Origin: Akkermansia sp.
GTDB taxonomy: Bacteria; Verrucomicrobiota; Verrucomicrobiia; Verrucomicrobiales; Akkermansiaceae
Assembly (NCBI GenBank): GCA_017521405.1
Contig: JAFXCP010000012.1
Location: 32,591 to 96,590 of the forward strand
Length of the DNA: 64,000 nucleotides
Direction of reading: 5' to 3'
A program made the translations under genes and the position numbers. This document shows, piece by piece, positions 1-64,000 of the stretch. Position 1 is the stretch's first letter. Each line of letters opens with the position of its first letter. Under the pieces are notes generated by a model, which searched no databases, had not been told where the DNA came from, and saw nothing but the letters and a program-made list of their open reading frames with translations.

Positions 1-375
1 GCCTATATGGGGCCGGGCTCTCTGGTTCCCACCACGGCGCACACCGGCATTCCCCGTTTCACGGATTGGGACACAGTGTTTGAGTGGCACCCGGACGTTG
101 TGTACCTGCTACGTGTGCAAAACGAACGCATGGATTCCCCCTTCTTCCCTGCGGCGGATTACCACCAAGCCTTCGGCGTAACGGAAGAGCGGCTTCTCCG
201 TCTGGATGCCATGGATGCTTGCATTATGCACCCCGGTCCCGTAAACCGTGGAGTAGAGCTTTGCGATGCTGCCATGGACTACCGTAACAACCTCGTATGC
301 AACCAAGTGGAAAACGGTGTTGCCGCCCGCATGAGCATCCTTTCCTATCTCCATCCCTCCACACTGTCGTTATGA
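1..375 (+). CDS. pyrB: Aspartate carbamoyltransferase catalytic subunit, C-terminal part (partial at left edge)
   Basis: This is the last 124 codons of PyrB, which condenses aspartate with carbamoyl phosphate in pyrimidine synthesis. The reading frame is open to the left edge, so the ATG at 7 is internal. The segment MHPGPVNRGVEL is the conserved aspartate-binding/C-terminal signature of the family, and LLRVQNERM fits the preceding helix. The TGA at 373-375 overlaps the ATG of the next gene by 4 nt, so the two are probably translationally coupled. The N-terminal carbamoyl-phosphate domain lies outside the window. Confidence 0.93.
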   Translation, partial: AYMGPGSLVPTTAHTGIPRFTDWDTVFEWHPDVVYLLRVQNERMDSPFFPAADYHQAFGVTEERLLRLDAMDACIMHPGPVNRGVELCDAAMDYRNNLVCNQVENGVAARMSILSYLHPSTLSL

Positions 376-1661
376 CCAGCACCTACATTTTGAATGCCAC
401 ATGGGCTCCCACCGGGGAGGTGTTTGATTTGAGGCTTACCCCGGGCAGCAGCCACTGCGTGGCTGAGCTGGGCGGCATCACTATCCGGGACGCTAAAGTA
501 TACCCCTCCGGCAAGATGTCCATTCCCACCGGGGCAACCCGTGTGATTGATGCCACGGGCAAACTCTTCCTCCCCGCCTTGTTCGATATGCACGCCAAGG
601 TGGAAATTGCCGGCCGCAGCAAGCGCGAATCCGTAAGCCGCACCGGGCAGGCAGCCATTCAAGGCGGCGTGTGGGGTATGCTCGTCATGCCTACGGCGGG
701 ATTTGTCTTCGACAATGCAGCCACGCTCGACAGCTTCCAAGATGCTGTTTCGCAACGCTCTGCGGCAGAGATGTTCCCGGCAGGATGCATCTCTCTGGGC
801 ATGGAGGGCACGCAGCAGGCCCCTTACAACACCTTGGCCGCGCGCGGAGTCTCTATTCTGAGCGATGGCGGAGCGCCCCCTACCGACCTCCTCATGCTGC
901 ACAGAGCCATGAAGTATGCAGCAGAACTGGGACTCACCTTTGCTATTCGCGGGGATGTGCCGGCTCTTTCTGCAGGCACCTGCATCCATCCCGGTACAAC
1001 GGCCTACAAACTCGGTCTGCGCTCCACCCCACCCTGTGCGGAAGAAATCGGCATAGAAACCATCATCCGCTTAGCACAGGACGCCGGGGCTGCGCTGCAC
1101 ATCCAAACCGTCAGCACCGCCAAGGGAGTGGAAAGCATCCGCAGAGCGAAAGCCGCCGGCTGCCGCATCACAGCAGAAGTTGCCTTGCACCACCTTATCT
1201 ATACCCACGAGAACATAGGTGATTATGACACCAACTTTAAAACCGTCCCCCCGCTGCGTGAACAAGCAGATGCAGACGCCCTGCTGGCCGGCCTGAAGGA
1301 TGGCACCATCGATTGCATCGTTTCCGACCACACCCCATGCCCGCCTTTTGATAAGAAGCAGGATTTCTCCACAGCTCCGCAGGGGATGACGGCTTTGGAC
1401 TACTTCCTCCCCCAGTTGTACAGCAAGCTGGTAGCCACCGGGAAACTCACTTGGGAAGAATTGGTACGTACCTGTTGCCTAAATCCCTGCCGTATTGCCG
1501 GGCCGGAGATAGACGAGGAAGAGCCGGATGGCATCCCCCTGCTCTTATTCGACCCCCAAACCACCGGAACTATCTCCGCAGCCTCTCTTCCCAGCGGCAC
1601 AATTAACACGCCTCTTCTTGGGCAAACTATTTGTGGTACGGTTACACTTCCCCTTCAATAA
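372..1661 (+). CDS. Dihydroorotase-like protein with lost metal ligands (PyrC'/PyrX type)
   Basis: A 429-residue amidohydrolase of the type I dihydroorotase family. The start at 372 overlaps the pyrB stop by ATGA; a longer frame from 297 would run into pyrB. The overall fold signature is present: DMHAK near residue 76, LHIQTVSTAKG, a VALHHL segment, PPLREQ, GTIDCIVSDHTP. In active enzymes the first motif is DxHxH followed by LR, and the third is HVST. Here they read DMHAKVE and TVST, so two metal-binding His and the substrate Arg are replaced, while the SDHTP aspartate remains. By analogy with inactive PyrC' proteins that scaffold PyrB, I infer a structural partner of the adjacent aspartate transcarbamoylase, with the true dihydroorotase elsewhere. 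Confidence 0.8.
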   Translation: MTSTYILNATWAPTGEVFDLRLTPGSSHCVAELGGITIRDAKVYPSGKMSIPTGATRVIDATGKLFLPALFDMHAKVEIAGRSKRESVSRTGQAAIQGGVWGMLVMPTAGFVFDNAATLDSFQDAVSQRSAAEMFPAGCISLGMEGTQQAPYNTLAARGVSILSDGGAPPTDLLMLHRAMKYAAELGLTFAIRGDVPALSAGTCIHPGTTAYKLGLRSTPPCAEEIGIETIIRLAQDAGAALHIQTVSTAKGVESIRRAKAAGCRITAEVALHHLIYTHENIGDYDTNFKTVPPLREQADADALLAGLKDGTIDCIVSDHTPCPPFDKKQDFSTAPQGMTALDYFLPQLYSKLVATGKLTWEELVRTCCLNPCRIAGPEIDEEEPDGIPLLLFDPQTTGTISAASLPSGTINTPLLGQTICGTVTLPLQ

Positions 1662-1681
1662 ATCCCCCTTTATCTGCACCC

Positions 1682-2620
1682 ATGGTTATCTACATTATCA
1701 GTGATGGTAAAAACGGACATCTCTCTCAGACGAGAGGCTTGGCCTACGCCATTGAGGAACAGCTTGCCCAAAAACATCCCGGTAAAGAGTTCCGTTGCCA
1801 CGAGCTGAACATCTCCTCCCTCGGGTGGTTTTCCAAGCTCTTTTACAAAGGTGAATCCGGGCTTCCCCGGCCGGATTTAGTGCTTTGTGCAGGCCATAGC
1901 ACCCATTTGGCAGCACTGAGCGTAGCCCGGCATTATGCCTGTCCCTGCATGGTCTGCATGCGCCCCAGCCTACCGGCCGGTATGTTTGACTTATGCATTA
2001 CCCCCCGGCATGATCTTCCCGATGGCTTCCTAGGGAACGCCAAAATTTTCCCCACTAATGGGGCAATTAACGGCATTCACCCCCAACCGGATGTCCCCAA
2101 GACCGAAACGCTCATCCTCATCGGTGGTCCCAGCAAAAGTTACAAGTGGGATGAGGAGGAAGTGCTAACCCAACTTTCCAGCATTACCAGTGTCTCCACC
2201 ACCCCCATGGTGCTGACCACTTCCCGCCGAACCCCGGCGGATTTTGTAGCAGATGTCAGCAAAGCCTGCCCGAGCATCCGTGTAGTGCCTGTGGAGGAAA
2301 CCGCCCCCGGCTGGGTGGCCGAGCATCTTTCCAAAGCGAAAGAAGTGTGGGTAACGCAGGACAGCGTTTCCATGGTATACGAGGCGCTTTCTAGCGGTGC
2401 ACCCGTGGGCATTCTGGAAATGCCCCCCAAGGAAGGCCCCCACAAGCCGGATTCCTCCCGCATTGCGCGAGGGCTCAACATGCTTATCAGCGACGGAAGC
2501 GTGTGCCGGTTTACTGAATGGGCCAAGACGCATACCATACCCCAAGCCAAGGAGCCCCTCAACGAAGCCGCCCGGGCTGCCGCCTACATTCTGGAACACT
2601 TCCCCAAATTACTGTCATGA
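1682..2620 (+). CDS. ELM1/GtrOC1-like family protein (Mito_fiss_Elm1 domain), putative glycan enzyme
   Basis: 312 residues covering one domain of the family that includes plant mitochondrial-fission ELM1. Recognisable pieces are SDGKNGHLSQTRGLA at the N-terminus, LILIGGPSKSYKWD in the middle and VTQDSVSMVYEALSSGAPVG near the C-terminus; the last resembles the donor-binding region of GT-B glycosyltransferases. The ATG at 1682 is chosen because the family motif begins a few residues later; an upstream in-frame start at 1631 would overlap the preceding gene. It lies 20 nt after the dihydroorotase-like gene and overlaps the next glycosyltransferase by ATGA. The bacterial function is not established; the neighbours suggest envelope glycan assembly. 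Confidence 0.8.
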   Translation: MVIYIISDGKNGHLSQTRGLAYAIEEQLAQKHPGKEFRCHELNISSLGWFSKLFYKGESGLPRPDLVLCAGHSTHLAALSVARHYACPCMVCMRPSLPAGMFDLCITPRHDLPDGFLGNAKIFPTNGAINGIHPQPDVPKTETLILIGGPSKSYKWDEEEVLTQLSSITSVSTTPMVLTTSRRTPADFVADVSKACPSIRVVPVEETAPGWVAEHLSKAKEVWVTQDSVSMVYEALSSGAPVGILEMPPKEGPHKPDSSRIARGLNMLISDGSVCRFTEWAKTHTIPQAKEPLNEAARAAAYILEHFPKLLS

Positions 2621-3732
2621 AAATCATGCACATGTTACCCTCCCTCTCCTCGGGAGGCGTGGAACAAGTGGTTTTAGAGCTTTGCGAAGGGCTCTGCGCC
2701 CATCATACAGAAAATGTAGTTGTTTCCGCCGGGGGAAGCATGGTTCCGGCTATTGAGGCCACAGGAGCCCGGCACATCACAAGCTCCGTAGGCAAGAAAA
2801 GCCTCAAAACCCTCCTGCAAATCGGCCGCATGGCCAAGCTCCTGCGGGAGGAGAAACCGGATATTCTGCATCTTCACTCCCGCGTTCCGGCATGGGTGGG
2901 CTATCTGGCCTGCCGCAGGCTGAAAGCAAAGGAACGGCCAGCCATCGTCACCAGCTTTCACGGCTTCCACTCTGTGAATGCCTACTCGGCTATCATGGCT
3001 AAGGGAGATGCCGTTATCGCTGTTTCCCGATGCATGCGAGAGCATATTCTGGAAAACTACACGCAAACTCCGCAAGAAAGCATCGTAGTCATCCCGAATT
3101 CCGTAGATACCACCCAGCATTTCCCGGAATATCAGCCCACTAAAGAATGGCTGGCTTCTTGGAGAAAGGCGCATCCGGAGCTGGAGGACAGGTACACCCT
3201 CTGCTTGCCCGGGCGCATTACGCGGCTTAAAGGAGCAACGCACCTGCCGATTATTTTGGAAAATCTGCATCGCAAGGGCATTCCGGCGCATGCCGTCATC
3301 GTAGGGGAAACCAAAAAAGGCAAAGAATCCTTCCGGGACGAAGTCGTTGCAGCCCTCAAGGAGAAAGGCATGGAATCCTATGTTACATGGACAGGGCACC
3401 GCACGGATTTAAGAGATATCCTCTGCGTGTGCGATGTGACGCTCTCCCTCACCCTCCAGCCGGAATCCTTTGGCAAAACCACATTGGACGCACTCTCCCT
3501 GGGGCGCCCGGTGGCAGGCTATGAACACGGCGGTGTGGGCGAGCAGCTCGAACTCTTCCTGCCCCAAGGCATGGTACCGGCATGCCAAGCGGAAGCTATG
3601 GCAGATAAGCTGGCCGAATGGTACCAGTATGGTTGCCCCACGCCCCAGCCTTCCGTACCACCGCCCTATCGGCGGGAAAACATGATTAAGGCCCATTTGG
3701 ATTTGTACCGCAAACTCAAGCCCGGAGTATGA
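2617..3732 (+). CDS. Glycosyltransferase family 4 protein
   Basis: 371-residue GT-B enzyme. The N-terminal domain opens with MLPSLSSGGVEQVVLEL, the glycine-rich GT4 start. HLHSRVPAWVGYLA and VIAVSRCM are typical acceptor-domain segments. The C-terminal domain has LPGRITRLKGATHL and the retaining-enzyme EX7E-like motif in QPESFGKTTLDALSLGRP. No signal peptide or membrane segment is visible, so it acts on the cytoplasmic face. It overlaps both neighbours by ATGA. Donor and acceptor cannot be told from sequence; LPS or another surface glycan is likely. Confidence 0.9.
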   Translation: MKIMHMLPSLSSGGVEQVVLELCEGLCAHHTENVVVSAGGSMVPAIEATGARHITSSVGKKSLKTLLQIGRMAKLLREEKPDILHLHSRVPAWVGYLACRRLKAKERPAIVTSFHGFHSVNAYSAIMAKGDAVIAVSRCMREHILENYTQTPQESIVVIPNSVDTTQHFPEYQPTKEWLASWRKAHPELEDRYTLCLPGRITRLKGATHLPIILENLHRKGIPAHAVIVGETKKGKESFRDEVVAALKEKGMESYVTWTGHRTDLRDILCVCDVTLSLTLQPESFGKTTLDALSLGRPVAGYEHGGVGEQLELFLPQGMVPACQAEAMADKLAEWYQYGCPTPQPSVPPPYRRENMIKAHLDLYRKLKPGV

Positions 3733-4847
3733 TGCTGCTGCACATCAGCCCGTATTTACACCCGGGCAGCACCAGCCAGCTGGCGGCGGATTTGGCCAGC
3801 GGGTTGCAGTTTCATCATACTCTGGAAAACACTGTACTCTCCCCCTCCAACTCACTCGTTGGGCGCATGGTGTCCGCCCAAGTGCAACACGGCATCTTTA
3901 CCGCAGACAAATCCTTCCCGACCCGAAGACACAAAAACCAACTCCTGCAATGGCTGGACAAAACCCTGCCGGATGTCATCCTTGCTTATGACCTACGCAG
4001 CATTGAATTAGCCCACCAATGCCTCAAATCTCTGCCGGGGCACCAGCAAGCCAACATCATTGGTATTCTGGCAAATCATAGCTCCCTGCAAGGGAACCCT
4101 GAGGCTTTGCAACTGTGCCACACCTTAATTGTTCCCACCCGACACATGCGGGAAGTTCTGCGGCACCACTGCGGCGTAAATGGTGAGAGCCTCCGCATCA
4201 GCGTCATACCACTGGGAATTAACACGGCCCTTTGCTATCCGACCTACAAGCCGGCGGAAGTCTGGCTGGAGGAATGGAGGAGGAAACACCCCTACTCCCC
4301 GGGGACACTCACCCTCTGCATTCCCTGCCGCCTCTCACCCTCCAGCGGATTGGAAGATTTGGCAACCATACTCCCTATTCTTCACAAAGCCGGCATCCAG
4401 ACGCACGTTTACATCGTGGGGGATACCACAACAGCCGATGCCCACTACATCCACCAATTACGGCGGGACTTCAAAGCAGCCCGGCTTACATCCCAGATTA
4501 CATGGCTAGGAACGCGGGGAGATTTGAGGGACATCATGTGTGCATGCGATATATGCCTCTCTCTGGCGCCACGCCCCGCATGCCATCACCAAGCTGCACT
4601 GGAAGCTCTTTCCCTTGGTCGCCCCCTTGCCGGATACGACCACGGAGCTGTGGGAGAACTACTGGAAGCCTTCCTCCCGGAGGGAAAAGTTAACCCCGGA
4701 GATGCCGCAGCCATGGCAGACACCCTTACCCAATGGGCAACCTACCGCCCGGATCCCTACCAAGGAATCCCTTACCCCTATCGCTTTTCCGATACTCTGG
4801 CCAGCGTGGCGGAAATATGTCTCACCCAAAAATATCCCACCAAGTAA
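3729..4847 (+). CDS. Glycosyltransferase family 4 protein, degenerate paralogue of its upstream neighbour
   Basis: 372 residues, clearly paralogous to the preceding gene: both share a (C/I)PxR(I/L)(T/S) segment, the W.G.R.DLRDI.C.CD.(C/T)LSL stretch and the LEALSLGRPLAGYDHGAVGE stretch. In this copy the motif that reads PESFG in the first gene reads PACHH, so the first glutamate of EX7E is gone, and the N-terminal GGVE loop reads PGSTSQ. It may have altered or lost catalysis, or act as a partner subunit. The start overlaps the previous stop by ATGA. It is the last gene of the overlapping cluster. Confidence 0.82.
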   Translation: MMLLHISPYLHPGSTSQLAADLASGLQFHHTLENTVLSPSNSLVGRMVSAQVQHGIFTADKSFPTRRHKNQLLQWLDKTLPDVILAYDLRSIELAHQCLKSLPGHQQANIIGILANHSSLQGNPEALQLCHTLIVPTRHMREVLRHHCGVNGESLRISVIPLGINTALCYPTYKPAEVWLEEWRRKHPYSPGTLTLCIPCRLSPSSGLEDLATILPILHKAGIQTHVYIVGDTTTADAHYIHQLRRDFKAARLTSQITWLGTRGDLRDIMCACDICLSLAPRPACHHQAALEALSLGRPLAGYDHGAVGELLEAFLPEGKVNPGDAAAMADTLTQWATYRPDPYQGIPYPYRFSDTLASVAEICLTQKYPTK

Positions 4848-4851
4848 AGCC

Positions 4852-4880
4852 TTGACCCCACCTTTCATAACTGATAAAAT
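4852..4880 (+). promoter_or_regulatory. Promoter for the thioredoxin-fold protein gene
   Basis: TTGACC at 4852-4857, a 17-bp spacer and TAAAAT at 4875-4880. The start codon is only 10 nt after the -10 box, giving a predicted leader of a few nucleotides. Confidence 0.75.
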
Positions 4881-4890
4881 ACCTGCCTAT

Positions 4891-5559
4891 ATGATGAAAC
4901 GTATTCTTTTCTCAATCTCTCTCTCCCTTTCTGTTTTGGTAACAGGGCTGCCTGCAGTAATGGCTCAGGACTCCGGGGAGGGGCTCTCCAAGCGCGAACA
5001 ACGCAAACTGGAACGCGAAGCCAAGCGCAATGCTAAGAAGAAGAAAAAATCCGGCGAGGACGAGGATGATAAAGACAAAAAGAAAAAAAAGAAAAAAGCC
5101 GATAAACGTGCCGTCATCAAAGCAATCAAAGACTTGGATTTGCTGGACGGCAAAGTAGGCAACGGCAAGTACTTCATGTATGCCCAGGTTGATTCCCTCA
5201 GCACGGAAAGCAATGATTTTGTAGATGAACTTAATAAAAAACAGAAGGACTACAAACGCGCCGGAGCCGGAATCCTCCTCATCTGCCACACTGCCACCAA
5301 GGAAGAAACCAACGAATTCCTGAAGAGAAGAAGAAATAAAATCGGAGCCATTATGGCCTCAGATAAAATGCTGGGAGAAACACTCCCCGGGTATTCCCTC
5401 AATAGCAGCACGCCTAACGTCACCATTGTAGATGGTACGGGCAAAGTGATTACCAGCGGCTCGGCCTCCGCCGCGCAAGCTTGGCTGGACGAACAAACCG
5501 GCGGCAGCAAGAAGACAGAAACAACTGAAGAAGAGAACTCTCCTTCCGGAGAAGAATAA
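4891..5559 (+). CDS. Secreted Lys-rich protein with a cysteine-less thioredoxin-like fold
   Basis: 222 residues. Residues 1-25 form a signal peptide ending at VMAQD. A highly charged stretch rich in Lys, Glu and Asp follows (about residues 30-70). The remainder matches, segment for segment, the thioredoxin-like protein at 18315: VIKAIKDLDLL against VIKDIDFL, and TPNVTIVDGTGKVI against TIPRIIIVSKDGDRL, the cis-Pro region. The CxxC motif of that protein is absent here. The fold is inferred; a non-redox binding role is possible. The start follows a promoter by 10 nt; a longer upstream frame is not protein-like. Confidence 0.75.
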   Translation: MMKRILFSISLSLSVLVTGLPAVMAQDSGEGLSKREQRKLEREAKRNAKKKKKSGEDEDDKDKKKKKKKADKRAVIKAIKDLDLLDGKVGNGKYFMYAQVDSLSTESNDFVDELNKKQKDYKRAGAGILLICHTATKEETNEFLKRRRNKIGAIMASDKMLGETLPGYSLNSSTPNVTIVDGTGKVITSGSASAAQAWLDEQTGGSKKTETTEEENSPSGEE

Positions 5560-5566
5560 CCCCATC

Positions 5567-6088
5567 ATGAAAGAAACCCTTATTGACCTGAAAGAACGCC
5601 GCAGCTGCCGCAAATACGAAGCCAGACAAGTGGCGGAGGAAGATTTGCAGGCCGTGCTGGAAGTAGGCACCTATGCCCCCACCGGCCATGGCTCCCAATC
5701 CCCCCGCATGGTCGTAGTGCAAGAGCCGGCACTCATTCGGAAGCTCTCAGCCCTCAATGCCGAGGTGATGGGCACCACCCGGGATCCCTTTTATGGGGCT
5801 CCCACAGCTATTGTGGTGTTCGAGGACACCGCCAATCCCACCGGGCACGAAGACGCCTGCATGGTAATGGCCAACCTGTTGAATGCCGCCCACGCTGTGG
5901 GACTTGGTTCCTGCTGGATTAACCGTGGCCGCCAAATGTTCGAGCTGCCCGGAGCCGCCGGCATCCTCGAATCCTGGGGGCTGGAACCCCAAATGGCCGG
6001 GCTGGCCATTTGCATTCTGGGCTATCCCGCAGAAGGTGGCATAGCCCCGGCTAAACCCCGCAAAGATAACTACATTATCCGCCTTTAA
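5567..6088 (+). CDS. Nitroreductase family protein
   Basis: 173-residue flavoprotein. The N-terminal RRSCRKYEARQVAEEDLQAV is the FMN-phosphate-binding start of the family, TYAPTGHGSQSPRMVVV contributes FMN contacts, and GLGSCWINRG with ILGYPAE near the end are the second FMN-binding region. Such enzymes reduce nitro groups, quinones or other acceptors with NAD(P)H as homodimers; the physiological substrate is unknown. It starts 7 nt after the preceding gene and is probably co-transcribed with it. A strong bidirectional terminator follows. Confidence 0.9.
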   Translation: MKETLIDLKERRSCRKYEARQVAEEDLQAVLEVGTYAPTGHGSQSPRMVVVQEPALIRKLSALNAEVMGTTRDPFYGAPTAIVVFEDTANPTGHEDACMVMANLLNAAHAVGLGSCWINRGRQMFELPGAAGILESWGLEPQMAGLAICILGYPAEGGIAPAKPRKDNYIIRL

Positions 6089-6113
6089 GCAAAGTTCCTC
6101 TTTTCCCCCCCAA

Positions 6114-6151
6114 AAAAACGAGCAGCGGAATCTCTTCCACTGCTCGTTTTT
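6114..6151. terminator. Bidirectional intrinsic terminator
   Basis: AAAAACGAGCAG pairs with CTGCTCGTTTTT around a short inner stem, giving U-runs on both strands. It separates the convergent nitroreductase and ankyrin-repeat genes. Confidence 0.85.
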
Positions 6152-6167
6152 GGTGTAGGGATTATTT

Positions 6168-6734
6168 TTAGCGCGCACCGGCAGCCTGCAACATGCGAGC
6201 CACCTCCATATGCCCTTCCTCCCGGGCTTTCATGAGCGCAGTTTCCCCATCATCATCGCGGGCATTTACCTCGGCTCCGGCGGCAAGCAGAAGCTTCACC
6301 ACCTCCACATCGCCATTATCGGCAGCCTCCATGAGCGCCGTGTTCCCATCATCGTCCTGCTGGTTCACATTTGCCCCGGCGGCAAGCAGGAGTTTTACCG
6401 TTTCCACGCTACGGCTATCAGCCGCCTGAATCAAAGCCGTCTCACCATCCTCATCCTGCTGGTTCACATTTGCCCCGGCCGCAAGAAGCAAGCGCACAAT
6501 CTCGGCACGACCTTTTTCCGCAGCCTCCATCAGCGCAGTAGAACCATCATTATCCTGCATATTGACCGATGCTCCGGCGGCAAGTAAACGTTTTACTGTG
6601 GCTACATCCCCCCACTCGGCAGCATGCATCAAAGGCGTCTCGCCCTCTCTATTGGCTGCATTTACATCGGGCTGCTGCGCGGCGGCAACACCGCACCCGG
6701 CTATTACTATGGCTACCAGTATTTTTTTCATCAT
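6168..6734 (-). CDS. Secreted ankyrin-repeat protein
   Basis: About 188 residues with an N-terminal signal peptide (hydrophobic core, cleavage near GVAAAQQ) and five tandem ankyrin repeats. Each repeat carries the G.T.LM.AA, (V/I)V(K/R)LLLAAGA(N/S)VN and DDG signatures, so the mature protein is almost entirely a repeat solenoid for protein-protein contacts in the periplasm. Three ATG codons lie in a row (6737, 6734, 6731). A GGAG at 6741-6744 is best spaced for 6734 or 6731. It is one of the few genes here with a Shine-Dalgarno sequence and a long leader. Confidence 0.88.
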   Translation of the reverse strand: MMKKILVAIVIAGCGVAAAQQPDVNAANREGETPLMHAAEWGDVATVKRLLAAGASVNMQDNDGSTALMEAAEKGRAEIVRLLLAAGANVNQQDEDGETALIQAADSRSVETVKLLLAAGANVNQQDDDGNTALMEAADNGDVEVVKLLLAAGAEVNARDDDGETALMKAREEGHMEVARMLQAAGAR

Positions 6735-6799
6735 CATCGTCTCCTTTTCTATGGGTTGAATTATCTTCGGATGGCGACTCCCCGCCCTTCCTTAGCTCC

Positions 6800-6828
6800 A
6801 GAGTAACAAGGACTCCCTACCAAGGCAA
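6800..6828 (-). promoter_or_regulatory. Promoter for the ankyrin-repeat gene
   Basis: On the minus strand: TTGCCT (6823-6828), 17-bp spacer, TACTCT (6800-6805). The leader is about 60 nt and carries a GGAG ribosome-binding site, unlike most genes in this window. Confidence 0.65.
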
Positions 6829-6912
6829 CAAAAAAAATCCAACAAGACACACTTTTTTCCTACAATTTATATATGATAATTCTATAAAAAGCCATAATTC
6901 GGAGCTACAGGC

Positions 6913-6941
6913 TTGCGAATGAGAAAGAAATATGCTAGCCT
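6913..6941 (+). promoter_or_regulatory. Promoter for the ECF sigma factor gene
   Basis: TTGCGA at 6913-6918, 17-bp spacer, TAGCCT at 6936-6941, 10 nt before the ATG at 6952. The spacing matches other promoters here, although the -10 box is weak. Confidence 0.55.
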
Positions 6942-6951
6942 GTATGTACAC

Positions 6952-7617
6952 ATGCACACCCCCTCCACCAATCCCCCGCCCACGGACGGCGAGCTGGAAC
7001 AGCTTGCCGCGCGTACGCGGCGCAGTCTCATCATGCGCCTGGGGGACTGGAGGGACCAGCGGAGCTGGGATGAGTTTTACCGCACCTACTGGCGTTTGAT
7101 ATACTCCGTAGCTATACAAGCCGGACTGCGGGAGGACGAAGCCTGGGACGTGGTGCAGGAAACCATTCTGACCATAGCCAAGCAAAGCCTTAAGGGTAGT
7201 TACGACCCGGAACGCGGCTCCTTCAAGATGTGGCTGTGGAATGTAACCCGCTGGCGCATTAACGACCAATTCCGGCACCGCAACAAAAACAAAACAACCG
7301 AGGACAGCCATGCCGTCTTGGAAAACATAGCGGACGCCGGGGGCACCGATTTTGATGCCTTATGGGAACGAGAGTGGCAAGAGAATCTGATGAAAGCCGC
7401 TTTAGAACGCGTCAAAATGAAAGTGGCTCCCAAGCAATTCCAGATTTTTGATTACAACGTGCTACGCGGGATGAGTGCCAACGAAGTGCGCCAAAAGCTG
7501 GGAGTAAGCATCGCCCAAGTCTACCTTGCAAAACACCGTGTAGGGGGGGCACTTAAAAAAGAAATTGGCTATTTACGAGCGCAAGAAAACAGCGAGCCAT
7601 CCCAGCCTGCGGAATAA
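6952..7617 (+). CDS. RNA polymerase sigma factor, ECF (sigma-70 family)
   Basis: 221 residues. Region 2 is visible in WDEFYRTYWRLIYSVAIQAG and DEAWDVVQETILTIAK, followed by the -10-recognition helix around FKMWLWNVTRWRINDQFR. Region 4 is the C-terminal MSANEVRQKLGVSIAQVYLAKHRV, a helix-turn-helix for the -35 element. The ATG at 6952 is preferred over in-frame starts at 6913 (TTG) and 6919 because those lie inside the apparent promoter. No recognisable anti-sigma factor follows; the next gene is unknown and the one after encodes a tail-anchored protein. Confidence 0.88.
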   Translation: MHTPSTNPPPTDGELEQLAARTRRSLIMRLGDWRDQRSWDEFYRTYWRLIYSVAIQAGLREDEAWDVVQETILTIAKQSLKGSYDPERGSFKMWLWNVTRWRINDQFRHRNKNKTTEDSHAVLENIADAGGTDFDALWEREWQENLMKAALERVKMKVAPKQFQIFDYNVLRGMSANEVRQKLGVSIAQVYLAKHRVGGALKKEIGYLRAQENSEPSQPAE

Positions 7618-7652
7618 CACGATTTTTTAACTCCTGTGAACGTGTTTTCAGC

Positions 7653-7681
7653 TTGCAAGGGCATAAGACATTGCCTATACT
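7653..7681 (+). promoter_or_regulatory. Promoter for the unknown gene at 7689
   Basis: TTGCAA at 7653-7658, exactly 17 bp, TATACT at 7676-7681. Only 7 nt separate the -10 box from the ATG, so transcription should begin at or next to the start codon (leaderless mRNA). Confidence 0.8.
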
Positions 7682-7688
7682 TTCGCGC

Positions 7689-8264
7689 ATGGAATGGAAC
7701 GACCACTTCATGAGTCTCTTCCGGGAAGCAGCAGAGCGCTATATCTCCAGCCCTCAGTCCGCCCCGGAACGCTTCTACCTACCGGAAGAACAGGTCTTTC
7801 TGAAAAGCATTGGTTACCAACCTGCAGAAATGCACGGCTATGTGCGTGAATACGTCACCAAAGGAGCCCCAACCCCCAGCACGGCACTGCTCATAGCCTC
7901 CGTACGCCGCTCCTTCTTCCTTACGGCACAGCGTGGAATGTCCGGCAATGCTAAACCGCTCCGCGCCGGAGATTTACCAGCAGAAAACGAGGAATTTCAG
8001 GAAATTGCCTATCTTCCGCGCATTATCCGCAAAGCGGAAGCCAAGCTCTTCGGCATATTGGATTCGGATTTGATGTATGGCGATGAGAAGGACTTGGAGT
8101 TTTTGAAAACCCATGGCAACATTCACCCGGCAGATTTCCTGCAAATGGCAGCATCCGCCCGCAGCGACCGGCAAAAACTCGTAGCCGCCGTGCTGAATGC
8201 CATGCGAAACAATGGCGAGGTTCTCCCCGGTGCCACCCCCGAGGACCAAAAGACCCTTCTGTAA
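7689..8264 (+). CDS. Conserved-looking protein of unknown function
   Basis: 191 residues, soluble, with no signal peptide or membrane segment. I do not recognise a family. It is rich in amphipathic helices (LFREAAERYISS, EIAYLPRIIRKAEAKLFGIL, HPADFLQMAASARSDRQKLVAAVLNAM). The start is set at 7689 because the upstream in-frame TTG at 7653 is the -35 box of its own promoter. It sits between the ECF sigma factor and a tail-anchored protein, so a role with either is possible but unproven. Confidence 0.7.
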   Translation: MEWNDHFMSLFREAAERYISSPQSAPERFYLPEEQVFLKSIGYQPAEMHGYVREYVTKGAPTPSTALLIASVRRSFFLTAQRGMSGNAKPLRAGDLPAENEEFQEIAYLPRIIRKAEAKLFGILDSDLMYGDEKDLEFLKTHGNIHPADFLQMAASARSDRQKLVAAVLNAMRNNGEVLPGATPEDQKTLL

Positions 8265-8281
8265 GCACTGCCCTGCCTGCT

Positions 8282-8704
8282 ATGTCCAGTTCTCCCCAAA
8301 GTCCCGCCCCGGAAGCCGGTACAGAGGCTCAAAGAAAAGCTCTGGATGAAATGTCGGCACAATTGGTAACAAAGTTACACCAAATGATTCGGGAGCAGGA
8401 GCAGCGTGTGCAAGCCTTCGCCGCAGAATACAACACAACCTTGCCCGGGGTCTCCCCAACACCGATTACCCCGGAGGAAACGAATCCGGCATACAAGCGC
8501 CCGCAACCTCCGCCTTTGGTTACTCGTATCCCGGAGGAAAACCAATCGACATCCGTGCAGTGGGAAGAATACCCCCAATCGACAGAACACACCCCGGAAG
8601 CAACAGAGGAAGAAGGAAAAGAGCAACCGCAAGAATCCATCGGCGCTATTCCCATCCTCTTCATCATCGTAGCCATCTTCATCCTCCTGCGTTCTTGCAG
8701 TTAA
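8282..8704 (+). CDS. Small tail-anchored membrane protein, unknown function
   Basis: 140 residues. Residues 15-55 form a charged helical region (KALDEMSAQLVTKLHQMIRE), a Pro/Glu/Thr-rich linker occupies roughly 55-115, and a single hydrophobic segment IGAIPILFIIVAIFILLRSC ends the protein. The topology suggests a cytoplasmic N-terminus with a C-terminal anchor. It is 17 nt downstream of the unknown gene and 23 nt upstream of the efflux adaptor. No family recognised. Confidence 0.65.
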   Translation: MSSSPQSPAPEAGTEAQRKALDEMSAQLVTKLHQMIREQEQRVQAFAAEYNTTLPGVSPTPITPEETNPAYKRPQPPPLVTRIPEENQSTSVQWEEYPQSTEHTPEATEEEGKEQPQESIGAIPILFIIVAIFILLRSCS

Positions 8705-8727
8705 CGCATATCCCCCCCCTTATACAT

Positions 8728-11667
8728 ATGAGCAAAACTACACTAATTGCCCTAGCACTAGGCATCGGCACCATGGGGCTCACCATGGTAGCCTGCACCG
8801 ACAGCAGCGCCGATACCGCCACCACTCAGGCAGCCACCCCCTCCATCAAAGTATTCCCGCTTATCCGGCAGGAAGTTACGGACTACGGAGAGTGGTTCGG
8901 CTACCTGCGCGGACAACAGGATACGGACATCCGGCCCCGTATTTCCGGCTTCCTCATTTCCCAAGAATACAAAGATGGCACCCACGTCAAAGCCGGTGAT
9001 ATTCTCTTCCGAATCGACCCGGAGCTTTATGCCGCAGAACTGGAACGAGCTAAAGCAAACCTTCAGGCAGCAGAAGCCGCACTCATTGCTGCGGAAGCCT
9101 CCGCTAAAAAAGCGGATATGGACGTGGCGAGATACAGCCAACTCGTCAAAACAAGTGCCGTGTCCGAAAAAGACCTCACCGATGCCCAGCAAACCCAGAA
9201 AATGGCCAAGGCTCAGGTGGATGTCTGCAAAGCCAATGTGGAGCAAAACAAAGCCGCCGTTAACAACGCACAAATCAACTTAGACTACACCATCATTCGC
9301 GCACCTTATGATGGCATCGTAGGTGCGGCAAAGGCTTCCCAAGGAGAATTAGTAAGCCCGGCCACCGTGCTGACCAACATAGCCTTGGTAGACCCCATCC
9401 GCGTGGATTTTTCCATTAGCGGGAACTACCTTGTCAGCAGCAACATCGGCAAACAAACCGGCGAGCATTCTTCCTTTGAACTGGTTATGGAAGACGGCAG
9501 CCAATACGAACATCCCGGGCGCATCGTCTCCATGGAAAGCCAACTCACGGACTCCGGACTGCTGAATATTGAAGGCGCCATTCCCAACCCTTCCCGCCTG
9601 CTCCGCGCCGGCATGCCCGTGCGCGTACGAGTGCCGTTAAAAACCAAGCCTGCCTTTCTGGTACACAAGGATGCCATCCGCACCGTACTGCTTAACAGCT
9701 TTATCGTTGTGGTGGATAAGAAAAACATCCCCCACATGGTGCCGGTGAATGTGGGAGGGGAATACACCGTAACAGTAACGGAGGCCGATGGCTTTAACTC
9801 CGAGCAAACATTGGTATCCGTGCAGGATTACGATATTCCCCTTGCAGAGCGCCTCAAAGCATTCGGCATAGAATCCCCGGAAGAGGCACTCATCGTAACG
9901 GACCGTGAAAACAGTATGTTTGCGGTTACAACCTCCTCCGCCAATAGCCGTTTACCCCAGGATGCCACCCCCGGCACTATCAAAACGGAGGCTTTTTCCT
10001 TCCGCCCGGCGCCTCTGCCCGCAGTAGCCGCTGCCCAAGCAAAACAACAGCAAGCCGGCTCCGTGCAAGCATCCACGGCAAAAGCCACCCTGCCCCCCTT
10101 CCCGGTTAAAGTTCGTAACATGCTCCAGCAGGATGTCTCCGTGCAGGAAACTTGGTACGGACACCTGCGCGGGGTGGAAGAAACAGACATTCGCCCCCGA
10201 GTGAGCGGATTCCTCATTAGCCAAAACTTTAAGGATGGAGCATTGGTAAAGAAGGGGGATATACTCTTCCAAATTGACCCTGCCCCTTACAAAGCAGATT
10301 TAGATAAGGCACTTGCCAACCTTGCTGCGGCAGAAGCCTCAAAGGAACAAGCCGCCGCACAGCTGGAAATGAGCCGAATTAACTACGAGCGATACCGAAA
10401 GCTCAGCACTGCCACACCGGGAGCCATTTCCGACAAAACCGTAACAGACGCCGCCACCGCCGTCGAAACAAGTGAAGCGGATTTGAGAAAAGCTAAAGCC
10501 GCTGTGGCACAAAGCGAAGCTGCCGTTAAGCAAGCTAAAATCAACCTGAGCTACACCACCATCACCGCACCCTTCGATGGCAGAATCGGTATTCGCAAGC
10601 CCTCCATCGGTGCTCTGGTGAGCCCGGAAGATGCCCAACCACTGGTTACGCTCTCCTCCGTCCACCCCATGCGTGTGGATTTTGATATGAGTGGTAAAGC
10701 CACTCTGGCCGGTATTGCCACCTACCGCCAAAAAGTAGCCGCAGGCAAACAGGACCAAAAGGGGGAATTTGAAATCATCCTCGAAAACGGAGCCGTTTAC
10801 CCGCACCTTGGTCGCGTTATCACCGCAGACAACTCCATCAACACCACTACCGGCACGCTCAAAGTCATCGGGCAGGTGGACAATGCGGACGCAGAGCTTC
10901 GCAGCGGCATGCCCGTGCGGGTTCGTGCCGATTTGACGCCCATCCGGCATGCATGCCTTGTCCCGGCACGCGCACCGCTCAATGCCAAAGGGATGGATTT
11001 GGTTATCCTGCTGAAACCGGATAACACACCGGCCATGCTCCCTATTACCAAGGGGCCACTTGTCACCATCCCCGTTGCAAACCCGGACGGCAAGGAAATC
11101 GTGCAACCCATGCAGGTTATCGATGCAGATCGAGCCTCTGTGGGCGCCCTCATGCTGGCCAAGGCAAAGGCACCCAGTCTGGAAGCTCTTGTGCTGGGGG
11201 GCGCAAAAGTGAAAGATTGGGGAGAATTCCTCCTCCGGCAAGCCGGTGTATCCAGCTATAAAGAACTGCTGGAGAAGCAACAAGGCACATCCCTTACAGA
11301 AGAAGATTTGGCGAACTCCGGGGCTGCAAACTGGGGCGAGCTGCTGCTGCGCTACAATGCTGCCCGCACCTTCCGCGCCATGGCTCTCAAAATGGCCGAG
11401 GCTCAGGATGAGCTAGACCTCATCGCCCGAGGGCAAGGTTGCAACAGCGTGATGGAAATGGTACTGAAAGGCATGGGCTTCGAGAATCCTGCCAACACCC
11501 CTGTGGTGGTGGAAGGCTCCTTGATGGCAGCCCAGAGCTTCGCAGCAAACTCTGCCGCCGGAGCCGATGTCAACAAACTGACTCCCACTCCCTTTATCTA
11601 CACACCCACCAAGACGGTGGAACCCTCCGTTACCGCGCAGCCGGAATCCACGAATAATGCCAAGTAA
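8728..11667 (+). CDS. RND efflux periplasmic adaptor, tandem fusion of two adaptor modules
   Basis: 979 residues, about twice the normal length of a membrane-fusion protein. A lipoprotein-type signal ends at MVAC (Cys23). Module 1 (about 39-340) and module 2 (about 457-770) each contain YLRG or HLRG, TDIRPR(I/V)SGFLISQ, KAGDILF(R/Q)IDP, a coiled alpha-hairpin, the returning lipoyl half (TIIRAPYDGIVG and TITAPFDGRIG) and LRAGMPVRVR or LRSGMPVRVR barrel strands. A 120-residue linker joins them and a 200-residue tail follows. The start at 8728 begins the signal sequence; an upstream frame from 8560 overlaps the previous gene. It should bridge the RND pump encoded 29 nt downstream to an outer-membrane channel, none of which is in the window. 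Confidence 0.9.
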   Translation: MSKTTLIALALGIGTMGLTMVACTDSSADTATTQAATPSIKVFPLIRQEVTDYGEWFGYLRGQQDTDIRPRISGFLISQEYKDGTHVKAGDILFRIDPELYAAELERAKANLQAAEAALIAAEASAKKADMDVARYSQLVKTSAVSEKDLTDAQQTQKMAKAQVDVCKANVEQNKAAVNNAQINLDYTIIRAPYDGIVGAAKASQGELVSPATVLTNIALVDPIRVDFSISGNYLVSSNIGKQTGEHSSFELVMEDGSQYEHPGRIVSMESQLTDSGLLNIEGAIPNPSRLLRAGMPVRVRVPLKTKPAFLVHKDAIRTVLLNSFIVVVDKKNIPHMVPVNVGGEYTVTVTEADGFNSEQTLVSVQDYDIPLAERLKAFGIESPEEALIVTDRENSMFAVTTSSANSRLPQDATPGTIKTEAFSFRPAPLPAVAAAQAKQQQAGSVQASTAKATLPPFPVKVRNMLQQDVSVQETWYGHLRGVEETDIRPRVSGFLISQNFKDGALVKKGDILFQIDPAPYKADLDKALANLAAAEASKEQAAAQLEMSRINYERYRKLSTATPGAISDKTVTDAATAVETSEADLRKAKAAVAQSEAAVKQAKINLSYTTITAPFDGRIGIRKPSIGALVSPEDAQPLVTLSSVHPMRVDFDMSGKATLAGIATYRQKVAAGKQDQKGEFEIILENGAVYPHLGRVITADNSINTTTGTLKVIGQVDNADAELRSGMPVRVRADLTPIRHACLVPARAPLNAKGMDLVILLKPDNTPAMLPITKGPLVTIPVANPDGKEIVQPMQVIDADRASVGALMLAKAKAPSLEALVLGGAKVKDWGEFLLRQAGVSSYKELLEKQQGTSLTEEDLANSGAANWGELLLRYNAARTFRAMALKMAEAQDELDLIARGQGCNSVMEMVLKGMGFENPANTPVVVEGSLMAAQSFAANSAAGADVNKLTPTPFIYTPTKTVEPSVTAQPESTNNAK

Positions 11668-11696
11668 GCTATTCACAATCAACAAATACACCGCAT

Positions 11697-14600
11697 ATGT
11701 CCCCGTTTTTCATTAAACACCCCATCATTGCCGGCGTTATCTCCATCGTGACCACGCTGCTGGGCATCATCTGCATGATGGCTCTGCCCATCTCGCAGTA
11801 CCCGGATATTACCCCGGTCACCATCCAGATGAGTGCCACATACCCCGGTGCTAATGCTCAGGAAGTGGCGGATGCCGTCGCCACACCCATTGAGCTGCAG
11901 CTCTCCGGCATTGAAAAGATGGATTACATGAACTCCACCTCCAGTAACAATGGCTCATGCAGTATCAACGTTGTTTTCGAGGCGGGTTCCAACGCGAATA
12001 CCAACCAACAGAATACCTACATGCGATACAGCCAGGCAACCAGCCAGCTTCCCACCACCGTATCGCAAATGGGCATCACCATCAAGCAGTCCTCCGGTCT
12101 GCCGCTCATGCTGTATGCACTCGATTCCCCGGAAGGTTTCTTCAAACCCACGGCTCTTACAGGCTATGCCTACCTGAACCTAGTGGACCCGGTTAAGCGA
12201 GTCAAAGGCGTGGGCGATGTGATGGTCTTCGGCGGGCGATTCTCCGTCCGCATCTGGCTGGACACGGAAAAAATGGCTCAAAAAGGCATTTCCGTAAGCG
12301 AGGTGTATAATGCCGTGAGCACCCAAAATGCCATTAATCCCGGTGGTGCAGTGGGTGCAGAACCCATGCCGGATGGGCAGGAATTCACCTACACTATCCG
12401 CAACAAAGGCCGCGTGGAATCCGTGGAGGAATTCGGGGACATCATCGTACGCCAGCAGGGCACTCAGGCCGTGCGTCTGCGGGATATTGCCCAATTTGAA
12501 CTTGGCTCCCAGAGTTACTCTCTGGCGGGTCGCGTCAATGGGCGCCCCGGCACCGTTTTGGCCGTATATCAGGCGGCTAATTCCAATGCTATCGAAACCG
12601 TGAATAACCTCAAAAAACTCTTTGCAGAAAAAGAAAAAGTAATGCCGGAAGGCATGCGCGGTTTTGTGGCACTGGATACCACTACCACCGTGCGAGATTC
12701 CATCACGGAGATTATTCACACACTGGTAGAGGCACTTGTGCTGGTGGCCATTGTGGTATTCGTATTCCTGCAAGGGTGGCGTGCCACACTCATTCCGCTG
12801 ATTGCCGTACCGGTATCCCTCATAACGACTTTCTGCTTCTTCCCGGTACTGGGCTTCACACTCAACACGATTTGCCTTCTGGGCATGGTACTGGCCATTG
12901 GTCTCGTAGTGGACGATGCTATCGTGGTGGTGGAAGCCGTGGAATCGCACATGGAAAAAGGCATGACGCCGCGCCAAGCTACCTTTGCCGCCATGAAGGA
13001 GGTAAGCGGTCCAGTGGTGGCCATTGCCCTCGTACTCGCGGCCGTGTTCCTTCCCTCCGTGCTTCTTCCGGGCATCACCGGCACCCTCTTCCAGCAGTTT
13101 GCTGTTACGATTGCTATTTCCATGCTCATCTCCGCATTCAACGCACTTACCCTTTCTCCGGCCTTATCGGCGTTGATGCTCAAACCTAAAGCAGAGCACA
13201 AATCTCTACTAACTCCTCTTTACAACCTCTTCAACAAAAGCTACGATGCCGTAGCGGAGGTATTTGCCAAAATGTGCGGATTCCTCTGCCGCCACCTCGT
13301 CATAGCCATGGGTGGACTGGCACTGCTGTGTGCCGCTATTATTCCGGTAGCAAAGCAGGTCCCCGGCGGATTCCTCCCCTCGGAGGACCAAGGCTTCCTG
13401 CTGGGCGGTGTCATTATGAAACCGGGTGTTTCCCTGCAACGCCTCACCGAGCAGGTGAAAACCGTGGAAAACGTCATCCTCTCCGACCCTACTACGGAAT
13501 TTGGTGTTTCCATCATCGGTATGAACATCATCATCGGCGTGCAAACCACGAACGCCATTTCCTTCTTCTGCTGCCTCAAGCCTTATGCAGACCGCCCGGT
13601 GATGGAAAATGGAGAAATTCCGACAGCTGATGATGTGCAGAAACGCATTTCTGCCAAACTGGCCATGAGCGGCGTGGATGGTGTCTCCTTCCTTGTAAGC
13701 CCGCCGGCCATTCCCGGTGTAGGTACAGGCAATGATATTTCCTTTGTGCTGGAAGACCTCGAAGGCCAGGGCGTAGCAGCTCTCTACGAGCAGGTGGTAC
13801 GCCTGGAACGCGAGCTGATGAAGCACCCGGCCATAGCAAAGGCTTCCGACATGATGCTGCCGCAGGTGCCGCAAAAAAGCATCGCCATTGATAAGGACAA
13901 GTGCTTGGCCCAGGGCGTGGATTACTCAGCGGCTAATGCCCTGCTGCAATGCTTCAACGGCTCCAGCTTTGTGAACTATTACACGCAATTCGGTCAGCAG
14001 TGGCAAGTATACTTGCAGGCTCAGGGCCGCAGCCGTGCCAACACAGACCAAATTGCCAACTTCTATGTAACCAACTCCAAGGGTGAATCCGTGCCGATGA
14101 GCACACTCACCACCATTAAGGACATTGCAGATACGGAATTCGTATACCATGTGAACAACTACAACTCCGGCCGAATCTCCGTTACTCCCGCAGAGGGCTA
14201 TTCCACCGCTCAGGCAATGGCCGCAGTGGAAGAAGTTTTCGCCCAAACTATGGATACCACCAAGTTCGCCATGGAATACATCGACATGAGCTTCCAGGAG
14301 AAGAAGGTTCAGGATGGCTTGGGACTGGGCGCCATCTTCACCCTCTCCGGCATATTTGCCTTCCTCATCATGGCCGCTCTGTATGAGAAATGGACCCTGC
14401 CCTTGGCCATTTTCCTTTCCGTACCGGTAGCTGTGCTGGGAGCCTTCCTCGGGCTGTGGATGTTTGGCATGGATCTTAACCTCTATGCACAGATTGGTCT
14501 GGTAATGCTGGTAGGGCTGGCAGCTAAGAATGCCATTCTCATTGTAGAATTCGCCGTGCTGCAAATGGAGCGCGGTAAGAGTCTGATGGAGGCGGCCGTT

Positions 14601-14891
14601 ATTGCAGCACGTATGCGCCTGCGCCCGATTCTGATGACCTCCTTCGCATTCATTCTGGGCTGCGTACCATTAGTCACTGCGGAGGGGTCCGGTGCGCTGG
14701 CGCGCAACTCCATCGGCGTGGTGGTAGTCATCGGCATGAGCATTGCCACAGCAGTGGGCGTCTTCTTCATCCCGCCTGCATTTGTATTTATCATGAAACT
14801 CTTCCGCTCCAAGGTTGAAAAAGCCCACCACGGAGAAGACCCGGACGAAGTGCTGGCCTACGAACGTTTGGCCGCCGAGGAAAATGAATAA
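11697..14891 (+). CDS. RND (HAE1/AcrB-type) multidrug efflux transporter
   Basis: 1064 residues, the usual size of AcrB-type pumps. The N-terminal MSPFFIKHPIIAGVISIV, the SQYPDITPVTIQMSATYPGA segment and the large duplicated periplasmic domains are typical. The proton-relay pair in TM4 is present as D406-D407 (GLVVDDAIVVVE), and the TM10 lysine appears in GLAAKNAILIVEFA. It should extrude hydrophobic compounds by proton antiport as a trimer with the tandem adaptor encoded upstream. No TolC-like gene follows; a strong terminator does. Confidence 0.95.
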   Translation: MSPFFIKHPIIAGVISIVTTLLGIICMMALPISQYPDITPVTIQMSATYPGANAQEVADAVATPIELQLSGIEKMDYMNSTSSNNGSCSINVVFEAGSNANTNQQNTYMRYSQATSQLPTTVSQMGITIKQSSGLPLMLYALDSPEGFFKPTALTGYAYLNLVDPVKRVKGVGDVMVFGGRFSVRIWLDTEKMAQKGISVSEVYNAVSTQNAINPGGAVGAEPMPDGQEFTYTIRNKGRVESVEEFGDIIVRQQGTQAVRLRDIAQFELGSQSYSLAGRVNGRPGTVLAVYQAANSNAIETVNNLKKLFAEKEKVMPEGMRGFVALDTTTTVRDSITEIIHTLVEALVLVAIVVFVFLQGWRATLIPLIAVPVSLITTFCFFPVLGFTLNTICLLGMVLAIGLVVDDAIVVVEAVESHMEKGMTPRQATFAAMKEVSGPVVAIALVLAAVFLPSVLLPGITGTLFQQFAVTIAISMLISAFNALTLSPALSALMLKPKAEHKSLLTPLYNLFNKSYDAVAEVFAKMCGFLCRHLVIAMGGLALLCAAIIPVAKQVPGGFLPSEDQGFLLGGVIMKPGVSLQRLTEQVKTVENVILSDPTTEFGVSIIGMNIIIGVQTTNAISFFCCLKPYADRPVMENGEIPTADDVQKRISAKLAMSGVDGVSFLVSPPAIPGVGTGNDISFVLEDLEGQGVAALYEQVVRLERELMKHPAIAKASDMMLPQVPQKSIAIDKDKCLAQGVDYSAANALLQCFNGSSFVNYYTQFGQQWQVYLQAQGRSRANTDQIANFYVTNSKGESVPMSTLTTIKDIADTEFVYHVNNYNSGRISVTPAEGYSTAQAMAAVEEVFAQTMDTTKFAMEYIDMSFQEKKVQDGLGLGAIFTLSGIFAFLIMAALYEKWTLPLAIFLSVPVAVLGAFLGLWMFGMDLNLYAQIGLVMLVGLAAKNAILIVEFAVLQMERGKSLMEAAVIAARMRLRPILMTSFAFILGCVPLVTAEGSGALARNSIGVVVVIGMSIATAVGVFFIPPAFVFIMKLFRSKVEKAHHGEDPDEVLAYERLAAEENE

Positions 14892-14914
14892 TTCCCTACT
14901 GCTTTTCCGCACCC

Positions 14915-14946
14915 GAAAGCCCGCCTCCCGGCGGGCTTTCATTCTT
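14915..14946 (+). terminator. Intrinsic terminator after the efflux operon
   Basis: GAAAGCCCGCC, loop TCCC, GGCGGGCTTTC, then ATTCTTTC. The long GC-rich stem is a convincing end to the RND operon. Confidence 0.85.
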
Positions 14947-14952
14947 TCAGGC

Positions 14953-14981
14953 TTGCAACACCATTAAGTTTCATGTAATAT
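14953..14981 (+). promoter_or_regulatory. Promoter for the ParE-type topoisomerase gene
   Basis: TTGCAA at 14953-14958, 17 bp, TAATAT at 14976-14981, with the ATG 11 nt further on. The predicted leader is 4-5 nt. Confidence 0.75.
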
Positions 14982-14992
14982 AGCAACATTCC

Positions 14993-16846
14993 ATGGAAGG
15001 CGAGTATACGGAGGACGACATTCAAACGCTGGACTGGCGGGAACACATCCGCCTGCGCCCGGGCATGTACATTGGCAAACTGGGCGATGGCTCCATGCCG
15101 GACGATGGCTTGTACGTGCTGCTTAAGGAAGTAGTGGATAATTCCATCGATGAATTCGTCATGGGCGTAGGTAAGAAAATCCTCATCACCATTACCAAGG
15201 AGGGGCTCTGTGAAATTCGGGATTACGGGCGTGGCATTCCGCTGGGGAAACTGTATGAATGCGCCGCCAAAATCAACACCGGCGGCAAGTACGATGGCGA
15301 GGCATTCAAAAAATCCGTAGGGCTCAATGGTGTGGGCATCAAAGCCGTCAACGCCCTCTCGGAAACATTTGAAATACAAGCCTACCGCGAAGGGCAAACC
15401 CGGCGTATCCTCTTCCGCCAAGGGGAAATAGTGCCGGGCTCGGACTGCACAGAGAATACTGACCAGCCGGACGGCACACGAGTGGCCTTTATGGTAGACC
15501 GCAGCATTTTCGCGGCGGATGCCACATTCAACATGCAGTTTGTGGAGCGCATGTGCCGCTACTATTGCTACCTGAACACCGGACTCATCATCAATCTGAA
15601 TGGGCGTAACATTTCCTCCCGTAATGGCTTGCTCGACCTGCTGAAAGAGGAAATGAAGGAAGAACCGCTTTACGCCCCCATTCACCTGAGCGGGGACGAT
15701 ATCGAAGTATCCATTACCCATGGGGACGAGTTCGGAGAATCTTACTACTCCTTTGTGAACGGCCAGCACACCACCATGGGAGGAACCCACCAAGCAGCCT
15801 TCCGAGAAGCCATCGTCAAAACCCTCCAAGGCTATTTCAAAAAAACTTACGAAGGCTCCGACATACGCTCCGGCATCCAGGCTGCCATCAGCATCAAAGT
15901 CATCGAGCCGGTGTTTGAATCCCAAACCAAAACAAAGTTGGGCAGTAACACCATGGGACCCGGTAAAGAAACCATCCGCACCTTTGTGCTGAATTTCCTT
16001 ACCCGGGAATTGGACAACTACCTGCACCGCCACCCGGAAATCGGGGAGGCCATGGAGGAAAAAATTAAAGAGAGCGAAAAGACGCGTAAGGAAGTGGCCG
16101 GAGTAACCGGTAAAGTGGCCAAAGAACGCGCTAAAAAAGCAAAAATTCACACCCGCAAGCTGCGCGATTGCCGCGTACATTTCGACACCAAGCACAAACG
16201 AGCTAAGGACACCATGCTCTTTATCACGGAGGGCGATTCCGCCTCCGGCTCCATCACCACGGCACGCGATGCGGAAACGCAAGCAGTGTTCTCCCTGCGC
16301 GGAAAGCCGGCCAATAGCTTTGGGATGAACCGTGCTGCCCTCTTCGAAGAAAAACGCAACGAAGAATTGGATTTTCTGCACCTTGCGCTCAATATTGACC
16401 GCAGCATGGATGATTTGCGCTACAACAAAGTCATCATCGCAACGGATGCGGATGTGGATGGCATGCACATCCGACTGCTACTGCTCACCTTCTTCATCCA
16501 ATACTTCCCGGATCTTATCCGCGAAGGGCATTTGTACATCTTGCAAACACCGCTCTTCCGCGTACGTAATAAACAGAAAACCCTCTACTGCTACTCCGAG
16601 CTGGAGCGAGACCACGCCGTTCGCGAGCTGGGCAAAAATCCGGAAATAACACGATTCAAAGGATTGGGCGAAATCTCCCCGGCAGAATTTAAAAACTTCA
16701 TTGGAGATGACATACGCCTGGAGGAAGTAACACTGGAAAATGCCCACAATCTTAAGGAAATCCTCCGTTTCTATATGGGCGATAATACAGATGACCGCCG
16801 CCAATACATTGTGAACAATCTCCGCATCGAGGAGGATTTAGCCTAA
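14993..16846 (+). CDS. parE: DNA topoisomerase IV subunit B-like (type IIA, ParE family)
   Basis: 617 residues with an N-terminal GHKL ATPase ([46 protein letters not shown]), a transducer domain and a TOPRIM domain ([29 protein letters not shown]). It ends with the short RFKGLGEI segment and lacks the GyrB-type insertion seen in the true gyrB at 56.7-59.2 kb. It therefore represents the second type II enzyme, expected to decatenate chromosomes with a ParC partner that is not in this window. Its own promoter and a near-leaderless start fix the 5' end. Confidence 0.9.
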
Positions 16847-16881
16847 GCTTTTTCCACACAATTCATTACGCCACCACCATC

Positions 16882-17568
16882 ATGAAAACACTCATCATAG
16901 CACGTCATGGGAACACCTTTGCCAAGGGTGAAACTCCCACCCGAGTCGGTTGCCACACGGATCTCCCCCTTGTAGAAGAGGAGCGCGGACGCGGCATCGG
17001 CCTGTATCTCAAAAAACTGGGACTGGTTCCCACCCGCATTCTGGCCGCTCCGCTCAAGCGCACTATGGGTACAGCCGCCCTAGCCGCAGAAGCCGCCGGA
17101 TGCTCCTGCCCCGTGGAGCCGGACCACCGCTTCATCGAGGTGGATTACGGTCCGGATGAAAACAAAACGGAGGAGCAGGTGAAAGCCCGCTTAGGGGCTT
17201 TGGCCGCACAGCAAGAAGGCATTGACCCTACCACACTTAGCGCAGAGGAACTGGATGCCAAGGGCGAGGCAATTATTGAGCAGTGGAACGCAGATGCCAC
17301 AGTACCCCCGGGCTGGAAGGTAGATGTGCAGCAAATCCGCGATAACTGGATGAGCTTGGCCGCCGAGGTAAATGAGGGCGATATTATGCTCTGCGTATCC
17401 TCCAACGGCACGATTCGCTTCGCCCCGGTCATCACCGGAGATTATGCCGCCTTCTGTGCAGAATACGATATCAAAGTGGCCACGGGGGGTGTATGTATCT
17501 TCACTTCGGAGGACGGCATTACTTGGACCTGCCAAGAGTGGGGCACCAAAGCTTTCAAGAAAATCTAA
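16882..17568 (+). CDS. Histidine phosphatase superfamily protein with altered second catalytic site
   Basis: 228 residues. The N-terminal IARHGNT (R8-H9-G10) is the phosphoglycerate-mutase-like catalytic motif, and the second arginine lies in [10 protein letters not shown]. In most members a second His occurs near the C-terminus in a SHG segment; here the equivalent stretch reads [10 protein letters not shown] with Asn175. A mid-protein insertion includes [14 protein letters not shown]. Phosphatase activity is therefore uncertain. It starts 36 nt after the topoisomerase gene and is probably in the same transcript as mscL. Confidence 0.82.
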
Positions 17569-17585
17569 CCCATTCAATATTCAAT

Positions 17586-18008
17586 ATGATTAAGAAAATC
17601 AAACCGGCATGGATTGACGAATTTAAGAAATTCGCACTCAAAGGAAACGTGGTCGATATGGCCATTGGTGTCATCATTGGCGGAGCGTTCGGCAAAATTG
17701 TCACCTCCTTAGTGAAGGATATCATTATGCCCGCCATATCCATGCTTACCGGGGATACCAAAAACCTGGCGGAAATGAGCTATGCTCTCAGCACAGAGAA
17801 AGGGGCTCCAGTGATTAAATATGGTGTATTCTGCCAAACGGTACTGGATTTTCTCATTATCGCGCTTACAATTTTCTGGGCAGTACGCCTTGTGTGTAAA
17901 CTTCGGGCTAAGAAAGAAGAGCCGGCACCGCCCCCTCCTGCCCCGGCACCCACGCCGGAGGACATCCTGCTGCTGCGGGAAATTCGTGATGCCCTTACTA
18001 AGAAGTGA
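17586..18008 (+). CDS. mscL: Large-conductance mechanosensitive channel
   Basis: 140 residues. [23 protein letters not shown] is the conserved amphipathic N-helix and pore-lining TM1. The second membrane helix is [16 protein letters not shown], followed by a Pro-rich linker and the C-terminal helical bundle segment [15 protein letters not shown]. It opens under membrane tension to release solutes. The ATG at 17586 starts exactly at the family N-terminus. Its stop overlaps the GTG start of the next gene. Confidence 0.95.
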
Positions 18009-18298
18009 ACAAGAAGCAACTCATAGCCCGGGTGCAGCGTTATATGGGCCCCGGAGCAACCCGCAACACCGCCTCCGCAGCAGTGGAGGCGGTGCTTGCG
18101 TCCGTACTCGCTGCGGTGAAAGAGGACAAAAAATTGTATATTGCCCACTTTGGCACCTTCCATACAGAGAGGAGCAATGCCCGCAGAGGATACAACCTTG
18201 CCACCGGATGCATCCAAAACCTGCCCCCCAAAAAACACCTCAGATTCCGCCCTTCTGCTCATTTTTTGCCTGAGCTTGACTCGAACTCAGATGTGTGA
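18005..18298 (+). CDS. HU/IHF-family DNA-binding protein
   Basis: 97 residues. The order is [10 protein letters not shown], a helical part, [22 protein letters not shown] (the beta-arm region), then [14 protein letters not shown], which matches the end of HU proteins (usually KKVPxFxPG..L). The start is GTG at 18005, overlapping the mscL TGA. The last codons overlap the promoter of the next gene. It likely bends DNA as a dimer; the arm sequence is shorter and more divergent than in canonical HU. Confidence 0.85.
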
Positions 18299-18304
18299 TA
18301 AATT
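18276..18304 (+). promoter_or_regulatory. Promoter for the thioredoxin-like gene
   Basis: TTGACT at 18276-18281, 17 bp, TAAATT at 18299-18304, with the ATG 10 nt later. The promoter lies inside the 3' end of the HU-like gene. Confidence 0.75.
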
Positions 18305-18314
18305 CATAGCCGTT

Positions 18315-18950
18315 ATGAAGAATTTTATTTTCACCATTGGGGTACTGGCATCCGCCACAGCCGGTCTCAACTTCGCCCAAACACCCTCCTTTAACGACTT
18401 TGTTAACGAGGCCGATCAAGTCATGAAGGATACTATTGCCGCCGGTGAGAGCCTCGTCTCCGGCACAAAAGGCAAAACCTCTAATGCGGTAGCAAATACA
18501 AAAAACAAGGCTGAAAAAGAAATTGCTCAAATTGCCCCGAAGCAGCCCGCAGTTTCTCAGGTGATTAAGGATATCGATTTCCTTAATGCTCAACCCGATT
18601 TAGGGGCGGATTATTACATCTACCTCTCCTCTGCCAGCTGGTGCAGACCCTGCCGCATGATTATGCCTGATATTGTCAAAGCATATCCGGAGATGAAAAA
18701 GCACAAGGTAGAAATCATCCTGCTGGGATGCGACCGCACAGAAAATGCAGCAAAAGCCTATGTGAAAAAATACAATGCCGAATTTCCGCTGCTCTGGATA
18801 ATGAGCCCGGACGTTGCCAAACTGCCTGCTTTTACACCACCACCCACCATTCCGCGTATCATTATCGTTTCCAAGGATGGAGACCGTCTCCACGAAGGAC
18901 CGGGGGCTCACATCCTTAATTGGAAAGATTACACCATCAAAAAGAAATAA
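18315..18950 (+). CDS. Secreted thioredoxin-like protein
   Basis: 211 residues: a signal peptide (cleavage near LNFAQ), a helical Lys/Ala-rich region (about 30-75) and a thioredoxin domain with active site SSASWCRPCRMIMPD and cis-Pro segment PTIPRIIIVSKDGD. It should act as a periplasmic thiol oxidoreductase. It is related to the cysteine-less protein at 4891. The start is fixed by the promoter and signal peptide; the longer upstream frame overlaps the HU-like gene. Confidence 0.88.
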   Translation: MKNFIFTIGVLASATAGLNFAQTPSFNDFVNEADQVMKDTIAAGESLVSGTKGKTSNAVANTKNKAEKEIAQIAPKQPAVSQVIKDIDFLNAQPDLGADYYIYLSSASWCRPCRMIMPDIVKAYPEMKKHKVEIILLGCDRTENAAKAYVKKYNAEFPLLWIMSPDVAKLPAFTPPPTIPRIIIVSKDGDRLHEGPGAHILNWKDYTIKKK

Positions 18951-18974
18951 AACCTTTTGTTGAGTTTCAACAAC

Positions 18975-19014
18975 GAAGAAGCACCCTCTCTGTTGGGAGG
19001 GTGCTTCTTCTTTT
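18975..19014 (+). terminator. Intrinsic terminator after the thioredoxin-like gene
   Basis: A 14-bp stem, GAAGAAGCACCCTC against GAGGGTGCTTCTTC, followed by TTTT. Confidence 0.85.
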
Positions 19015-19076
19015 AAATGAGAAAGCTTTACGATTGCAAATACAACTTAATTTGCTAGAAGCGTACGAATAAGAAT

Positions 19077-19554
19077 ATGAAATTTTCTCACATTTTTCTG
19101 GCTTCCGCACTGCCAATCAGCACCCTGCAAGCCGCTGTCGAATTCCCCGGCAAACATCCCGGCAAAGCAGAAGCGCAGGTATCCAATGGTATCGGCACCA
19201 TTGGAAACAAGCTCTTCACTGCTACATTCCGCAAAAGTGGGAGCGGAGTCGTATTCGGAGGAATGAAAACGGCCAGCGGCAATTCGATGGATACGCCGCA
19301 ATTCCGACGACGAGGAGAAACCCCTGCACAGTAGCCTACGGGAAATTCTGGATGTACCTCCGGGAGTGAAATGCAAAGTGGCTTTCCGCAACTCATTCAG
19401 CGACCAACGAACACTTCTCGGTCTTATCGGCGAAGACATCAGCGTGGACAAGAGCATAGAAATTACCCTTAAACCCTTTGAAGTTATTGTTCTTGAGGGT
19501 AAGTGCGCCTTGGAAAAGGACAAGAAGAAGAAAAAAAAGAAGAAGAAGGCGTAA
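19077..19554 (+). pseudogene. Remnant of a secreted protein gene (frameshifted and internally deleted)
   Basis: Two fragments in different frames. The 5' part (19077-19334) encodes a signal peptide and a short secreted N-terminus (ALPISTLQAAVEFPGKHPG). From about 19283 the coding sense moves to another frame giving WIRRNSDDEEKPLHSSLREIL and then a C-terminus ending ITLKPFEVIVLEGK plus a poly-Lys tail. The ending resembles the last beta-strand of many secreted glycoside hydrolases, with everything between missing. A promoter-like TTGCAA/TAGAAG pair precedes it (19034-19061). I read it as a decayed glycan-active enzyme gene. Confidence 0.6.
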
Positions 19555-19593
19555 AAGAAACATAATGCGGCTTGGCACATACGCGACTCCTGC

Positions 19594-19622
19594 TTGACCA
19601 AGTTCAGGGGGCATGCTAGGAT
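19594..19622 (+). promoter_or_regulatory. Promoter for the repeat-bearing lipoprotein gene
   Basis: TTGACC at 19594-19599, 17 bp, TAGGAT at 19617-19622; the ATG is 9 nt downstream. Confidence 0.75.
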
Positions 19623-19631
19623 GAGTGCAGC

Positions 19632-20366
19632 ATGAAAGATTTTATCCTAAAGGGCAGTCTCTGCTCCGTATTAGCACTCGTTTGCTCGTGTGCAACAGCT
19701 CCGATTCATCAATCAAACACGGCAGAGGAGCTTACCGCTATGGACGCATTCCAAAGACAATGGAAGGCTGCCGATGCTGCTTATATTTCCCAAAATCAAC
19801 CAATCGTCACATCACCCACAGAGGATGATGCACAAACACCTGTGCAGGAGGAGCAAAGCCTTATTTCCCAAAACCAACCGGAAGTAGAAGCCCCTGCACC
19901 GGAGGAAAAGCCGCAGGAAGAAGGTATTGCCACCCAAAAACAGCCGGAAGTAGAAGCCCCTGCACCGGAGGAAAAGCCGCAGGAAGAAGGTATTGCCACT
20001 CAAAACCAACCGGAAGTTCCCGCGCTGCTCTCTACACGGCGCAAGTTGCAGCCTGAGGCCTCAGCCCAAGAACCTGCTACCATAAGCCCCACAGAAGAAC
20101 AAAGCAAGGCAGCCTTGCAACTGTTAAACACACCGGCCACCTCTCAACCAAATACGAAACACATTTCAAAACCAGAAACAGAGGCTCCGCTTCCGGGCAA
20201 TGGGCGTCCGCTCCTCCGTGCGTATATGCGCCCGGAGGAAGCTTCAAGCACTCACGATGCTGAAGCACCCCAGCCCAACAGCGTGGAATTGCGGGGACTG
20301 CGCTCCCCGGAAATGCCGAACTCATTGCCCATGAATATCGACGGAAAATTGCTGCACCAAAACTAA
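19632..20366 (+). CDS. Putative lipoprotein with Pro/Glu-rich tandem repeats
   Basis: 244 residues. The N-terminus ends in LVCSC, a lipobox with Cys20 as the acylated residue. Residues about 83-126 consist of a 22-residue unit, PEVEAPAPEEKPQEEGIATQ plus two more residues, repeated twice and begun a third time. The rest is Pro/Glu/Gln-rich and probably disordered, with a short C-terminal motif GNGRPLLRAYMRPEE. No domain family recognised; a surface or periplasmic spacer role would fit. It precedes the RNA methyltransferase gene by 9 nt. Confidence 0.72.
   Translation: MKDFILKGSLCSVLALVCSCATAPIHQSNTAEELTAMDAFQRQWKAADAAYISQNQPIVTSPTEDDAQTPVQEEQSLISQNQPEVEAPAPEEKPQEEGIATQKQPEVEAPAPEEKPQEEGIATQNQPEVPALLSTRRKLQPEASAQEPATISPTEEQSKAALQLLNTPATSQPNTKHISKPETEAPLPGNGRPLLRAYMRPEEASSTHDAEAPQPNSVELRGLRSPEMPNSLPMNIDGKLLHQN
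19878..20020 (+). repeat. 66-bp in-frame tandem repeat
   Basis: Copies begin at 19878, 19944 and 20010, an exact 66-bp period. The first two are nearly identical and the third diverges after about 11 bases. It encodes the 22-residue Pro/Glu repeat of the lipoprotein and could change copy number by slippage. Confidence 0.85.
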
Positions 20367-20375
20367 ACCCCGCCC

Positions 20376-21602
20376 ATGGATACACCACCTCGTAAATTTG
20401 TGCCCACGCCGTTCGCCTACCATCAGGAAATTGAACTTGAGATTGAGAATCTCTCAAATCAGGGGCATGGTGTAGGCCGGGTGGATAATTGGGTTGTCTT
20501 TGTGCCTTTTTCTCTGCCCGGGGAAAGGGTGAAGGTTCGCATCTATAAGAACGAGAAAAACTGCTCGCATGCAGATTTGCTGGAGGTTCTCACCCCATCC
20601 CCACACAGAGTCACCCCGCAATGCCCGGTATTCGGCTATTGCGGAGGCTGCCAATACCAGCATTTGGACTATGCTTCCCAACTGGAATGGAAAACGGCGC
20701 AAGTGGCCGACCTTTTGCGACTGCAAGCGGGATTAGAACTTCCCGTGCGCCCCGCTATCGCCTCCCCGCGCACCTACGGATACCGCTCTAAAATTACCCC
20801 TCATTTCCACAAGCCCAAGGATGCCAAAATGGGGAATATCGGCTTCCTGAGAACGGGTTCTCGCAGCGAGGTGTGCGATGTGAAGCAATGCCCCATCGCC
20901 ATGGAGGAAATTAACTTAGCACTTCCTCTGCTTCGTAAATCCGTACAGCAAGCAGCCGCACAATACAAGCGCGGTGCCACCCTGCTTATGCGTGTGAGTG
21001 AGGGCAGCGTCATCACTAATAACAATGCAGTATGCACCGAGAATGTAGGCGAGCTCACGTTCAATTTCCTCGCGGGGGATTTCTTCCAAAATAATCCTTA
21101 TATTTTGCCCGAGTTTACCGGCTATGTGGCTCGCCAAGCCTGCGCCGAAGGCGCTCGCTACTTGGTGGATGCGTACTGTGGCAGCGGGCTCTTTGCACTC
21201 ACCCTTGCGCCCCACTTTGAAAAAGTGCTGGGGGTGGAAGTAAGTGAAACAAGTGCCGACTGGGCCAGAGCTAACGCCAGGAGCAACGGTATTACCCATG
21301 CTTCTTTCTTGGCGGCCAGCGCAGAGGCCATTTTTGAGCAGGTGGATTTCCCGGCAAAGGAAAGTGCAGTGGTGATTGACCCGCCCCGCAAGGGCTGTGA
21401 TATGGCTTTCCTCAACCAGCTCTTTGCCTTTGGCCCTGCTCGTGTGGTTTATGTTTCCTGCAACCCGGCCACACAAATTCGAGATTTAGCAGAATTTGAT
21501 AAAGCCGGCTACGAGGTGGTAGAGGTTCAACCCTTTGATTTGTTCCCCCAAACCAAACATTTGGAATGTGTGGCTACACTCCGCAAAAAAATAAATCCAT
21601 GA
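20376..21602 (+). CDS. RNA 5-methyluridine methyltransferase, TrmA/RlmD family
   Basis: 408 residues. A TRAM-like N-terminal beta domain (LEIENLSNQGHGVGRV, VPFSLPGERVKVRI) is followed by the 4Fe-4S ligands Cys83, Cys89, Cys92 and Cys172. The Rossmann methyltransferase has VDAYCGSGLFAL, VIDPPRKGCD and the catalytic cysteine in VYVSCNPAT. It should methylate C5 of a uridine in rRNA or tRNA using SAM; which position cannot be decided. Its stop overlaps the next start by ATGA. Confidence 0.92.
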   Translation: MDTPPRKFVPTPFAYHQEIELEIENLSNQGHGVGRVDNWVVFVPFSLPGERVKVRIYKNEKNCSHADLLEVLTPSPHRVTPQCPVFGYCGGCQYQHLDYASQLEWKTAQVADLLRLQAGLELPVRPAIASPRTYGYRSKITPHFHKPKDAKMGNIGFLRTGSRSEVCDVKQCPIAMEEINLALPLLRKSVQQAAAQYKRGATLLMRVSEGSVITNNNAVCTENVGELTFNFLAGDFFQNNPYILPEFTGYVARQACAEGARYLVDAYCGSGLFALTLAPHFEKVLGVEVSETSADWARANARSNGITHASFLAASAEAIFEQVDFPAKESAVVIDPPRKGCDMAFLNQLFAFGPARVVYVSCNPATQIRDLAEFDKAGYEVVEVQPFDLFPQTKHLECVATLRKKINP

Positions 21603-21982
21603 ATTCCCCCTACCCTCAGAATAGACTTAGCCGTAGTGCAGAGGACTATTTAGAAGCTATCGGTACTCTCTGCAAAATACATGGTCAAGCTCTAGTGAGC
21701 GATGTGGCCCAAATGCTCAACGTGAAGAAGCCAAGCGTAACGGCTGCCGTTCACCAACTGGCAGAGGCCGGATATGTGGACTACAAGCCTTACGCTCCCA
21801 TTATCCTCACGGAGAAAGGAAAATTACACGCAGAAAGCGTTATCCGAGCCCACCAAACCCTCATGCGCTTCCTGCGAGAAAAAGCAGGGCTCAGCCCGGA
21901 ACGAGCTGATGAGGTGGCATGCCTTATGGAACACCACCTGACTGATGCCGAGATTGACACCATTGCCAAGACTCTTTCTTGA
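21599..21982 (+). CDS. DtxR/MntR-family metal-dependent transcriptional regulator
   Basis: 127 residues. The N-terminal winged helix reads SRSAEDYLEAIGTL followed by VAQMLNVKKPSVTAAVHQLAEAGYV. The dimerisation and metal-binding part is ESVIRAHQTLMRFL to EVACLMEHHLTDAEI. The short length without an SH3-like domain resembles MntR more than DtxR, so manganese or iron sensing is likely. The start at 21599 overlaps the methyltransferase stop by ATGA. No metal transporter gene is adjacent, so its target is elsewhere. Confidence 0.88.
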   Translation: MNSPYPQNRLSRSAEDYLEAIGTLCKIHGQALVSDVAQMLNVKKPSVTAAVHQLAEAGYVDYKPYAPIILTEKGKLHAESVIRAHQTLMRFLREKAGLSPERADEVACLMEHHLTDAEIDTIAKTLS

Positions 21983-22017
21983 ACAGGATGTATCCCTCCA
22001 ACATCTGAATTCTTTAT

Positions 22018-22758
22018 ATGAACGAACGCCGCCTCACCGTTACCCAAGCCCTCATCATTGTCAACGTCGTTGTCTTTGTGGTGGGGCTCATGGTGCAAAA
22101 GGATGCCCTGCTGGGCATTCCTTTCCCCGGAGCGGATAAAACTCCCATTTTTGATATTCTTTGTGCATACAGCTGGTTTACCTGCTTTATGGAAGGGCAG
22201 CTCTGGCGGCTTGTGACCTACCAGTTTGTCCATGCCAATTTGGGACACATTTTCTTCAACATGTGGGCTCTCTACTTCTTTGGTCCGGCGGTGGAGCACG
22301 CCATGGGCCCCCGCCGCTTTTTGCTCTTTTACGCCGTGTGTGGTATAGCAGGAGCCCTCTGCTCCTCCGCGCTCGCGGAGATGAACCTCTACACTTCTAT
22401 TCCCAATACAATACAGAATATTGCCATTTGTAACCAATTAGCCGCCTTTGCCGGATATAACGGTACTGTGGAAACATGGCAGATGATTCCGCTGGTGGGA
22501 GCTTCCGCCTCCATTTACGGTGTGATGGTGGCTTGCGCCTTCATGTACCCGGATGCTCGCATTTCCCTGCTTTTCCCGCCCGTCACTCTGCGGATGCGTA
22601 CTTTTGCTCTCATTATTCTCGGCATTGCAGCAGCAGCAATTCTTTTCAACGTAACCAATGCCGGCGGCGAAGCCGGTCATCTGGGAGGTCTGCTCATGGG
22701 TGCTCTTATTATGACAATTTGGCGGTGGCGTCTGCGCCGTAGAGGGTACGATGTATGA
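22018..22758 (+). CDS. Rhomboid family intramembrane serine protease
   Basis: 246 residues with about six membrane helices. The catalytic serine is S163 in VGASASIYG and the catalytic histidine is H221 in GEAGHLGG. The HANLGHIFFNMWALYFFG stretch in the second helix is the usual oxyanion/His-Asn region. A loop of about 40 residues before the GASA helix is longer than in GlpG. It cleaves transmembrane substrates. Its end overlaps the next gene by ATGA. Confidence 0.93.
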   Translation: MNERRLTVTQALIIVNVVVFVVGLMVQKDALLGIPFPGADKTPIFDILCAYSWFTCFMEGQLWRLVTYQFVHANLGHIFFNMWALYFFGPAVEHAMGPRRFLLFYAVCGIAGALCSSALAEMNLYTSIPNTIQNIAICNQLAAFAGYNGTVETWQMIPLVGASASIYGVMVACAFMYPDARISLLFPPVTLRMRTFALIILGIAAAAILFNVTNAGGEAGHLGGLLMGALIMTIWRWRLRRRGYDV

Positions 22759-23447
22759 CGGCTTTATTTGACATGGATGGAACTCTGTTTGCCGGAGATT
22801 CCCAACTGCGATTTGCAAGGTGGATTCTGAAGCGGCATGGCTGGCGGCGGCTATACCTTCTCTGGCTGCTTCCCATGGGTATCCTTCGGGGTTTGCACAT
22901 CATTAACACGGAGTGCATGAAGAGAGCCTTCCTAGCCTATGCGTGGAGGATGCCTAAGGAGGAGTTATTGCAAGAATGCCGCCAATTTGTAGAGCAGGAA
23001 ATTCTTCCGGCGCTCTATCCCTGCGTGCTGAATAAACTGCGCCAACACCAAGCGGCACAGGATACCACAGTGCTTTGCTCCGCCTCTCCGGATTGGTGGA
23101 CGCAGATGGTGGGTAACGCACTGGGATTTACTCACACCATCGGCACGCCTACTACTCTGGGAAGCAGAGTGCCTCTCATGCCAGCCATTCCCGCCCCCGG
23201 GAATAACAAAGGGCATAACAAATTGATTCGCCTCCGGCAGCAACTCCAGATAAACCGAGCCGATATTTGCTACACCGATAGTGCAGCAGACTTGCCCATG
23301 CTTGCCATCTCTGCCCATGCGGTACTTGTGAATCCGAAGGACACACTGGCACGCCAATTCCCCGAAGCCGAGGTTCTGACTCCGAAAAAAGGCTTTCGCC
23401 CGGCAGTCTTTGCCTTAGGATGTTTGCTTGGGGCAAATTGGAAATAA
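22755..23447 (+). CDS. HAD-superfamily hydrolase, subfamily IB (phosphoserine-phosphatase-like)
   Basis: 230 residues. Motif I is FDMDGTLFAGDS at the very N-terminus, motif II is the serine in TTVLCSASPDWW, motif III is a lysine around GNNKGHNK and motif IV is ICYTDSAADLPML. A helical cap follows motif I. Typical substrates are phosphoserine-like or glycerol-phosphate-like monoesters; the exact one is unknown. It is the last gene of a four-gene overlapping group and converges with the GH2 gene 5 nt away. Confidence 0.88.
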   Translation: MTALFDMDGTLFAGDSQLRFARWILKRHGWRRLYLLWLLPMGILRGLHIINTECMKRAFLAYAWRMPKEELLQECRQFVEQEILPALYPCVLNKLRQHQAAQDTTVLCSASPDWWTQMVGNALGFTHTIGTPTTLGSRVPLMPAIPAPGNNKGHNKLIRLRQQLQINRADICYTDSAADLPMLAISAHAVLVNPKDTLARQFPEAEVLTPKKGFRPAVFALGCLLGANWK

Positions 23448-23451
23448 TGGA

Positions 23452-26016
23452 TTAACGCAGCAGCTGCTCCGCACTGGCTTCCTTCACGCTAACAGGAACA
23501 GTGATTCTGGGAAGTCCCTCCGCCTTAATTGTGACGACCGCGTCCCCGGATTCTCCGCGTTTGGCGCGAACAATCGCCAGAATTCGCCCATTAAAGAAGC
23601 TCTGTGCCATATCCTTCATGCAGGTATGATCAATGGGATTGCCATTGCAAAATCCCACCAGCTCTGCAGGCCCCTCAATAGAAAAAGAAACCTTACGACT
23701 ATCCGTGGGTACCACATTGCCCTTCTTATCCACTAAGGACAGTTCGATATGGGACAGGTCGCGGGCATCCCCCAGAATTTCGCTACGATCCACCTCCGCC
23801 TTTACCTTGGCAGAAGAACCCGTTGTAACGCGCTGAGCCGTAGCCCAGCGCCGACCATTCTTCTTCACCACCACCTTCACGGTACCGGGGGTGTAAACCG
23901 TTTCTTCCCAAGTAAAGCGGTATAGGTTTTTACTGATGGTTTGCCCGCCCTGAGAAAAGGTATCCCCCGCCCCCCTGCGGCGCACTCCCTGGCTTTTGCC
24001 ATTGATGAAAAGCTCCGCCTCATCCCCGGAGGTATATACCATAATGGGAGTTACCTCTCCCTCTCTCCCCTTCCAATTCCAATGGGGAAGTATATGTGCA
24101 AACTTTTTATTCGGATTCCACTGGCTCTTATACAGGTAGTAAATATCCTTGGGGAAACCGGCAAGGTCGATAAGTCCAAAGTAGGAACTGCGGCTGGGAG
24201 CCTTATTACCCATTTCCTTCAGCTTTTGCATGGCTTTGGCCTTCTCCTCCTCGGATACACCGATGAAGTTACCGATATTGGAAGCATCCTGATTGTACGG
24301 AGTGGGTTCCCCGATGTAGTCAAACCCCGTCCACACGTATTCACCCGCCACATCCGGAGCTTTCGTATGCGCCAACATTTCCGCATCCGGACAATAGCCC
24401 CAGCCCGGTGCAGATAAACCATAGGAGCTTACCTGAAAATAACGAGCCCCATCCCCTACACCCCACCCCAGCGGGAAGAAATAAGTATCGCGAGTACTCA
24501 CGCATGAACATGTTTCCGAGGCATAGTAAGGCATCTTCGGATGCACTTGCCGAAAGTGTGGGTATGTACTCGGCTTATAGTTAAAGCCATACACATCCAT
24601 CGTATTGGCGAAGCCATTCCGATAGGCACCACCATCGTTGCAGCCCACCGTATAAGGGCGAGTGAGGTCGTATTTCTTAAACTCATCACGCAGAGCGGCA
24701 CCCACAGCATGCCCCTCCTTATGGCGCGCTTCATCACGATTTCCCTGCTCCGGGATTTCATTACCGCCACTCCATGCAATAATGCAGGGGTGGTTGCGGT
24801 CTCTCAGCACGAAGTTACGCACGTCCTTCTGCCACCATTTAGGCCAAAAACGATGGTATCCGTTCACCTTATCATATTTTTGGAATTTCCAAATATCGAA
24901 CAACTCATCTATCACCAAGATACCATGCTTATCGCACAAATCCAGCACCTCAGGTGCAGGGGGATTATGAGTCATACGGATAGAGTTGCACCCCATTTCT
25001 TTGAGCTTTTCAATCTTGCGCTCATAGCCGCGAGCATGGAAGGCCGCACCGAGTGCGCCAAGGTCGTGGTGTTCGCAAACGCCTTTCAACTGCACACGCT
25101 TACCATTCAGGAAGAAACCTTCCTTGCGCCACTCCACTTCGCGCACGCCGAAAGACGTTTCGTGAGAATCGATTTCCTCTTCCCCGTGAGTTACCGTTGT
25201 AACCAAGTTATACAGATATGGTCGTTCGCAGCTCCACAAGCGGGGTTTATTGATTTTGAGAATCTGGCGTACAGTGCGGGACTTGCCCGGGCGAAGCTTC
25301 AGTTTAACAGGTTTGGCCTTGTACTTGCCCACCTTTTGGCTTACCACCAGCTCCACTGTTTTCTTGCCGGTATTTTCCAACGTGGTTTCCACCTTAACCG
25401 TTGCCACAGCCTTGCTTACGCTGGGAGTTGTGACGTAGGTGGGCCATTGGGCGAGGTGAACAGCCCCCGTTTTCTCCAGCCAAACATGACGATAAATCCC
25501 CGCCCCGGGATACCAGCGCGTAGAACTTGGTTTGTTACTGGCCTGCACTGCCACTAAATTCTTCTTTCCCGGCAGCAGAAAAGGAGTAATATCCACGCGG
25601 AAAGAATTGTAGCCGTAGGCCCATTCCCCGGCGAACTTACCATTCACATACACTTTGGGGCATGACATGACGCCCTCGAAATCGAGGTAATAGCGCTCTG
25701 CCTCCGCATCAAATTCCGCAGGTACATCGAACAACTTGCGATACCAGCCTATGCCGTTCCATGGGAGCTTACCCGTTTCGTTAGGCTCACTCATCAGGAA
25801 GGGGCTCTCAATAGCCCAATCGTGGGGCAACTGAACAAGCCTGTAATCCGAATCATCAAATTCCGGCTGTGCAGGCTCCTCCGTATTTCCCGGGGATGAG
25901 TACTTGTAATATTTGAATTTCCACCCGAAATCAAACGTTTCTCGCTGTGCCGCATACGCGCACTCCATGCAAAATACCAGCAGAAGCAAAAGAGAGAAAA
26001 TCTGGCTTTTCTTCAT
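23452..26016 (-). CDS. Secreted glycoside hydrolase family 2 (beta-galactosidase-like)
   Basis: 854 residues with a signal peptide (cleavage near CAYAAQR). Domain order is the GH2 sugar-binding sandwich (ETFDFGWKFKYYKY to PHDWAIESPF), an Ig-like linker, the TIM barrel and C-terminal beta domains. The acid/base is E420 in SGGNEIPEQG and the nucleophile is E501 in YASETCSC. RMTHNPPAPEVLDLCDKHGIL is the standard barrel motif. It is exported and probably acts on host or dietary glycans. The start at 26016 (ATG) is preferred over the TTG at 26022. It is a paralogue of the next gene. Confidence 0.93.
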   Translation of the reverse strand: MKKSQIFSLLLLLVFCMECAYAAQRETFDFGWKFKYYKYSSPGNTEEPAQPEFDDSDYRLVQLPHDWAIESPFLMSEPNETGKLPWNGIGWYRKLFDVPAEFDAEAERYYLDFEGVMSCPKVYVNGKFAGEWAYGYNSFRVDITPFLLPGKKNLVAVQASNKPSSTRWYPGAGIYRHVWLEKTGAVHLAQWPTYVTTPSVSKAVATVKVETTLENTGKKTVELVVSQKVGKYKAKPVKLKLRPGKSRTVRQILKINKPRLWSCERPYLYNLVTTVTHGEEEIDSHETSFGVREVEWRKEGFFLNGKRVQLKGVCEHHDLGALGAAFHARGYERKIEKLKEMGCNSIRMTHNPPAPEVLDLCDKHGILVIDELFDIWKFQKYDKVNGYHRFWPKWWQKDVRNFVLRDRNHPCIIAWSGGNEIPEQGNRDEARHKEGHAVGAALRDEFKKYDLTRPYTVGCNDGGAYRNGFANTMDVYGFNYKPSTYPHFRQVHPKMPYYASETCSCVSTRDTYFFPLGWGVGDGARYFQVSSYGLSAPGWGYCPDAEMLAHTKAPDVAGEYVWTGFDYIGEPTPYNQDASNIGNFIGVSEEEKAKAMQKLKEMGNKAPSRSSYFGLIDLAGFPKDIYYLYKSQWNPNKKFAHILPHWNWKGREGEVTPIMVYTSGDEAELFINGKSQGVRRRGAGDTFSQGGQTISKNLYRFTWEETVYTPGTVKVVVKKNGRRWATAQRVTTGSSAKVKAEVDRSEILGDARDLSHIELSLVDKKGNVVPTDSRKVSFSIEGPAELVGFCNGNPIDHTCMKDMAQSFFNGRILAIVRAKRGESGDAVVTIKAEGLPRITVPVSVKEASAEQLLR

Positions 26017-26048
26017 AAACAAAACAGGATGCTACCAATATTATGCAT

Positions 26049-26077
26049 ACTCTACCATTTTGCCTATGGGAGGACAA
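26049..26077 (-). promoter_or_regulatory. Promoter for the first GH2 gene
   Basis: Minus strand: TTGTCC (26072-26077), 17 bp, TAGAGT (26049-26054). The leader is about 25 nt. The second GH2 gene has the same arrangement, so the promoter was probably duplicated with it. Confidence 0.65.
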
Positions 26078-26078
26078 G

Positions 26079-26109
26079 AAAAAAACCACCCGCCGTAAGC
26101 GGCGGGTGG
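26079..26109 (-). terminator. Intrinsic terminator after the second GH2 gene
   Basis: CCACCCGCCG and CGGCGGGTGG form a 10-bp stem with a 4-nt loop; on the minus strand it is followed by a run of seven U. Confidence 0.85.
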
Positions 26110-26138
26110 CTATAAAGACAGGCTACGAGCAAATGGCC

Positions 26139-29111
26139 TTACTTCTTCATCTGCTCTTTCGTGGGCTGCACCACGAAAACAGGAAGTTTCTTCTCCGGCA
26201 AGCCCTCTGCTTTAATCGTCACCGTTGCAGTACCATGGGCACCGCGTTTGCCACGCACGATGGCCAAAATACGCCCATTGAAGAAGTGCTGATTCAGAGA
26301 CTGCAAACAGGTGTGATCTATGGGATTACCATTGCAGAAGCCGACCAAATCTGCGGGACCTTCGATAGAGAACTCCACTTTGCGGCTATCCGTGGGCACC
26401 ACGTTACCGGAAGCATCGGTAAGAGCCAACTCCAGGTGGGCAATATCACGTGCATCGCCCAAAATCGTTTGCCGATCCACCTGAGCACTCACAGCAGCGG
26501 ATTCTCCGGTGGTAACACGCTTAGCCGTAGCCCACGGCTGTCCGTTCTTGCGGACAACTACCTCAACAACCCCCGGCTCGTACACCACATCCTCCCAGAC
26601 AAAGCGGTATTGGTTCTTACTTACGGCCAAACTCTTATCCTTTTGCACGAAGGTGCCGCCCTCTCCACGACGGCGAACACCTTGGCTCTTGCCATTGATG
26701 AAGAGTTCCGCCTCGTCTCCGGAGGTAAATACCATAACGGGGGTATTCTGGCCTTCTCGCCCGGCCCAGTTCCAATGGGGGAGAATGTGTGCAAACTTCT
26801 TTTCCGGGTTCCACTGGCTCTGATAGAGGTAATACACATCCTTGGGGAAGCCGGCCAAATCGATAAGACCGAAGTACGAACTACGGCTGGGAGCCTTATT
26901 GCCCATTGCCCGCAGCTGCTCCATGGCTTTAGCTTTCTCCTCCGCAGATGCGCCTATAAAGTTGCCAATGTTGGAAGCATCCTGATTATAGGGCGTGGGT
27001 TCTCCCAGATAGTCAAACCCGGTCCACACATATTCACCGGCCAAATCCGGCGCTTTGGTGTGAGCATTCATCTCGATATCCGGGCTGCAGCCCCAGCCTG
27101 TGGACGAAAGAGCATACGAGCTAACCTGAAAATAGCGGGCACCATCTCCCACCTTCCACCCCATTGGGAAGAAATAAGTGTCGCGAGTACTCACCGTAGA
27201 GCAGGTTTCTGAACCGTAATAAGGCATCATCGGATGTTTCTGCCGGAACTTAGCATACAGATGCGGCTTGTAATTAAAGCCATACACATCCATTGTTTCC
27301 GAAAATCCGGAGGTAAAAGCGCTCATATCGTTACACCCCACCGTGTAAGGGCGGGTCGTATCGTACTTACGGAACTCGTCTCTCAAAGCAGAGGAGATAG
27401 CCTGCCCCTCCAGACGGCGCTCCATACGGGAATGCCCCTGCTCCGGCACTTCATTACCGCCACTCCATGCAATAATGCAGGGATGGTTGCGATCTCTCCG
27501 CACAAAGTTGCTCACATCTTTCTGCCACCATTTCGGCCAGTAGAGGTGGTATCCGTTCACCTTGTCATACTTCTGGTTCTTCCAAATGTCAAAAAGCTCA
27601 TCGATGACAAGAATACCATGTTTATCGCACAAATCCAACACTTCCGGCGCGGGAGGGTTATGAGTCATACGGATAGAGTTACACCCCATCTCCTTCAATT
27701 TCTCAATCTTACGCTCGTAACCGCGAGCGTGGAATGCCGCACCCAGAGCGCCTAAATCGTGGTGTTCGCATACACCTTTGAGGCGAACTTTTTCCCCATT
27801 GAGGTAGAAGCCATCCTTGCGCCACTCCACTTGGCGCACACCAAAGCTCGTCTGCTTTTCATCTGCGGTTTTCCCATTCACCAGCATGGTGGTATTCACG
27901 GCATAAAGCTGCGGATTTTCACAGCTCCAAAGGCGCGGCGCAGGAATGCGAATTTCCTGCTCCACAGTACCTTCCGTATGCGGGGCAAGGGTGATGGTGG
28001 TAGACTCCGCCTTAATTCCCTCCAGCTCCTGCTGCACGGTGATTTCCGCCGGTTCGTCCCCGGTGTTGCAAATCGTAGTCTGCACGCGAACTAAGGCATA
28101 GTCCTTCGTAATTTCCGGCGTAGTCACATACACCGGCCACTGAGCCAGATGTATGGGGCCTGTCTTTTCGAGCCAGACATGGCGATAAATACCTGCCCCC
28201 GGGTACCAACGTGTGGAAAGCGGCAAATTGCTGGCCATAACGGCTACCAAATTCTCCTCCCCGGCCTTAAGGAAGGGTGTGATATCTACCCGGAAAGAAT
28301 TGTAGCCATATGCCCATTCACCGGCAAATTGACCATTCACATACACCTTTGGGCACGACATTACACCGTCAAAGTCCAAATAATAACGCTCCTTAGCCGA
28401 ATCAAAATCCGCAGGCACGGCAAAATGCTTTCGATACCACCCCCACCCGTTCCATGGCAACTTGCCGGTTTCATTGGGCTCTTTCATCAGGAATGGGCTT
28501 TCCACAGCCCAGTCATGAGGCAGCTGTACTTCCTTGAATCCCTTTTCGCTGTATCCGGGGCGAGCCGGCACATAAGCATCATCCCCGCGCTGCACGTAAA
28601 GAGCCTCATCGTTCACACCTGTAAACATCACCTCTCGAATGCTTGCCCACTGGCGAATATGAGTGCCGCGCACCGTCAGCTTAAGCACATCCAACGGTTT
28701 CCCCCCGGTATTGATTACGGTAGCAGCCTGATGCCCCACGCGAAAACGCCGCACTTCTTTCGCGCCATTGCTGTAAATCTCCGCCTCAACATCGAAATTA
28801 TTTCGCATCTCCCAATAAATAACCAACAACTTCACAGGATCCTTAAATCCGGGTCGTACCACAAAAGTATGCCCGGGGGCTTGATTCGGAGCGCACCAAC
28901 GAGTCATCAAATTCCCATCCACAGCAAGAGATGCGGCATGCGTACCCTGATGTCCGTCAGAATAAGCAGGGGAACCTTCCTCTGCCGGATCATGAGCACC
29001 AAAATACTTAAATTTCCAGCCAAAATCAAACGTTTCCCGCTGAGCAGCAGATGCATCTGCCATACACAACGCCAGTAGAGGAAGCAAATATCGGGATTTC
29101 ATCATACTCAT
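26139..29111 (-). CDS. Secreted glycoside hydrolase family 2 with an inserted discoidin-like domain
   Basis: 990 residues, closely related to the neighbouring GH2 through the barrel. The signal peptide is cleaved near ADASAAQR. After the shared ETFDFGWKFKYF start, about 140 residues are inserted (HAASLAVDGNLMTRWCAPNQ to WASIREVMFTG), matching F5/8-type C (discoidin/CBM32) domains. The GH2 sandwich then resumes at EVQLPHDWAVESPF. Acid/base E554 (GGNEVPEQG) and nucleophile E635 (GSETCST) are present. ATG codons at 29105 and 29102 are alternative starts. Probably a glycan-binding beta-galactosidase-type enzyme. Confidence 0.92.
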   Translation of the reverse strand: MSMMKSRYLLPLLALCMADASAAQRETFDFGWKFKYFGAHDPAEEGSPAYSDGHQGTHAASLAVDGNLMTRWCAPNQAPGHTFVVRPGFKDPVKLLVIYWEMRNNFDVEAEIYSNGAKEVRRFRVGHQAATVINTGGKPLDVLKLTVRGTHIRQWASIREVMFTGVNDEALYVQRGDDAYVPARPGYSEKGFKEVQLPHDWAVESPFLMKEPNETGKLPWNGWGWYRKHFAVPADFDSAKERYYLDFDGVMSCPKVYVNGQFAGEWAYGYNSFRVDITPFLKAGEENLVAVMASNLPLSTRWYPGAGIYRHVWLEKTGPIHLAQWPVYVTTPEITKDYALVRVQTTICNTGDEPAEITVQQELEGIKAESTTITLAPHTEGTVEQEIRIPAPRLWSCENPQLYAVNTTMLVNGKTADEKQTSFGVRQVEWRKDGFYLNGEKVRLKGVCEHHDLGALGAAFHARGYERKIEKLKEMGCNSIRMTHNPPAPEVLDLCDKHGILVIDELFDIWKNQKYDKVNGYHLYWPKWWQKDVSNFVRRDRNHPCIIAWSGGNEVPEQGHSRMERRLEGQAISSALRDEFRKYDTTRPYTVGCNDMSAFTSGFSETMDVYGFNYKPHLYAKFRQKHPMMPYYGSETCSTVSTRDTYFFPMGWKVGDGARYFQVSSYALSSTGWGCSPDIEMNAHTKAPDLAGEYVWTGFDYLGEPTPYNQDASNIGNFIGASAEEKAKAMEQLRAMGNKAPSRSSYFGLIDLAGFPKDVYYLYQSQWNPEKKFAHILPHWNWAGREGQNTPVMVFTSGDEAELFINGKSQGVRRRGEGGTFVQKDKSLAVSKNQYRFVWEDVVYEPGVVEVVVRKNGQPWATAKRVTTGESAAVSAQVDRQTILGDARDIAHLELALTDASGNVVPTDSRKVEFSIEGPADLVGFCNGNPIDHTCLQSLNQHFFNGRILAIVRGKRGAHGTATVTIKAEGLPEKKLPVFVVQPTKEQMKK

Positions 29112-29144
29112 AAATACCTATTTCAAAAAAAAAATCTTTCGGTA

Positions 29145-29173
29145 CTTCTACCATTTTTTTCCTTACTATACAA
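29145..29173 (-). promoter_or_regulatory. Promoter for the second GH2 gene
   Basis: Minus strand: TTGTAT (29168-29173), 17 bp, TAGAAG (29145-29150). The distance to the start is almost the same as for the paralogous GH2 gene. Confidence 0.55.
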
Positions 29174-29221
29174 GAAAAAAGTCAGGAACTGCTTTTTTGC
29201 ACCACATGGCGGATATTTTGC

Positions 29222-29250
29222 TTTCAAGAATGAGCGACTCGCTGTATACT
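29222..29250 (+). promoter_or_regulatory. Promoter for argG
   Basis: TTTCAA at 29222-29227, 17 bp, TATACT at 29245-29250. The leader is about 37 nt with no clear Shine-Dalgarno sequence. Confidence 0.6.
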
Positions 29251-29293
29251 GTGGCAGTACACAGCTCCAACCGCTGATGTATCTTCCACAATA

Positions 29294-30580
<1,287 letters not shown>

Positions 30581-30596
30581 GAAATCTTGTTTTACA

Positions 30597-30629
30597 GCTG
30601 CTCCAGAGAATTTCTGGAGCAGCTTTTTA
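30597..30629 (+). terminator. Intrinsic terminator after argG
   Basis: GCTGCTCCAG, loop AGAATTT, CTGGAGCAGC, then TTTTTA. It ends only 9 nt before the next gene, so that gene needs read-through or its own promoter. Confidence 0.85.
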
Positions 30630-30638
30630 TAGATTTCC

Positions 30639-31760
30639 ATGAAGCCCAAAATTGCCATATTGTCCAACATAGCCGTCTGGAATATACGTCCGGAAATTCC
30701 CCGGAACCAAGTCCACGACATGCCATGGCTGTACGCTTTTCACAAAGCATTACAGATGCAGGACATTTACGAAATCCATTGGATTACACAAAACAAATAC
30801 ATACCTAGGGCTATACACTTTGAAGAACAGGGGCAGCATTTCCATGTCCTACCCAAAGCGAGATTGATGATTGGTCTGTACACCATGTATGCACATGACC
30901 GATATGTCACAGCCAGAGAGTTGAGAAAAATCCAGCCGGATTTAGTTCACACATGGGGAACCGAGGATTGCTATGGATTATGTGGCAAGGATTTCAAGGG
31001 TAAATGGCTCCACTCGGTACAAGGGCTTTTGAATGCGTGTGTGGAATACGCCCCCATGGGCAAGTTCTTTTCCATACACCGATATTATGAACCGCAGGTA
31101 CTCCGGAAAGCAAACTTTATTACCACCGAATCCCAATGGGCAGCAGAAAGAGTATGCGACACGGCGCCCCGTCCTGATATCAAAATTTGGGATTATGCCG
31201 TAGAGGAACAGTTCTTCCGAATCCAAAGAAATCTGGCCCCATCTCCTACCTGCCTATACTGTGGCTCTGATTCCCAAATCAAAAATATCCAAACTGCCGT
31301 AGCAGCATTTTCCTCGCCGGAATTATCGCACGTTAAGCTTTTACTTGCAGGAGTCTCCCCCGAGCAGCATCCGGAGTATCCCGCCAACGTGATTGCTCTT
31401 GGGAAAAAGAGCCGGGAAGAAGTAGCCTCGCTTCTCAGCCAAGCATGGTGTCTCGTACACCCCAGTCTGGCGGATACCGGTCCCACGGCAGCTAAAGAAG
31501 CACTAACAGTGGGCGTTCCATTAGTAATATCCAGTCACTGTGGGTGCAAACAATATGTGCAAGAGGGTAAAACAGGATATGTTGTTGAACCTCGGGATGT
31601 GCAGGGAATCATCCAAGCGGTACTGAACATTACGCAATCCCGAGACAAGTGTCTCGAAATGAGCGATTATGCACGCAATCTCGGGCAAAACACATTCAGC
31701 CTCGAAGCCATGAGAAACGGCATTATGGACATCTACAGAGAAATTCTATCCTCTGTATAG
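30639..31760 (+). CDS. Glycosyltransferase family 4 protein
   Basis: 373 residues, GT-B fold. The N-terminal domain includes QPDLVHTWGTEDCYG and SVQGLLNACVEY. The C-terminal domain has CLYCGSDSQIKNIQTAV, ALGKKSREEVASLLSQAWCLVHPSLADTGPTAAKEAL and VISSHCGCKQYVQEGKTGYVVEP. The usual first Glu of EX7E is replaced by a DTGPT stretch, with AKEAL supplying the second. It is the only glycan gene in its immediate area. No clear promoter is seen; a TATAGA box lies 5 nt before the ATG without a good -35. Confidence 0.87.
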   Translation: MKPKIAILSNIAVWNIRPEIPRNQVHDMPWLYAFHKALQMQDIYEIHWITQNKYIPRAIHFEEQGQHFHVLPKARLMIGLYTMYAHDRYVTARELRKIQPDLVHTWGTEDCYGLCGKDFKGKWLHSVQGLLNACVEYAPMGKFFSIHRYYEPQVLRKANFITTESQWAAERVCDTAPRPDIKIWDYAVEEQFFRIQRNLAPSPTCLYCGSDSQIKNIQTAVAAFSSPELSHVKLLLAGVSPEQHPEYPANVIALGKKSREEVASLLSQAWCLVHPSLADTGPTAAKEALTVGVPLVISSHCGCKQYVQEGKTGYVVEPRDVQGIIQAVLNITQSRDKCLEMSDYARNLGQNTFSLEAMRNGIMDIYREILSSV

Positions 31761-31776
31761 TGCAAAAACGCCGCTC

Positions 31777-32934
31777 TCAGTGGGTATACCTCTCAGCCTC
31801 TTCCCGAGCCCAGGCATCATCCTCCAGGATGATGCCTAAATTTCCCTCATAATCGCGGGGGCGAGAAGCAGCAAGCACCTTTTCCACCGTTTGCCAGATA
31901 CCGGGGAAAGAAAGGCGCCCCTCCACAAAAGCCTGCACAGCCACCTCATTAGCAGCATTGTACATGGCAGGCATCGTGCCGCCGGTCAAACCGGCATGGC
32001 GAGCCAAATTCAACGCCGGGAAATCCTCCCAACGCGGAGCCTCAAAATGCAAACTGGCGATTTGCGCTAAATCCAAATGCGGCAAGGTGTTGGGAATTCG
32101 CTCCGGCCAGGTAACCGCATATTGAATGGGGAAGCACATATCACTACTGCTCAGCTGCGCTAAAATGGAGCCATCCTTATACTCCACAAGCGAATGGACG
32201 ATACTCTGAGGATGTACAACCACATCCACTCTCTCCATGGGGATGTTGAAGAGCCAGCGAGCCTCAATCATTTCCAGTCCTTTGTTAAAAAGAGTGGCAC
32301 TATCAATCGTAATCTTACGCCCCATCTGCCATGTGGGGTGTTTGAGTGCTTGCTCCAGAGTAACCTCGGTCAATTTTTCTTTGGGTGTATTGCGGAAGGG
32401 ACCTCCACTTGCCGTAAGAATCAACCGATTCACGGCATCCGCCCCCCCATGGTTTCCCTGCAAACACTGGTAAATAGCATTATGCTCACTATCCACAGGC
32501 AGTACATTAATGCCCTTTGCCGCAGCACGTTTCATCACCACTTCCCCCGCCATTACAAGAATTTCCTTGGAGGCAATAGCCAAATCCTTACCGGCTTCTA
32601 TCGCAGCCAAGGCCGGAGCTAACCCCGCCGTACCGATAATGGACACCAGTACCATATCCGCCTCCGCCAGCGTAGATAACTCGCAAAGGCCTTCCTGCCC
32701 GGCATACACCTTTGTACCGGGCGGCAGCAAACGCCGCAAATCCTCCACTCGGGACGCATCATACAAACATACATGCTGCACACCAAATTCCCCAGCCTGC
32801 GCGGCCAGTTTTTCCACACTGCTGTGTGCAGCCAGCGCTACCACCTCCATCCTCTCCGGGATATCCCGCGCCACTTTGAGGGCACTGGTTCCTATACTGC
32901 CGGTAGAGCCAAGAATGACAACGCGCTTTTTCAT
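31777..32934 (-). CDS. dxr: 1-deoxy-D-xylulose 5-phosphate reductoisomerase
   Basis: 385 residues. The NADPH-binding Rossmann start is VVILGSTGSIGTSALKV. SKEILVMAG, PVDSEHNAIYQCLQ, TASGGPF, HPTWQMGRKITIDSATLFNKGLEMIEA and HPQSIVHSLVEY are the metal, substrate and flap motifs. It makes MEP, the first committed intermediate of isoprenoid synthesis. It is divergent from rnpB, each with its own promoter. Confidence 0.97.
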   Translation of the reverse strand: MKKRVVILGSTGSIGTSALKVARDIPERMEVVALAAHSSVEKLAAQAGEFGVQHVCLYDASRVEDLRRLLPPGTKVYAGQEGLCELSTLAEADMVLVSIIGTAGLAPALAAIEAGKDLAIASKEILVMAGEVVMKRAAAKGINVLPVDSEHNAIYQCLQGNHGGADAVNRLILTASGGPFRNTPKEKLTEVTLEQALKHPTWQMGRKITIDSATLFNKGLEMIEARWLFNIPMERVDVVVHPQSIVHSLVEYKDGSILAQLSSSDMCFPIQYAVTWPERIPNTLPHLDLAQIASLHFEAPRWEDFPALNLARHAGLTGGTMPAMYNAANEVAVQAFVEGRLSFPGIWQTVEKVLAASRPRDYEGNLGIILEDDAWAREEAERYTH

Positions 32935-32946
32935 AGACGAAGAAGA

Positions 32947-32975
32947 TTGTACACGATGCGACCCGCAAAATCAAA
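32947..32975 (-). promoter_or_regulatory. Promoter for dxr
   Basis: Minus strand: TTGATT (32970-32975), 17 bp, TACAAT (32947-32952). The gap to the ATG is about 12 nt. Confidence 0.7.
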
Positions 32976-33006
32976 CAAAATACGGCATTCCCGCCTTACT
33001 TTTGGC

Positions 33007-33035
33007 TTGCCAAATGCCGGTAAGCAGTGTACCCT
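33007..33035 (+). promoter_or_regulatory. Promoter for rnpB
   Basis: TTGCCA at 33007-33012, 17 bp, TACCCT at 33030-33035. The predicted transcription start at about 33042 coincides with the first base of the P1 helix of RNase P RNA. Confidence 0.7.
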
Positions 33036-33041
33036 ACCCCT

Positions 33042-33427
33042 GCCGTCCGGGTTCGGGTGATCGCTGCGAAGCATCTGCTTCGTAGAGGAAAGTCTGGACA
33101 TCTCAGGGCAGCGTGTCCCGTGAAAGCGGGAGACACCCGGAGCCAATGCCGGGTGGACGGAAAGTGCCGCAGAAAACAAACCGCCCGCAAGGGTAAGGGT
33201 GAAAAGGTGGAGTAAGAGCCCACCGCTCCAAAGGTAACGATGGAGGCATGGTAAACCCCACGCGATGCAAGACAAACAGGGAGAGGGTAGCCCTGCCCAT
33301 CACGATTCCCGGGTATTAGTTGCACCCTGCTCATATGCAGGGCACAGCCTTTGGGCTGCGAGAAAAATGATCACACATCCCCGCTTTGGCCGGGAGGACA
33401 GAATCTGGCTTACAGAACCCGGACGGC
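33042..33427 (+). ncRNA. rnpB: RNase P RNA, bacterial type A
   Basis: The catalytic RNA of ribonuclease P, which matures tRNA 5' ends. The conserved core is readable: GAGGAAAGTC, AAACCGCC, GTAAGGGTGAAAAGGTGGAG, AAGAGCCCACCG, ATGGTAAACCCCACG and near the end AGAATCTGGCTTACAGA. The outermost helix P1 is formed by GCCGTCCGGGTTC (33042-33054) and GAACCCGGACGGC (33415-33427), which fixes both ends. A following ATCCCCTTTTT completes a terminator using P1. Confidence 0.95.
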
Positions 33428-33472
33428 ATCCCCTTTTTCTAGCCAAAAAATGAGAGAATAACAAATATTGAC

Positions 33473-33501
33473 TTGACGCCCCCCCCATAAATGAGTAGAA
33501 T
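33473..33501 (+). promoter_or_regulatory. Promoter for the candidate structured RNA / secreted-protein gene
   Basis: TTGACG at 33473-33478, 17 bp, TAGAAT at 33496-33501. Predicted start near 33508, about 185 nt before the next start codon. Confidence 0.75.
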
Positions 33502-33507
33502 AACCAC

Positions 33508-33610
33508 GTCTACGGAACAGGACGTAAAAAGAGTTCCCGGGCTCGAAAGGGTCCGATTCATAGGGTAGTTGGGCACCGTGGAGCTTCGGCTCCACGGTGA
33601 CTTCCTTTTA
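33508..33610 (+). ncRNA. Candidate structured RNA (small RNA or 5' leader), unassigned
   Basis: About 100 nt downstream of a good promoter with three successive helices: GGAAC (33514-33518) with GTTCC (33533-33537); a 7-bp stem CGGGCTC/GGGTCCG capped by a GAAA tetraloop (33538-33555); and an 11-bp stem CACCGTGGAGC/GCTCCACGGTG with a TTCG tetraloop (33574-33599), followed by CTTCCTTTTA, a weak terminator tail. It does not match tmRNA, SRP RNA, 6S RNA or a tRNA that I know. It could be a small RNA or an attenuating leader of the gene at 33694. Confidence 0.5.
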
Positions 33611-33693
33611 TAAGCATCTGTTCTTTTTTCAATCCTAGCATGATAGAAAGCTTGAACAGAGTACGTATCTATGATGTCTTAACTTTCAAAGCA

Positions 33694-34758
33694 ATGAAAA
33701 CCGCATCTTCCATCCTTACGGCCATTGCCTTGGCAATGGTGACGCCGACCCTCATGGCAGATATCATCTCCTTGGGCTTCTCCTCCGCTCGCGCCAATAA
33801 AGCCCAAGTACAGGGAAACTGCGATCTGATGGCCTCTAACACCGTGCGCGCCAGCCTCGTAGGTCAGCAGGATATCCCGGTTCCTTCCGCTACACAAAAT
33901 CCCCAAGCTAAGCCGGAGCTGGCTCGCGTGGCCGTATTCCAAGTGGTAGAGCCGCTGGCGTACCGCCGCTATGTACGCTTTGGGGACGGCCAGCTCATGC
34001 CCGGCATGCAGTTCACCATTGCAATGAACGATGAACTCCCCGGCCAACCCGCGGATAACATCGATAAAATTGCCGCCATGCAGCCCGGGCAGGAAGCGAT
34101 TATGCGTGTAGACCACCTCTACCTCATGGATGGGCAGCAAGGACAATCCATCCGCGTATGCGCACGTTTGGCAGTTCGCCCCATGGGGGAAGAACAAGCC
34201 CCTGCCCCCACGGCTGAAGAAACCGCTCAAATCGCCACTCCGCCCGCACCGGCAGCCCCAGCCCCTGCTGCGGCAGCTGCTCCGGCTGCAACGGCAGCTC
34301 CTGCGCCGACGGCTCAGCCAGCCCCCCTGCCCACCAGCGTGGCTCCTCTTGGCGGTGCCCGCAATCCGCTTTCTCTGGCGCCCACGCACTACGCACAAAT
34401 GCGAGGCAGCAGCTCCAGCGTCTCCATTACTCGCGATGCCGCCGGCAACATGCAACGCGTGGAAGTGACCCGCAACTATGATTCTACCACCGGGCAAACC
34501 ACTACGCGCATGTTCATCAACGGTGTAGAGGTGGATCCGCAAACACGCCAGCCGCTGGCTCAGCCTCAGGCTATGCCCCAACCGGCTCCCCAGCCTACGC
34601 CCCAGCCTGCCGCCGCTGATATTCCGACTCCCACGGCCGAAGGAGATGCTGACGCTCCCATCGTGGAACACAACACGGCTCCCATTCCGGATCCTCTTGC
34701 TCCCAACACACCTGCAGAGCCAGCCCCCACGCCGGCCCCCACGGGCGATGGGTTCTAA
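33694..34758 (+). CDS. Secreted Pro/Ala-rich protein of unknown function
   Basis: 354 residues. A signal peptide is cleaved near TLMADI. A folded N-terminal region of about 150 residues (AVFQVVEPLAYRRYVRFGDG, MRVDHLYLMDG) is joined by an Ala/Pro linker to a short segment SSSVSITRDAAGNMQRVEVTR with TRMFINGVEVD, and ends in another Pro-rich tail. The ATG at 33694 directly starts the signal peptide; the frame upstream to 33640 is not signal-like. No family recognised. It lies downstream of the candidate structured RNA. Confidence 0.75.
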   Translation: MKTASSILTAIALAMVTPTLMADIISLGFSSARANKAQVQGNCDLMASNTVRASLVGQQDIPVPSATQNPQAKPELARVAVFQVVEPLAYRRYVRFGDGQLMPGMQFTIAMNDELPGQPADNIDKIAAMQPGQEAIMRVDHLYLMDGQQGQSIRVCARLAVRPMGEEQAPAPTAEETAQIATPPAPAAPAPAAAAAPAATAAPAPTAQPAPLPTSVAPLGGARNPLSLAPTHYAQMRGSSSSVSITRDAAGNMQRVEVTRNYDSTTGQTTTRMFINGVEVDPQTRQPLAQPQAMPQPAPQPTPQPAAADIPTPTAEGDADAPIVEHNTAPIPDPLAPNTPAEPAPTPAPTGDGF

Positions 34759-34790
34759 AACAGTAGGACATTTTCTTTTATCTAATCCCC

Positions 34791-34828
34791 AAAAAAGCCA
34801 TGCAGCGATGAACGCTGCATGGCTTTTT
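34791..34828. terminator. Bidirectional intrinsic terminator
   Basis: AAAAAAGCCATGCAGCG pairs with CGCTGCATGGCTTTTTT; U-runs occur on both strands. It serves the secreted-protein gene and the convergent helicase gene. Confidence 0.9.
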
Positions 34829-34848
34829 TTTCACCTATAGAAGAGGTA

Positions 34849-37800
34849 TTACACCTCCACCACGGGCTCCTCATCGTTATCCTCCCCACCATGGGCGAGA
34901 ATAAACTGCAAATCATTCAAATCCAAGCTGGAGGCAAAGCCTTCATCCCCCAGCACATTAGTGACCAACTGGTTCTTCTGGTGCTGGAGCACACGAATCT
35001 TCTCCTCCACAGAATCGCGAGTCAGAAGGCGGTAAGCAATCACCTTATTCTTCTGGCCAATTCGGTGTGTACGGTCAATAGCCTGACTTTCCACAGCAGG
35101 GTTCCACCACGGATCATAAAGAATCACATAGGATGCGGAAGTAAGGTTCAAACCGGCACCACCTGCCTTAAGGGACAGCAAGAACACACTCGGTTCCTTG
35201 GTCGTCTGGAACTTCTCAATAACCTCCTTACGATTGGGGGTCTTACCCGTAAGGTAATGGAAGGGGCGATTCTCCGACTCCAACCGTTCCTTGATGATAT
35301 CCAACATCGTAACGAACTGGGAGAACACCAGTACCTTGTGCCCTTCCTCCCGCAGCTGGTCGAGCAGGTAGAACAAAGCATTCAACTTAGCACTTTCCTC
35401 CTTCTTGTACTCCGGTTTCAGCAATCCCGGGTGGCAGCATATCTGGCGCAAGCGCATAAGCCCCTGAAGAATGGCAAAGGAATTCTTCTTCACGGACTCA
35501 TCCGAATCCACTCCAAGCAAAGCCTGTTGAATACGGCGCAGCTGAGACTTGTACAACTGGCGCTGAATGCCTTCCATCTTGGCATATACTTCCTCCTCCG
35601 TACGCGGGGGAAGGTCCTTGGCCACCTGTTGTTTCGTACGGCGCAACAGGAAGGGTTTGAGGCGAGCCGCCAAACGGTTCTGGCTCTGGGAATCCTTGCG
35701 CTTATCGAAGCGTTTTTTGAAATAAGCCCGGCTACCCAACACACCCGGCATGGCAAAGGCCATCAATGACCACATATCCAGCAAGCGGTTTTCAATAGGC
35801 GTACCGGAAAGAACCAAACGATTATGGGCCGTCAAATCGCGGGCAGCCTTTGCCGCCTTAGAATCGGGGTTCTTAATCTGCTGGCCTTCATCCAGAATCA
35901 CCGTCAGCCATTTAATGGCATTGATCTGCTCTCCGCACACACGCAGCTGGGCATAGTTTATAACCACCATATCGTACTCCGCGAGGATGGTATCCACCAC
36001 AGCCTGCTCCTTATTACGGATAACAAGTACGCGTACCCCGGGCGCAAACTTAGCCGCCTCGCTGGCCCACACATCAAGCACGGACTTGGGGCAAACAATC
36101 AGAACGGGAGGAATTGCAACCTTCTTGCGTCCCTGTTTATTGCGGCGGGCATAATCCTCTCGCAGCCACAGCATGTATGTGAGCGACTGTATCGTCTTAC
36201 CCAAACCCATATCGTCCGCCAGAATGCCACCGAAACCATTTACGGCCAGATATGCCAGGAAGTGGAAACCTTCAATCTGGTACGGACGGAGGGTGGCCTG
36301 CAAGGCGGAGGGCACATCGGGCTTCACATCAATCTTAATTTCTGCCGTGCGCTCCTTAATACGCTGCCAAGCCTTCGGATCGAACACCTCTGCTGCACGC
36401 GGATCCGCCAGTTGAAGAGCATGCATGCGATGCGTCTCGCCGGAAAGGTCGAAGGGATCCAAGCCCAGCTTTGTCACCGCATCGCGCTGGGCATCGTCCA
36501 GTTTAATTTCAAGTCGCATCCAGCGACCATCATCCATGCGAACATAGCCACCACGAGCGGAAACAAGGGAGCGAATTTGCTCCTTAGTCAGAGTCACGCC
36601 CTCCACGTCAATAACCACGCGGAGGTCGAACCAGTCAATCTCCTGATTTATCACCTCGAAGCGAACTGCTGCTGCCACGGGGTCGGCCAGCAGGGACTCC
36701 AGATTTCCATCCATTTCCACCTTGATGGAAGAGGGAATCGTCTTAGCCCATTCGGCGAACTTCTCCGGGAACTGCTTGGTAATGCGACTCTTGAAAGCCA
36801 CACACTGCGTATCGTAAGTAAAGTTCATCTCCTCCAGCAGACCGGGAATGGGGTAGAGGTAATCGCGGATGAAGCGAAGCAGCGTATTATCCTTAACCGG
36901 TTTTTGCTCCAACAGTTCCCAATCATCCTTACCCAACTGTTCACGGCGGCGCCCGGGGTCATCCTGAGCCGTTACCTCCAGCAGCACATGCTCCGTATCA
37001 GCACTCGTCAGCCCGCGCACAATGCGCATCTTGAATGTGGGCTTCATCTCGATGTCCACCACGCGCTCCTCCATGCTGGGAGGCAGAGTGGCGCCAATCT
37101 TTCGCAGGAACTCCACACCATCCAAGCTGTCAATCACCGTCTTAGGAATGGAATACCGGGGATCCACCTCAGTACCTTCCAGCCAACGGGGAGGTCCGGG
37201 GAACACCGTTTCATCGGATTGGTACAGTTCCACCTGCCCCGGCAACTGGCGCACTGAGTGCGTCACATGCACCCCGGCAGCAGTTACCAGCTGCAAGCCA
37301 TAGCAATCCGGCACAATGGGATCATCGATACAAATCCACTTGAGCGGTTCGCGAACCACTTTGAAATAGCACTCATCCAGATTAACCAGATAACCTTTAA
37401 GCGCAGGCTGATGGAAAAGTACATTCATGACGCGGCAGGCAGCCTCCTCGTCCAAATCGAGGATAACAGTATCCTGGCGTTCAGCGTAGTCCCGCAGTAC
37501 ATTCAGCAAAATATCCGTCTGCGGGTCACACTTCAGGGCTCCATTCAGGAATTCGGCCAGCAAAGCATCCAGTTGAGAACGTTCACGAATAGGAGTCCAC
37601 GCATCCCGGGCTTCAAAGCGGTATTCAAAGCGAGCCTCGTTGATGGTGGAAACCAAGCGCATGTACAAGGGGTGGCGGGGCGGCTGGGGCGGGCGTTCGT
37701 TCACGCTCTGGATGCGGTCGTACCACGTGCCGACCTCCTTTTCGCGCTCCCACTCGCTAATGCGCTTCTGCACCTTTTCCAAATCCGTCACCGCATTCAT

Positions 37801-38391
37801 GAAATCCGGATAGGAAATGCGCTTTTTAGTGAAAGCGTAGGCAATGTAATTCCAGAATTCCAAGATATTACGGGGAGGGGAAGGCCAAAGTTCCAAAGCC
37901 TCGTACCCGGAGATTTCCCAGCGGGGATTGAGGCGTACCAAATCATGGTCATGGATTTCCTGCTCGATTGCAAAACGGCGGTAGCGTTTCTCTAGCTTCG
38001 TCACGAAATCGCACTCGCGGTCATCAAGGTCGCGTCCCAGTTTTTCCTCCAGCAAATCAGTTAGCGGAATCTCGTTCAGCTCATTCGGGCTTTCCGGCAT
38101 ATTAGCCCCGCGGTACATGCGCTCCACCATGGTAGCAATAAGGCAAGCACCGGAAACACGCTCATCCTCCGCCGTGCAGGAACCAAACCAGCGATTTCCC
38201 TGCAAACGCAAGCTGGTACGGAATACACCAACCTTGGTCTCTACACGCCCCTGAATATACAGGTGGTTACCAAAAATCTGGGTTACAGCCCCATCTTTCT
38301 GTAACTTTTCCCCTGTATTCCGGACTTCCTCCGGAAAGGAGTTCAGGAAATTGAGAGTTGCGCGATCGGGATTCAGAGCAGAACTTAACAT
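34849..38391 (-). CDS. SNF2-family DEAD/DEAH-box helicase (Swi2/Snf2-like ATPase)
   Basis: 1180 residues. The C-terminal half is a complete SNF2 motor: LADDMGLGKTIQSL (Walker A), VILDEGQQIKNPDSKAAKA (Walker B, DEGQ rather than DEAQ), LSGTPIENRLLDMWSLM, FLLRRTKQQVAKDLP, VLVFSQFVTMLDII and LLSLKAGGAGLNLTSASYV with DPWWNPAVESQAIDRTHRIGQ. The N-terminal 600 residues are poorly recognisable. Such proteins translocate on DNA and remodel bound proteins or RNA polymerase. The ATG at 38391 is chosen because a TATACT -10 box lies 5 nt upstream; the longer frame to 38607 is not protein-like. Confidence 0.92.
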   Translation of the reverse strand: MLSSALNPDRATLNFLNSFPEEVRNTGEKLQKDGAVTQIFGNHLYIQGRVETKVGVFRTSLRLQGNRWFGSCTAEDERVSGACLIATMVERMYRGANMPESPNELNEIPLTDLLEEKLGRDLDDRECDFVTKLEKRYRRFAIEQEIHDHDLVRLNPRWEISGYEALELWPSPPRNILEFWNYIAYAFTKKRISYPDFMNAVTDLEKVQKRISEWEREKEVGTWYDRIQSVNERPPQPPRHPLYMRLVSTINEARFEYRFEARDAWTPIRERSQLDALLAEFLNGALKCDPQTDILLNVLRDYAERQDTVILDLDEEAACRVMNVLFHQPALKGYLVNLDECYFKVVREPLKWICIDDPIVPDCYGLQLVTAAGVHVTHSVRQLPGQVELYQSDETVFPGPPRWLEGTEVDPRYSIPKTVIDSLDGVEFLRKIGATLPPSMEERVVDIEMKPTFKMRIVRGLTSADTEHVLLEVTAQDDPGRRREQLGKDDWELLEQKPVKDNTLLRFIRDYLYPIPGLLEEMNFTYDTQCVAFKSRITKQFPEKFAEWAKTIPSSIKVEMDGNLESLLADPVAAAVRFEVINQEIDWFDLRVVIDVEGVTLTKEQIRSLVSARGGYVRMDDGRWMRLEIKLDDAQRDAVTKLGLDPFDLSGETHRMHALQLADPRAAEVFDPKAWQRIKERTAEIKIDVKPDVPSALQATLRPYQIEGFHFLAYLAVNGFGGILADDMGLGKTIQSLTYMLWLREDYARRNKQGRKKVAIPPVLIVCPKSVLDVWASEAAKFAPGVRVLVIRNKEQAVVDTILAEYDMVVINYAQLRVCGEQINAIKWLTVILDEGQQIKNPDSKAAKAARDLTAHNRLVLSGTPIENRLLDMWSLMAFAMPGVLGSRAYFKKRFDKRKDSQSQNRLAARLKPFLLRRTKQQVAKDLPPRTEEEVYAKMEGIQRQLYKSQLRRIQQALLGVDSDESVKKNSFAILQGLMRLRQICCHPGLLKPEYKKEESAKLNALFYLLDQLREEGHKVLVFSQFVTMLDIIKERLESENRPFHYLTGKTPNRKEVIEKFQTTKEPSVFLLSLKAGGAGLNLTSASYVILYDPWWNPAVESQAIDRTHRIGQKNKVIAYRLLTRDSVEEKIRVLQHQKNQLVTNVLGDEGFASSLDLNDLQFILAHGGEDNDEEPVVEV

Positions 38392-38589
38392 GAGATAGTA
38401 TAGGAAATGAAGTGAATCGGCACACACGCTACGGGTACAGTCATCCCATAACACCGTATGCGGGTATGTTGCTATACTACCATAACAAGATGTATTATTC
38501 AAGATGCCAGAGAAAGATTTTTTCATTTTTTTGCATTTATGAAGGACAAATAGTCTCCCCGGCATCAAGATGGCTGACACCGTACAGTC

Positions 38590-38617
38590 TTGCCAACGAA
38601 AAAGCATGTGCTATGCT
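38590..38617 (+). promoter_or_regulatory. Promoter for the L,D-transpeptidase-like gene
   Basis: TTGCCA at 38590-38595, 16 bp, TATGCT at 38612-38617. An in-frame ATG at 38613 lies inside the -10 box and is excluded as a start. Confidence 0.65.
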
Positions 38618-38636
38618 GCACACAGCAACCATTGCC

Positions 38637-39386
38637 ATGCTACGATTCCTGCGTACCATCCTCGTTCTGAGCATCATGTTCTCCGGCTTGAGCCCTGCGG
38701 AAGTGCCGGAGAAATGCACCCAAGCCATTATCGGCATTACCCAAGGCTGGGACGATTCCCATGTCAACCTATCTCTGGTGGAAAAGACACCGGCAGGGAC
38801 CTGGGAACGAGTACTGGGGCCCATTCCCGGTCGTTTGGGAAAAAACGGCAGCATCTGGGGGCTTGGATTGCACAGCAACCCCTTCTTTGCCTCCACCAAA
38901 AAAGAGGGAGACGGCCGCAGCCCCGCAGGCATCTTTGCTCTGGGCGGGCTGTGGGTTACAAATCCCACCCCGGTACACCACCATGCCGGTATTCCCTACG
39001 TAAAGGTAGGTCCGGCAGACCTCTGGGTCACGGATCCACGCATGCCGGAACACTACAATCGCCATGTACGCTTAGACCATCCTGCAAGCACCCCATGGGA
39101 AAAGCATGAGCAAATGAGACAAACCGACTATGCCCACAGCATCAAACTGCTCATACGTCACAACACTTGGGAAACGCCCGGGCGCCCCGTCATCGGCGGA
39201 GGCACCGCTATCTTCTTTCACATATGGAGAAGGAACGGAGAAGCCCCCACTGCAGGCTGTACCGCCATGGCGGAGCCACACCTGAGAGCCATCATCGCCC
39301 GCTTGCGAGCAGATTGCCACCCGGTATACATACTTCTTCCCCGGAAGGAGTATGCCCGCTACCGCAAGCGCTGGAATCTTCCGTAA
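38637..39386 (+). CDS. L,D-transpeptidase-like (YkuD-type) exported protein
   Basis: 249 residues. An N-terminal hydrophobic segment FLRTILVLSIMFSGLSPA acts as signal. The catalytic region reads GGGTAIFFHIWRRNGEAP then TAGCTAM, the H...(S/T)xGC arrangement of the YkuD fold with Cys as nucleophile. KKEGDGRSPAGIFALGGLWV matches the family's substrate-entry segment. It may cross-link peptidoglycan or process exported polymers. The start at 38637 is set by the promoter. It is divergent from the helicase gene with 245 bp between. Confidence 0.85.
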   Translation: MLRFLRTILVLSIMFSGLSPAEVPEKCTQAIIGITQGWDDSHVNLSLVEKTPAGTWERVLGPIPGRLGKNGSIWGLGLHSNPFFASTKKEGDGRSPAGIFALGGLWVTNPTPVHHHAGIPYVKVGPADLWVTDPRMPEHYNRHVRLDHPASTPWEKHEQMRQTDYAHSIKLLIRHNTWETPGRPVIGGGTAIFFHIWRRNGEAPTAGCTAMAEPHLRAIIARLRADCHPVYILLPRKEYARYRKRWNLP

Positions 39387-39401
39387 CGTGCATCATTTTT
39401 C

Positions 39402-39430
39402 TTGACATTGCTGTACCGGCACAGCATACT
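39402..39430 (+). promoter_or_regulatory. Promoter of the trpL-trpB unit
   Basis: TTGACA at 39402-39407, exactly 17 bp, CATACT at 39425-39430. The start is predicted near 39437, 23 nt before the leader-peptide ATG, a longer leader than most genes here. Confidence 0.75.
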
Positions 39431-39459
39431 TCCCGCACGGTTTTCGTTCCCGAATGAGC

Positions 39460-39513
39460 ATGAACTTCCACAATACCTCATGGTGGTGGCCCTTACAACA
39501 GATAAAGTCGTAA
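39460..39513 (+). CDS. trpL: trp operon leader peptide
   Basis: A 17-codon open frame, MNFHNTSWWWPLQQIKS, with three consecutive TGG tryptophan codons (39481-39489) between a promoter and an intrinsic terminator ahead of trpB. It has no role as a protein; a ribosome translating it would sense charged tRNA-Trp. The last Ser codon, the stop codon and flanking bases (39507-39514, GTCGTAAG) are the exact complement of CTTACGAC (39576-39583) in the loop and 3' arm of the downstream terminator. Confidence 0.88.
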   Translation: MNFHNTSWWWPLQQIKS

Positions 39514-39595
39514 GGGACTCAGCGCATTAGACTCGGAATCCAACATCATCTCTACCGAATCGCCGGCCTGTCGAACTTACGACAGGCCTTTTTTA
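39507..39595 (+). promoter_or_regulatory. Transcription attenuator upstream of trpB
   Basis: The terminator is GGCCTGTCG (39565-39573), loop AACTTA, CGACAGGCC (39580-39588), then TTTTTTATTTTA. The competing pairing is GTCGTAAG (39507-39514) with CTTACGAC (39576-39583), which would unzip the terminator. A ribosome stalled at the Trp codons leaves 39507-39514 free (antitermination); one that reaches the stop codon covers it (termination). This logic is inferred from the pairing. Confidence 0.82.
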
Positions 39596-39625
39596 TTTTA
39601 ACCTCCATACCTATTCTCTATACAT

Positions 39626-40921
39626 ATGAATCTTACAGAATCTACCACAAGCCACGGAAAACACTTGCACCACGGGACAAAATGCTCTAAGATGCCCGCC
39701 GACATGGATTTCCGCACCTATCTCCGCAATTATCCCGATGCCGAAGGTTTCTACGGACGCTTTGGCGGGGCCTACCTCCCTGCCGAACTGGAGCCCGCCT
39801 TCAAGGAAATTACCGCAGCATACTACGACATCTGTTACTCCGCCCAATTCATTAACGAGTTGCGCCGCATTCGCAAGCAATTCCAAGGGCGCCCCACTCC
39901 GGTGTACCACTGCGAACGCCTTTCCCGACTTAACGGAGGAGCCCAAATCTACCTCAAACGAGAAGATTTGAACCACACCGGTGCCCACAAGCTCAACCAC
40001 TGCATGGGTGAGGGGTTGCTGGCCAAGTTCATGGGCAAAAAGAAACTCATCGCAGAAACGGGAGCCGGTCAGCACGGTGTGGCTCTGGCCACGGCTGCCG
40101 CATACTTCGGTCTGGAATGCGAAATCCACATGGGCGCCGTCGATATTGCCAAACAAGCTCCCAATGTTACCCGCATGAAGATGCTCGGAGCCAATGTCGT
40201 GTGCGTTACCCACGGGCTACAAACTCTCAAGGAAGCCGTGGATTCCGCCTTCGAAGCCTACCAGCGCGACTACAAGAACGCCATCTACTGCATTGGCTCC
40301 GTCCTTGGTCCCCACCCCTTCCCCATGATGGTGCGCGATTTCCAACACGTCATCGGTAGCGAAGCCCGCGAGCAATTTATCGAAATGAAGGGCGATGTGC
40401 CGGATGCCATCTGTGCCTGCGTGGGAGGCGGCTCCAACGCCATGGGACTCTTCCCGGCTTTCTTGGATGACCCTGTCGAAATTTACGGCGTAGAACCGCT
40501 GGGGCGCGGCACCACACTGGGAGAACATTCCGCATCTATCAGCTATGGAACGGAAGGCATTATGCATGGGTTCAACAGCATTATGCTGAAGGATGCCCAA
40601 GGAGAACCCGCACCGGTATACTCCATCGCCAGCGGGTTGGATTATCCCTCCGTAGGCCCGGAACACGCCTTCCTGCACGATATTGGTCGCGTTAAATTCG
40701 ACACTGTAAGCGACGAGGAAGCCGTGGATGCCTTCTTCAAACTCTCCCGTTACGAAGGCATCATCCCGGCTCTGGAAAGCTCCCACGCCATTGCCTTTGC
40801 CATGCGTAAAGCTCGCGAGATGAAGCGCGGTGCCATTTTGGCAAACTGCTCCGGCCGTGGTGATAAGGATGTGGACTACGTGGCAGAACACTACGGCTAC
40901 GGGGACAATTACAAGTTCTGA
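39626..40921 (+). CDS. trpB: Tryptophan synthase beta subunit
   Basis: 431 residues. The PLP lysine lies in [62 protein letters not shown] and [12 protein letters not shown] are family motifs, and CSGRGDKDV near the end binds PLP phosphate. It makes tryptophan from indole and serine. The usual trpA partner is not adjacent and the gene ends at a terminator. An N-terminal extension of about 25 residues precedes the normal start region. Expression is probably set by the upstream attenuator. Confidence 0.96.
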
Positions 40922-40948
40922 TTCTCCACAAAATAAACGCCTTACAAC

Positions 40949-40984
40949 AATCCGCCGATTCTTTACGAATCGGCGGATTTTCTC
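40949..40984 (+). terminator. Intrinsic terminator after trpB
   Basis: AATCCGCCGATT, loop CTTTACG, AATCGGCGGATT, then TTCTCT. Confidence 0.85.
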
Positions 40985-40987
40985 TGC

Positions 40988-41016
40988 TTGACGCCGGGAG
41001 AAACTCCTGTTAGAGT
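40988..41016 (+). promoter_or_regulatory. Promoter for the small lipoprotein gene
   Basis: TTGACG at 40988-40993, 17 bp, TAGAGT at 41011-41016, only 6 nt before the ATG: a clear leaderless candidate. Confidence 0.8.
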
Positions 41017-41022
41017 AGAGGC

Positions 41023-41517
41023 ATGATGCGCTCCCACCTGCTCCTGCTCGCTGCCCTGCTGGTTACCGCCTGCCAACAGCAAAGCCAAAATGCCCCAGTG
41101 GAAAAGTTTTCGGATGATGTGAATACACGTTGGCTTGCCGGAATCCGCTATGCGGCAGATAACTGCGAACAAGTACGACTTCGCACCGTAAAAACCACTA
41201 AAAACATCTCCAACGTCTACAACATCATCATGGACGAAGACGACGCGGAGTCTCTGTGCGACATCATTTGCAGCACGGAAGAAACCATTCCCACCCACCA
41301 AAGCGACCAAAAAGCAAACTTTAGCAACAGCATCCTCATCGAATTCTTGGATGAAAACGGAAACATCATGGCCGCATGCCACCAATGGGACTTTGCCTGC
41401 GAAGGAAAAGAAAAAAAGCAAGACAAACATATGGGACGCTGCATCTTAGAAAAAGACCAGTACGAAGAAATGCGGGAAATCCTACAAAAAGCAACGCACC
41501 CCCACCAAAAGGATTAA
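41023..41517 (+). CDS. Small putative lipoprotein, unknown function
   Basis: 164 residues. LLLLAALLVTAC is a lipoprotein signal with Cys17 as the acylation site. The mature part is acidic in the middle (NIIMDEDDAESLCDII) with four further cysteines, and basic and charged at the end. No family recognised. A tandem ATG ATG allows a start at 41023 or 41026. It stands alone between two terminators. Confidence 0.72.
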   Translation: MMRSHLLLLAALLVTACQQQSQNAPVEKFSDDVNTRWLAGIRYAADNCEQVRLRTVKTTKNISNVYNIIMDEDDAESLCDIICSTEETIPTHQSDQKANFSNSILIEFLDENGNIMAACHQWDFACEGKEKKQDKHMGRCILEKDQYEEMREILQKATHPHQKD

Positions 41518-41520
41518 AAC

Positions 41521-41554
41521 AAAAAGCAGCATCCGGTAAAGATGCTGCTTCTTT
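41521..41554. terminator. Bidirectional intrinsic terminator
   Basis: AAGCAGCATC and GATGCTGCTT form a 10-bp stem with a CTTT tail on the plus strand and a TTTTT-G-TTTT tail on the minus strand, between convergent genes. Confidence 0.85.
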
Positions 41555-41577
41555 GTTATCCGCAAGGGAAAACGAAA

Positions 41578-42762
41578 TTATTTGTAGGAGGCGCGGTAAA
41601 TCTCCACACAATCCTCCACCGAGAGGGGCAAAGGATCCGCCCCAAATAAAAAGCCCATGGCAGAGAAAGCATTTTGAGCCGTAGCTTCGAACTCATCCGG
41701 AGAAATCCCATAATCACTCATCTTCAAATCGGCCACGCCGCAAGCCTCCTGCAAACGTACCAGAGCCGTAATAAAATCCATAGGTTCCGCCGCATCCTGC
41801 ATACCCAAAGCCTGAGCCATCCGCACAAAGCGCTCCGGGCAAGCTCCCTTGCGAATAAAATGGGTGTAATAAGCGCGAGATATCATAATGAGACCTGCCC
41901 CATGCGGTAAATCCTGATGAAATGCGGAAAGCGCATGCTCCAAAGAATGCTCGCTGGTGCAAGTACCCACCACCATTTGTATGCCCGAAAGCCAATTGCC
42001 GAAAGCCACGCGCTCCCGGGCGGCAAGGTCCTGCCCATTCTGTACCGTAGCAGCCAAATATCGCCCCACATTCTCAATCGCAGTAATGGACACCATATCA
42101 CTCATTAAATTGGCCTTCGAGGAAATATACCCCTCCGTGCTATGGAACAAGGCATCGAACCCTTGGAAAGCTGTGAAACGAGGCGGCACAGAACACATCA
42201 GCTCCGGATCCACCACTGCCAAACGGGGGAACAAACGTAAGCCATCGAACACCGCCGTTTTCTCCTGCGTTTCCGGGTTCGTAATCACACCGCCGCCATC
42301 TGTCTCGGAACCAGTGCCTGCAGTTGTCGTAATCGCCACCAGAGGTAATGGCGGCACCTCCACCGGCATCCTCTTACCTGTACCAAAAAGTACATAGTCC
42401 CACAAATCTCCCGGATTCGTAGCCATGATAGCCATAGCCTTAGCCGCATCCATGCAACTGCCGCCTCCTAAAGCCAAAATAAAATCACATGCGTGGGTAC
42501 GCGCAGCATCTGCCCCTTCCATCACGGTATCCTTCAGCGGATTGGCCTGCACCTTATCAAAAATCACCGCCTCCACCCCGGCCAAACTAAGTTGCTCCAA
42601 AGTGCGGTCCAAATACCCATTTGCACGAGTAGACTTGCCGTTGGATATCACCACCAAGGCCTTACGCCCGGGCAAAGACTCCTTGTGCAGCCGATTCAGA
42701 GAGCCGGCTCCAAATACTGTTCGAGTCGGCACTTGGTAATCAAAAGAAGTTCCTGTTTCCAT
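41578..42762 (-). CDS. Iron-containing alcohol dehydrogenase
   Basis: 394 residues, group III Fe-ADH. The NAD(P)-binding segment LALGGGSCMDAAKAMA, the TTTAGTGSETDGGGVI segment and the metal-binding HSLEHALSAFHQDLPHGAG are all present. It interconverts alcohols (possibly 1,2-diols or butanol) and aldehydes; substrate unknown. It is transcribed divergently from the TIR-STING gene, with both promoters inside about 140 bp. Confidence 0.92.
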   Translation of the reverse strand: METGTSFDYQVPTRTVFGAGSLNRLHKESLPGRKALVVISNGKSTRANGYLDRTLEQLSLAGVEAVIFDKVQANPLKDTVMEGADAARTHACDFILALGGGSCMDAAKAMAIMATNPGDLWDYVLFGTGKRMPVEVPPLPLVAITTTAGTGSETDGGGVITNPETQEKTAVFDGLRLFPRLAVVDPELMCSVPPRFTAFQGFDALFHSTEGYISSKANLMSDMVSITAIENVGRYLAATVQNGQDLAARERVAFGNWLSGIQMVVGTCTSEHSLEHALSAFHQDLPHGAGLIMISRAYYTHFIRKGACPERFVRMAQALGMQDAAEPMDFITALVRLQEACGVADLKMSDYGISPDEFEATAQNAFSAMGFLFGADPLPLSVEDCVEIYRASYK

Positions 42763-42770
42763 ACGTCTGC

Positions 42771-42799
42771 ATTCTCGCTCTACCCAAGGTCTCTGTCAA
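42771..42799 (-). promoter_or_regulatory. Promoter for the Fe-alcohol dehydrogenase gene
   Basis: Minus strand: TTGACA (42794-42799), 17 bp, GAGAAT (42771-42776), 8 nt from the ATG. Confidence 0.75.
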
Positions 42800-42854
42800 G
42801 CCTATTTCCGATTGGATGTAACACCGGCAATACTGCATTCCCAAAGCGTTTTTA

Positions 42855-42883
42855 TTGACAAAATCAGTTATACGGATTACAGT
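42855..42883 (+). promoter_or_regulatory. Promoter for the TIR-STING gene
   Basis: TTGACA at 42855-42860, 17 bp, TACAGT at 42878-42883. An ATG at 42884 abuts the -10 box and would lie upstream of the transcript start, so the ATG at 42905 is the likely start. Confidence 0.75.
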
Positions 42884-42904
42884 ATGAAAAACAGTTATTT
42901 TGCC

Positions 42905-43888
42905 ATGGAAAATAAACATTCTGTACTGATTTATTCGAGTTCTCGCAGCCTGGATATCGCTCGGGACATCCAAAAACATCTTGAAGGAGACTTTGACTGC
43001 ACAATTTGGGAGGACTGCTTTCTATACAACACCTCTTTTATAGAATCAGTCCAAGCTCTCAACCAGATATACGATGCATGCATCTTCATTGGTTCACGCG
43101 ATGTCCAATCCGTCATCAAAGCTCAAAATACCCACCCGGAGCAAATATACTGGGCCCCCTGTGATAACATCATCTTCGAGATAGGATTTTACATGGGAAT
43201 GCATGGAATAGAAAATGCCATTATACTTCAGCAAAAAGACGTAACTCTACCCTCAGACATAAATGGCAGAAGATTTTTTAACTTCGATGTTAAAGAGGAA
43301 CCTTCAGGAAGGAAAATCATCATCAATCAGGACCATCTCGCTAAACTCAAGGAAAGAATACACCAGATTGCGGACAATGCTTTCCGGCATAACTCCGTTG
43401 CGAGCCATGTAACAAAGTCATACATAGACAATTACATCACCCCCTTACTGAGACACATCAAGAACGGGACCCCTTTCGAATTAGAAGATAAGAAGTGCGA
43501 GTGCAAACACATGCGCATTTTATTCCCGACACACGTTCCGGTGGACATCAATACCTATGCCGACAACGTGCTTAAAGATTATAAACATACAACACTGACA
43601 ACAGGGGATCAAAAAAACTTTGACCTGCACTATAAGGTACTACCCCACAATGAAGCCAGCCCAAACATCCCTATTGAAATTATCGATTTCCCCCGAATCC
43701 TAAAATCATGCGTGGGTAACATCCGCGAAACTATTTCCCATTCAATGTCCGACTCTCAGAAGAAGGAACTGGAAATGAAGGGAATTATACACTTTAGAAA
43801 AATCCTCGAAGAAAAATTGCCCTCCTTATTGCAGGATGAAGGCTTCTTCCATTTCGATAACAGACAATCCTCCACTGAGCTACTATAA
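42905..43888 (+). CDS. TIR-STING fusion protein (putative cyclic-dinucleotide-activated NADase)
   Basis: 327 residues in two domains. Residues 5-130 match the CAP12/TIR-like nucleotide-binding family: HSVLIYSSSRSLDIARDIQKHL, IWEDCFLYNTSFIESV, and DNIIFEIGFYMGMHG with candidate catalytic Glu92, then TLPSDINGRRFFNFD. Residues about 162-310 resemble the STING cyclic-dinucleotide domain: SYIDNYITPLLRHI, MRILFPTHVPVDINTYADN, IPIEIIDFPRIL and a C-terminal helix FRKILEEKLPSLL. In CBASS defence, TIR-STING oligomerises on c-di-GMP and degrades NAD+. No CD-NTase gene occurs in the window. The region looks more AT-rich than its neighbours, suggesting transfer. The STING assignment is by pattern and should be checked structurally. 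Confidence 0.78.
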   Translation: MENKHSVLIYSSSRSLDIARDIQKHLEGDFDCTIWEDCFLYNTSFIESVQALNQIYDACIFIGSRDVQSVIKAQNTHPEQIYWAPCDNIIFEIGFYMGMHGIENAIILQQKDVTLPSDINGRRFFNFDVKEEPSGRKIIINQDHLAKLKERIHQIADNAFRHNSVASHVTKSYIDNYITPLLRHIKNGTPFELEDKKCECKHMRILFPTHVPVDINTYADNVLKDYKHTTLTTGDQKNFDLHYKVLPHNEASPNIPIEIIDFPRILKSCVGNIRETISHSMSDSQKKELEMKGIIHFRKILEEKLPSLLQDEGFFHFDNRQSSTELL

Positions 43889-43987
43889 GCACAATACTTT
43901 GCCATGTCTCCCTCTCATAGCACCACTGCCGCGCAAGAAACTCCTAAGAACAATTCTAAATTTTAGACATTATGAGCAAGTCTGAGC

Positions 43988-44016
43988 TTGCGTAGGAAAG
44001 GAGATTCGTATAGAAT
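43988..44016 (+). promoter_or_regulatory. Promoter for ddh
   Basis: TTGCGT at 43988-43993, 17 bp, TAGAAT at 44011-44016. A GTG in the ddh frame occurs 6 nt after the -10 box (44023). Confidence 0.7.
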
Positions 44017-44076
44017 AGCGGCGTGGTGGGAATTAACTTTTCACCGCACCAGATAAAGCAACACAAGCCACACAAG

Positions 44077-44958
44077 ATGATTAAGGTAGCCATTGTAGGA
44101 TACGGGAATATCGGCAAGTACTCAGTCGATGCACTGCGCGCAGCGCCGGATATGGAGTTAGTAGGCATTGTACGCCGAGCAGGAAGCGCCCCCGTACATG
44201 GAATTAAAACCGTCTCGAACATCGATGAGCTGGGCCCGGTGGATGTGGCACTGCTCTGCACCCCGACCCGCAGTGTAGAGGAAACCGCCCTCCCCCTGTT
44301 AGCCAAAGGAATCAACACCGTAGATAGCTTTGATATTCACGGGGGAATTGTCGCCCTGCGCCGCTCTCTGGGTAAACAAGCACAAGCACACCAAGCAGTG
44401 GCGGTCATCTCCGCCGGCTGGGATCCCGGTTCGGACTCCGTGATGCGTACCATGATGCTGGCCATGGCACCCAAGGGTATCACCTACACGAACTTTGGAC
44501 CCGGCATGAGCATGGGGCACAGTGTGGTGGCTCGCTCCAAAGCCGGGGTGAAGGATGCCCTCTCCCTCACGATTCCCACAGGCTCCGGGGTACACCGCCG
44601 CATGGTCTATGTACAACTTGAGGACGGTGCCGACTTTGCCGAGGTGGAAGCAGCCATCAAAGCAGATGATTATTTCTGCCACGATGAGACACACGTACAG
44701 CAAGTGCCGGATATCGACTCCCTCCGGGATATGGGACATGGTGTTTACATGGAACGTAAGGGCGTATCCGGCACCACGCAGAACCAAATTTTCAAGTTCG
44801 AAATGCGCATCAATAACCCTGCCCTGACAGCACAGGTAATGGTAAGTGCCGCACGCGCCAGCATGCGCTTAGCCGCCGGCTGCTACACCCTTCCGGAAAT
44901 CCCGCCCATGGATTTCTGCCCCGGCGATAGGGAAACCCTCATTGCCCGGCTTGTATAA
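44077..44958 (+). CDS. ddh: meso-Diaminopimelate D-dehydrogenase
   Basis: 293 residues. VAIVGYGNIGKYSVDAL is the NADP-binding Rossmann start; DSFDIHGGI, ISAGWDPGSDSVMR, TNFGPGMSMGHSV and the C-terminal QVMVSAARAS are characteristic. It makes meso-DAP directly from tetrahydrodipicolinate and ammonia for lysine and peptidoglycan. The ATG at 44077 matches the family start. A GTG at 44023, 6 nt after the -10 box, would add 18 residues and cannot be excluded. Confidence 0.93.
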   Translation: MIKVAIVGYGNIGKYSVDALRAAPDMELVGIVRRAGSAPVHGIKTVSNIDELGPVDVALLCTPTRSVEETALPLLAKGINTVDSFDIHGGIVALRRSLGKQAQAHQAVAVISAGWDPGSDSVMRTMMLAMAPKGITYTNFGPGMSMGHSVVARSKAGVKDALSLTIPTGSGVHRRMVYVQLEDGADFAEVEAAIKADDYFCHDETHVQQVPDIDSLRDMGHGVYMERKGVSGTTQNQIFKFEMRINNPALTAQVMVSAARASMRLAAGCYTLPEIPPMDFCPGDRETLIARLV

Positions 44959-44993
44959 AGCAAAGCCTCAACACCACATCACCCTTCAACCGC

Positions 44994-45027
44994 AAAACCG
45001 GGATAGGATGCATCCTATCCCGGTTTT
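44994..45027 (+). terminator. Intrinsic terminator after ddh
   Basis: A perfect palindrome, AAAACCGGGATAGG, ATGCAT, CCTATCCCGGTTTT, with U-runs on both strands. Confidence 0.88.
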
Positions 45028-45157
45028 ACCTTAGTAGCATTCAATGCCAAATCACTCATCAGCCCCAATGCAATAAGCCACCTAATTTCCCGAGAGCGCA
45101 ATATCGAACGCTCTTTTACTCCCGCCGGGGATAAGAAATTAAGGCTCGACATCGCAT

Positions 45158-47156
45158 TTGAAAAGAGATAACACCACATACCAATACCACATCAACGGGA
45201 TGCGAGGGCTGGCTATTCTCATGGTGTTATTCTACCATATGAGCGAAGCGCTTGCGCCTCATGGCTTTATTGGGGTGGATATTTTCTTGGTGATATCGGG
45301 TTATTTCCTCATTAAGGGATTTATGAAGACTCCCGGGGAAGCTCACCTTGGAGGGTATTTCACCCGCAGGATTACACGTATTTATCCGAGCTATTTGCTC
45401 ATGTGTCTGCTTGTTCTACTAATGGCCATTCCTGTATTCGATATGGAAGCCATTGAAAAAAACAGCTATTATAGGACTCAACGCACTTCTGGGCACCTCC
45501 AACATTTATCTGGAGGAATCCTCCGGTGGCTATTTTGATGCCGGCGTGGCTCAACTTCCGCTAGTACACACCTGGTACTTATCCGTATTGCTGCAATGCT
45601 ACCTGTTTTTCGCATTGGGTTGGTGGCTCATGTGCAAATGGCCTCGCAAAAGGGTACTGTGGGTACTGGGCAGCATAGCCCTGCTTTTCTTTCTCTGCTG
45701 GAACATTCCGCAAATTGCCAAGAGTTTAAATAAAATGGGCTTTTTTGCCGGCATGCAGCTTCCCGGCTATTCCTATTATTGGACCTCCGGGCGTGTCTGG
45801 GAGCTGCTGCTCGGCGGAGGCATTCTGCTACTACCCACACTGAAAAGCACCGGGAAATGGAGCAAATGGCTGTGCCTTTTCCTGTTCATCTTCCTGCTGG
45901 TAGAAGCCTTTATCTCCTTCAAAGGATTAAAACGCAACAATCTTCCCGTAGTGCTTGCTGCTTGCACCCTCATCTGGCTGTTACCCGCCGCCGGTGGTGT
46001 TACCTTGCGCTTGCTCAACAGCAAAATAATACAATGGCTGGGCACTATCTCTTTTTCCCTGTATCTGGTACACTGGACTATCATCGTTTACTGGAACTGG
46101 CTCAGTGGGAGGAGCCCCGAATGGACGGACTATTGCGGCATGTTACTCCTTTCGCTCATTGCGGTGCTTTTGCTTTACCATGGCGTAGAAAAGCGGCGTT
46201 TCACCCTGAAATGGACTCTCATCAGTGCTGTTCTTCCCATTAGCTTACTTATCGCCGCATGGGGAAGTGAAGGATTCCCCTTCCTCCGGGCAGATATCAA
46301 TGCCATATGCAGCCAGCCGGTATCCACATTTCATGCGGTAACACACAAGGAATACAACACCGATATACTGCCTGCCTTCGAGGCCAGAGATGAGAAAAGC
46401 ACCACCTACATCGATGAAAAAGGAAATAAGGTGCCGCCGGAAAACAGATTGCTGCTACTGGGCGACATCTCCCGCAAACCGGATTTTGTGATATGCGGAG
46501 ACAGCCATGCCGGCTCCCTGCGCTATGGCATCGATGTGGTAGGCCGCCAAGCCGCTTTTTGTTCCATTGCAGTTCCCACATATGTAACTCCTTTTACCAA
46601 TTATACCAGCAGCCGATACTATTTCTCCCCCGAACGCCAAACTGCGTTCTTCTCTTGGTTGGAAGCACATCCGGAGCTAAAGAAGGTAATCATTGTCCAA
46701 TGTTGGAATGCCCGTATCAACAATCCGCATGGCCTGGATATGGACATGGAGGGAAAAATGGTGCGGAGGAAAACCAAATTTGAGCAAGCGGAAGCAGGTC
46801 TGCGCGATTTCCTGCAAGAACTCAAAAAGCGCGGCAAAAGTGTTTTACTTTTAACAGGCATCCCGGAAATTAAGAATGAAAACCCGGGGCAATATATACG
46901 CGTGAGCAAAATCCTCGGAAAGGAAATAAACGAGGCTCAGTTATCCTGCACGATTGCAGAATATGCAGCCACGAATGACCACCTCAACGCCATGTTGAAT
47001 AAACTGGCGGCGGAAGGGCTCTGCCAAGTGATTCACCAAGAAAAGCACCTGCTCAAAGATGGTGTATTCCGGGCTTAGCAGGAAGGAGGCCCCCTTTACA
47101 TGGCAGACCATTTCCACCTCTCCACTGCCGCTCGGTTCTCTCCGTCGAAGGCATGA
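45158..47156 (+). pseudogene. Acyltransferase 3 / SGNH-domain (OafA-type) gene with a frameshift and an in-frame stop
   Basis: The first part encodes the acyltransferase-3 start (NGMRGLAILMVLFYHMSEAL, GVDIFLVISGYF, RITRIYPSYLL). At an A7 run (45456-45462) the sense moves to another frame and continues with the remaining membrane helices (HTWYLSVLLQCYL, LYLVHW) and an SGNH hydrolase-like domain (FVICGDSHAGSLRYGID). Losing one A restores the frame. A TAG at 47076-47078 then precedes 25 more in-frame codons holding the expected DxxH motif (MADHFHLS), so the intact gene would end at 47156. The only start is a TTG at 45158. It would have O-acetylated a surface glycan. Confidence 0.82.
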
Positions 47157-47226
47157 AAGAAGAACTGCTCCGCTTTGCTCAGCAGCCCTAATACACGCCC
47201 GTAAAAAACAAGTACCAAAAAATTAT

Positions 47227-47260
47227 AAAGGACGACCATCTTCGGTCGTCCTTTATTTCT
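47227..47260. terminator. Intrinsic terminator between convergent genes
   Basis: AAAGGACGACC and GGTCGTCCTTT form an 11-bp stem; the plus-strand tail is ATTTCTTT. Confidence 0.8.
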
Positions 47261-47287
47261 TTCGGAACAAATAGAAGAGGATGGTTC

Positions 47288-48175
47288 TCAATCCTCATCC
47301 GGCCGCATGTAGGGCAAAGGCTCTTGGATATAGGGCACATTATTATATACGCGCTCTGCCTTCTTACGGAAATAACGGCTAATGGGACCAAGCGGTAACC
47401 CGGCCATAAAGCGATACCGGCGCAGCTTCCGTTTCACCCGGGCACCCTTGCCACGATCCCGAATATCGAGGAAGGGATATTTCTTCATCGTAGTCCAGTC
47501 CAACCCGACAGGCTCCGTCTCTCGGAAGGAAAGAATAGCAGCACCGGTATGCTTCTTTAACAGGCAGGAGAAGAGACTCTGGTCATGCCGGTGGTCTCGG
47601 AACTCCGGGTGATTCGGGATGCGGGAGGGCGTATCATCTATACGGGAAAAATCCGTTTCCCACGCCTGAATCCATTCCTGCATAAAACGCACGGAAGACT
47701 CACATTTGCGAACCAAAACATGAGTGGCACACACCTGAGGAGAATTCATGGCTTCCGGTTTTTCATCCAAACCAAAGTACGCCAAAACATCCGCCTTCGT
47801 CCATTTGTACTCAAGTTCCTCTAACTCGAAAGCCAATATACCCAGCGGGCATGCCGCAAGCATTTCACTGTAATCCGCCAAACGCTCCCGACCTCCGGGA
47901 TTGAGGTGGCAGCCGGCATCGCAGTAATAAAGTTGGTCCCCTTCCTGCATGGATTCCAACTCCCGAAGGATGAGATAAGACTTCCAACACCAGTACCCAT
48001 AACCCCGCACTCCGCATTTGACGATATGCCCCCAGCGATTTAAAAAATCCGCCCCAAGATGACGTTCATCAAATACACGGATTTCATCAAAAAACTGCAT
48101 CGCCTCCGCTTGGGATGCAATCCGCTCCAGCGCAGGCTGCATCCGAGAATCTGCAAAACTGATAAATTTTTTCAT
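47288..48175 (-). CDS. Putative glycosyltransferase-like protein, unknown family
   Basis: 295 residues, no signal peptide. GYGYWCWKSYLILRELES followed by GDQLYYCDAGCHLNPGG resembles the donor and metal-binding part of GT-A transferases, in which a DxD-like aspartate follows a beta-strand. NSPQVCATHVLVRKCESS and HRHDQSLFSCLLKKH fit the rest of such domains, and the C-terminus is strongly basic. The precise family is not recognised. It lies between the broken acyltransferase and efp, close to the LPS cluster, which supports a glycan role. Confidence 0.65.
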   Translation of the reverse strand: MKKFISFADSRMQPALERIASQAEAMQFFDEIRVFDERHLGADFLNRWGHIVKCGVRGYGYWCWKSYLILRELESMQEGDQLYYCDAGCHLNPGGRERLADYSEMLAACPLGILAFELEELEYKWTKADVLAYFGLDEKPEAMNSPQVCATHVLVRKCESSVRFMQEWIQAWETDFSRIDDTPSRIPNHPEFRDHRHDQSLFSCLLKKHTGAAILSFRETEPVGLDWTTMKKYPFLDIRDRGKGARVKRKLRRYRFMAGLPLGPISRYFRKKAERVYNNVPYIQEPLPYMRPDED

Positions 48176-48198
48176 GACTTTTCTATCGGGAAATAATA

Positions 48199-48229
48199 AG
48201 GGGATGATTCTCCCCTAGGAACATTGTTC
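48199..48229 (-). other. Inverted repeats in the leader of the glycosyltransferase-like gene
   Basis: Two short symmetric elements lie 24-54 nt upstream of the start: AGGGGA/TCCCCT (48199-48216), able to form a hairpin, and the palindrome GAACATTGTTC (48219-48229). They may be an operator or an RNA hairpin; no further support. Confidence 0.3.
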
Positions 48230-48282
48230 TTTATACCCCATTTTATAGCAGGTGTACAGCTTTTTATCGAAACGACAAACAA

Positions 48283-48322
48283 GAAACAGAGGACGAGTGC
48301 AAATGCACCCGCCCTCTGTTTT
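48283..48322 (-). terminator. Intrinsic terminator after efp
   Basis: AAACAGAGG pairs with CCTCTGTTT around an inner GTGC/GCAC stem, giving a U-rich tail on the minus strand. Confidence 0.7.
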
Positions 48323-48342
48323 GAGGGATATGACGGTAAGAA

Positions 48343-48912
48343 TTAATTATTCACGCGGCCGAGATACGTACCATCCTCCGTCTTAACAGAGATACGCTGG
48401 CCGGCTGTGATGAAGAGAGGCACCTGCACCACCAAGCCGGTGGTCATCGTAGCGCTCTTGTACACATTGTTAGCGGAATTGCCCTTAACCCCCTCAGGAG
48501 CCTCGGCCACTTCCATAGTAATGGCGGCAGGCAGCTCAATGGAGCATACAATCTCATCCGTAAAGAGGAGGATGTAATTGCTGCCCTCGATGAGGTAATC
48601 CTTCACGGGCTCCACGATATCCTCACTCACGCAGACATCCTCGTAGGTCTCCGTGTTCAGGAAGTGGTACCCCATGCCATCCACATAGGAGAATTCCATC
48701 TCCTCGCGGCTAAGCATCACACCTTCCAAGAAATCGTTGGAGGTAAGGCGCAGGTTGTAATCCTTCTTAGTGGCGATGCTGCGGATGGTCATCTGCACAT
48801 AAGAAGCCATGCGGGGTGGAGTCTTAAGCTGGCTCTCACGCACAACGCAGATATCGCCGTTGTAATTCACGGCGTGTCCTTTACGAAGCTGAATAACGGG
48901 AACTTTTGCCAT
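48343..48912 (-). CDS. efp: Elongation factor P, Arg-type loop (EfpL/YeiP-like)
   Basis: 189 residues in the three-domain EF-P order. The C-terminal domain reads VKGNSANNVYKSATMTTGLVVQVPLFITAGQRISV, and FSYVDGMGYHFLNTETYE in domain II is shared with E. coli YeiP/EfpL. The loop that enters the peptidyl-transferase centre is LKTPPRMASY, with Arg34 where E. coli EF-P has the lysylated Lys34. It should relieve ribosome stalling at polyproline. The start at 48912 begins the family N-terminus MAKVPVIQLRKG; the longer frame to 48972 includes the promoter. Confidence 0.9.
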   Translation of the reverse strand: MAKVPVIQLRKGHAVNYNGDICVVRESQLKTPPRMASYVQMTIRSIATKKDYNLRLTSNDFLEGVMLSREEMEFSYVDGMGYHFLNTETYEDVCVSEDIVEPVKDYLIEGSNYILLFTDEIVCSIELPAAITMEVAEAPEGVKGNSANNVYKSATMTTGLVVQVPLFITAGQRISVKTEDGTYLGRVNN

Positions 48913-48922
48913 AACGCGCGGC

Positions 48923-48951
48923 AGAGTAGCAGAGGCCGTCGTATTAGTCAA
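48923..48951 (-). promoter_or_regulatory. Promoter for efp
   Basis: Minus strand: TTGACT (48946-48951), 17 bp, TACTCT (48923-48928), 10 nt before the ATG. Confidence 0.75.
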
Positions 48952-49012
48952 GCCAAAACGCACTATTGACACTGATTTCCACTCATTCCAAGCATAAACG
49001 ATAAGTTACTCC

Positions 49013-49040
49013 TTGACAATTTCTACCCGGATGCTATATT
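49013..49040 (+). promoter_or_regulatory. Promoter for the LPS core cluster
   Basis: TTGACA at 49013-49018, 16 bp, TATATT at 49035-49040, 8 nt before the ATG at 49049. It is the best-matching promoter ahead of the GT25-GT8-hldE-gmhA-GT9 group. Confidence 0.8.
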
Positions 49041-49048
49041 ACAAGGTA

Positions 49049-49864
49049 ATGTCTGAAAGCATGAGTACTCCTCCCGATATCCGCTATTACTACATCAACT
49101 TAGACCGAGCCGCAGAACGCCGAGAAGCCGCTGAGGCTCAAGCAGCTAAATTCGGTATCGAGTTGCAACGCATCGAAGCCATTGCCGGCAAAGACTTAGA
49201 CATCTCCGCCCTGCCTGCCTATGACAGCAAGCGCCGCCTTTCCGAATTTGCCGCAGAGCTATCCCCCAACCAGCATGCCTGCATTATGAGCCACTTAAAG
49301 GCCTTGCAAGCCTTTGTGGATTCCGGGGCGGAGTACGGCGTTATCATGGAGGACGATTTGCAGCTGCACCCCCAATTCAACGAAGGCATCGCTTGGCTTA
49401 CTCAGCACACAAGCGGCTGGCAGGCACTGAAACTCTGGACGGGAGATGGGAAGATTTACCCCCTCCACCCCCCGCAGGAAGGCTGCCCGTGGAGCATCGT
49501 GTTCCCCAAAAAATTACCTTGGGTAGCTGTGGGTAACATCTATACACAGGAGGGAGCCAAAGGCATTCTGGAAGGCTTTAAGCGCTACTGGCTGGGCTAC
49601 GATGCCCAGTGGGCGTGGGTCACCCTCGTCACCGGAGATATTCCCTGCTGCGGCATCTCCCCGAGCCTCGTAGTCTCCTCCGACCCGAAAAACGAGAAAT
49701 CAACCATCGATGCAGAAGCTAACTCTCGAGTAGCCGCCTTTGCCAAACAAAAGAAGGAGCAAACCTGGACGCAATACATCATCCACCGCCTGTGTGTGTG
49801 GACGATGGCCTGCGGCAAACTCCGCATGCGTGCCAAGATGAAAACCCTGCTGCAATTCCGCTAA
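49049..49864 (+). CDS. Glycosyltransferase family 25 (LPS-type)
   Basis: 271 residues. YYINLDRAAERREAAEAQ is the GT25 start, followed by LSPNQHACIMSHLKALQAF and the acidic VIMEDDLQLHPQF metal-binding motif. NIYTQEGAKGIL is a further family segment. Members transfer galactose or glucose to LPS core or lipooligosaccharide. The ATG at 49049 follows the promoter by 8 nt; the in-frame TTG at 49013 is the -35 box. First gene of the LPS cluster. Confidence 0.9.
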   Translation: MSESMSTPPDIRYYYINLDRAAERREAAEAQAAKFGIELQRIEAIAGKDLDISALPAYDSKRRLSEFAAELSPNQHACIMSHLKALQAFVDSGAEYGVIMEDDLQLHPQFNEGIAWLTQHTSGWQALKLWTGDGKIYPLHPPQEGCPWSIVFPKKLPWVAVGNIYTQEGAKGILEGFKRYWLGYDAQWAWVTLVTGDIPCCGISPSLVVSSDPKNEKSTIDAEANSRVAAFAKQKKEQTWTQYIIHRLCVWTMACGKLRMRAKMKTLLQFR

Positions 49865-49875
49865 TTCCAAACGCC

Positions 49876-50874
49876 ATGAGTTCCGGCAAAGCCTACCTTC
49901 CCGTCCAAGACCTTCCGCCCACCACCGACACCAGCGGAAAGCGTTGGCCCGTTGTGTTTGCATCCGATGGGCGCGGAGGCTTGATGCTGGGCATAGCCAT
50001 CTACTCCCTCCTGAACACAGTCGCACACCCTGCCGGACTGCGGATTATCATTCTGGATGCCGGACTGGAAGAGAAAGACACCTCGCGCATGCGCGAGCTT
50101 TGCCGGGCATGGGGCAGCACTTTAGAATTCATCAGTCTGGAAGGGAAAATCGACCACATGCCCTTCTCCAAATCCTTCCCTAAAGCAGCCTGTGGTCGCT
50201 TACTCCTGCCGGAACTCCTACCGGGAGAACCAACGGTGCTTTATACCGATATTGATGTTCTCTTCAGCGAGGATATCACCCCCCTGCTCACTCTTGAATT
50301 AGAGGAAAACCTTGCTGCGGCCGTGTACGAACATCCCTCCTATTTTAACTCCGGAGTCATGCTGCTGAATCTGGAGCAAATGCGGAAGGAAGGAACCCAG
50401 CAGGCCATCATTAACTGCATGGAGGAAAACAAAGGCAAATTTGTCTACTTCGACCAAGATGCTCTGAACAGCGTCATGTATGGGCGAGTAAGAGCCCTGC
50501 ATCCCCGCTGGAATTGGAACGAACTGCAACCGCGCAAACTCTTTAAACGCTACCGCTACTGGGGCTGCATCTCCTTTTTGGATGCACTGCGAACATGCCT
50601 TGCTCCCTCCATCCGGCACTTCGCCTGCCGCCCTAAAATAACGGATTACTGCTACCGCTGGGACCACGAACTTTACCGCCGCATCTGGCTCCAATCCCCA
50701 TGGAAAGATGTACCGCAACCGGGCTCCCGCAGCCTCGGCATTCGTCTGCGCAGGCTTCTGTACGGCATCCTAGATAGAATCCAGCGCCGCCGCATGCGCC
50801 GCATCATCGCAAACGATGATATTAACCCCTACCCGCAAGTAGACTGCAACCGGCAGAAAAAAACATCGGAATAA
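49876..50874 (+). CDS. Glycosyltransferase family 8 protein
   Basis: 332 residues. VVFASDGRGGLMLGIAIYSLL begins the GT-A nucleotide-binding domain, VLYTDIDVLF holds the DxD metal motif, and HPSYFNSGVMLLNLEQMR and FDQDALNSVM are the acceptor segments of GT8 (LgtC/WaaI-like) enzymes. The basic C-terminus (RIQRRRMRRII) could bind the membrane surface. The start at 49876 lies 11 nt after the GT25 stop. It likely adds a hexose to the LPS core. Confidence 0.92.
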   Translation: MSSGKAYLPVQDLPPTTDTSGKRWPVVFASDGRGGLMLGIAIYSLLNTVAHPAGLRIIILDAGLEEKDTSRMRELCRAWGSTLEFISLEGKIDHMPFSKSFPKAACGRLLLPELLPGEPTVLYTDIDVLFSEDITPLLTLELEENLAAAVYEHPSYFNSGVMLLNLEQMRKEGTQQAIINCMEENKGKFVYFDQDALNSVMYGRVRALHPRWNWNELQPRKLFKRYRYWGCISFLDALRTCLAPSIRHFACRPKITDYCYRWDHELYRRIWLQSPWKDVPQPGSRSLGIRLRRLLYGILDRIQRRRMRRIIANDDINPYPQVDCNRQKKTSE

Positions 50875-50893
50875 CCCATTTCCTCCTCCCCCC

Positions 50894-52366
50894 ATGTCAG
50901 ACAACATAGCCAATCTTACCTCCTACGTAGAACAATTTGCCGACCTGCGCCTCCTCTGCGTAGGCGATATGATGCTGGACATCTTTGTATACGGCAAGGC
51001 AGGCCGCCTCTCTCCGGAAGCTCCGGTACCTGTGCTGCAAAAGCAGCGCGAAACCCGCATGCCCGGCGGTGTAGGCAACGTAGTGGCAAACCTCTGCACC
51101 TTGGGCTGCCAAACCAGCCTTATCAGCGTAGTGGGGCAGGATGCGGATGGTGACCTTCTTTGCCGCACACTGGCGCAGCAAGGTTCCAATGTACGCCTTC
51201 TCCTCCAGCAGGAAAACTACTGCACCACCGTAAAAACCCGTTTTGTGGCAGGTAGCCACCACCTCCTTCGCGTGGACCGCGAGGAAAAACTCCACCTGCC
51301 GGATGCAGCATTAGACGCCCTGCTCCGCCAAGTGAAAGAACACATCCGCAATATCGACCTCGTTCTCCTCTCGGACTACGGCAAGGGGCTCTTCGACGAG
51401 CGCTTTACGCCGGCCATCATCGAAATCTGCCGCCAGCACGGATGCAAAGTCATCGTGGACCCCAAACGCACCGACTACACCATATACAGCGGAGCCACAG
51501 TAGTAAAACCAAATCTCAAAGAATTCCAAGGAGTAACCGGCCGCAGCTTTAACCCGACTGCGCCGGATTTCCAGCAGGAAGCCGTAGCAGCCGGGCGGGA
51601 AGTGTGCCAACGCTATGGCGTAGAAAACCTGCTGGTAACGCTGAGCGAACACGGCATGATTTACATCCCCGGGGATGAAAAAGAACAACCGGTCTGGATT
51701 CCCACCGAAGCTCAGGAAGTATTCGATGTATCCGGTGCCGGAGATACCTCCTTGGCCGCGCTGGGAGCATCCCTTGCCGCAGGAGCCCCCATGCAAGCCG
51801 CCATGCGCATCGCCAATGCCGCTTCCGGCATCGTTGTGGGTAAATTCGGCACGGCCAGCGTCACCGCCAAGGAACTGAGCCAAAAGCTCGGGCAAAAAAA
51901 CAACTACGGCGTTGTTACGGCAGAAGAAGCCATGGAAATCATTGCAGAACTGCGTGCCCAAGGAAAAATTATCGGCTTCACCAACGGCTGTTTCGACCTC
52001 CTGCACCCGGGGCACCTGCAATCCTTCCGCAATGCTCGCAACCTGTGCGATGTTCTCTTCGTGGGACTCAACAGCGATGATTCCGTGCGTAGGCTCAAAG
52101 GTCCCTCTCGCCCGGTAAATAATCAGGAATCCCGAGCCGCCATGCTCACCGGTCTTAAATGGGTGGACTATGTAGTCATCTTCGATGAGGACTCCTCCCT
52201 CCCCCTGCTCCAAAAACTTCGCCCGGACGTCATCGCCAAAGAAGGCTACCCCTTAGAAAAATGGAAAGGCGGACAATTCGTCGTCTCTTACGGAGGCAGA
52301 GCCGTAGAACTCCCCCGCGTGGAAGGATTCTCCTCCACCTCCATTATCAACAAATTAAACAAATAA
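50894..52366 (+). CDS. hldE: Bifunctional heptose-7-phosphate kinase / heptose-1-phosphate adenylyltransferase
   Basis: 490 residues. The N-terminal PfkB-type kinase has RLLCVGDMMLDIFVYG, RMPGGVGNVVANL, LLSDYGKGLF and VSGAGDTSLAALGASLAAGA. The C-terminal adenylyltransferase has GFTNGCFDLLHPGHLQSF and VGLNSDDSVRRLKGPSRP. It carries out two steps toward ADP-heptose for the LPS inner core. gmhA follows 3 nt after the stop. Confidence 0.96.
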   Translation: MSDNIANLTSYVEQFADLRLLCVGDMMLDIFVYGKAGRLSPEAPVPVLQKQRETRMPGGVGNVVANLCTLGCQTSLISVVGQDADGDLLCRTLAQQGSNVRLLLQQENYCTTVKTRFVAGSHHLLRVDREEKLHLPDAALDALLRQVKEHIRNIDLVLLSDYGKGLFDERFTPAIIEICRQHGCKVIVDPKRTDYTIYSGATVVKPNLKEFQGVTGRSFNPTAPDFQQEAVAAGREVCQRYGVENLLVTLSEHGMIYIPGDEKEQPVWIPTEAQEVFDVSGAGDTSLAALGASLAAGAPMQAAMRIANAASGIVVGKFGTASVTAKELSQKLGQKNNYGVVTAEEAMEIIAELRAQGKIIGFTNGCFDLLHPGHLQSFRNARNLCDVLFVGLNSDDSVRRLKGPSRPVNNQESRAAMLTGLKWVDYVVIFDEDSSLPLLQKLRPDVIAKEGYPLEKWKGGQFVVSYGGRAVELPRVEGFSSTSIINKLNK

Positions 52367-52369
52367 CAT

Positions 52370-52945
52370 ATGAGCAAGGAATGGATATGTAACGAGCTGA
52401 ACAGCGTGGCCGATGGCTTCCGCGCACTGGCGGAATACGCCGCCACCATTGAGGAAATTGCCGCCCAATGCACCCGCGCCATTCAGAACGGAGGGAAAGT
52501 CATGTTTTGTGGTAATGGTGGTTCTGCTGCGGATTCCCAGCATCTTGCCGCCGAATTTGTCGGCCGCTACAAACTGGAACGCCCCGCCCTGAACTCCATC
52601 GCCCTCACCGTGGATACATCCATCCTCACCGCCGTAGGAAACGATTACGGCTACGACGAAGTATTCCGCCGCCAAGTGGAAGGAATCGGCAAACCGGGCG
52701 ATGTCCTCATCGGCCTCTCCACCAGTGGTAACAGTCGGAATGTACTTTTGGCCTTCCGGAAAGCAGCGGAAATGGGCATCACCACCGTGGCCCTCACCGG
52801 TGCAAGCGGTGGGAAAATGAAAGAAGCCGCAGATATCGCCCTCCCCGTTCCCGCCGCTGTCACCAATCACATTCAGGAAATGCACATTACCTGCGGCCAC
52901 CTCATCTGTGAAATGACGGAGAAAATGCTCTTCCCGCAAGCCTAA
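52370..52945 (+). CDS. gmhA: Sedoheptulose-7-phosphate isomerase
   Basis: 191 residues, SIS-fold. [58 protein letters not shown] and a C-terminal [12 protein letters not shown] are the conserved active-site segments. It forms D-glycero-manno-heptose 7-phosphate, the substrate of the enzyme encoded just upstream. The gmhB phosphatase and the epimerase gene are not in the cluster. Confidence 0.96.
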
Positions 52946-52956
52946 CAGCACAGCAT

Positions 52957-53877
52957 ATGGAAAAAATCCTCATCATCAAACTCAGCGCCCTTGGCGATTT
53001 CATTATCGCCGTAGGAGTCATGCAAAAAATTCGCGAAAAACATCCCAACGCCGAATTTACCCTGATGACAGGCTCTCCTTACATCCCCATTGCCAAGCAA
53101 ATGAACATGTTCTCCAACATCATCGTGGACAATCGGGGAACTTGGTGGAACATCCCCCGCCTCATTAAACTTGCCAAAGAAGTAGCCAAAGGGGACTTTG
53201 ACCATGTGTATGATATTCAGGGAGTCTCTCGCACCAAAAAGAAATACTTTTCTGCCTTACGCCTTCTTGCTCGCAAACCCTTCGTGTGGTACAACGTACA
53301 CGAATGCACAGAGTGGCATGTAGAAAAAAAAGGCTCCATGGGCTTCGGCAAACTCACCGAAAAGCAAGGCATCTCCCATGCTCAGGTTACGGACCTCTAC
53401 TTCCTGCATGGTCCGAACAAGCACTTCCACCTCCTACCGGAGCGCTATGTACTACTCATTCCCGGCTGCTCCGCCAAAAACGCACACAAACGCTGGCCCG
53501 TTGAATCGTATTGCGAAATTGTGCGCCGCTTGGCGGAAAGGGGCATCCACTCCGTAGTCATCGGCACCAATGCCGAAGCCGCGGAAATTAACGCCATATG
53601 CGAATCCAATCCCATGGCCATCAACATGCTCAACAAAACAGCCCTGCTCGATGTGCCCGATTTAGCCCGCCGCTCCTATGTCACCTTAGGGAACGATACC
53701 GGTCCCACCCATATGGCCTCCCTCTCCTCCGTCCCCACCGTGGCTGTATACTGGAGCAAAACACGCTACGGCCAATTAAAAGGACCCCGCTCCGTCAGCA
53801 TCGTCTCCCCCGGAAGTATCGAGCAAATCCCGGTGGACCAAGTGTGGGAACACATCCTTCCCCACCTGCCGGCATAA
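52957..53877 (+). CDS. Glycosyltransferase family 9 (heptosyltransferase-like)
   Basis: 306 residues. ILIIKLSALGDFIIAVGVMQKI is the ADP-heptose LPS heptosyltransferase start; YDIQGVSRTKK, IPGCSAKNAHKRWPVESYCEIV and LGNDTGPTHMASLSSVPTVAVY are the other family motifs. Together with hldE and gmhA it should place heptose on the inner core. It begins 11 nt after gmhA in an ATATG context and ends at a terminator. Confidence 0.93.
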   Translation: MEKILIIKLSALGDFIIAVGVMQKIREKHPNAEFTLMTGSPYIPIAKQMNMFSNIIVDNRGTWWNIPRLIKLAKEVAKGDFDHVYDIQGVSRTKKKYFSALRLLARKPFVWYNVHECTEWHVEKKGSMGFGKLTEKQGISHAQVTDLYFLHGPNKHFHLLPERYVLLIPGCSAKNAHKRWPVESYCEIVRRLAERGIHSVVIGTNAEAAEINAICESNPMAINMLNKTALLDVPDLARRSYVTLGNDTGPTHMASLSSVPTVAVYWSKTRYGQLKGPRSVSIVSPGSIEQIPVDQVWEHILPHLPA

Positions 53878-53896
53878 GCCCTTAGCAAAACACCGC

Positions 53897-53937
53897 AAAA
53901 GCCCTTCCCGACCACACGGGAAGGGCTTTTGCTCTTT
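53897..53937 (+). terminator. Intrinsic terminator after the LPS core cluster
   Basis: AAAAGCCCTTCCCG, loop ACCACA, CGGGAAGGGCTTTT, then GCTCTTTT. Confidence 0.9.
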
Positions 53938-53977
53938 TACTACGAGCCTCTCCCCCGAAAATCACCTTGCAACGTAA

Positions 53978-54026
53978 CAAAAACACCCCTCCGTCCCGAA
54001 ATTGGGGGGGGAGAGGTGTTTTTTCC
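53978..54026 (-). terminator. Intrinsic terminator after gyrA
   Basis: AAAAACACC pairs with GGTGTTTTT, with a G/C-rich imperfect inner stem; the minus-strand transcript ends in UUUUU. Confidence 0.7.
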
Positions 54027-54044
54027 GGTTAGGATGAGAAAGCG

Positions 54045-56651
54045 TTACTCCTGAGGGGCCTCCTCCGCAGGGGCGGGAGCCTCAGCTTCTGCGGAAGGTG
54101 CATCCTCCGGGGAATCGTCGTCCTCCTCATCGGGGATGACGAGAGTAATCTCCTGAATAGATTCCTTCTCGTTGAGGGTGATGAGTTTAACACCTTGAGT
54201 GGCGCGGCCGGTCTCGCGGACGGAATCCACCTTCATGCGAACGGATTGCCCGCCGGTAGTCATAATCATAAGCTCGTCGGCATCCGTCACCGTGGTGGCG
54301 GAGACCACAAGCCCGGTTTTCTCCGTGCAATTCATCGTCTTAATACCGATACCACCACGGCTTTGGAGGCGGTACTCTGCAAACTTGGTACGCTTGCCGA
54401 GACCGTTTTCGGAGACTACAAGAAGAGTATCCTCCTCGTTAGCCACCACGGAGAGAGCCACCACATAGTCACCCTCGCGGAGACGAATGCCACGCACACC
54501 AATGGTATTGCGGCCCTGGGTGCGCATGTCGCTCTCGTGGAAGCGGATGCTCATACCATCGTGGGTGACGATGACGACATCCTGATTTCCCGTGGTAAGC
54601 ATAGCGTTTACAAGGGAGTTTCCTTCCTCCAGATTGATGGCAATAATGCCGGCTTTGCGGTAATTCACAAAGTCATTCAAAGCGGTTTTCTTCACAGTAC
54701 CATCCTTGGTGGCAAAGACGACATTGCCGGAATCTTCCGCAAAGGTAATGTCCTTGCCATCCTCGCTCACGCGGCGTTCCAAGCGCAGAATAGCGGCAAT
54801 GCGCTCCTCCGCCTGCATATCCAGCAAGTTCTTAATGGAACGGCCTTGGGCACTGCGAGCGGCCTCATCGATTTCGTACACACGCTCCACATACACACGA
54901 CCGGTGTTCGTGAAGAACATGATGTAATCGTGATTTTGGGCAGCAAAAAGGTGTTCCACAAAGTCGGCAGCATCTTTCTTGCTCTTGGTGGTAGCAGCTT
55001 TTACGCCCTTGCCGCCACGTGCTTGCAGACGGTACTCGTCCGCATTGGTGCGTTTGATGTAACCACTGTGGGTAATGGTGACAATCATGGAATCGTTCGG
55101 GATGAGGTCCTCAATCGCCATATCCCCTTCGAAGGGGATAATGTGGGTCATACGCGGAGTGGCATACTTTTCCTTAATGGCGCGGAGTTCATCCTTCACG
55201 ATGCCGAGTACGCGGCTCTCGTTGGCCAGAATATCCAGATAATCCTCTATAAGTTCCAAGAGTTTCTTATACTCATCGGAAATCTTATCGTTTTCCAGCG
55301 CGGTGAGCTGGTAGAGGCGCAGTTCCAGAATAGCATTCACTTGGCGCTCCGTAAAGATGTACTGGTCTCCCTGCACAGAGGGCTGGCTGTGGATAAGAAT
55401 GCCGAGCCCCTTGGCCAATTCCACCGGGAAGCGGAAAGCCATAAGGCGGTTGCGTGCATCCTCGCGGTTGCGGGAGTCGCGGATGATGCGGATGAACTCA
55501 TCCATATTCGCAAGAGCAATGAGGTAGGCCTCTAACACCTCGGCACGATCCTCCGCCTTGCGAAGGAGGAACTTGGTGCGGCGCACCACCACCTCGCGGC
55601 GGTGTTCCACATAGAAGTTGATGGCATCCTTCATGGTGAGTACCTTCGGGCGCCCTTCGTGAATGGCCAGCATATTCACGGAGAAGGATGTCTCCATGCT
55701 GGTGAGTTTGTAAAGCTGGTTGATGACGACTTGCGGGCGGGCATCGCGCTTGAGTTCAATCTCGATGTAGTCCGTCAAATCGCGCATACCGGCAATATCC
55801 GTAATGATTTTATCGCGGGTAAGCTCGGCAATGCGCTCCTGAAGCACAGCGCGGTTCACACCATAGGGCACATCGGAAATATGGATGAATTCGCGGCCGT
55901 TCTCATTGGTCACCACCTCCATCTTACCACGCATGCGGACACTGCCGCGCCCGGTACGGAAGTAGCTGTCAATCCCCTTGTAGCCCAGCACGTAGCCGCC
56001 GGTAGGGAAATCCGGGCCTTTGATATAGGCGCGCAGTTGCTCACTGGTAATAAGGGGATTATCTATGTAGGCGCAGATACCATCCACCACTTCCCCCAGA
56101 TTATGCGGAGCCATATTCGTGGCCATACCCACGGCAATACCCGTACCGCCGTTCACAAGGAGGTTCGGGAATGCGGAGGGGAACACCACCGGCTCTGTAA
56201 GGCGATTATCATAGTTGGGCTGGAAATCCACGGTATCCTTATCCAAATCATCCATCAAGGCCACGCCCAGATGGCTCAGCTTGGCCTCCGTATAACGCAT
56301 GGCGGCGGGAGGATCCCCTTCCGGCGTACCGAAGTTACCCTGCCCCTGCACCAAAACATCGCGCATATTCCAGGGCTGTGCCATGGTGACCAAAGTACCA
56401 TAGGCGGATTGGTCGCCGTGCGGGTGATAGTTACCTATGGTATCACCCACAATCTTACCGCATTTAATCGTACCCTTGCTGGGTACGAGGCCCAGCTCGT
56501 GCATGGCGTACAGCACACGGCGCTGGGAGGGTTTAAGACCATCGCGCACATCCGGGAGGGCGCGGGAAATAATCACCGACATGGAGTAATCCAGGAAGCT
56601 GCGAGAGACCTCCTCTGCCACATCGACGGGACGAATTCTTGTTTCGCTCAT
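54045..56651 (-). CDS. gyrA: DNA gyrase subunit A
   Basis: 868 residues. The breakage-reunion domain starts DVAEEVSRSFLDYSMSVIISRALPDVRDGLKPSQRR; the catalytic tyrosine is Y120 in PPAAMRYTEAKL. The C-terminal beta-pinwheel includes the GyrA box QARGGKG, and the protein ends in an acidic tail. The quinolone-determining stretch is HPHGDQSAYGT, with Gln81 and Gly85 where E. coli has Ser83 and Asp87. It lies 23 nt downstream of gyrB, so the subunits are co-transcribed. Confidence 0.97.
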   Translation of the reverse strand: MSETRIRPVDVAEEVSRSFLDYSMSVIISRALPDVRDGLKPSQRRVLYAMHELGLVPSKGTIKCGKIVGDTIGNYHPHGDQSAYGTLVTMAQPWNMRDVLVQGQGNFGTPEGDPPAAMRYTEAKLSHLGVALMDDLDKDTVDFQPNYDNRLTEPVVFPSAFPNLLVNGGTGIAVGMATNMAPHNLGEVVDGICAYIDNPLITSEQLRAYIKGPDFPTGGYVLGYKGIDSYFRTGRGSVRMRGKMEVVTNENGREFIHISDVPYGVNRAVLQERIAELTRDKIITDIAGMRDLTDYIEIELKRDARPQVVINQLYKLTSMETSFSVNMLAIHEGRPKVLTMKDAINFYVEHRREVVVRRTKFLLRKAEDRAEVLEAYLIALANMDEFIRIIRDSRNREDARNRLMAFRFPVELAKGLGILIHSQPSVQGDQYIFTERQVNAILELRLYQLTALENDKISDEYKKLLELIEDYLDILANESRVLGIVKDELRAIKEKYATPRMTHIIPFEGDMAIEDLIPNDSMIVTITHSGYIKRTNADEYRLQARGGKGVKAATTKSKKDAADFVEHLFAAQNHDYIMFFTNTGRVYVERVYEIDEAARSAQGRSIKNLLDMQAEERIAAILRLERRVSEDGKDITFAEDSGNVVFATKDGTVKKTALNDFVNYRKAGIIAINLEEGNSLVNAMLTTGNQDVVIVTHDGMSIRFHESDMRTQGRNTIGVRGIRLREGDYVVALSVVANEEDTLLVVSENGLGKRTKFAEYRLQSRGGIGIKTMNCTEKTGLVVSATTVTDADELMIMTTGGQSVRMKVDSVRETGRATQGVKLITLNEKESIQEITLVIPDEEDDDSPEDAPSAEAEAPAPAEEAPQE

Positions 56652-56674
56652 AAATTAGGTTGAAAAGTTGGGGG

Positions 56675-59233
56675 TTACACGTCGAGATTGCGAACATTGA
56701 GAGCGTTATCCTCAATAAAGCGACGGCGGGGTTCCACCAAATCGCCCATAAGGATAGTGAACATCTTATCCGCCTGAACCTCGTTAGAATCGTCGAGGCG
56801 CACGCGCAAAAGCTCGCGTTTCTCGGGGTCCATCGTCGTGGCGTACAAATCCTTAGCATCCATTTCGCCCAAACCTTTGAATCGGGTAATGGTAACACTG
56901 CGACCACCGATTTCCAACACTTTGGAGAGAATATCTCCCACGAAGAAAATAGGCGTCACAGCATTGCGGGCATTCTCCACCAGCTCAAATACAGGGGCAT
57001 CATCATCCAGCAGCTGGGAAGACTCAATCCCCAGCTCCTGCAAGCGCGTAAGCACGCGGGTAATCGCCTGCGCCTCGTGCAGCTCGTGCAGCAGAGCGCG
57101 GCGGCTGGGTCCATCCCGCTGCGGCAGCGGATTCGCAGCCAGCTCCTCCTCGCTCGGCTCCCCGAAGAGGAAGAGATCGCGGTTCTCCTCAGAGAAGGCC
57201 GTCAGTGCCTCCATCGTCTGGAAGTACAGCACCTCCTCATCATTGCCGCAACGCACCTTCACCAAATACTGCGGGAAAGCACCATTGCCTGCGCGGTGAC
57301 GCAGCAAATCCTTGAAATCGCCACCATGCTGAGCCACGCTGCCCTCGTACTTTTGCAAATTAATCAGCGTCTCCAGAATCGCCATCAGCGTCTCTGCATC
57401 GTACTCGCGGCTCTTATCCGGGGTACGCAGCGTCACATCCCCGGCACCGAGGGAAATGAGCTTCCGATTCAGCGAAACCTCATCCTGCACATACTGCTCC
57501 ACCTTGCGGTGAATCACGCGGTACAACGGCGGCTGGGCAATATACAAATACCCCGCGCGCACCAACTGCGGCATGTGGCGGCAGAACAGCGTGAGCAGCA
57601 GCGTGCAAATGTGGGAGCCGTCCACATCGGCATCCGCCATCAGAATAATCTTGTGGTAACGCACCTTGCTAAGGTCGAAGGAGCCTTCCCCCTCCCCATC
57701 GCCCACACCGGCACCAATAGCCGTAATGATATTCTGAATCGTCTCACTCCCCAGCGCTTTATCCAAACGCGCCTTCTCCACATTCAGAATCTTACCGCGC
57801 AGCGGCAAAATGGCCTGTGTGCGGCGGTCGCGCCCCATCTTAGCAGAACCGCCTGCGGAATCACCCTCCACAATGAACAGCTCGCACTGCTTCGGGTCTC
57901 GGTTAGAACAATCTGCCAGTTTACCGGGCAAACCACCGCCCACCGTCATCGCGCTCTTGCGTACACTCTCACGCGCCTTGCGCGCAGCCTCGCGCGCCCG
58001 GGAGGCAATCAAACAGCGGTCAATAATCGTGCGAGCCACCTGCGGATTCTCTTCGAAGTACTCTTTGAGTTCCTCGTACACCACACTGCTCACCACACCC
58101 TCAATCTCCGTATTCACCAGCTTATCCTTCGTCTGGGAGGAGAAACGCGGATTCGGCATCTTCACGCTAATCACCGCCACCAAGCCCTCGCGCACATCAT
58201 CGCCATTCAAGCTCGGGTCCTTATCCTTAAGCAAATTATTGCTCTTGGCATAGTTGTTAATGGCACGCGTAAGAGAACTGCGGAAGCCGGAAAGGTGCGT
58301 ACCGCCATCCGCATTGAAAATAGAGTTCGCATAGCACTGGATTTGGTAGCGGTCGCTGTCGTTATACTGCATCACCACATCCACAATCACATCATCCTCC
58401 ATCGTCTTGCCATCGTACTCCACCTCAATATGGCGCACACCGCTCATGGCAATCGGCTCTGCGGTGATGAGCGTCTTATTCTCCCCAAGCTGCTTTACGA
58501 ACTCGCGAATACCATCCTTGTAGAAGAAAATCTCCGAACGCTCCGGATTCGTGCGCTCATCCACCAGCTCAATCACCAAGCCGGGATTCAGGAAGGCCAG
58601 CTCCCGCAAACGCCGCGCCAGCAAATCGAACTTAAACTCCGTCGTGTCCGTAAAAATCGTCGGATCCGGCAGGAAAGTAATCGCCGTACCTGTTTGGCTA
58701 TCCGGGCAAGTACCCACCACATGCAATTTCTCCACCGTCTTGCCGCGCTCAAACGTAATCACATGGCGCTTACCATCGCGGCGCACCTCCGCCTTAAAGA
58801 AATCAGACAGCGCATTCACGCACTTGGCACCCACGCCGTGCAACCCGCCGGAATACTTGTATGCCCCCTGCCCGAACTTACCGCCGGCATGCAAATTCGT
58901 CAGCACCAGCTCCACCGCAGGAATCCCGAACTTCGGGTGCATATCCACCGGAATACCACGACCATTATCGATGACCGAAATCGTCCCGCCCTCGTGAATC
59001 TGGATAATAATCTTGCTGCAATACCCGGCCAAATGCTCATCAATCGAGTTATCCAGCACCTCGAACACGCAGTGATGCAAACCACGCTCATCCGGGTCAC
59101 CAATGTACATTCCCGGGCGCTTACGGACGGCCTCCAGACCCTCCAGCTTATCAATCTGGGCTGCACCATACTCCTGTGGGGCCCCGGTCAGAGACGTCTC
59201 CATCTCCTCCGGGCTCGTAGTGTTATCGCTCAT
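56675..59233 (-). CDS. gyrB: DNA gyrase subunit B
   Basis: 852 residues. GHKL ATPase motifs are RKRPGMYIGDPDERGLHHCVFEVLDN in part, IDNGRGIPVDMHPK and SGGLHGVGAKCVNALS. TOPRIM motifs are LFIVEGDSAGGSAKMGRDRR in part and ILMADADVDGSHI. An extra segment of about 170 residues after the TOPRIM start and the closing RFKGLGEMDAKDLYATTMDP are typical of Gram-negative GyrB. With GyrA it introduces negative supercoils. Its promoter contains a long alternating purine-pyrimidine tract. Confidence 0.97.
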   Translation of the reverse strand: MSDNTTSPEEMETSLTGAPQEYGAAQIDKLEGLEAVRKRPGMYIGDPDERGLHHCVFEVLDNSIDEHLAGYCSKIIIQIHEGGTISVIDNGRGIPVDMHPKFGIPAVELVLTNLHAGGKFGQGAYKYSGGLHGVGAKCVNALSDFFKAEVRRDGKRHVITFERGKTVEKLHVVGTCPDSQTGTAITFLPDPTIFTDTTEFKFDLLARRLRELAFLNPGLVIELVDERTNPERSEIFFYKDGIREFVKQLGENKTLITAEPIAMSGVRHIEVEYDGKTMEDDVIVDVVMQYNDSDRYQIQCYANSIFNADGGTHLSGFRSSLTRAINNYAKSNNLLKDKDPSLNGDDVREGLVAVISVKMPNPRFSSQTKDKLVNTEIEGVVSSVVYEELKEYFEENPQVARTIIDRCLIASRAREAARKARESVRKSAMTVGGGLPGKLADCSNRDPKQCELFIVEGDSAGGSAKMGRDRRTQAILPLRGKILNVEKARLDKALGSETIQNIITAIGAGVGDGEGEGSFDLSKVRYHKIILMADADVDGSHICTLLLTLFCRHMPQLVRAGYLYIAQPPLYRVIHRKVEQYVQDEVSLNRKLISLGAGDVTLRTPDKSREYDAETLMAILETLINLQKYEGSVAQHGGDFKDLLRHRAGNGAFPQYLVKVRCGNDEEVLYFQTMEALTAFSEENRDLFLFGEPSEEELAANPLPQRDGPSRRALLHELHEAQAITRVLTRLQELGIESSQLLDDDAPVFELVENARNAVTPIFFVGDILSKVLEIGGRSVTITRFKGLGEMDAKDLYATTMDPEKRELLRVRLDDSNEVQADKMFTILMGDLVEPRRRFIEDNALNVRNLDV

Positions 59234-59244
59234 AGTTGGGGCGC

Positions 59245-59274
59245 ATTATACGCGCGTATACGCGCGCGCGTCAA
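59245..59274 (-). promoter_or_regulatory. gyrB promoter
   Basis: Minus strand: TTGACG (59269-59274), 18-bp spacer, perfect TATAAT (59245-59250), 11 nt before the ATG. The long spacer and its unusual composition suggest a supercoiling-sensitive promoter. Confidence 0.85.
59247..59271. other. Alternating purine-pyrimidine tract spanning the gyrB promoter spacer
   Basis: Twenty-five consecutive bases alternate pyrimidine and purine, mostly CG with two TA/TATA steps, and include a perfect 16-bp palindrome (CGCGCG-TATA-CGCGCG). Such tracts can adopt Z-DNA under negative supercoiling. It fills the whole region between the -10 and -35 boxes. Confidence 0.85.
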
Positions 59275-59396
59275 ATAAGTATTGCGTCATCCCCCGTAAA
59301 ATGCCGCCATACAAGCCGGAGAAAGGCCTCAGGCACTCCTGCGCGCTTAGATAGGAGGAAACTTGCGGAAGCGCCCTTCCGGGGCGGGAGAAAGCC

Positions 59397-60350
59397 TCAA
59401 TCCTTTGCAGAGCGGGGATCGAGAGCATCGCGAAGACCATCGCCCAGAAAATTCAGAGCCAAAAGAGTAAGGCAAAAACACAGCGCGGGGAAAAAAAGCA
59501 ATTCCGGGCTGGCCTCCATGCGGTCCGCACCTTCCTTAATAAGAGTACCCCAAGAAGAATTAGGCGCACGCACCCCCAAGCCGATAAAGGAGAGCGTACT
59601 CTCCGTAAGCATAATTCCCGGCACCGCAAGCGTGGTGTACACCACAACCGTACCCAGCAAATTCGGTGCAATATGGTAAAAAAGAATGCGGAAATGCCCC
59701 AAACCCAGCGAACGCGCCGCCAAGACATACTCCTTCGCCTTAATCTCCAGCGTTTGCGTGCGGACAATACGGGCGAGCGTGAGCCACCCCAGCGCACCAA
59801 TGGCAATAAAAAGCGGCACAAGCCCCAAGATGGGTTCCACAGCCGCGCGACTCCACCCCGTGGTCTCCACCAGCCAAGCTGTCAGCCGGCGGCTGGGCTC
59901 CTCGATGCACAGGGAAAACACAATCACAAGCACAATAAACGGCAAAGCAAAAAGCACATCCACCGTACGCATCATCAGCGCATCCGTGCGGCCACCCAAA
60001 TAGCCGGAAATCAAGCCATATGCCAGCCCAATAATCAACGCCACAAACGTAGCCACCAGCCCCACCAAAAGAGAAATACGCCCGCCATAAAGCACTCGGG
60101 CAAAGAGATCGCGCCCCAGTTGGTCCGTACCGAAAGGATGTTCCCAGCTGCACCCGGCAGCAATGTGGGAAAGATTCGTCGCATTAGGATCCGCCACACA
60201 AGGCAAAAGAGGAAGCAAAAAGCAGGCCATCCCCATCAGCAGCAGAAAAAAAGCCGCCACCATCGCAGCGCGATTATTCAGCAAGCGGCGTCTTGCATCC
60301 TGCCAAAGGGAATGTCCCTGTTCAAATTGTAACTTTTCCATAACGGGCAT
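59397..60350 (-). CDS. oppC: Peptide ABC transporter permease (OppC/DppC type)
   Basis: 317 residues, with an N-terminal cytoplasmic segment, a first membrane helix MVAAFFLLLMGMACFLLPLL, a periplasmic loop containing HPFGTDQLGRDLFARVLYGGR (the OppC signature) and five further helices. The EAA loop reads VLAARSLGLGHFRILFYHIAPN. It forms the membrane channel with OppB. ATGs at 60350 and 60341 are both possible starts. No ATPase genes follow, so the energising subunits are elsewhere. Confidence 0.93.
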   Translation of the reverse strand: MPVMEKLQFEQGHSLWQDARRRLLNNRAAMVAAFFLLLMGMACFLLPLLPCVADPNATNLSHIAAGCSWEHPFGTDQLGRDLFARVLYGGRISLLVGLVATFVALIIGLAYGLISGYLGGRTDALMMRTVDVLFALPFIVLVIVFSLCIEEPSRRLTAWLVETTGWSRAAVEPILGLVPLFIAIGALGWLTLARIVRTQTLEIKAKEYVLAARSLGLGHFRILFYHIAPNLLGTVVVYTTLAVPGIMLTESTLSFIGLGVRAPNSSWGTLIKEGADRMEASPELLFFPALCFCLTLLALNFLGDGLRDALDPRSAKD

Positions 60351-60352
60351 AC

Positions 60353-61282
60353 TTATGCAGCACCCTGAGAGCGCAACTGAGGGTTAAGTGCTACAAGAAC
60401 CAAATCCACCACAAGGTTAGCCAGCACAATTAGCACACCATAGCAAAACACCAAACCTTGGATGAGAAAGTAATCCCGATCCGTAGTCGCATTGACAAAA
60501 TGCAACCCCATGCCGGGCACCTGAAAACAAGTCTCCACCACAAAAGACCCCGTAATCAAAGCGGCAAACGCCGGTCCCAAATACGATACGGCCGGCAGCA
60601 ACCCGCTCCTTAAAGCATGCACAAAAAGCAAGCGCATGGGGCGCACCCCCTTGGCACGCGCCGTGCGAATAAAATCCGCAGAAAGCACCTCCACCATACC
60701 ACCGCGAGTAAGGCGTGCAATATACGCCGCATTTACCAACCCCAAAGTAAGGGCTGGCAGCACAGCACACAGCGGGTCATCCCATCCGGCCACACTAAGC
60801 CCCGGCACATGCATGCCCAAACTAAGCCCGGCCAGCGGCGCAATCACAAACGAAGGAATGCAAATCCCCGCCATCGCCATCAGCATGAAAAACGCATCCG
60901 GCCAGCGATTCCTCCGATATGCCGCAAACATACCCGCCGGAATCCCCAGCAACACAGCCACCAGCATACCCAGCACCCCCAGCTCCAAAGATACAGGAAA
61001 CGCCTGCGCTATAATATCCGCCACCTGCACCCCCTCTCTCACCAGCGAAGGACCAAAATCCCCATGCAAAAGAAGATTCTTCCAATAATTACCATATTGC
61101 ACCAAGGCACTTTGGTCCAAACCATAAAGGCTATTCAGCTGAGCCATTACGTGCTCAGGTAACTTCCGTTCTCCCAAAAAGGGATTCCCCGGCAGCAGAC
61201 GCACCAGAAAGAAAGTGATGCTTTGCAGCACAAAGACCACCACCAGCCCCTGCGCCAAACGCTTGAGCAGCAAACGAATCAT
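60353..61282 (-). CDS. oppB: Peptide ABC transporter permease (OppB/DppB type)
   Basis: 309 residues with six membrane helices. The N-terminal LLLKRLAQGLVVVFVLQSITFFLVRLLPGNPF (read in pieces) and LYGLDQSALVQYGNYWKNLL are the OppB start. The EAA loop is FIRTARAKGVRPMRLLFVHALRS, and the closing part has VVETCFQVPGMGLHFV. It overlaps the substrate-binding gene by ATGA and is 2 nt from oppC. Confidence 0.94.
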   Translation of the reverse strand: MIRLLLKRLAQGLVVVFVLQSITFFLVRLLPGNPFLGERKLPEHVMAQLNSLYGLDQSALVQYGNYWKNLLLHGDFGPSLVREGVQVADIIAQAFPVSLELGVLGMLVAVLLGIPAGMFAAYRRNRWPDAFFMLMAMAGICIPSFVIAPLAGLSLGMHVPGLSVAGWDDPLCAVLPALTLGLVNAAYIARLTRGGMVEVLSADFIRTARAKGVRPMRLLFVHALRSGLLPAVSYLGPAFAALITGSFVVETCFQVPGMGLHFVNATTDRDYFLIQGLVFCYGVLIVLANLVVDLVLVALNPQLRSQGAA

Positions 61283-62910
61283 GAGCGGGGCATAAGCAAT
61301 TGTACTGCATCCAGCGGGTGGTTATCCAGCAATAGCGGATACCACCCCTGCACCGCAGGAGATTTCAAATACGTGCGTTCACTCCAATACAAAGGGATAA
61401 TGGGCTGCGCCTCAAGCATAAGCCGTTCCGCCTCAGCCAAATACCCCAAGCGCGCCTCCGCCGTGGCAGCAGAAGCCGCCGCCTGCAAAGCAGCATCGCA
61501 AGCAGAACTCCCCCAGCCGGTACAATTATTCCCCCCGCCACTGCGCCAAAGCTCCACAAAAGTAGCCGGATCCAGAAAATCCCCGCTCCAGGAGGAAGAG
61601 GACAAATCATAATCCCCATTCTGCTGCGCCGCCTTATAAGCCGTCCACTCGCAAGAACGAATCTCCACATGAATCCCCAGCACCTTCAGCCACATCGCCT
61701 GCAAACTCTCCGCCATCACACGCTGCACATCGCGGGAAGTAGTCATCAGCTCCAAAGTAGGAAAACCCTTGCCCCCCGGGAACCCCGCCTCCGCCAGCAA
61801 ACGGCGCGCCTCCTGCTCCGCCGCCTCTCGGGAAAGAATCTCCCTTGCAGGCAAAGCATACCCTGCCCCCGGCGGTGTAAAGGCATACGCCGGGCGCCCC
61901 GCCCCGCGCACCACATCCCGCACAAGAGACTCCCGATTCACCGCCAAAGAAAGAGCCCGCCGCACCCGCACATCATCCAGCGGCGCACGCCGCGTATTCA
62001 AACGGTAAAAAATGGTGCAATAGTAAGCATCTTGGCAATATGCCTGCGGCGCACGCGCCTTAGCCACCGCCAGCATCTCCGGCGGCACATTATTGGAAAT
62101 ATGCATCTTGCCATCCAAAAACATGCGCGTCTCCGTGTAACCATTCACCACAGGAAGAAAACGCACCCCCCTATTCCGCACCTCCTGCGCCCGCCAATAG
62201 CGAGCATTCGCCACCACCTCCAGCCTATCATTAAAACGGTGGCACCCCAGCACATAGGCACCATTGCCCACCCAATGCCCGGTTCTTGCCCAAAGACTGC
62301 GGCGATCCAGCATTCCCCCGTGCGCCTCCACCGCATGCGCCGGCACCGGGAACCATGTAAAATGCAGCAACAAATGCAATAAATGAGGCGTAGGTCCGCT
62401 CATCTCCAAGCGAAGCGTGCGCGCATCCGGCGCACTCACCCCCACAGCATCCCACGCACACTCACCCTTATTATAAGCCGCAGCATTCCTGAGCGGGTAT
62501 AACATCTCCGCATACTTCCCGGCAAACTCCGGGTGGAGAATACGCCGGTAAGCATACACAAAATCCTGCGCCGTAACCGGCCGCCCATCACTCCAAAATG
62601 CCTCCCGCAAATAAAACGTCCATACCCGCGCCTCCGCATCATGCTCCCAGCGCTCGGCCATACCGGGATGAATACAAGCCTCATCCCGAGCATCCGGCCG
62701 AACCAACCCCTCCAGCAAAGCAGAAATAATCTTACCATCGGCCACAGCCGTAGCCTTGTGAGGATCCAAACTCAACGGCTCCTGATTATTCCCTACCACC
62801 AAAATCCCCTGTGCCGCCGCCTTCTCCGCAGAACTGCGTTCCTCCCGGCACCCCACCATCACCATGGCAAGCACCAAAAACACAAATACCCTTGCAGCCC
62901 ATCTCCTCAC
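61279..62910 (-). CDS. oppA: Peptide ABC transporter substrate-binding lipoprotein (OppA type)
   Basis: 543 residues, SBP family 5. The signal VFVFLVLAMVMVGC ends in a lipobox Cys. NNQEPLSLDPHKATA, VWTFYLREAFWSDGRPVTAQDF (read in pieces), VRRALSLAVNRESLV and LEIRSCEWTAYK-like segments are characteristic. It binds oligopeptides for import. The GTG at 62910 is chosen because a -10 box lies 8 nt upstream and the lipoprotein signal follows at once; a longer frame to 63021 adds a non-signal-like N-terminus. Confidence 0.92.
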   Translation of the reverse strand: MRRWAARVFVFLVLAMVMVGCREERSSAEKAAAQGILVVGNNQEPLSLDPHKATAVADGKIISALLEGLVRPDARDEACIHPGMAERWEHDAEARVWTFYLREAFWSDGRPVTAQDFVYAYRRILHPEFAGKYAEMLYPLRNAAAYNKGECAWDAVGVSAPDARTLRLEMSGPTPHLLHLLLHFTWFPVPAHAVEAHGGMLDRRSLWARTGHWVGNGAYVLGCHRFNDRLEVVANARYWRAQEVRNRGVRFLPVVNGYTETRMFLDGKMHISNNVPPEMLAVAKARAPQAYCQDAYYCTIFYRLNTRRAPLDDVRVRRALSLAVNRESLVRDVVRGAGRPAYAFTPPGAGYALPAREILSREAAEQEARRLLAEAGFPGGKGFPTLELMTTSRDVQRVMAESLQAMWLKVLGIHVEIRSCEWTAYKAAQQNGDYDLSSSSWSGDFLDPATFVELWRSGGGNNCTGWGSSACDAALQAAASAATAEARLGYLAEAERLMLEAQPIIPLYWSERTYLKSPAVQGWYPLLLDNHPLDAVQLLMPRS

Positions 62911-62918
62911 AGAGCAGC

Positions 62919-62947
62919 ATTCTACCACAACACATCCCCATTGACAA
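62919..62947 (-). promoter_or_regulatory. Promoter for oppABC
   Basis: Minus strand: TTGTCA (62942-62947), 17 bp, TAGAAT (62919-62924), 8 nt before the GTG start. Confidence 0.78.
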
Positions 62948-62970
62948 GGCACTCCGCAAGAAAGCTCACA

Positions 62971-63005
62971 AAAAAACACCCCCGCCCTGCACTCGGCAGA
63001 ACGGG
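62971..63005 (-). terminator. Intrinsic terminator after the PEP-CTERM protein gene
   Basis: On the minus strand CCCGTTCTGC pairs with GCAGGGCGGG (two G-U pairs), followed by a run of Us. The reverse orientation would have C-A mismatches, which gives it a direction. Confidence 0.75.
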
Positions 63006-63036
63006 AGCGAAAATAGGACAAACGCCCACTCGAACG

Positions 63037-64000
63037 TTAAGCCCTTCGGCGGCGGGAAGCGAGTGCCGCCAGAGCCAGCAAACTCAGCGTCGCCGTGGAG
63101 GGCTCAGGAATCGTCGGCAGTGTAAAGCCCGCCACATTCCCCTCCGTGCCCTTATAGGTGGCACCGGCCATGCTCAGCGTCAGATTGCTGTAATCCTCAT
63201 CCGCATCGCTGCCGAAATCCAGCTCTACTCCTGTGTACCCGGCAGCCACCAAAGCCTCCGTATCCACATCGAAGCTCAAATCACCCTCCACCGTGCATTG
63301 GAACAGATGGCTCAAATCCACACGGTAAATGCCGCCCTCCCCTGCCTCCGGCAGGGTGAGCCGCAGCGTAGCATCGGAAAGCAGAATACTTCCCTCCGCC
63401 CCCACGGAGAACGAGCAATCCGTATCGAAGCTCACATCCGTCAGCGTCAGCGTGGCCAGTGCCGAGGAGAAAAAATGCACACCTTGCAATGCTACATGAT
63501 TAATATCATAGCCATTGACTTCATACCAGATATAAATTCGGAGCCCCTTAACGGCTGCATCCTCTCCCAAGCCTTCCAAGGCGCTGGCACTGGCTTTCAC
63601 CCCGGAGAGTGTGGTGGTGCCTTTGACGGGGGCACCCAGCATGGTGGTGTCTTGGCTTGCCGTGGCTTTCAGTATGGCCGTGGTGCCCTCCGTCACCGTC
63701 AGGGTGGTGGATTGGATGTCCTTATTCACCGTCACCGTGCTGCCGGGTGCCAGATGCTCATCATCCAGCGTCACATTGAACTTGCCCTTGTTGTTCTTCA
63801 AGAGTGCCACATTCAGTTCGGCGGTACCGCTGAAGGTCACATCAGTGGTGACGAGGTTGCCGCTATTCGAGGCCAGATCCGGGCTGTGCTGCAAGGTGCC
63901 CGTCCAGCCGGAGGTGTCGCCGGTAAAGATGAGTGTTTGGTTTGTTCCCTTGTAGGATGAGCGCTGCAGTGTACCCGTGCCGGAAATATCCCCGCTGAAG
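63037..64000 (-). CDS. PEP-CTERM-type surface protein with beta-strand repeats (partial at right edge)
   Basis: The last 320 codons of a large exported protein; the frame is open to the window edge. Segments such as FSGDISGTGTLQRS, LIFTGDTSGWTGTLQHS and NSGNLVTTDVTFSG resemble autotransporter-associated beta-strand repeats of a beta-helix passenger. The end carries a PEP-CTERM tag: PEPSTATLSLLALAALASRR, that is PEP, a hydrophobic stretch and a basic tail. An exosortase-like system would process it. Function is probably surface adhesion or glycan contact. Confidence 0.88.
   Translation of the reverse strand, partial: FSGDISGTGTLQRSSYKGTNQTLIFTGDTSGWTGTLQHSPDLASNSGNLVTTDVTFSGTAELNVALLKNNKGKFNVTLDDEHLAPGSTVTVNKDIQSTTLTVTEGTTAILKATASQDTTMLGAPVKGTTTLSGVKASASALEGLGEDAAVKGLRIYIWYEVNGYDINHVALQGVHFFSSALATLTLTDVSFDTDCSFSVGAEGSILLSDATLRLTLPEAGEGGIYRVDLSHLFQCTVEGDLSFDVDTEALVAAGYTGVELDFGSDADEDYSNLTLSMAGATYKGTEGNVAGFTLPTIPEPSTATLSLLALAALASRRRRA

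What the first reader, a model, noticed from the sequence alone, without database searches (positions are those of the whole stretch)
42905..43888. Orphan TIR-STING protein without a neighbouring CD-NTase
The protein reads as a TIR/CAP12-like NADase domain joined to a STING-like cyclic-dinucleotide sensor. Known bacterial TIR-STING proteins are CBASS effectors encoded beside a CD-NTase that makes c-di-GMP. Here it sits alone between an alcohol dehydrogenase and ddh, has its own promoter, looks more AT-rich than its neighbours, and no cyclase-like protein is seen in 64 kb. Either the cyclase is encoded in trans, or the sensor answers to another nucleotide (phage- or host-derived), which would be a new arrangement of STING defence.
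Basis: partly seen in the sequence, partly recalled or inferred. Interest (0 to 1): 0.82.

Follow-up and report, generated by a model that had tools for sequence, protein, structure and literature searches.

The report
Stand-alone bacterial TIR-STING protein
A gut-type bacterium carries an intact TIR-STING protein, of the kind bacteria use for anti-phage suicide, but no recognisable enzyme that makes the usual activating signal, and its signal-binding pocket is changed at key positions, so what it senses is an open and testable question.

The parts
42905..43888 (+). TIR-STING gene, 327 aa (possible alternative start at 42884)
42923..43288 (+). TIR (CAP12-PCTIR_TIR) domain, residues 7-128; keeps Ser11, Asn88, Glu92 and Asp118 (SfSTING S10, N80, E84, D110); SfSTING Arg78 is Cys86
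43418..43804 (+). prok_STING domain, residues 172-300; Asn176, Tyr177, Phe239 and Asp261 kept or conservative; lid Arg -> Lys237; Thr at D+3/D+4 -> Arg264/Ile265; LPST motif (residues 164-167) lost just before it
42763..43944 (.). segment without counterpart beside ADH or ddh in the genus relatives compared; holds only the TIR-STING gene
   Evidence: left homology ends at or before 42745 in 7 of 7 loci; right homology starts at 43942-43948 in 13 of 29 loci and further right in the other 16
42855..42883 (+). sigma-70-like match TTGACA-17-TACAGT, at chance frequency
41578..42762 (-). flanking iron-containing alcohol dehydrogenase (divergent); genus gene
44077..44958 (+). flanking diaminopimelate dehydrogenase ddh; genus gene

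Best explanation
It is an intact, horizontally acquired TIR-STING effector working without a dedicated cyclase. A nucleotide that the genome does not recognisably make, brought by a phage or mobile element or arising from infection, binds the STING dimer, closes the lid and drives filament assembly. The TIR domains then split NAD+ and arrest or kill the infected cell. Because the lid arginine that reads guanine and the threonine that holds the phosphate are both replaced while the stacking residue and the aspartate are kept, the ligand is probably not strictly c-di-GMP. Shown here: domain make-up, predicted fold, solitary placement, no detected cyclase of the families searched, pocket substitutions. 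Inferred: acquisition by transfer, NADase activity, ligand gating, defence role, origin of the ligand.
Against: No ligand, NADase or phage data exist for this protein. SfSTING Arg78, which lines the NAD pocket, is Cys86 here (Arg in 17 of 17 others), so catalysis itself could be altered. Losses outside the pocket (LPST motif; Glu at 293 changed, kept in 17 of 17 others) fit relaxed constraint as well as retargeting. Lys could still contact guanine. By the same alignment 4 of 17 other relatives also lack RX(Y/F): L082 has RXR, and L017, L078 and L142 have neither motif, so the motif alone does not mark a new ligand. The TIR/STING difference in kept columns is modest on small numbers. Alignment of the lid is uncertain at 18-24% identity. 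The model is a monomer without ligand, made with an alignment of TIR-STINGs.
Confidence: 0.45

Rival explanations
1. CBASS remnant: the effector was transferred, or left behind, without its CD-NTase. It is now silent, tolerated because nothing makes its ligand, and drifting.
For: Single genome of 77; no cyclase found; 17 of 43 columns conserved in relatives are changed; Arg78 -> Cys in the NAD pocket; amino-acid make-up unlike the alignment's.
Against: Frame intact over 327 codons at very high divergence; catalytic Glu, Asn, Asp and Ser kept; predicted fold intact; four other solitary TIR-STINGs keep nearly all conserved columns (L083 38 of 39, L084 36 of 40, L088 37 of 39, L105 38 of 39), so solitude need not mean decay (L017, 27 of 43, is as diverged as the window protein).
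Confidence: 0.3
2. Ordinary CBASS split in space: the cyclase is encoded in trans, in an assembly gap, on an uncaptured plasmid or prophage, or belongs to a family the models miss, such as the c-di-AMP synthase DisA, which some STING genes are reported to neighbour.
For: 38 contigs, so accessory elements may be missing; PF18144 missed CdnE cyclases in relatives (L014 and L016 no hit, L015 below cut-off), so single models can miss; DisA-STING linkage is cited in PMC10739871 (passage); DisA was not searched genome-wide here.
Against: 99.67% completeness; three cyclase models and GGDEF negative; both flanks are genus genes, so no cyclase was cut off beside the gene.
Confidence: 0.2
3. Assembly or binning artefact: a foreign stretch joined into the contig.
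For: ADH and ddh were not found adjacent in the relatives compared; contamination estimate 2.54%.
Against: The complete gene lies inside one 96.6-kb contig between two genes typical of the genus (ddh 92-96% identical in the 28 closest other matches; ADH up to 82%).
Confidence: 0.05

Closest known systems
SfSTING (Sphingobacterium faecium TIR-STING, PDB 7un8; Cap12 of CBASS)
   Different: Works with a CBASS cyclase, CdnE, and c-di-GMP (PMC9402430 passages); SfSTING has an RXF lid motif (PMC8748872) and Arg78, here KNF and Cys86; 20-23% identity
Class I bacterial STING (PcSTING 7ebd, MySTING 7ebl)
   Same: Asp for guanine N2, Asn of the alpha1 helix, a bulky stacking residue, Phe of the lid
   Different: RX(Y/F) motif defines the class; here KX(F); phosphate-contact Thr replaced
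Solitary TIR-STINGs found here (L083 Deltaproteobacteria, L084 Anaerolineae, L088 Catalimonadaceae, L105 Bacteroidetes, L017 same family)
   Same: TIR-STING with unrelated neighbours and no CD-NTase found in the genome with two models
   Different: L083, L084, L088 and L105 keep the RXF, Asp and Thr positions; one clade with the window protein is rejected (AU p 0.0026)
Stand-alone choanoflagellate STINGs
   Same: STING without a detectable cyclase; reported to bind c-di-GMP and suggested to sense foreign bacterial ligand (PMC12424679 passages)
   Different: Eukaryotic, and not the same gene arrangement

Membership tests
Bacterial TIR-STING (Cap12) protein | CAP12-type TIR fused to prok_STING | tested here: met
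Bacterial TIR-STING (Cap12) protein | NADase active-site residues (SfSTING S10, R78, N80, E84, D110) | tested here: inconclusive
   four of five kept; R78 is Cys86
Bacterial TIR-STING (Cap12) protein | ligand-induced filament and NAD+ cleavage | not testable with these tools
   needs protein
CBASS operon | CD-NTase encoded beside the effector | tested here: not met
   flanks are Fe-ADH and ddh; no cyclase of three models in the genome
Class I (c-di-GMP) bacterial STING | RX(Y/F) lid motif | tested here: not met
   K237-N238-F239; motif definition PMC8748872
Class I (c-di-GMP) bacterial STING | Asp contacting guanine N2 | tested here: met
   Asp261
Class I (c-di-GMP) bacterial STING | conserved Thr contacting phosphate | tested here: not met
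   Arg264/Ile265
Class II (3'3'-cGAMP) bacterial STING | RXR lid motif | tested here: not met
   KNF
DisA-linked STING | c-di-AMP synthase gene nearby | tested here: not met
   no DisA domain in Pfam scans of 41 of 48 window proteins, the nearest ones included; genome-wide not tested

The most novel reading that the evidence does not exclude
Stand-alone TIR-STING is a recurring, cyclase-free form of STING immunity. The receptor itself is the infection sensor and answers to a nucleotide that the host does not make: foreign c-di-GMP in lines that keep the canonical pocket, and another nucleotide in this Akkermansia-like bacterium, whose guanine-reading arginine and phosphate-holding threonine have been replaced.
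Probability: 0.3. Interest if true: 0.85.

Novelty: new variant of a known kind. Interest (0 to 1): 0.55.

Why it matters
Bacterial STING is understood as a receptor that hears the cyclase encoded next door. A TIR-STING that stands alone, in a genome without a recognisable cyclase or GGDEF protein and with a changed pocket, suggests that STING may also detect infection by itself, as animal STING can with bacterial dinucleotides. The solitary TIR-STINGs listed here make that directly testable with purified protein and a nucleotide panel. If they prove inert, they show instead how immune effectors outlive their partners.

Tried and rejected
Chance resemblance: rejected by both Pfam cut-offs and the full-length fold match.

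GGDEF protein or known CD-NTase in trans: not found. A first test with PF18144 alone was judged weak, because that model gave no hit to the cyclase beside TIR-STING in two of three CdnE-type relatives and a sub-cut-off hit in the third; PDLC00807 and PDLC00774 were therefore added.

Phage or plasmid carriage: no relative in 50,697 phage records or by the single-protein viral scan. The 10 viral loci L154-L163 have no STING domain by my profile. Of 23 plasmid records with a match none covers 80% of the protein; the 20 rows listed cover 35-47%.

All six solitary TIR-STINGs as one clade: rejected, p-AU 0.0026, with the caveat of very long branches; window protein plus L017 alone: p-AU 0.042. Against a wholly scattered origin: the solitary label is more clustered than in 491 of 500 shuffles, and starred branches by themselves force only one change.

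Own promoter: chance level. A 12-nt imperfect direct repeat (11 of 12) at 42896 and 43895 brackets the ORF, but the same scan gave another two-copy family of equal length.

First genome-contig scan with the protein alone found no relative. GGDEF hits in 2 of 19 TIR-STING genomes, both solitary ones (G322, G324), are too few to argue from.

Full report

The host. The genome G000 has 1,985,446 bases in 38 contigs, completeness 99.67%, contamination 2.54%. Two genomes of its family f1 have contigs that match, by length, records named Akkermansiaceae bacterium UBA1315 and Haloferula sp.. That the genus (77 genomes searched, 1.7-3.5 Mb) is Akkermansia is my inference.

Placement. Left is a divergent iron-containing alcohol dehydrogenase, right is diaminopimelate dehydrogenase. 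A protein search with ddh matched 49 of 75 genus genomes, the own one included; the alcohol dehydrogenase query matched 77 of 77, paralogues included, best other match 82%. DNA homology to relatives stops at or before 42745 on the left in 7 of 7 loci. On the right it begins at 43942-43948 in 13 of 29 loci and further right in the other 16 (column identities). In the four genomes with the closest ADH (G299, G293, G259, G192) ADH and ddh lie on different contigs, so no exact empty site could be shown. The TIR-STING itself occurs in 1 of 77 genus genomes, this one. Its GC is 0.418 against 0.495-0.568 for six other window genes, the lowest of 51 ORFs listed. Acquisition by transfer is the natural inference.

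No recognisable signal maker. In the own genome SMODS gave nothing at E <= 10, GGDEF nothing, PDLC00807 nothing. PF18144 proved a weak test for CdnE cyclases, so PDLC00774 and PDLC00807 were run over 19 genomes with TIR-STING. Twelve of these have a cyclase near the TIR-STING, and all 12 were detected by at least one of the two models; as the label comes from the neighbour, this is a positive control and not a discovery. The other seven (G000, G186, G320-G324) gave no hit at E <= 0.5 with either; G186 had one 33-residue match at E 0.54. GGDEF was found in 2 of the 19 (G322, G324). DisA was not searched genome-wide. Pfam scans of 41 of 48 window proteins showed no cyclase. PADLOC scans of the 48 window proteins matched 41 families, of which the 25 listed include no CBASS cyclase.

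Solitary TIR-STING recurs. The order search found prok_STING in 11 of 288 genomes: six with TIR-STING and five others, of which the two scanned (L018, L020) have an N-terminal domain that only weakly resembles nucleoside deoxyribosyltransferase. The genome-contig scan kept 80 of 244 confirmed loci, of which 16 carry STING by my profile, three being duplicates. That makes 19 TIR-STING genomes. In L017, L083, L084, L088 and L105 the neighbours scanned are unrelated to cyclases, my CdnE profile finds nothing in the loci and the genomes gave no cyclase hit; L078 is on a contig too short to judge its neighbourhood, and its genome gave no hit either. Most of these are metagenome assemblies, so absence is weaker evidence than in a closed genome, and the sample was drawn by likeness to the window protein. 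A maximum-likelihood tree of 18 proteins needs three changes between paired and solitary state at fewest, although well-supported branches alone force only one, and the solitary label is clustered (as low in 9 of 500 shuffles). One clade of all six solitary proteins is rejected (p-AU 0.0026), with the caveat that the window protein and L017 have very long branches (4.48 and 3.95, median 0.67).

The pocket. Ko et al. (PMC8748872; results parts 1-2 of 3 and discussion part 1 of 2 read) describe the c-di-GMP readers: an arginine in the lid (R233 of PcSTING, R230 of MySTING) for the guanine Hoogsteen edge, an aromatic two residues on, an aspartate for N2, a stacking residue and an asparagine on helix alpha1, and a threonine for the phosphate. 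At the matching positions the window protein has Asn176, Tyr177, Phe239 and Asp261, but Lys237 where 17 of 17 others have Arg, and Arg264-Ile265 where each of the 17 others has Thr at one of the two positions. It thus fits neither the RX(Y/F) nor the RXR class. In fairness, 4 of the 17 others also lack RX(Y/F) in this alignment: L082 (RXR), L017, L078 and L142 (neither). In the TIR, residues matching SfSTING S10, N80, E84 and D110 (PMC9402430, passages) are kept; R78, Arg in 17 of 17 others, is Cys86. Of 43 columns conserved in at least 15 of the 17 others it keeps 26: 18 of 25 in TIR and 8 of 18 in STING; L017 keeps 27 of 43, the rest 33 or more of 38-41.

Reading. Intact frame, kept catalysis residues and intact predicted fold at such divergence argue that the protein was under selection for most of its history. 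The substitutions in the ligand readers, with the scaffold kept, argue for a changed or relaxed ligand. Together with the missing cyclase the best account is a solitary NADase effector gated by a nucleotide not made by a recognisable enzyme of this genome. The chief rival is a CBASS effector that lost its cyclase and is drifting; Cys86 and the lost LPST motif fit that too. The evidence does not decide between them.

What is known. Hou et al. 2023 (PMC10739871, passages), citing Burroughs and Aravind 2020 (not held), state that some bacterial STINGs lack the lid motifs and have unknown ligand specificity and that some are linked to DisA. PMC12424679 (passages) reports stand-alone choanoflagellate STINGs that bind c-di-GMP and may sense foreign bacteria. 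Searches for orphan, solitary or stand-alone bacterial STING in the held library listed 9 of 9 papers, 1 of 1, 4 of 4, 1 of 1 and 20 of 95; from titles, abstract starts and the passages read, none describes a cyclase-less bacterial TIR-STING. Bacterial STING together with Akkermansia gave no paper. Subscription papers are mostly missing from that library, so this is no proof of novelty. The statement that STING-bearing bacteria tend to lack canonical c-di-GMP signalling is recalled, and agrees (17 of 19 without GGDEF).

Noticed in passing
window 45158-45538 and 45453-47078: An AT3-SGNH acyltransferase gene is split over two overlapping frames (Acyl_transf_3 profile 3-112, then 103-326), with a run of A near 45456-45463 close to the junction: slippage, phase variation or a sequencing error.
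   Followed up: partly
L018:2331-3425 and L020:5557-6657: Two of five further STING genomes of the order carry STING behind a domain weakly like nucleoside deoxyribosyltransferase, below Pfam's cut-off, with no CAP12 TIR hit; the other three (L019, L021, L022) were not scanned. STING-deoxyribohydrolase fusions are mentioned in PMC10732462 (passage).
   Followed up: partly
L014:5407-6387 (contig of Haloferula sp., G281): The TIR-STING beside a CdnE-type cyclase is split into a TIR ORF and a STING ORF.
   Followed up: no
L105:6576-9773: A 1066-aa TIR plus WD40-repeat protein lies just upstream of a solitary TIR-STING.
   Followed up: no
window 42896-42907 and 43895-43906: 12-nt direct repeat (11 of 12) at the TIR-STING start codon and just after its stop; may be chance.
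   Followed up: no
L202-L204: Three further genomes of the class (G629, G584, G451) have short STING-domain frames of 215-282 aa, possibly another architecture.
   Followed up: no
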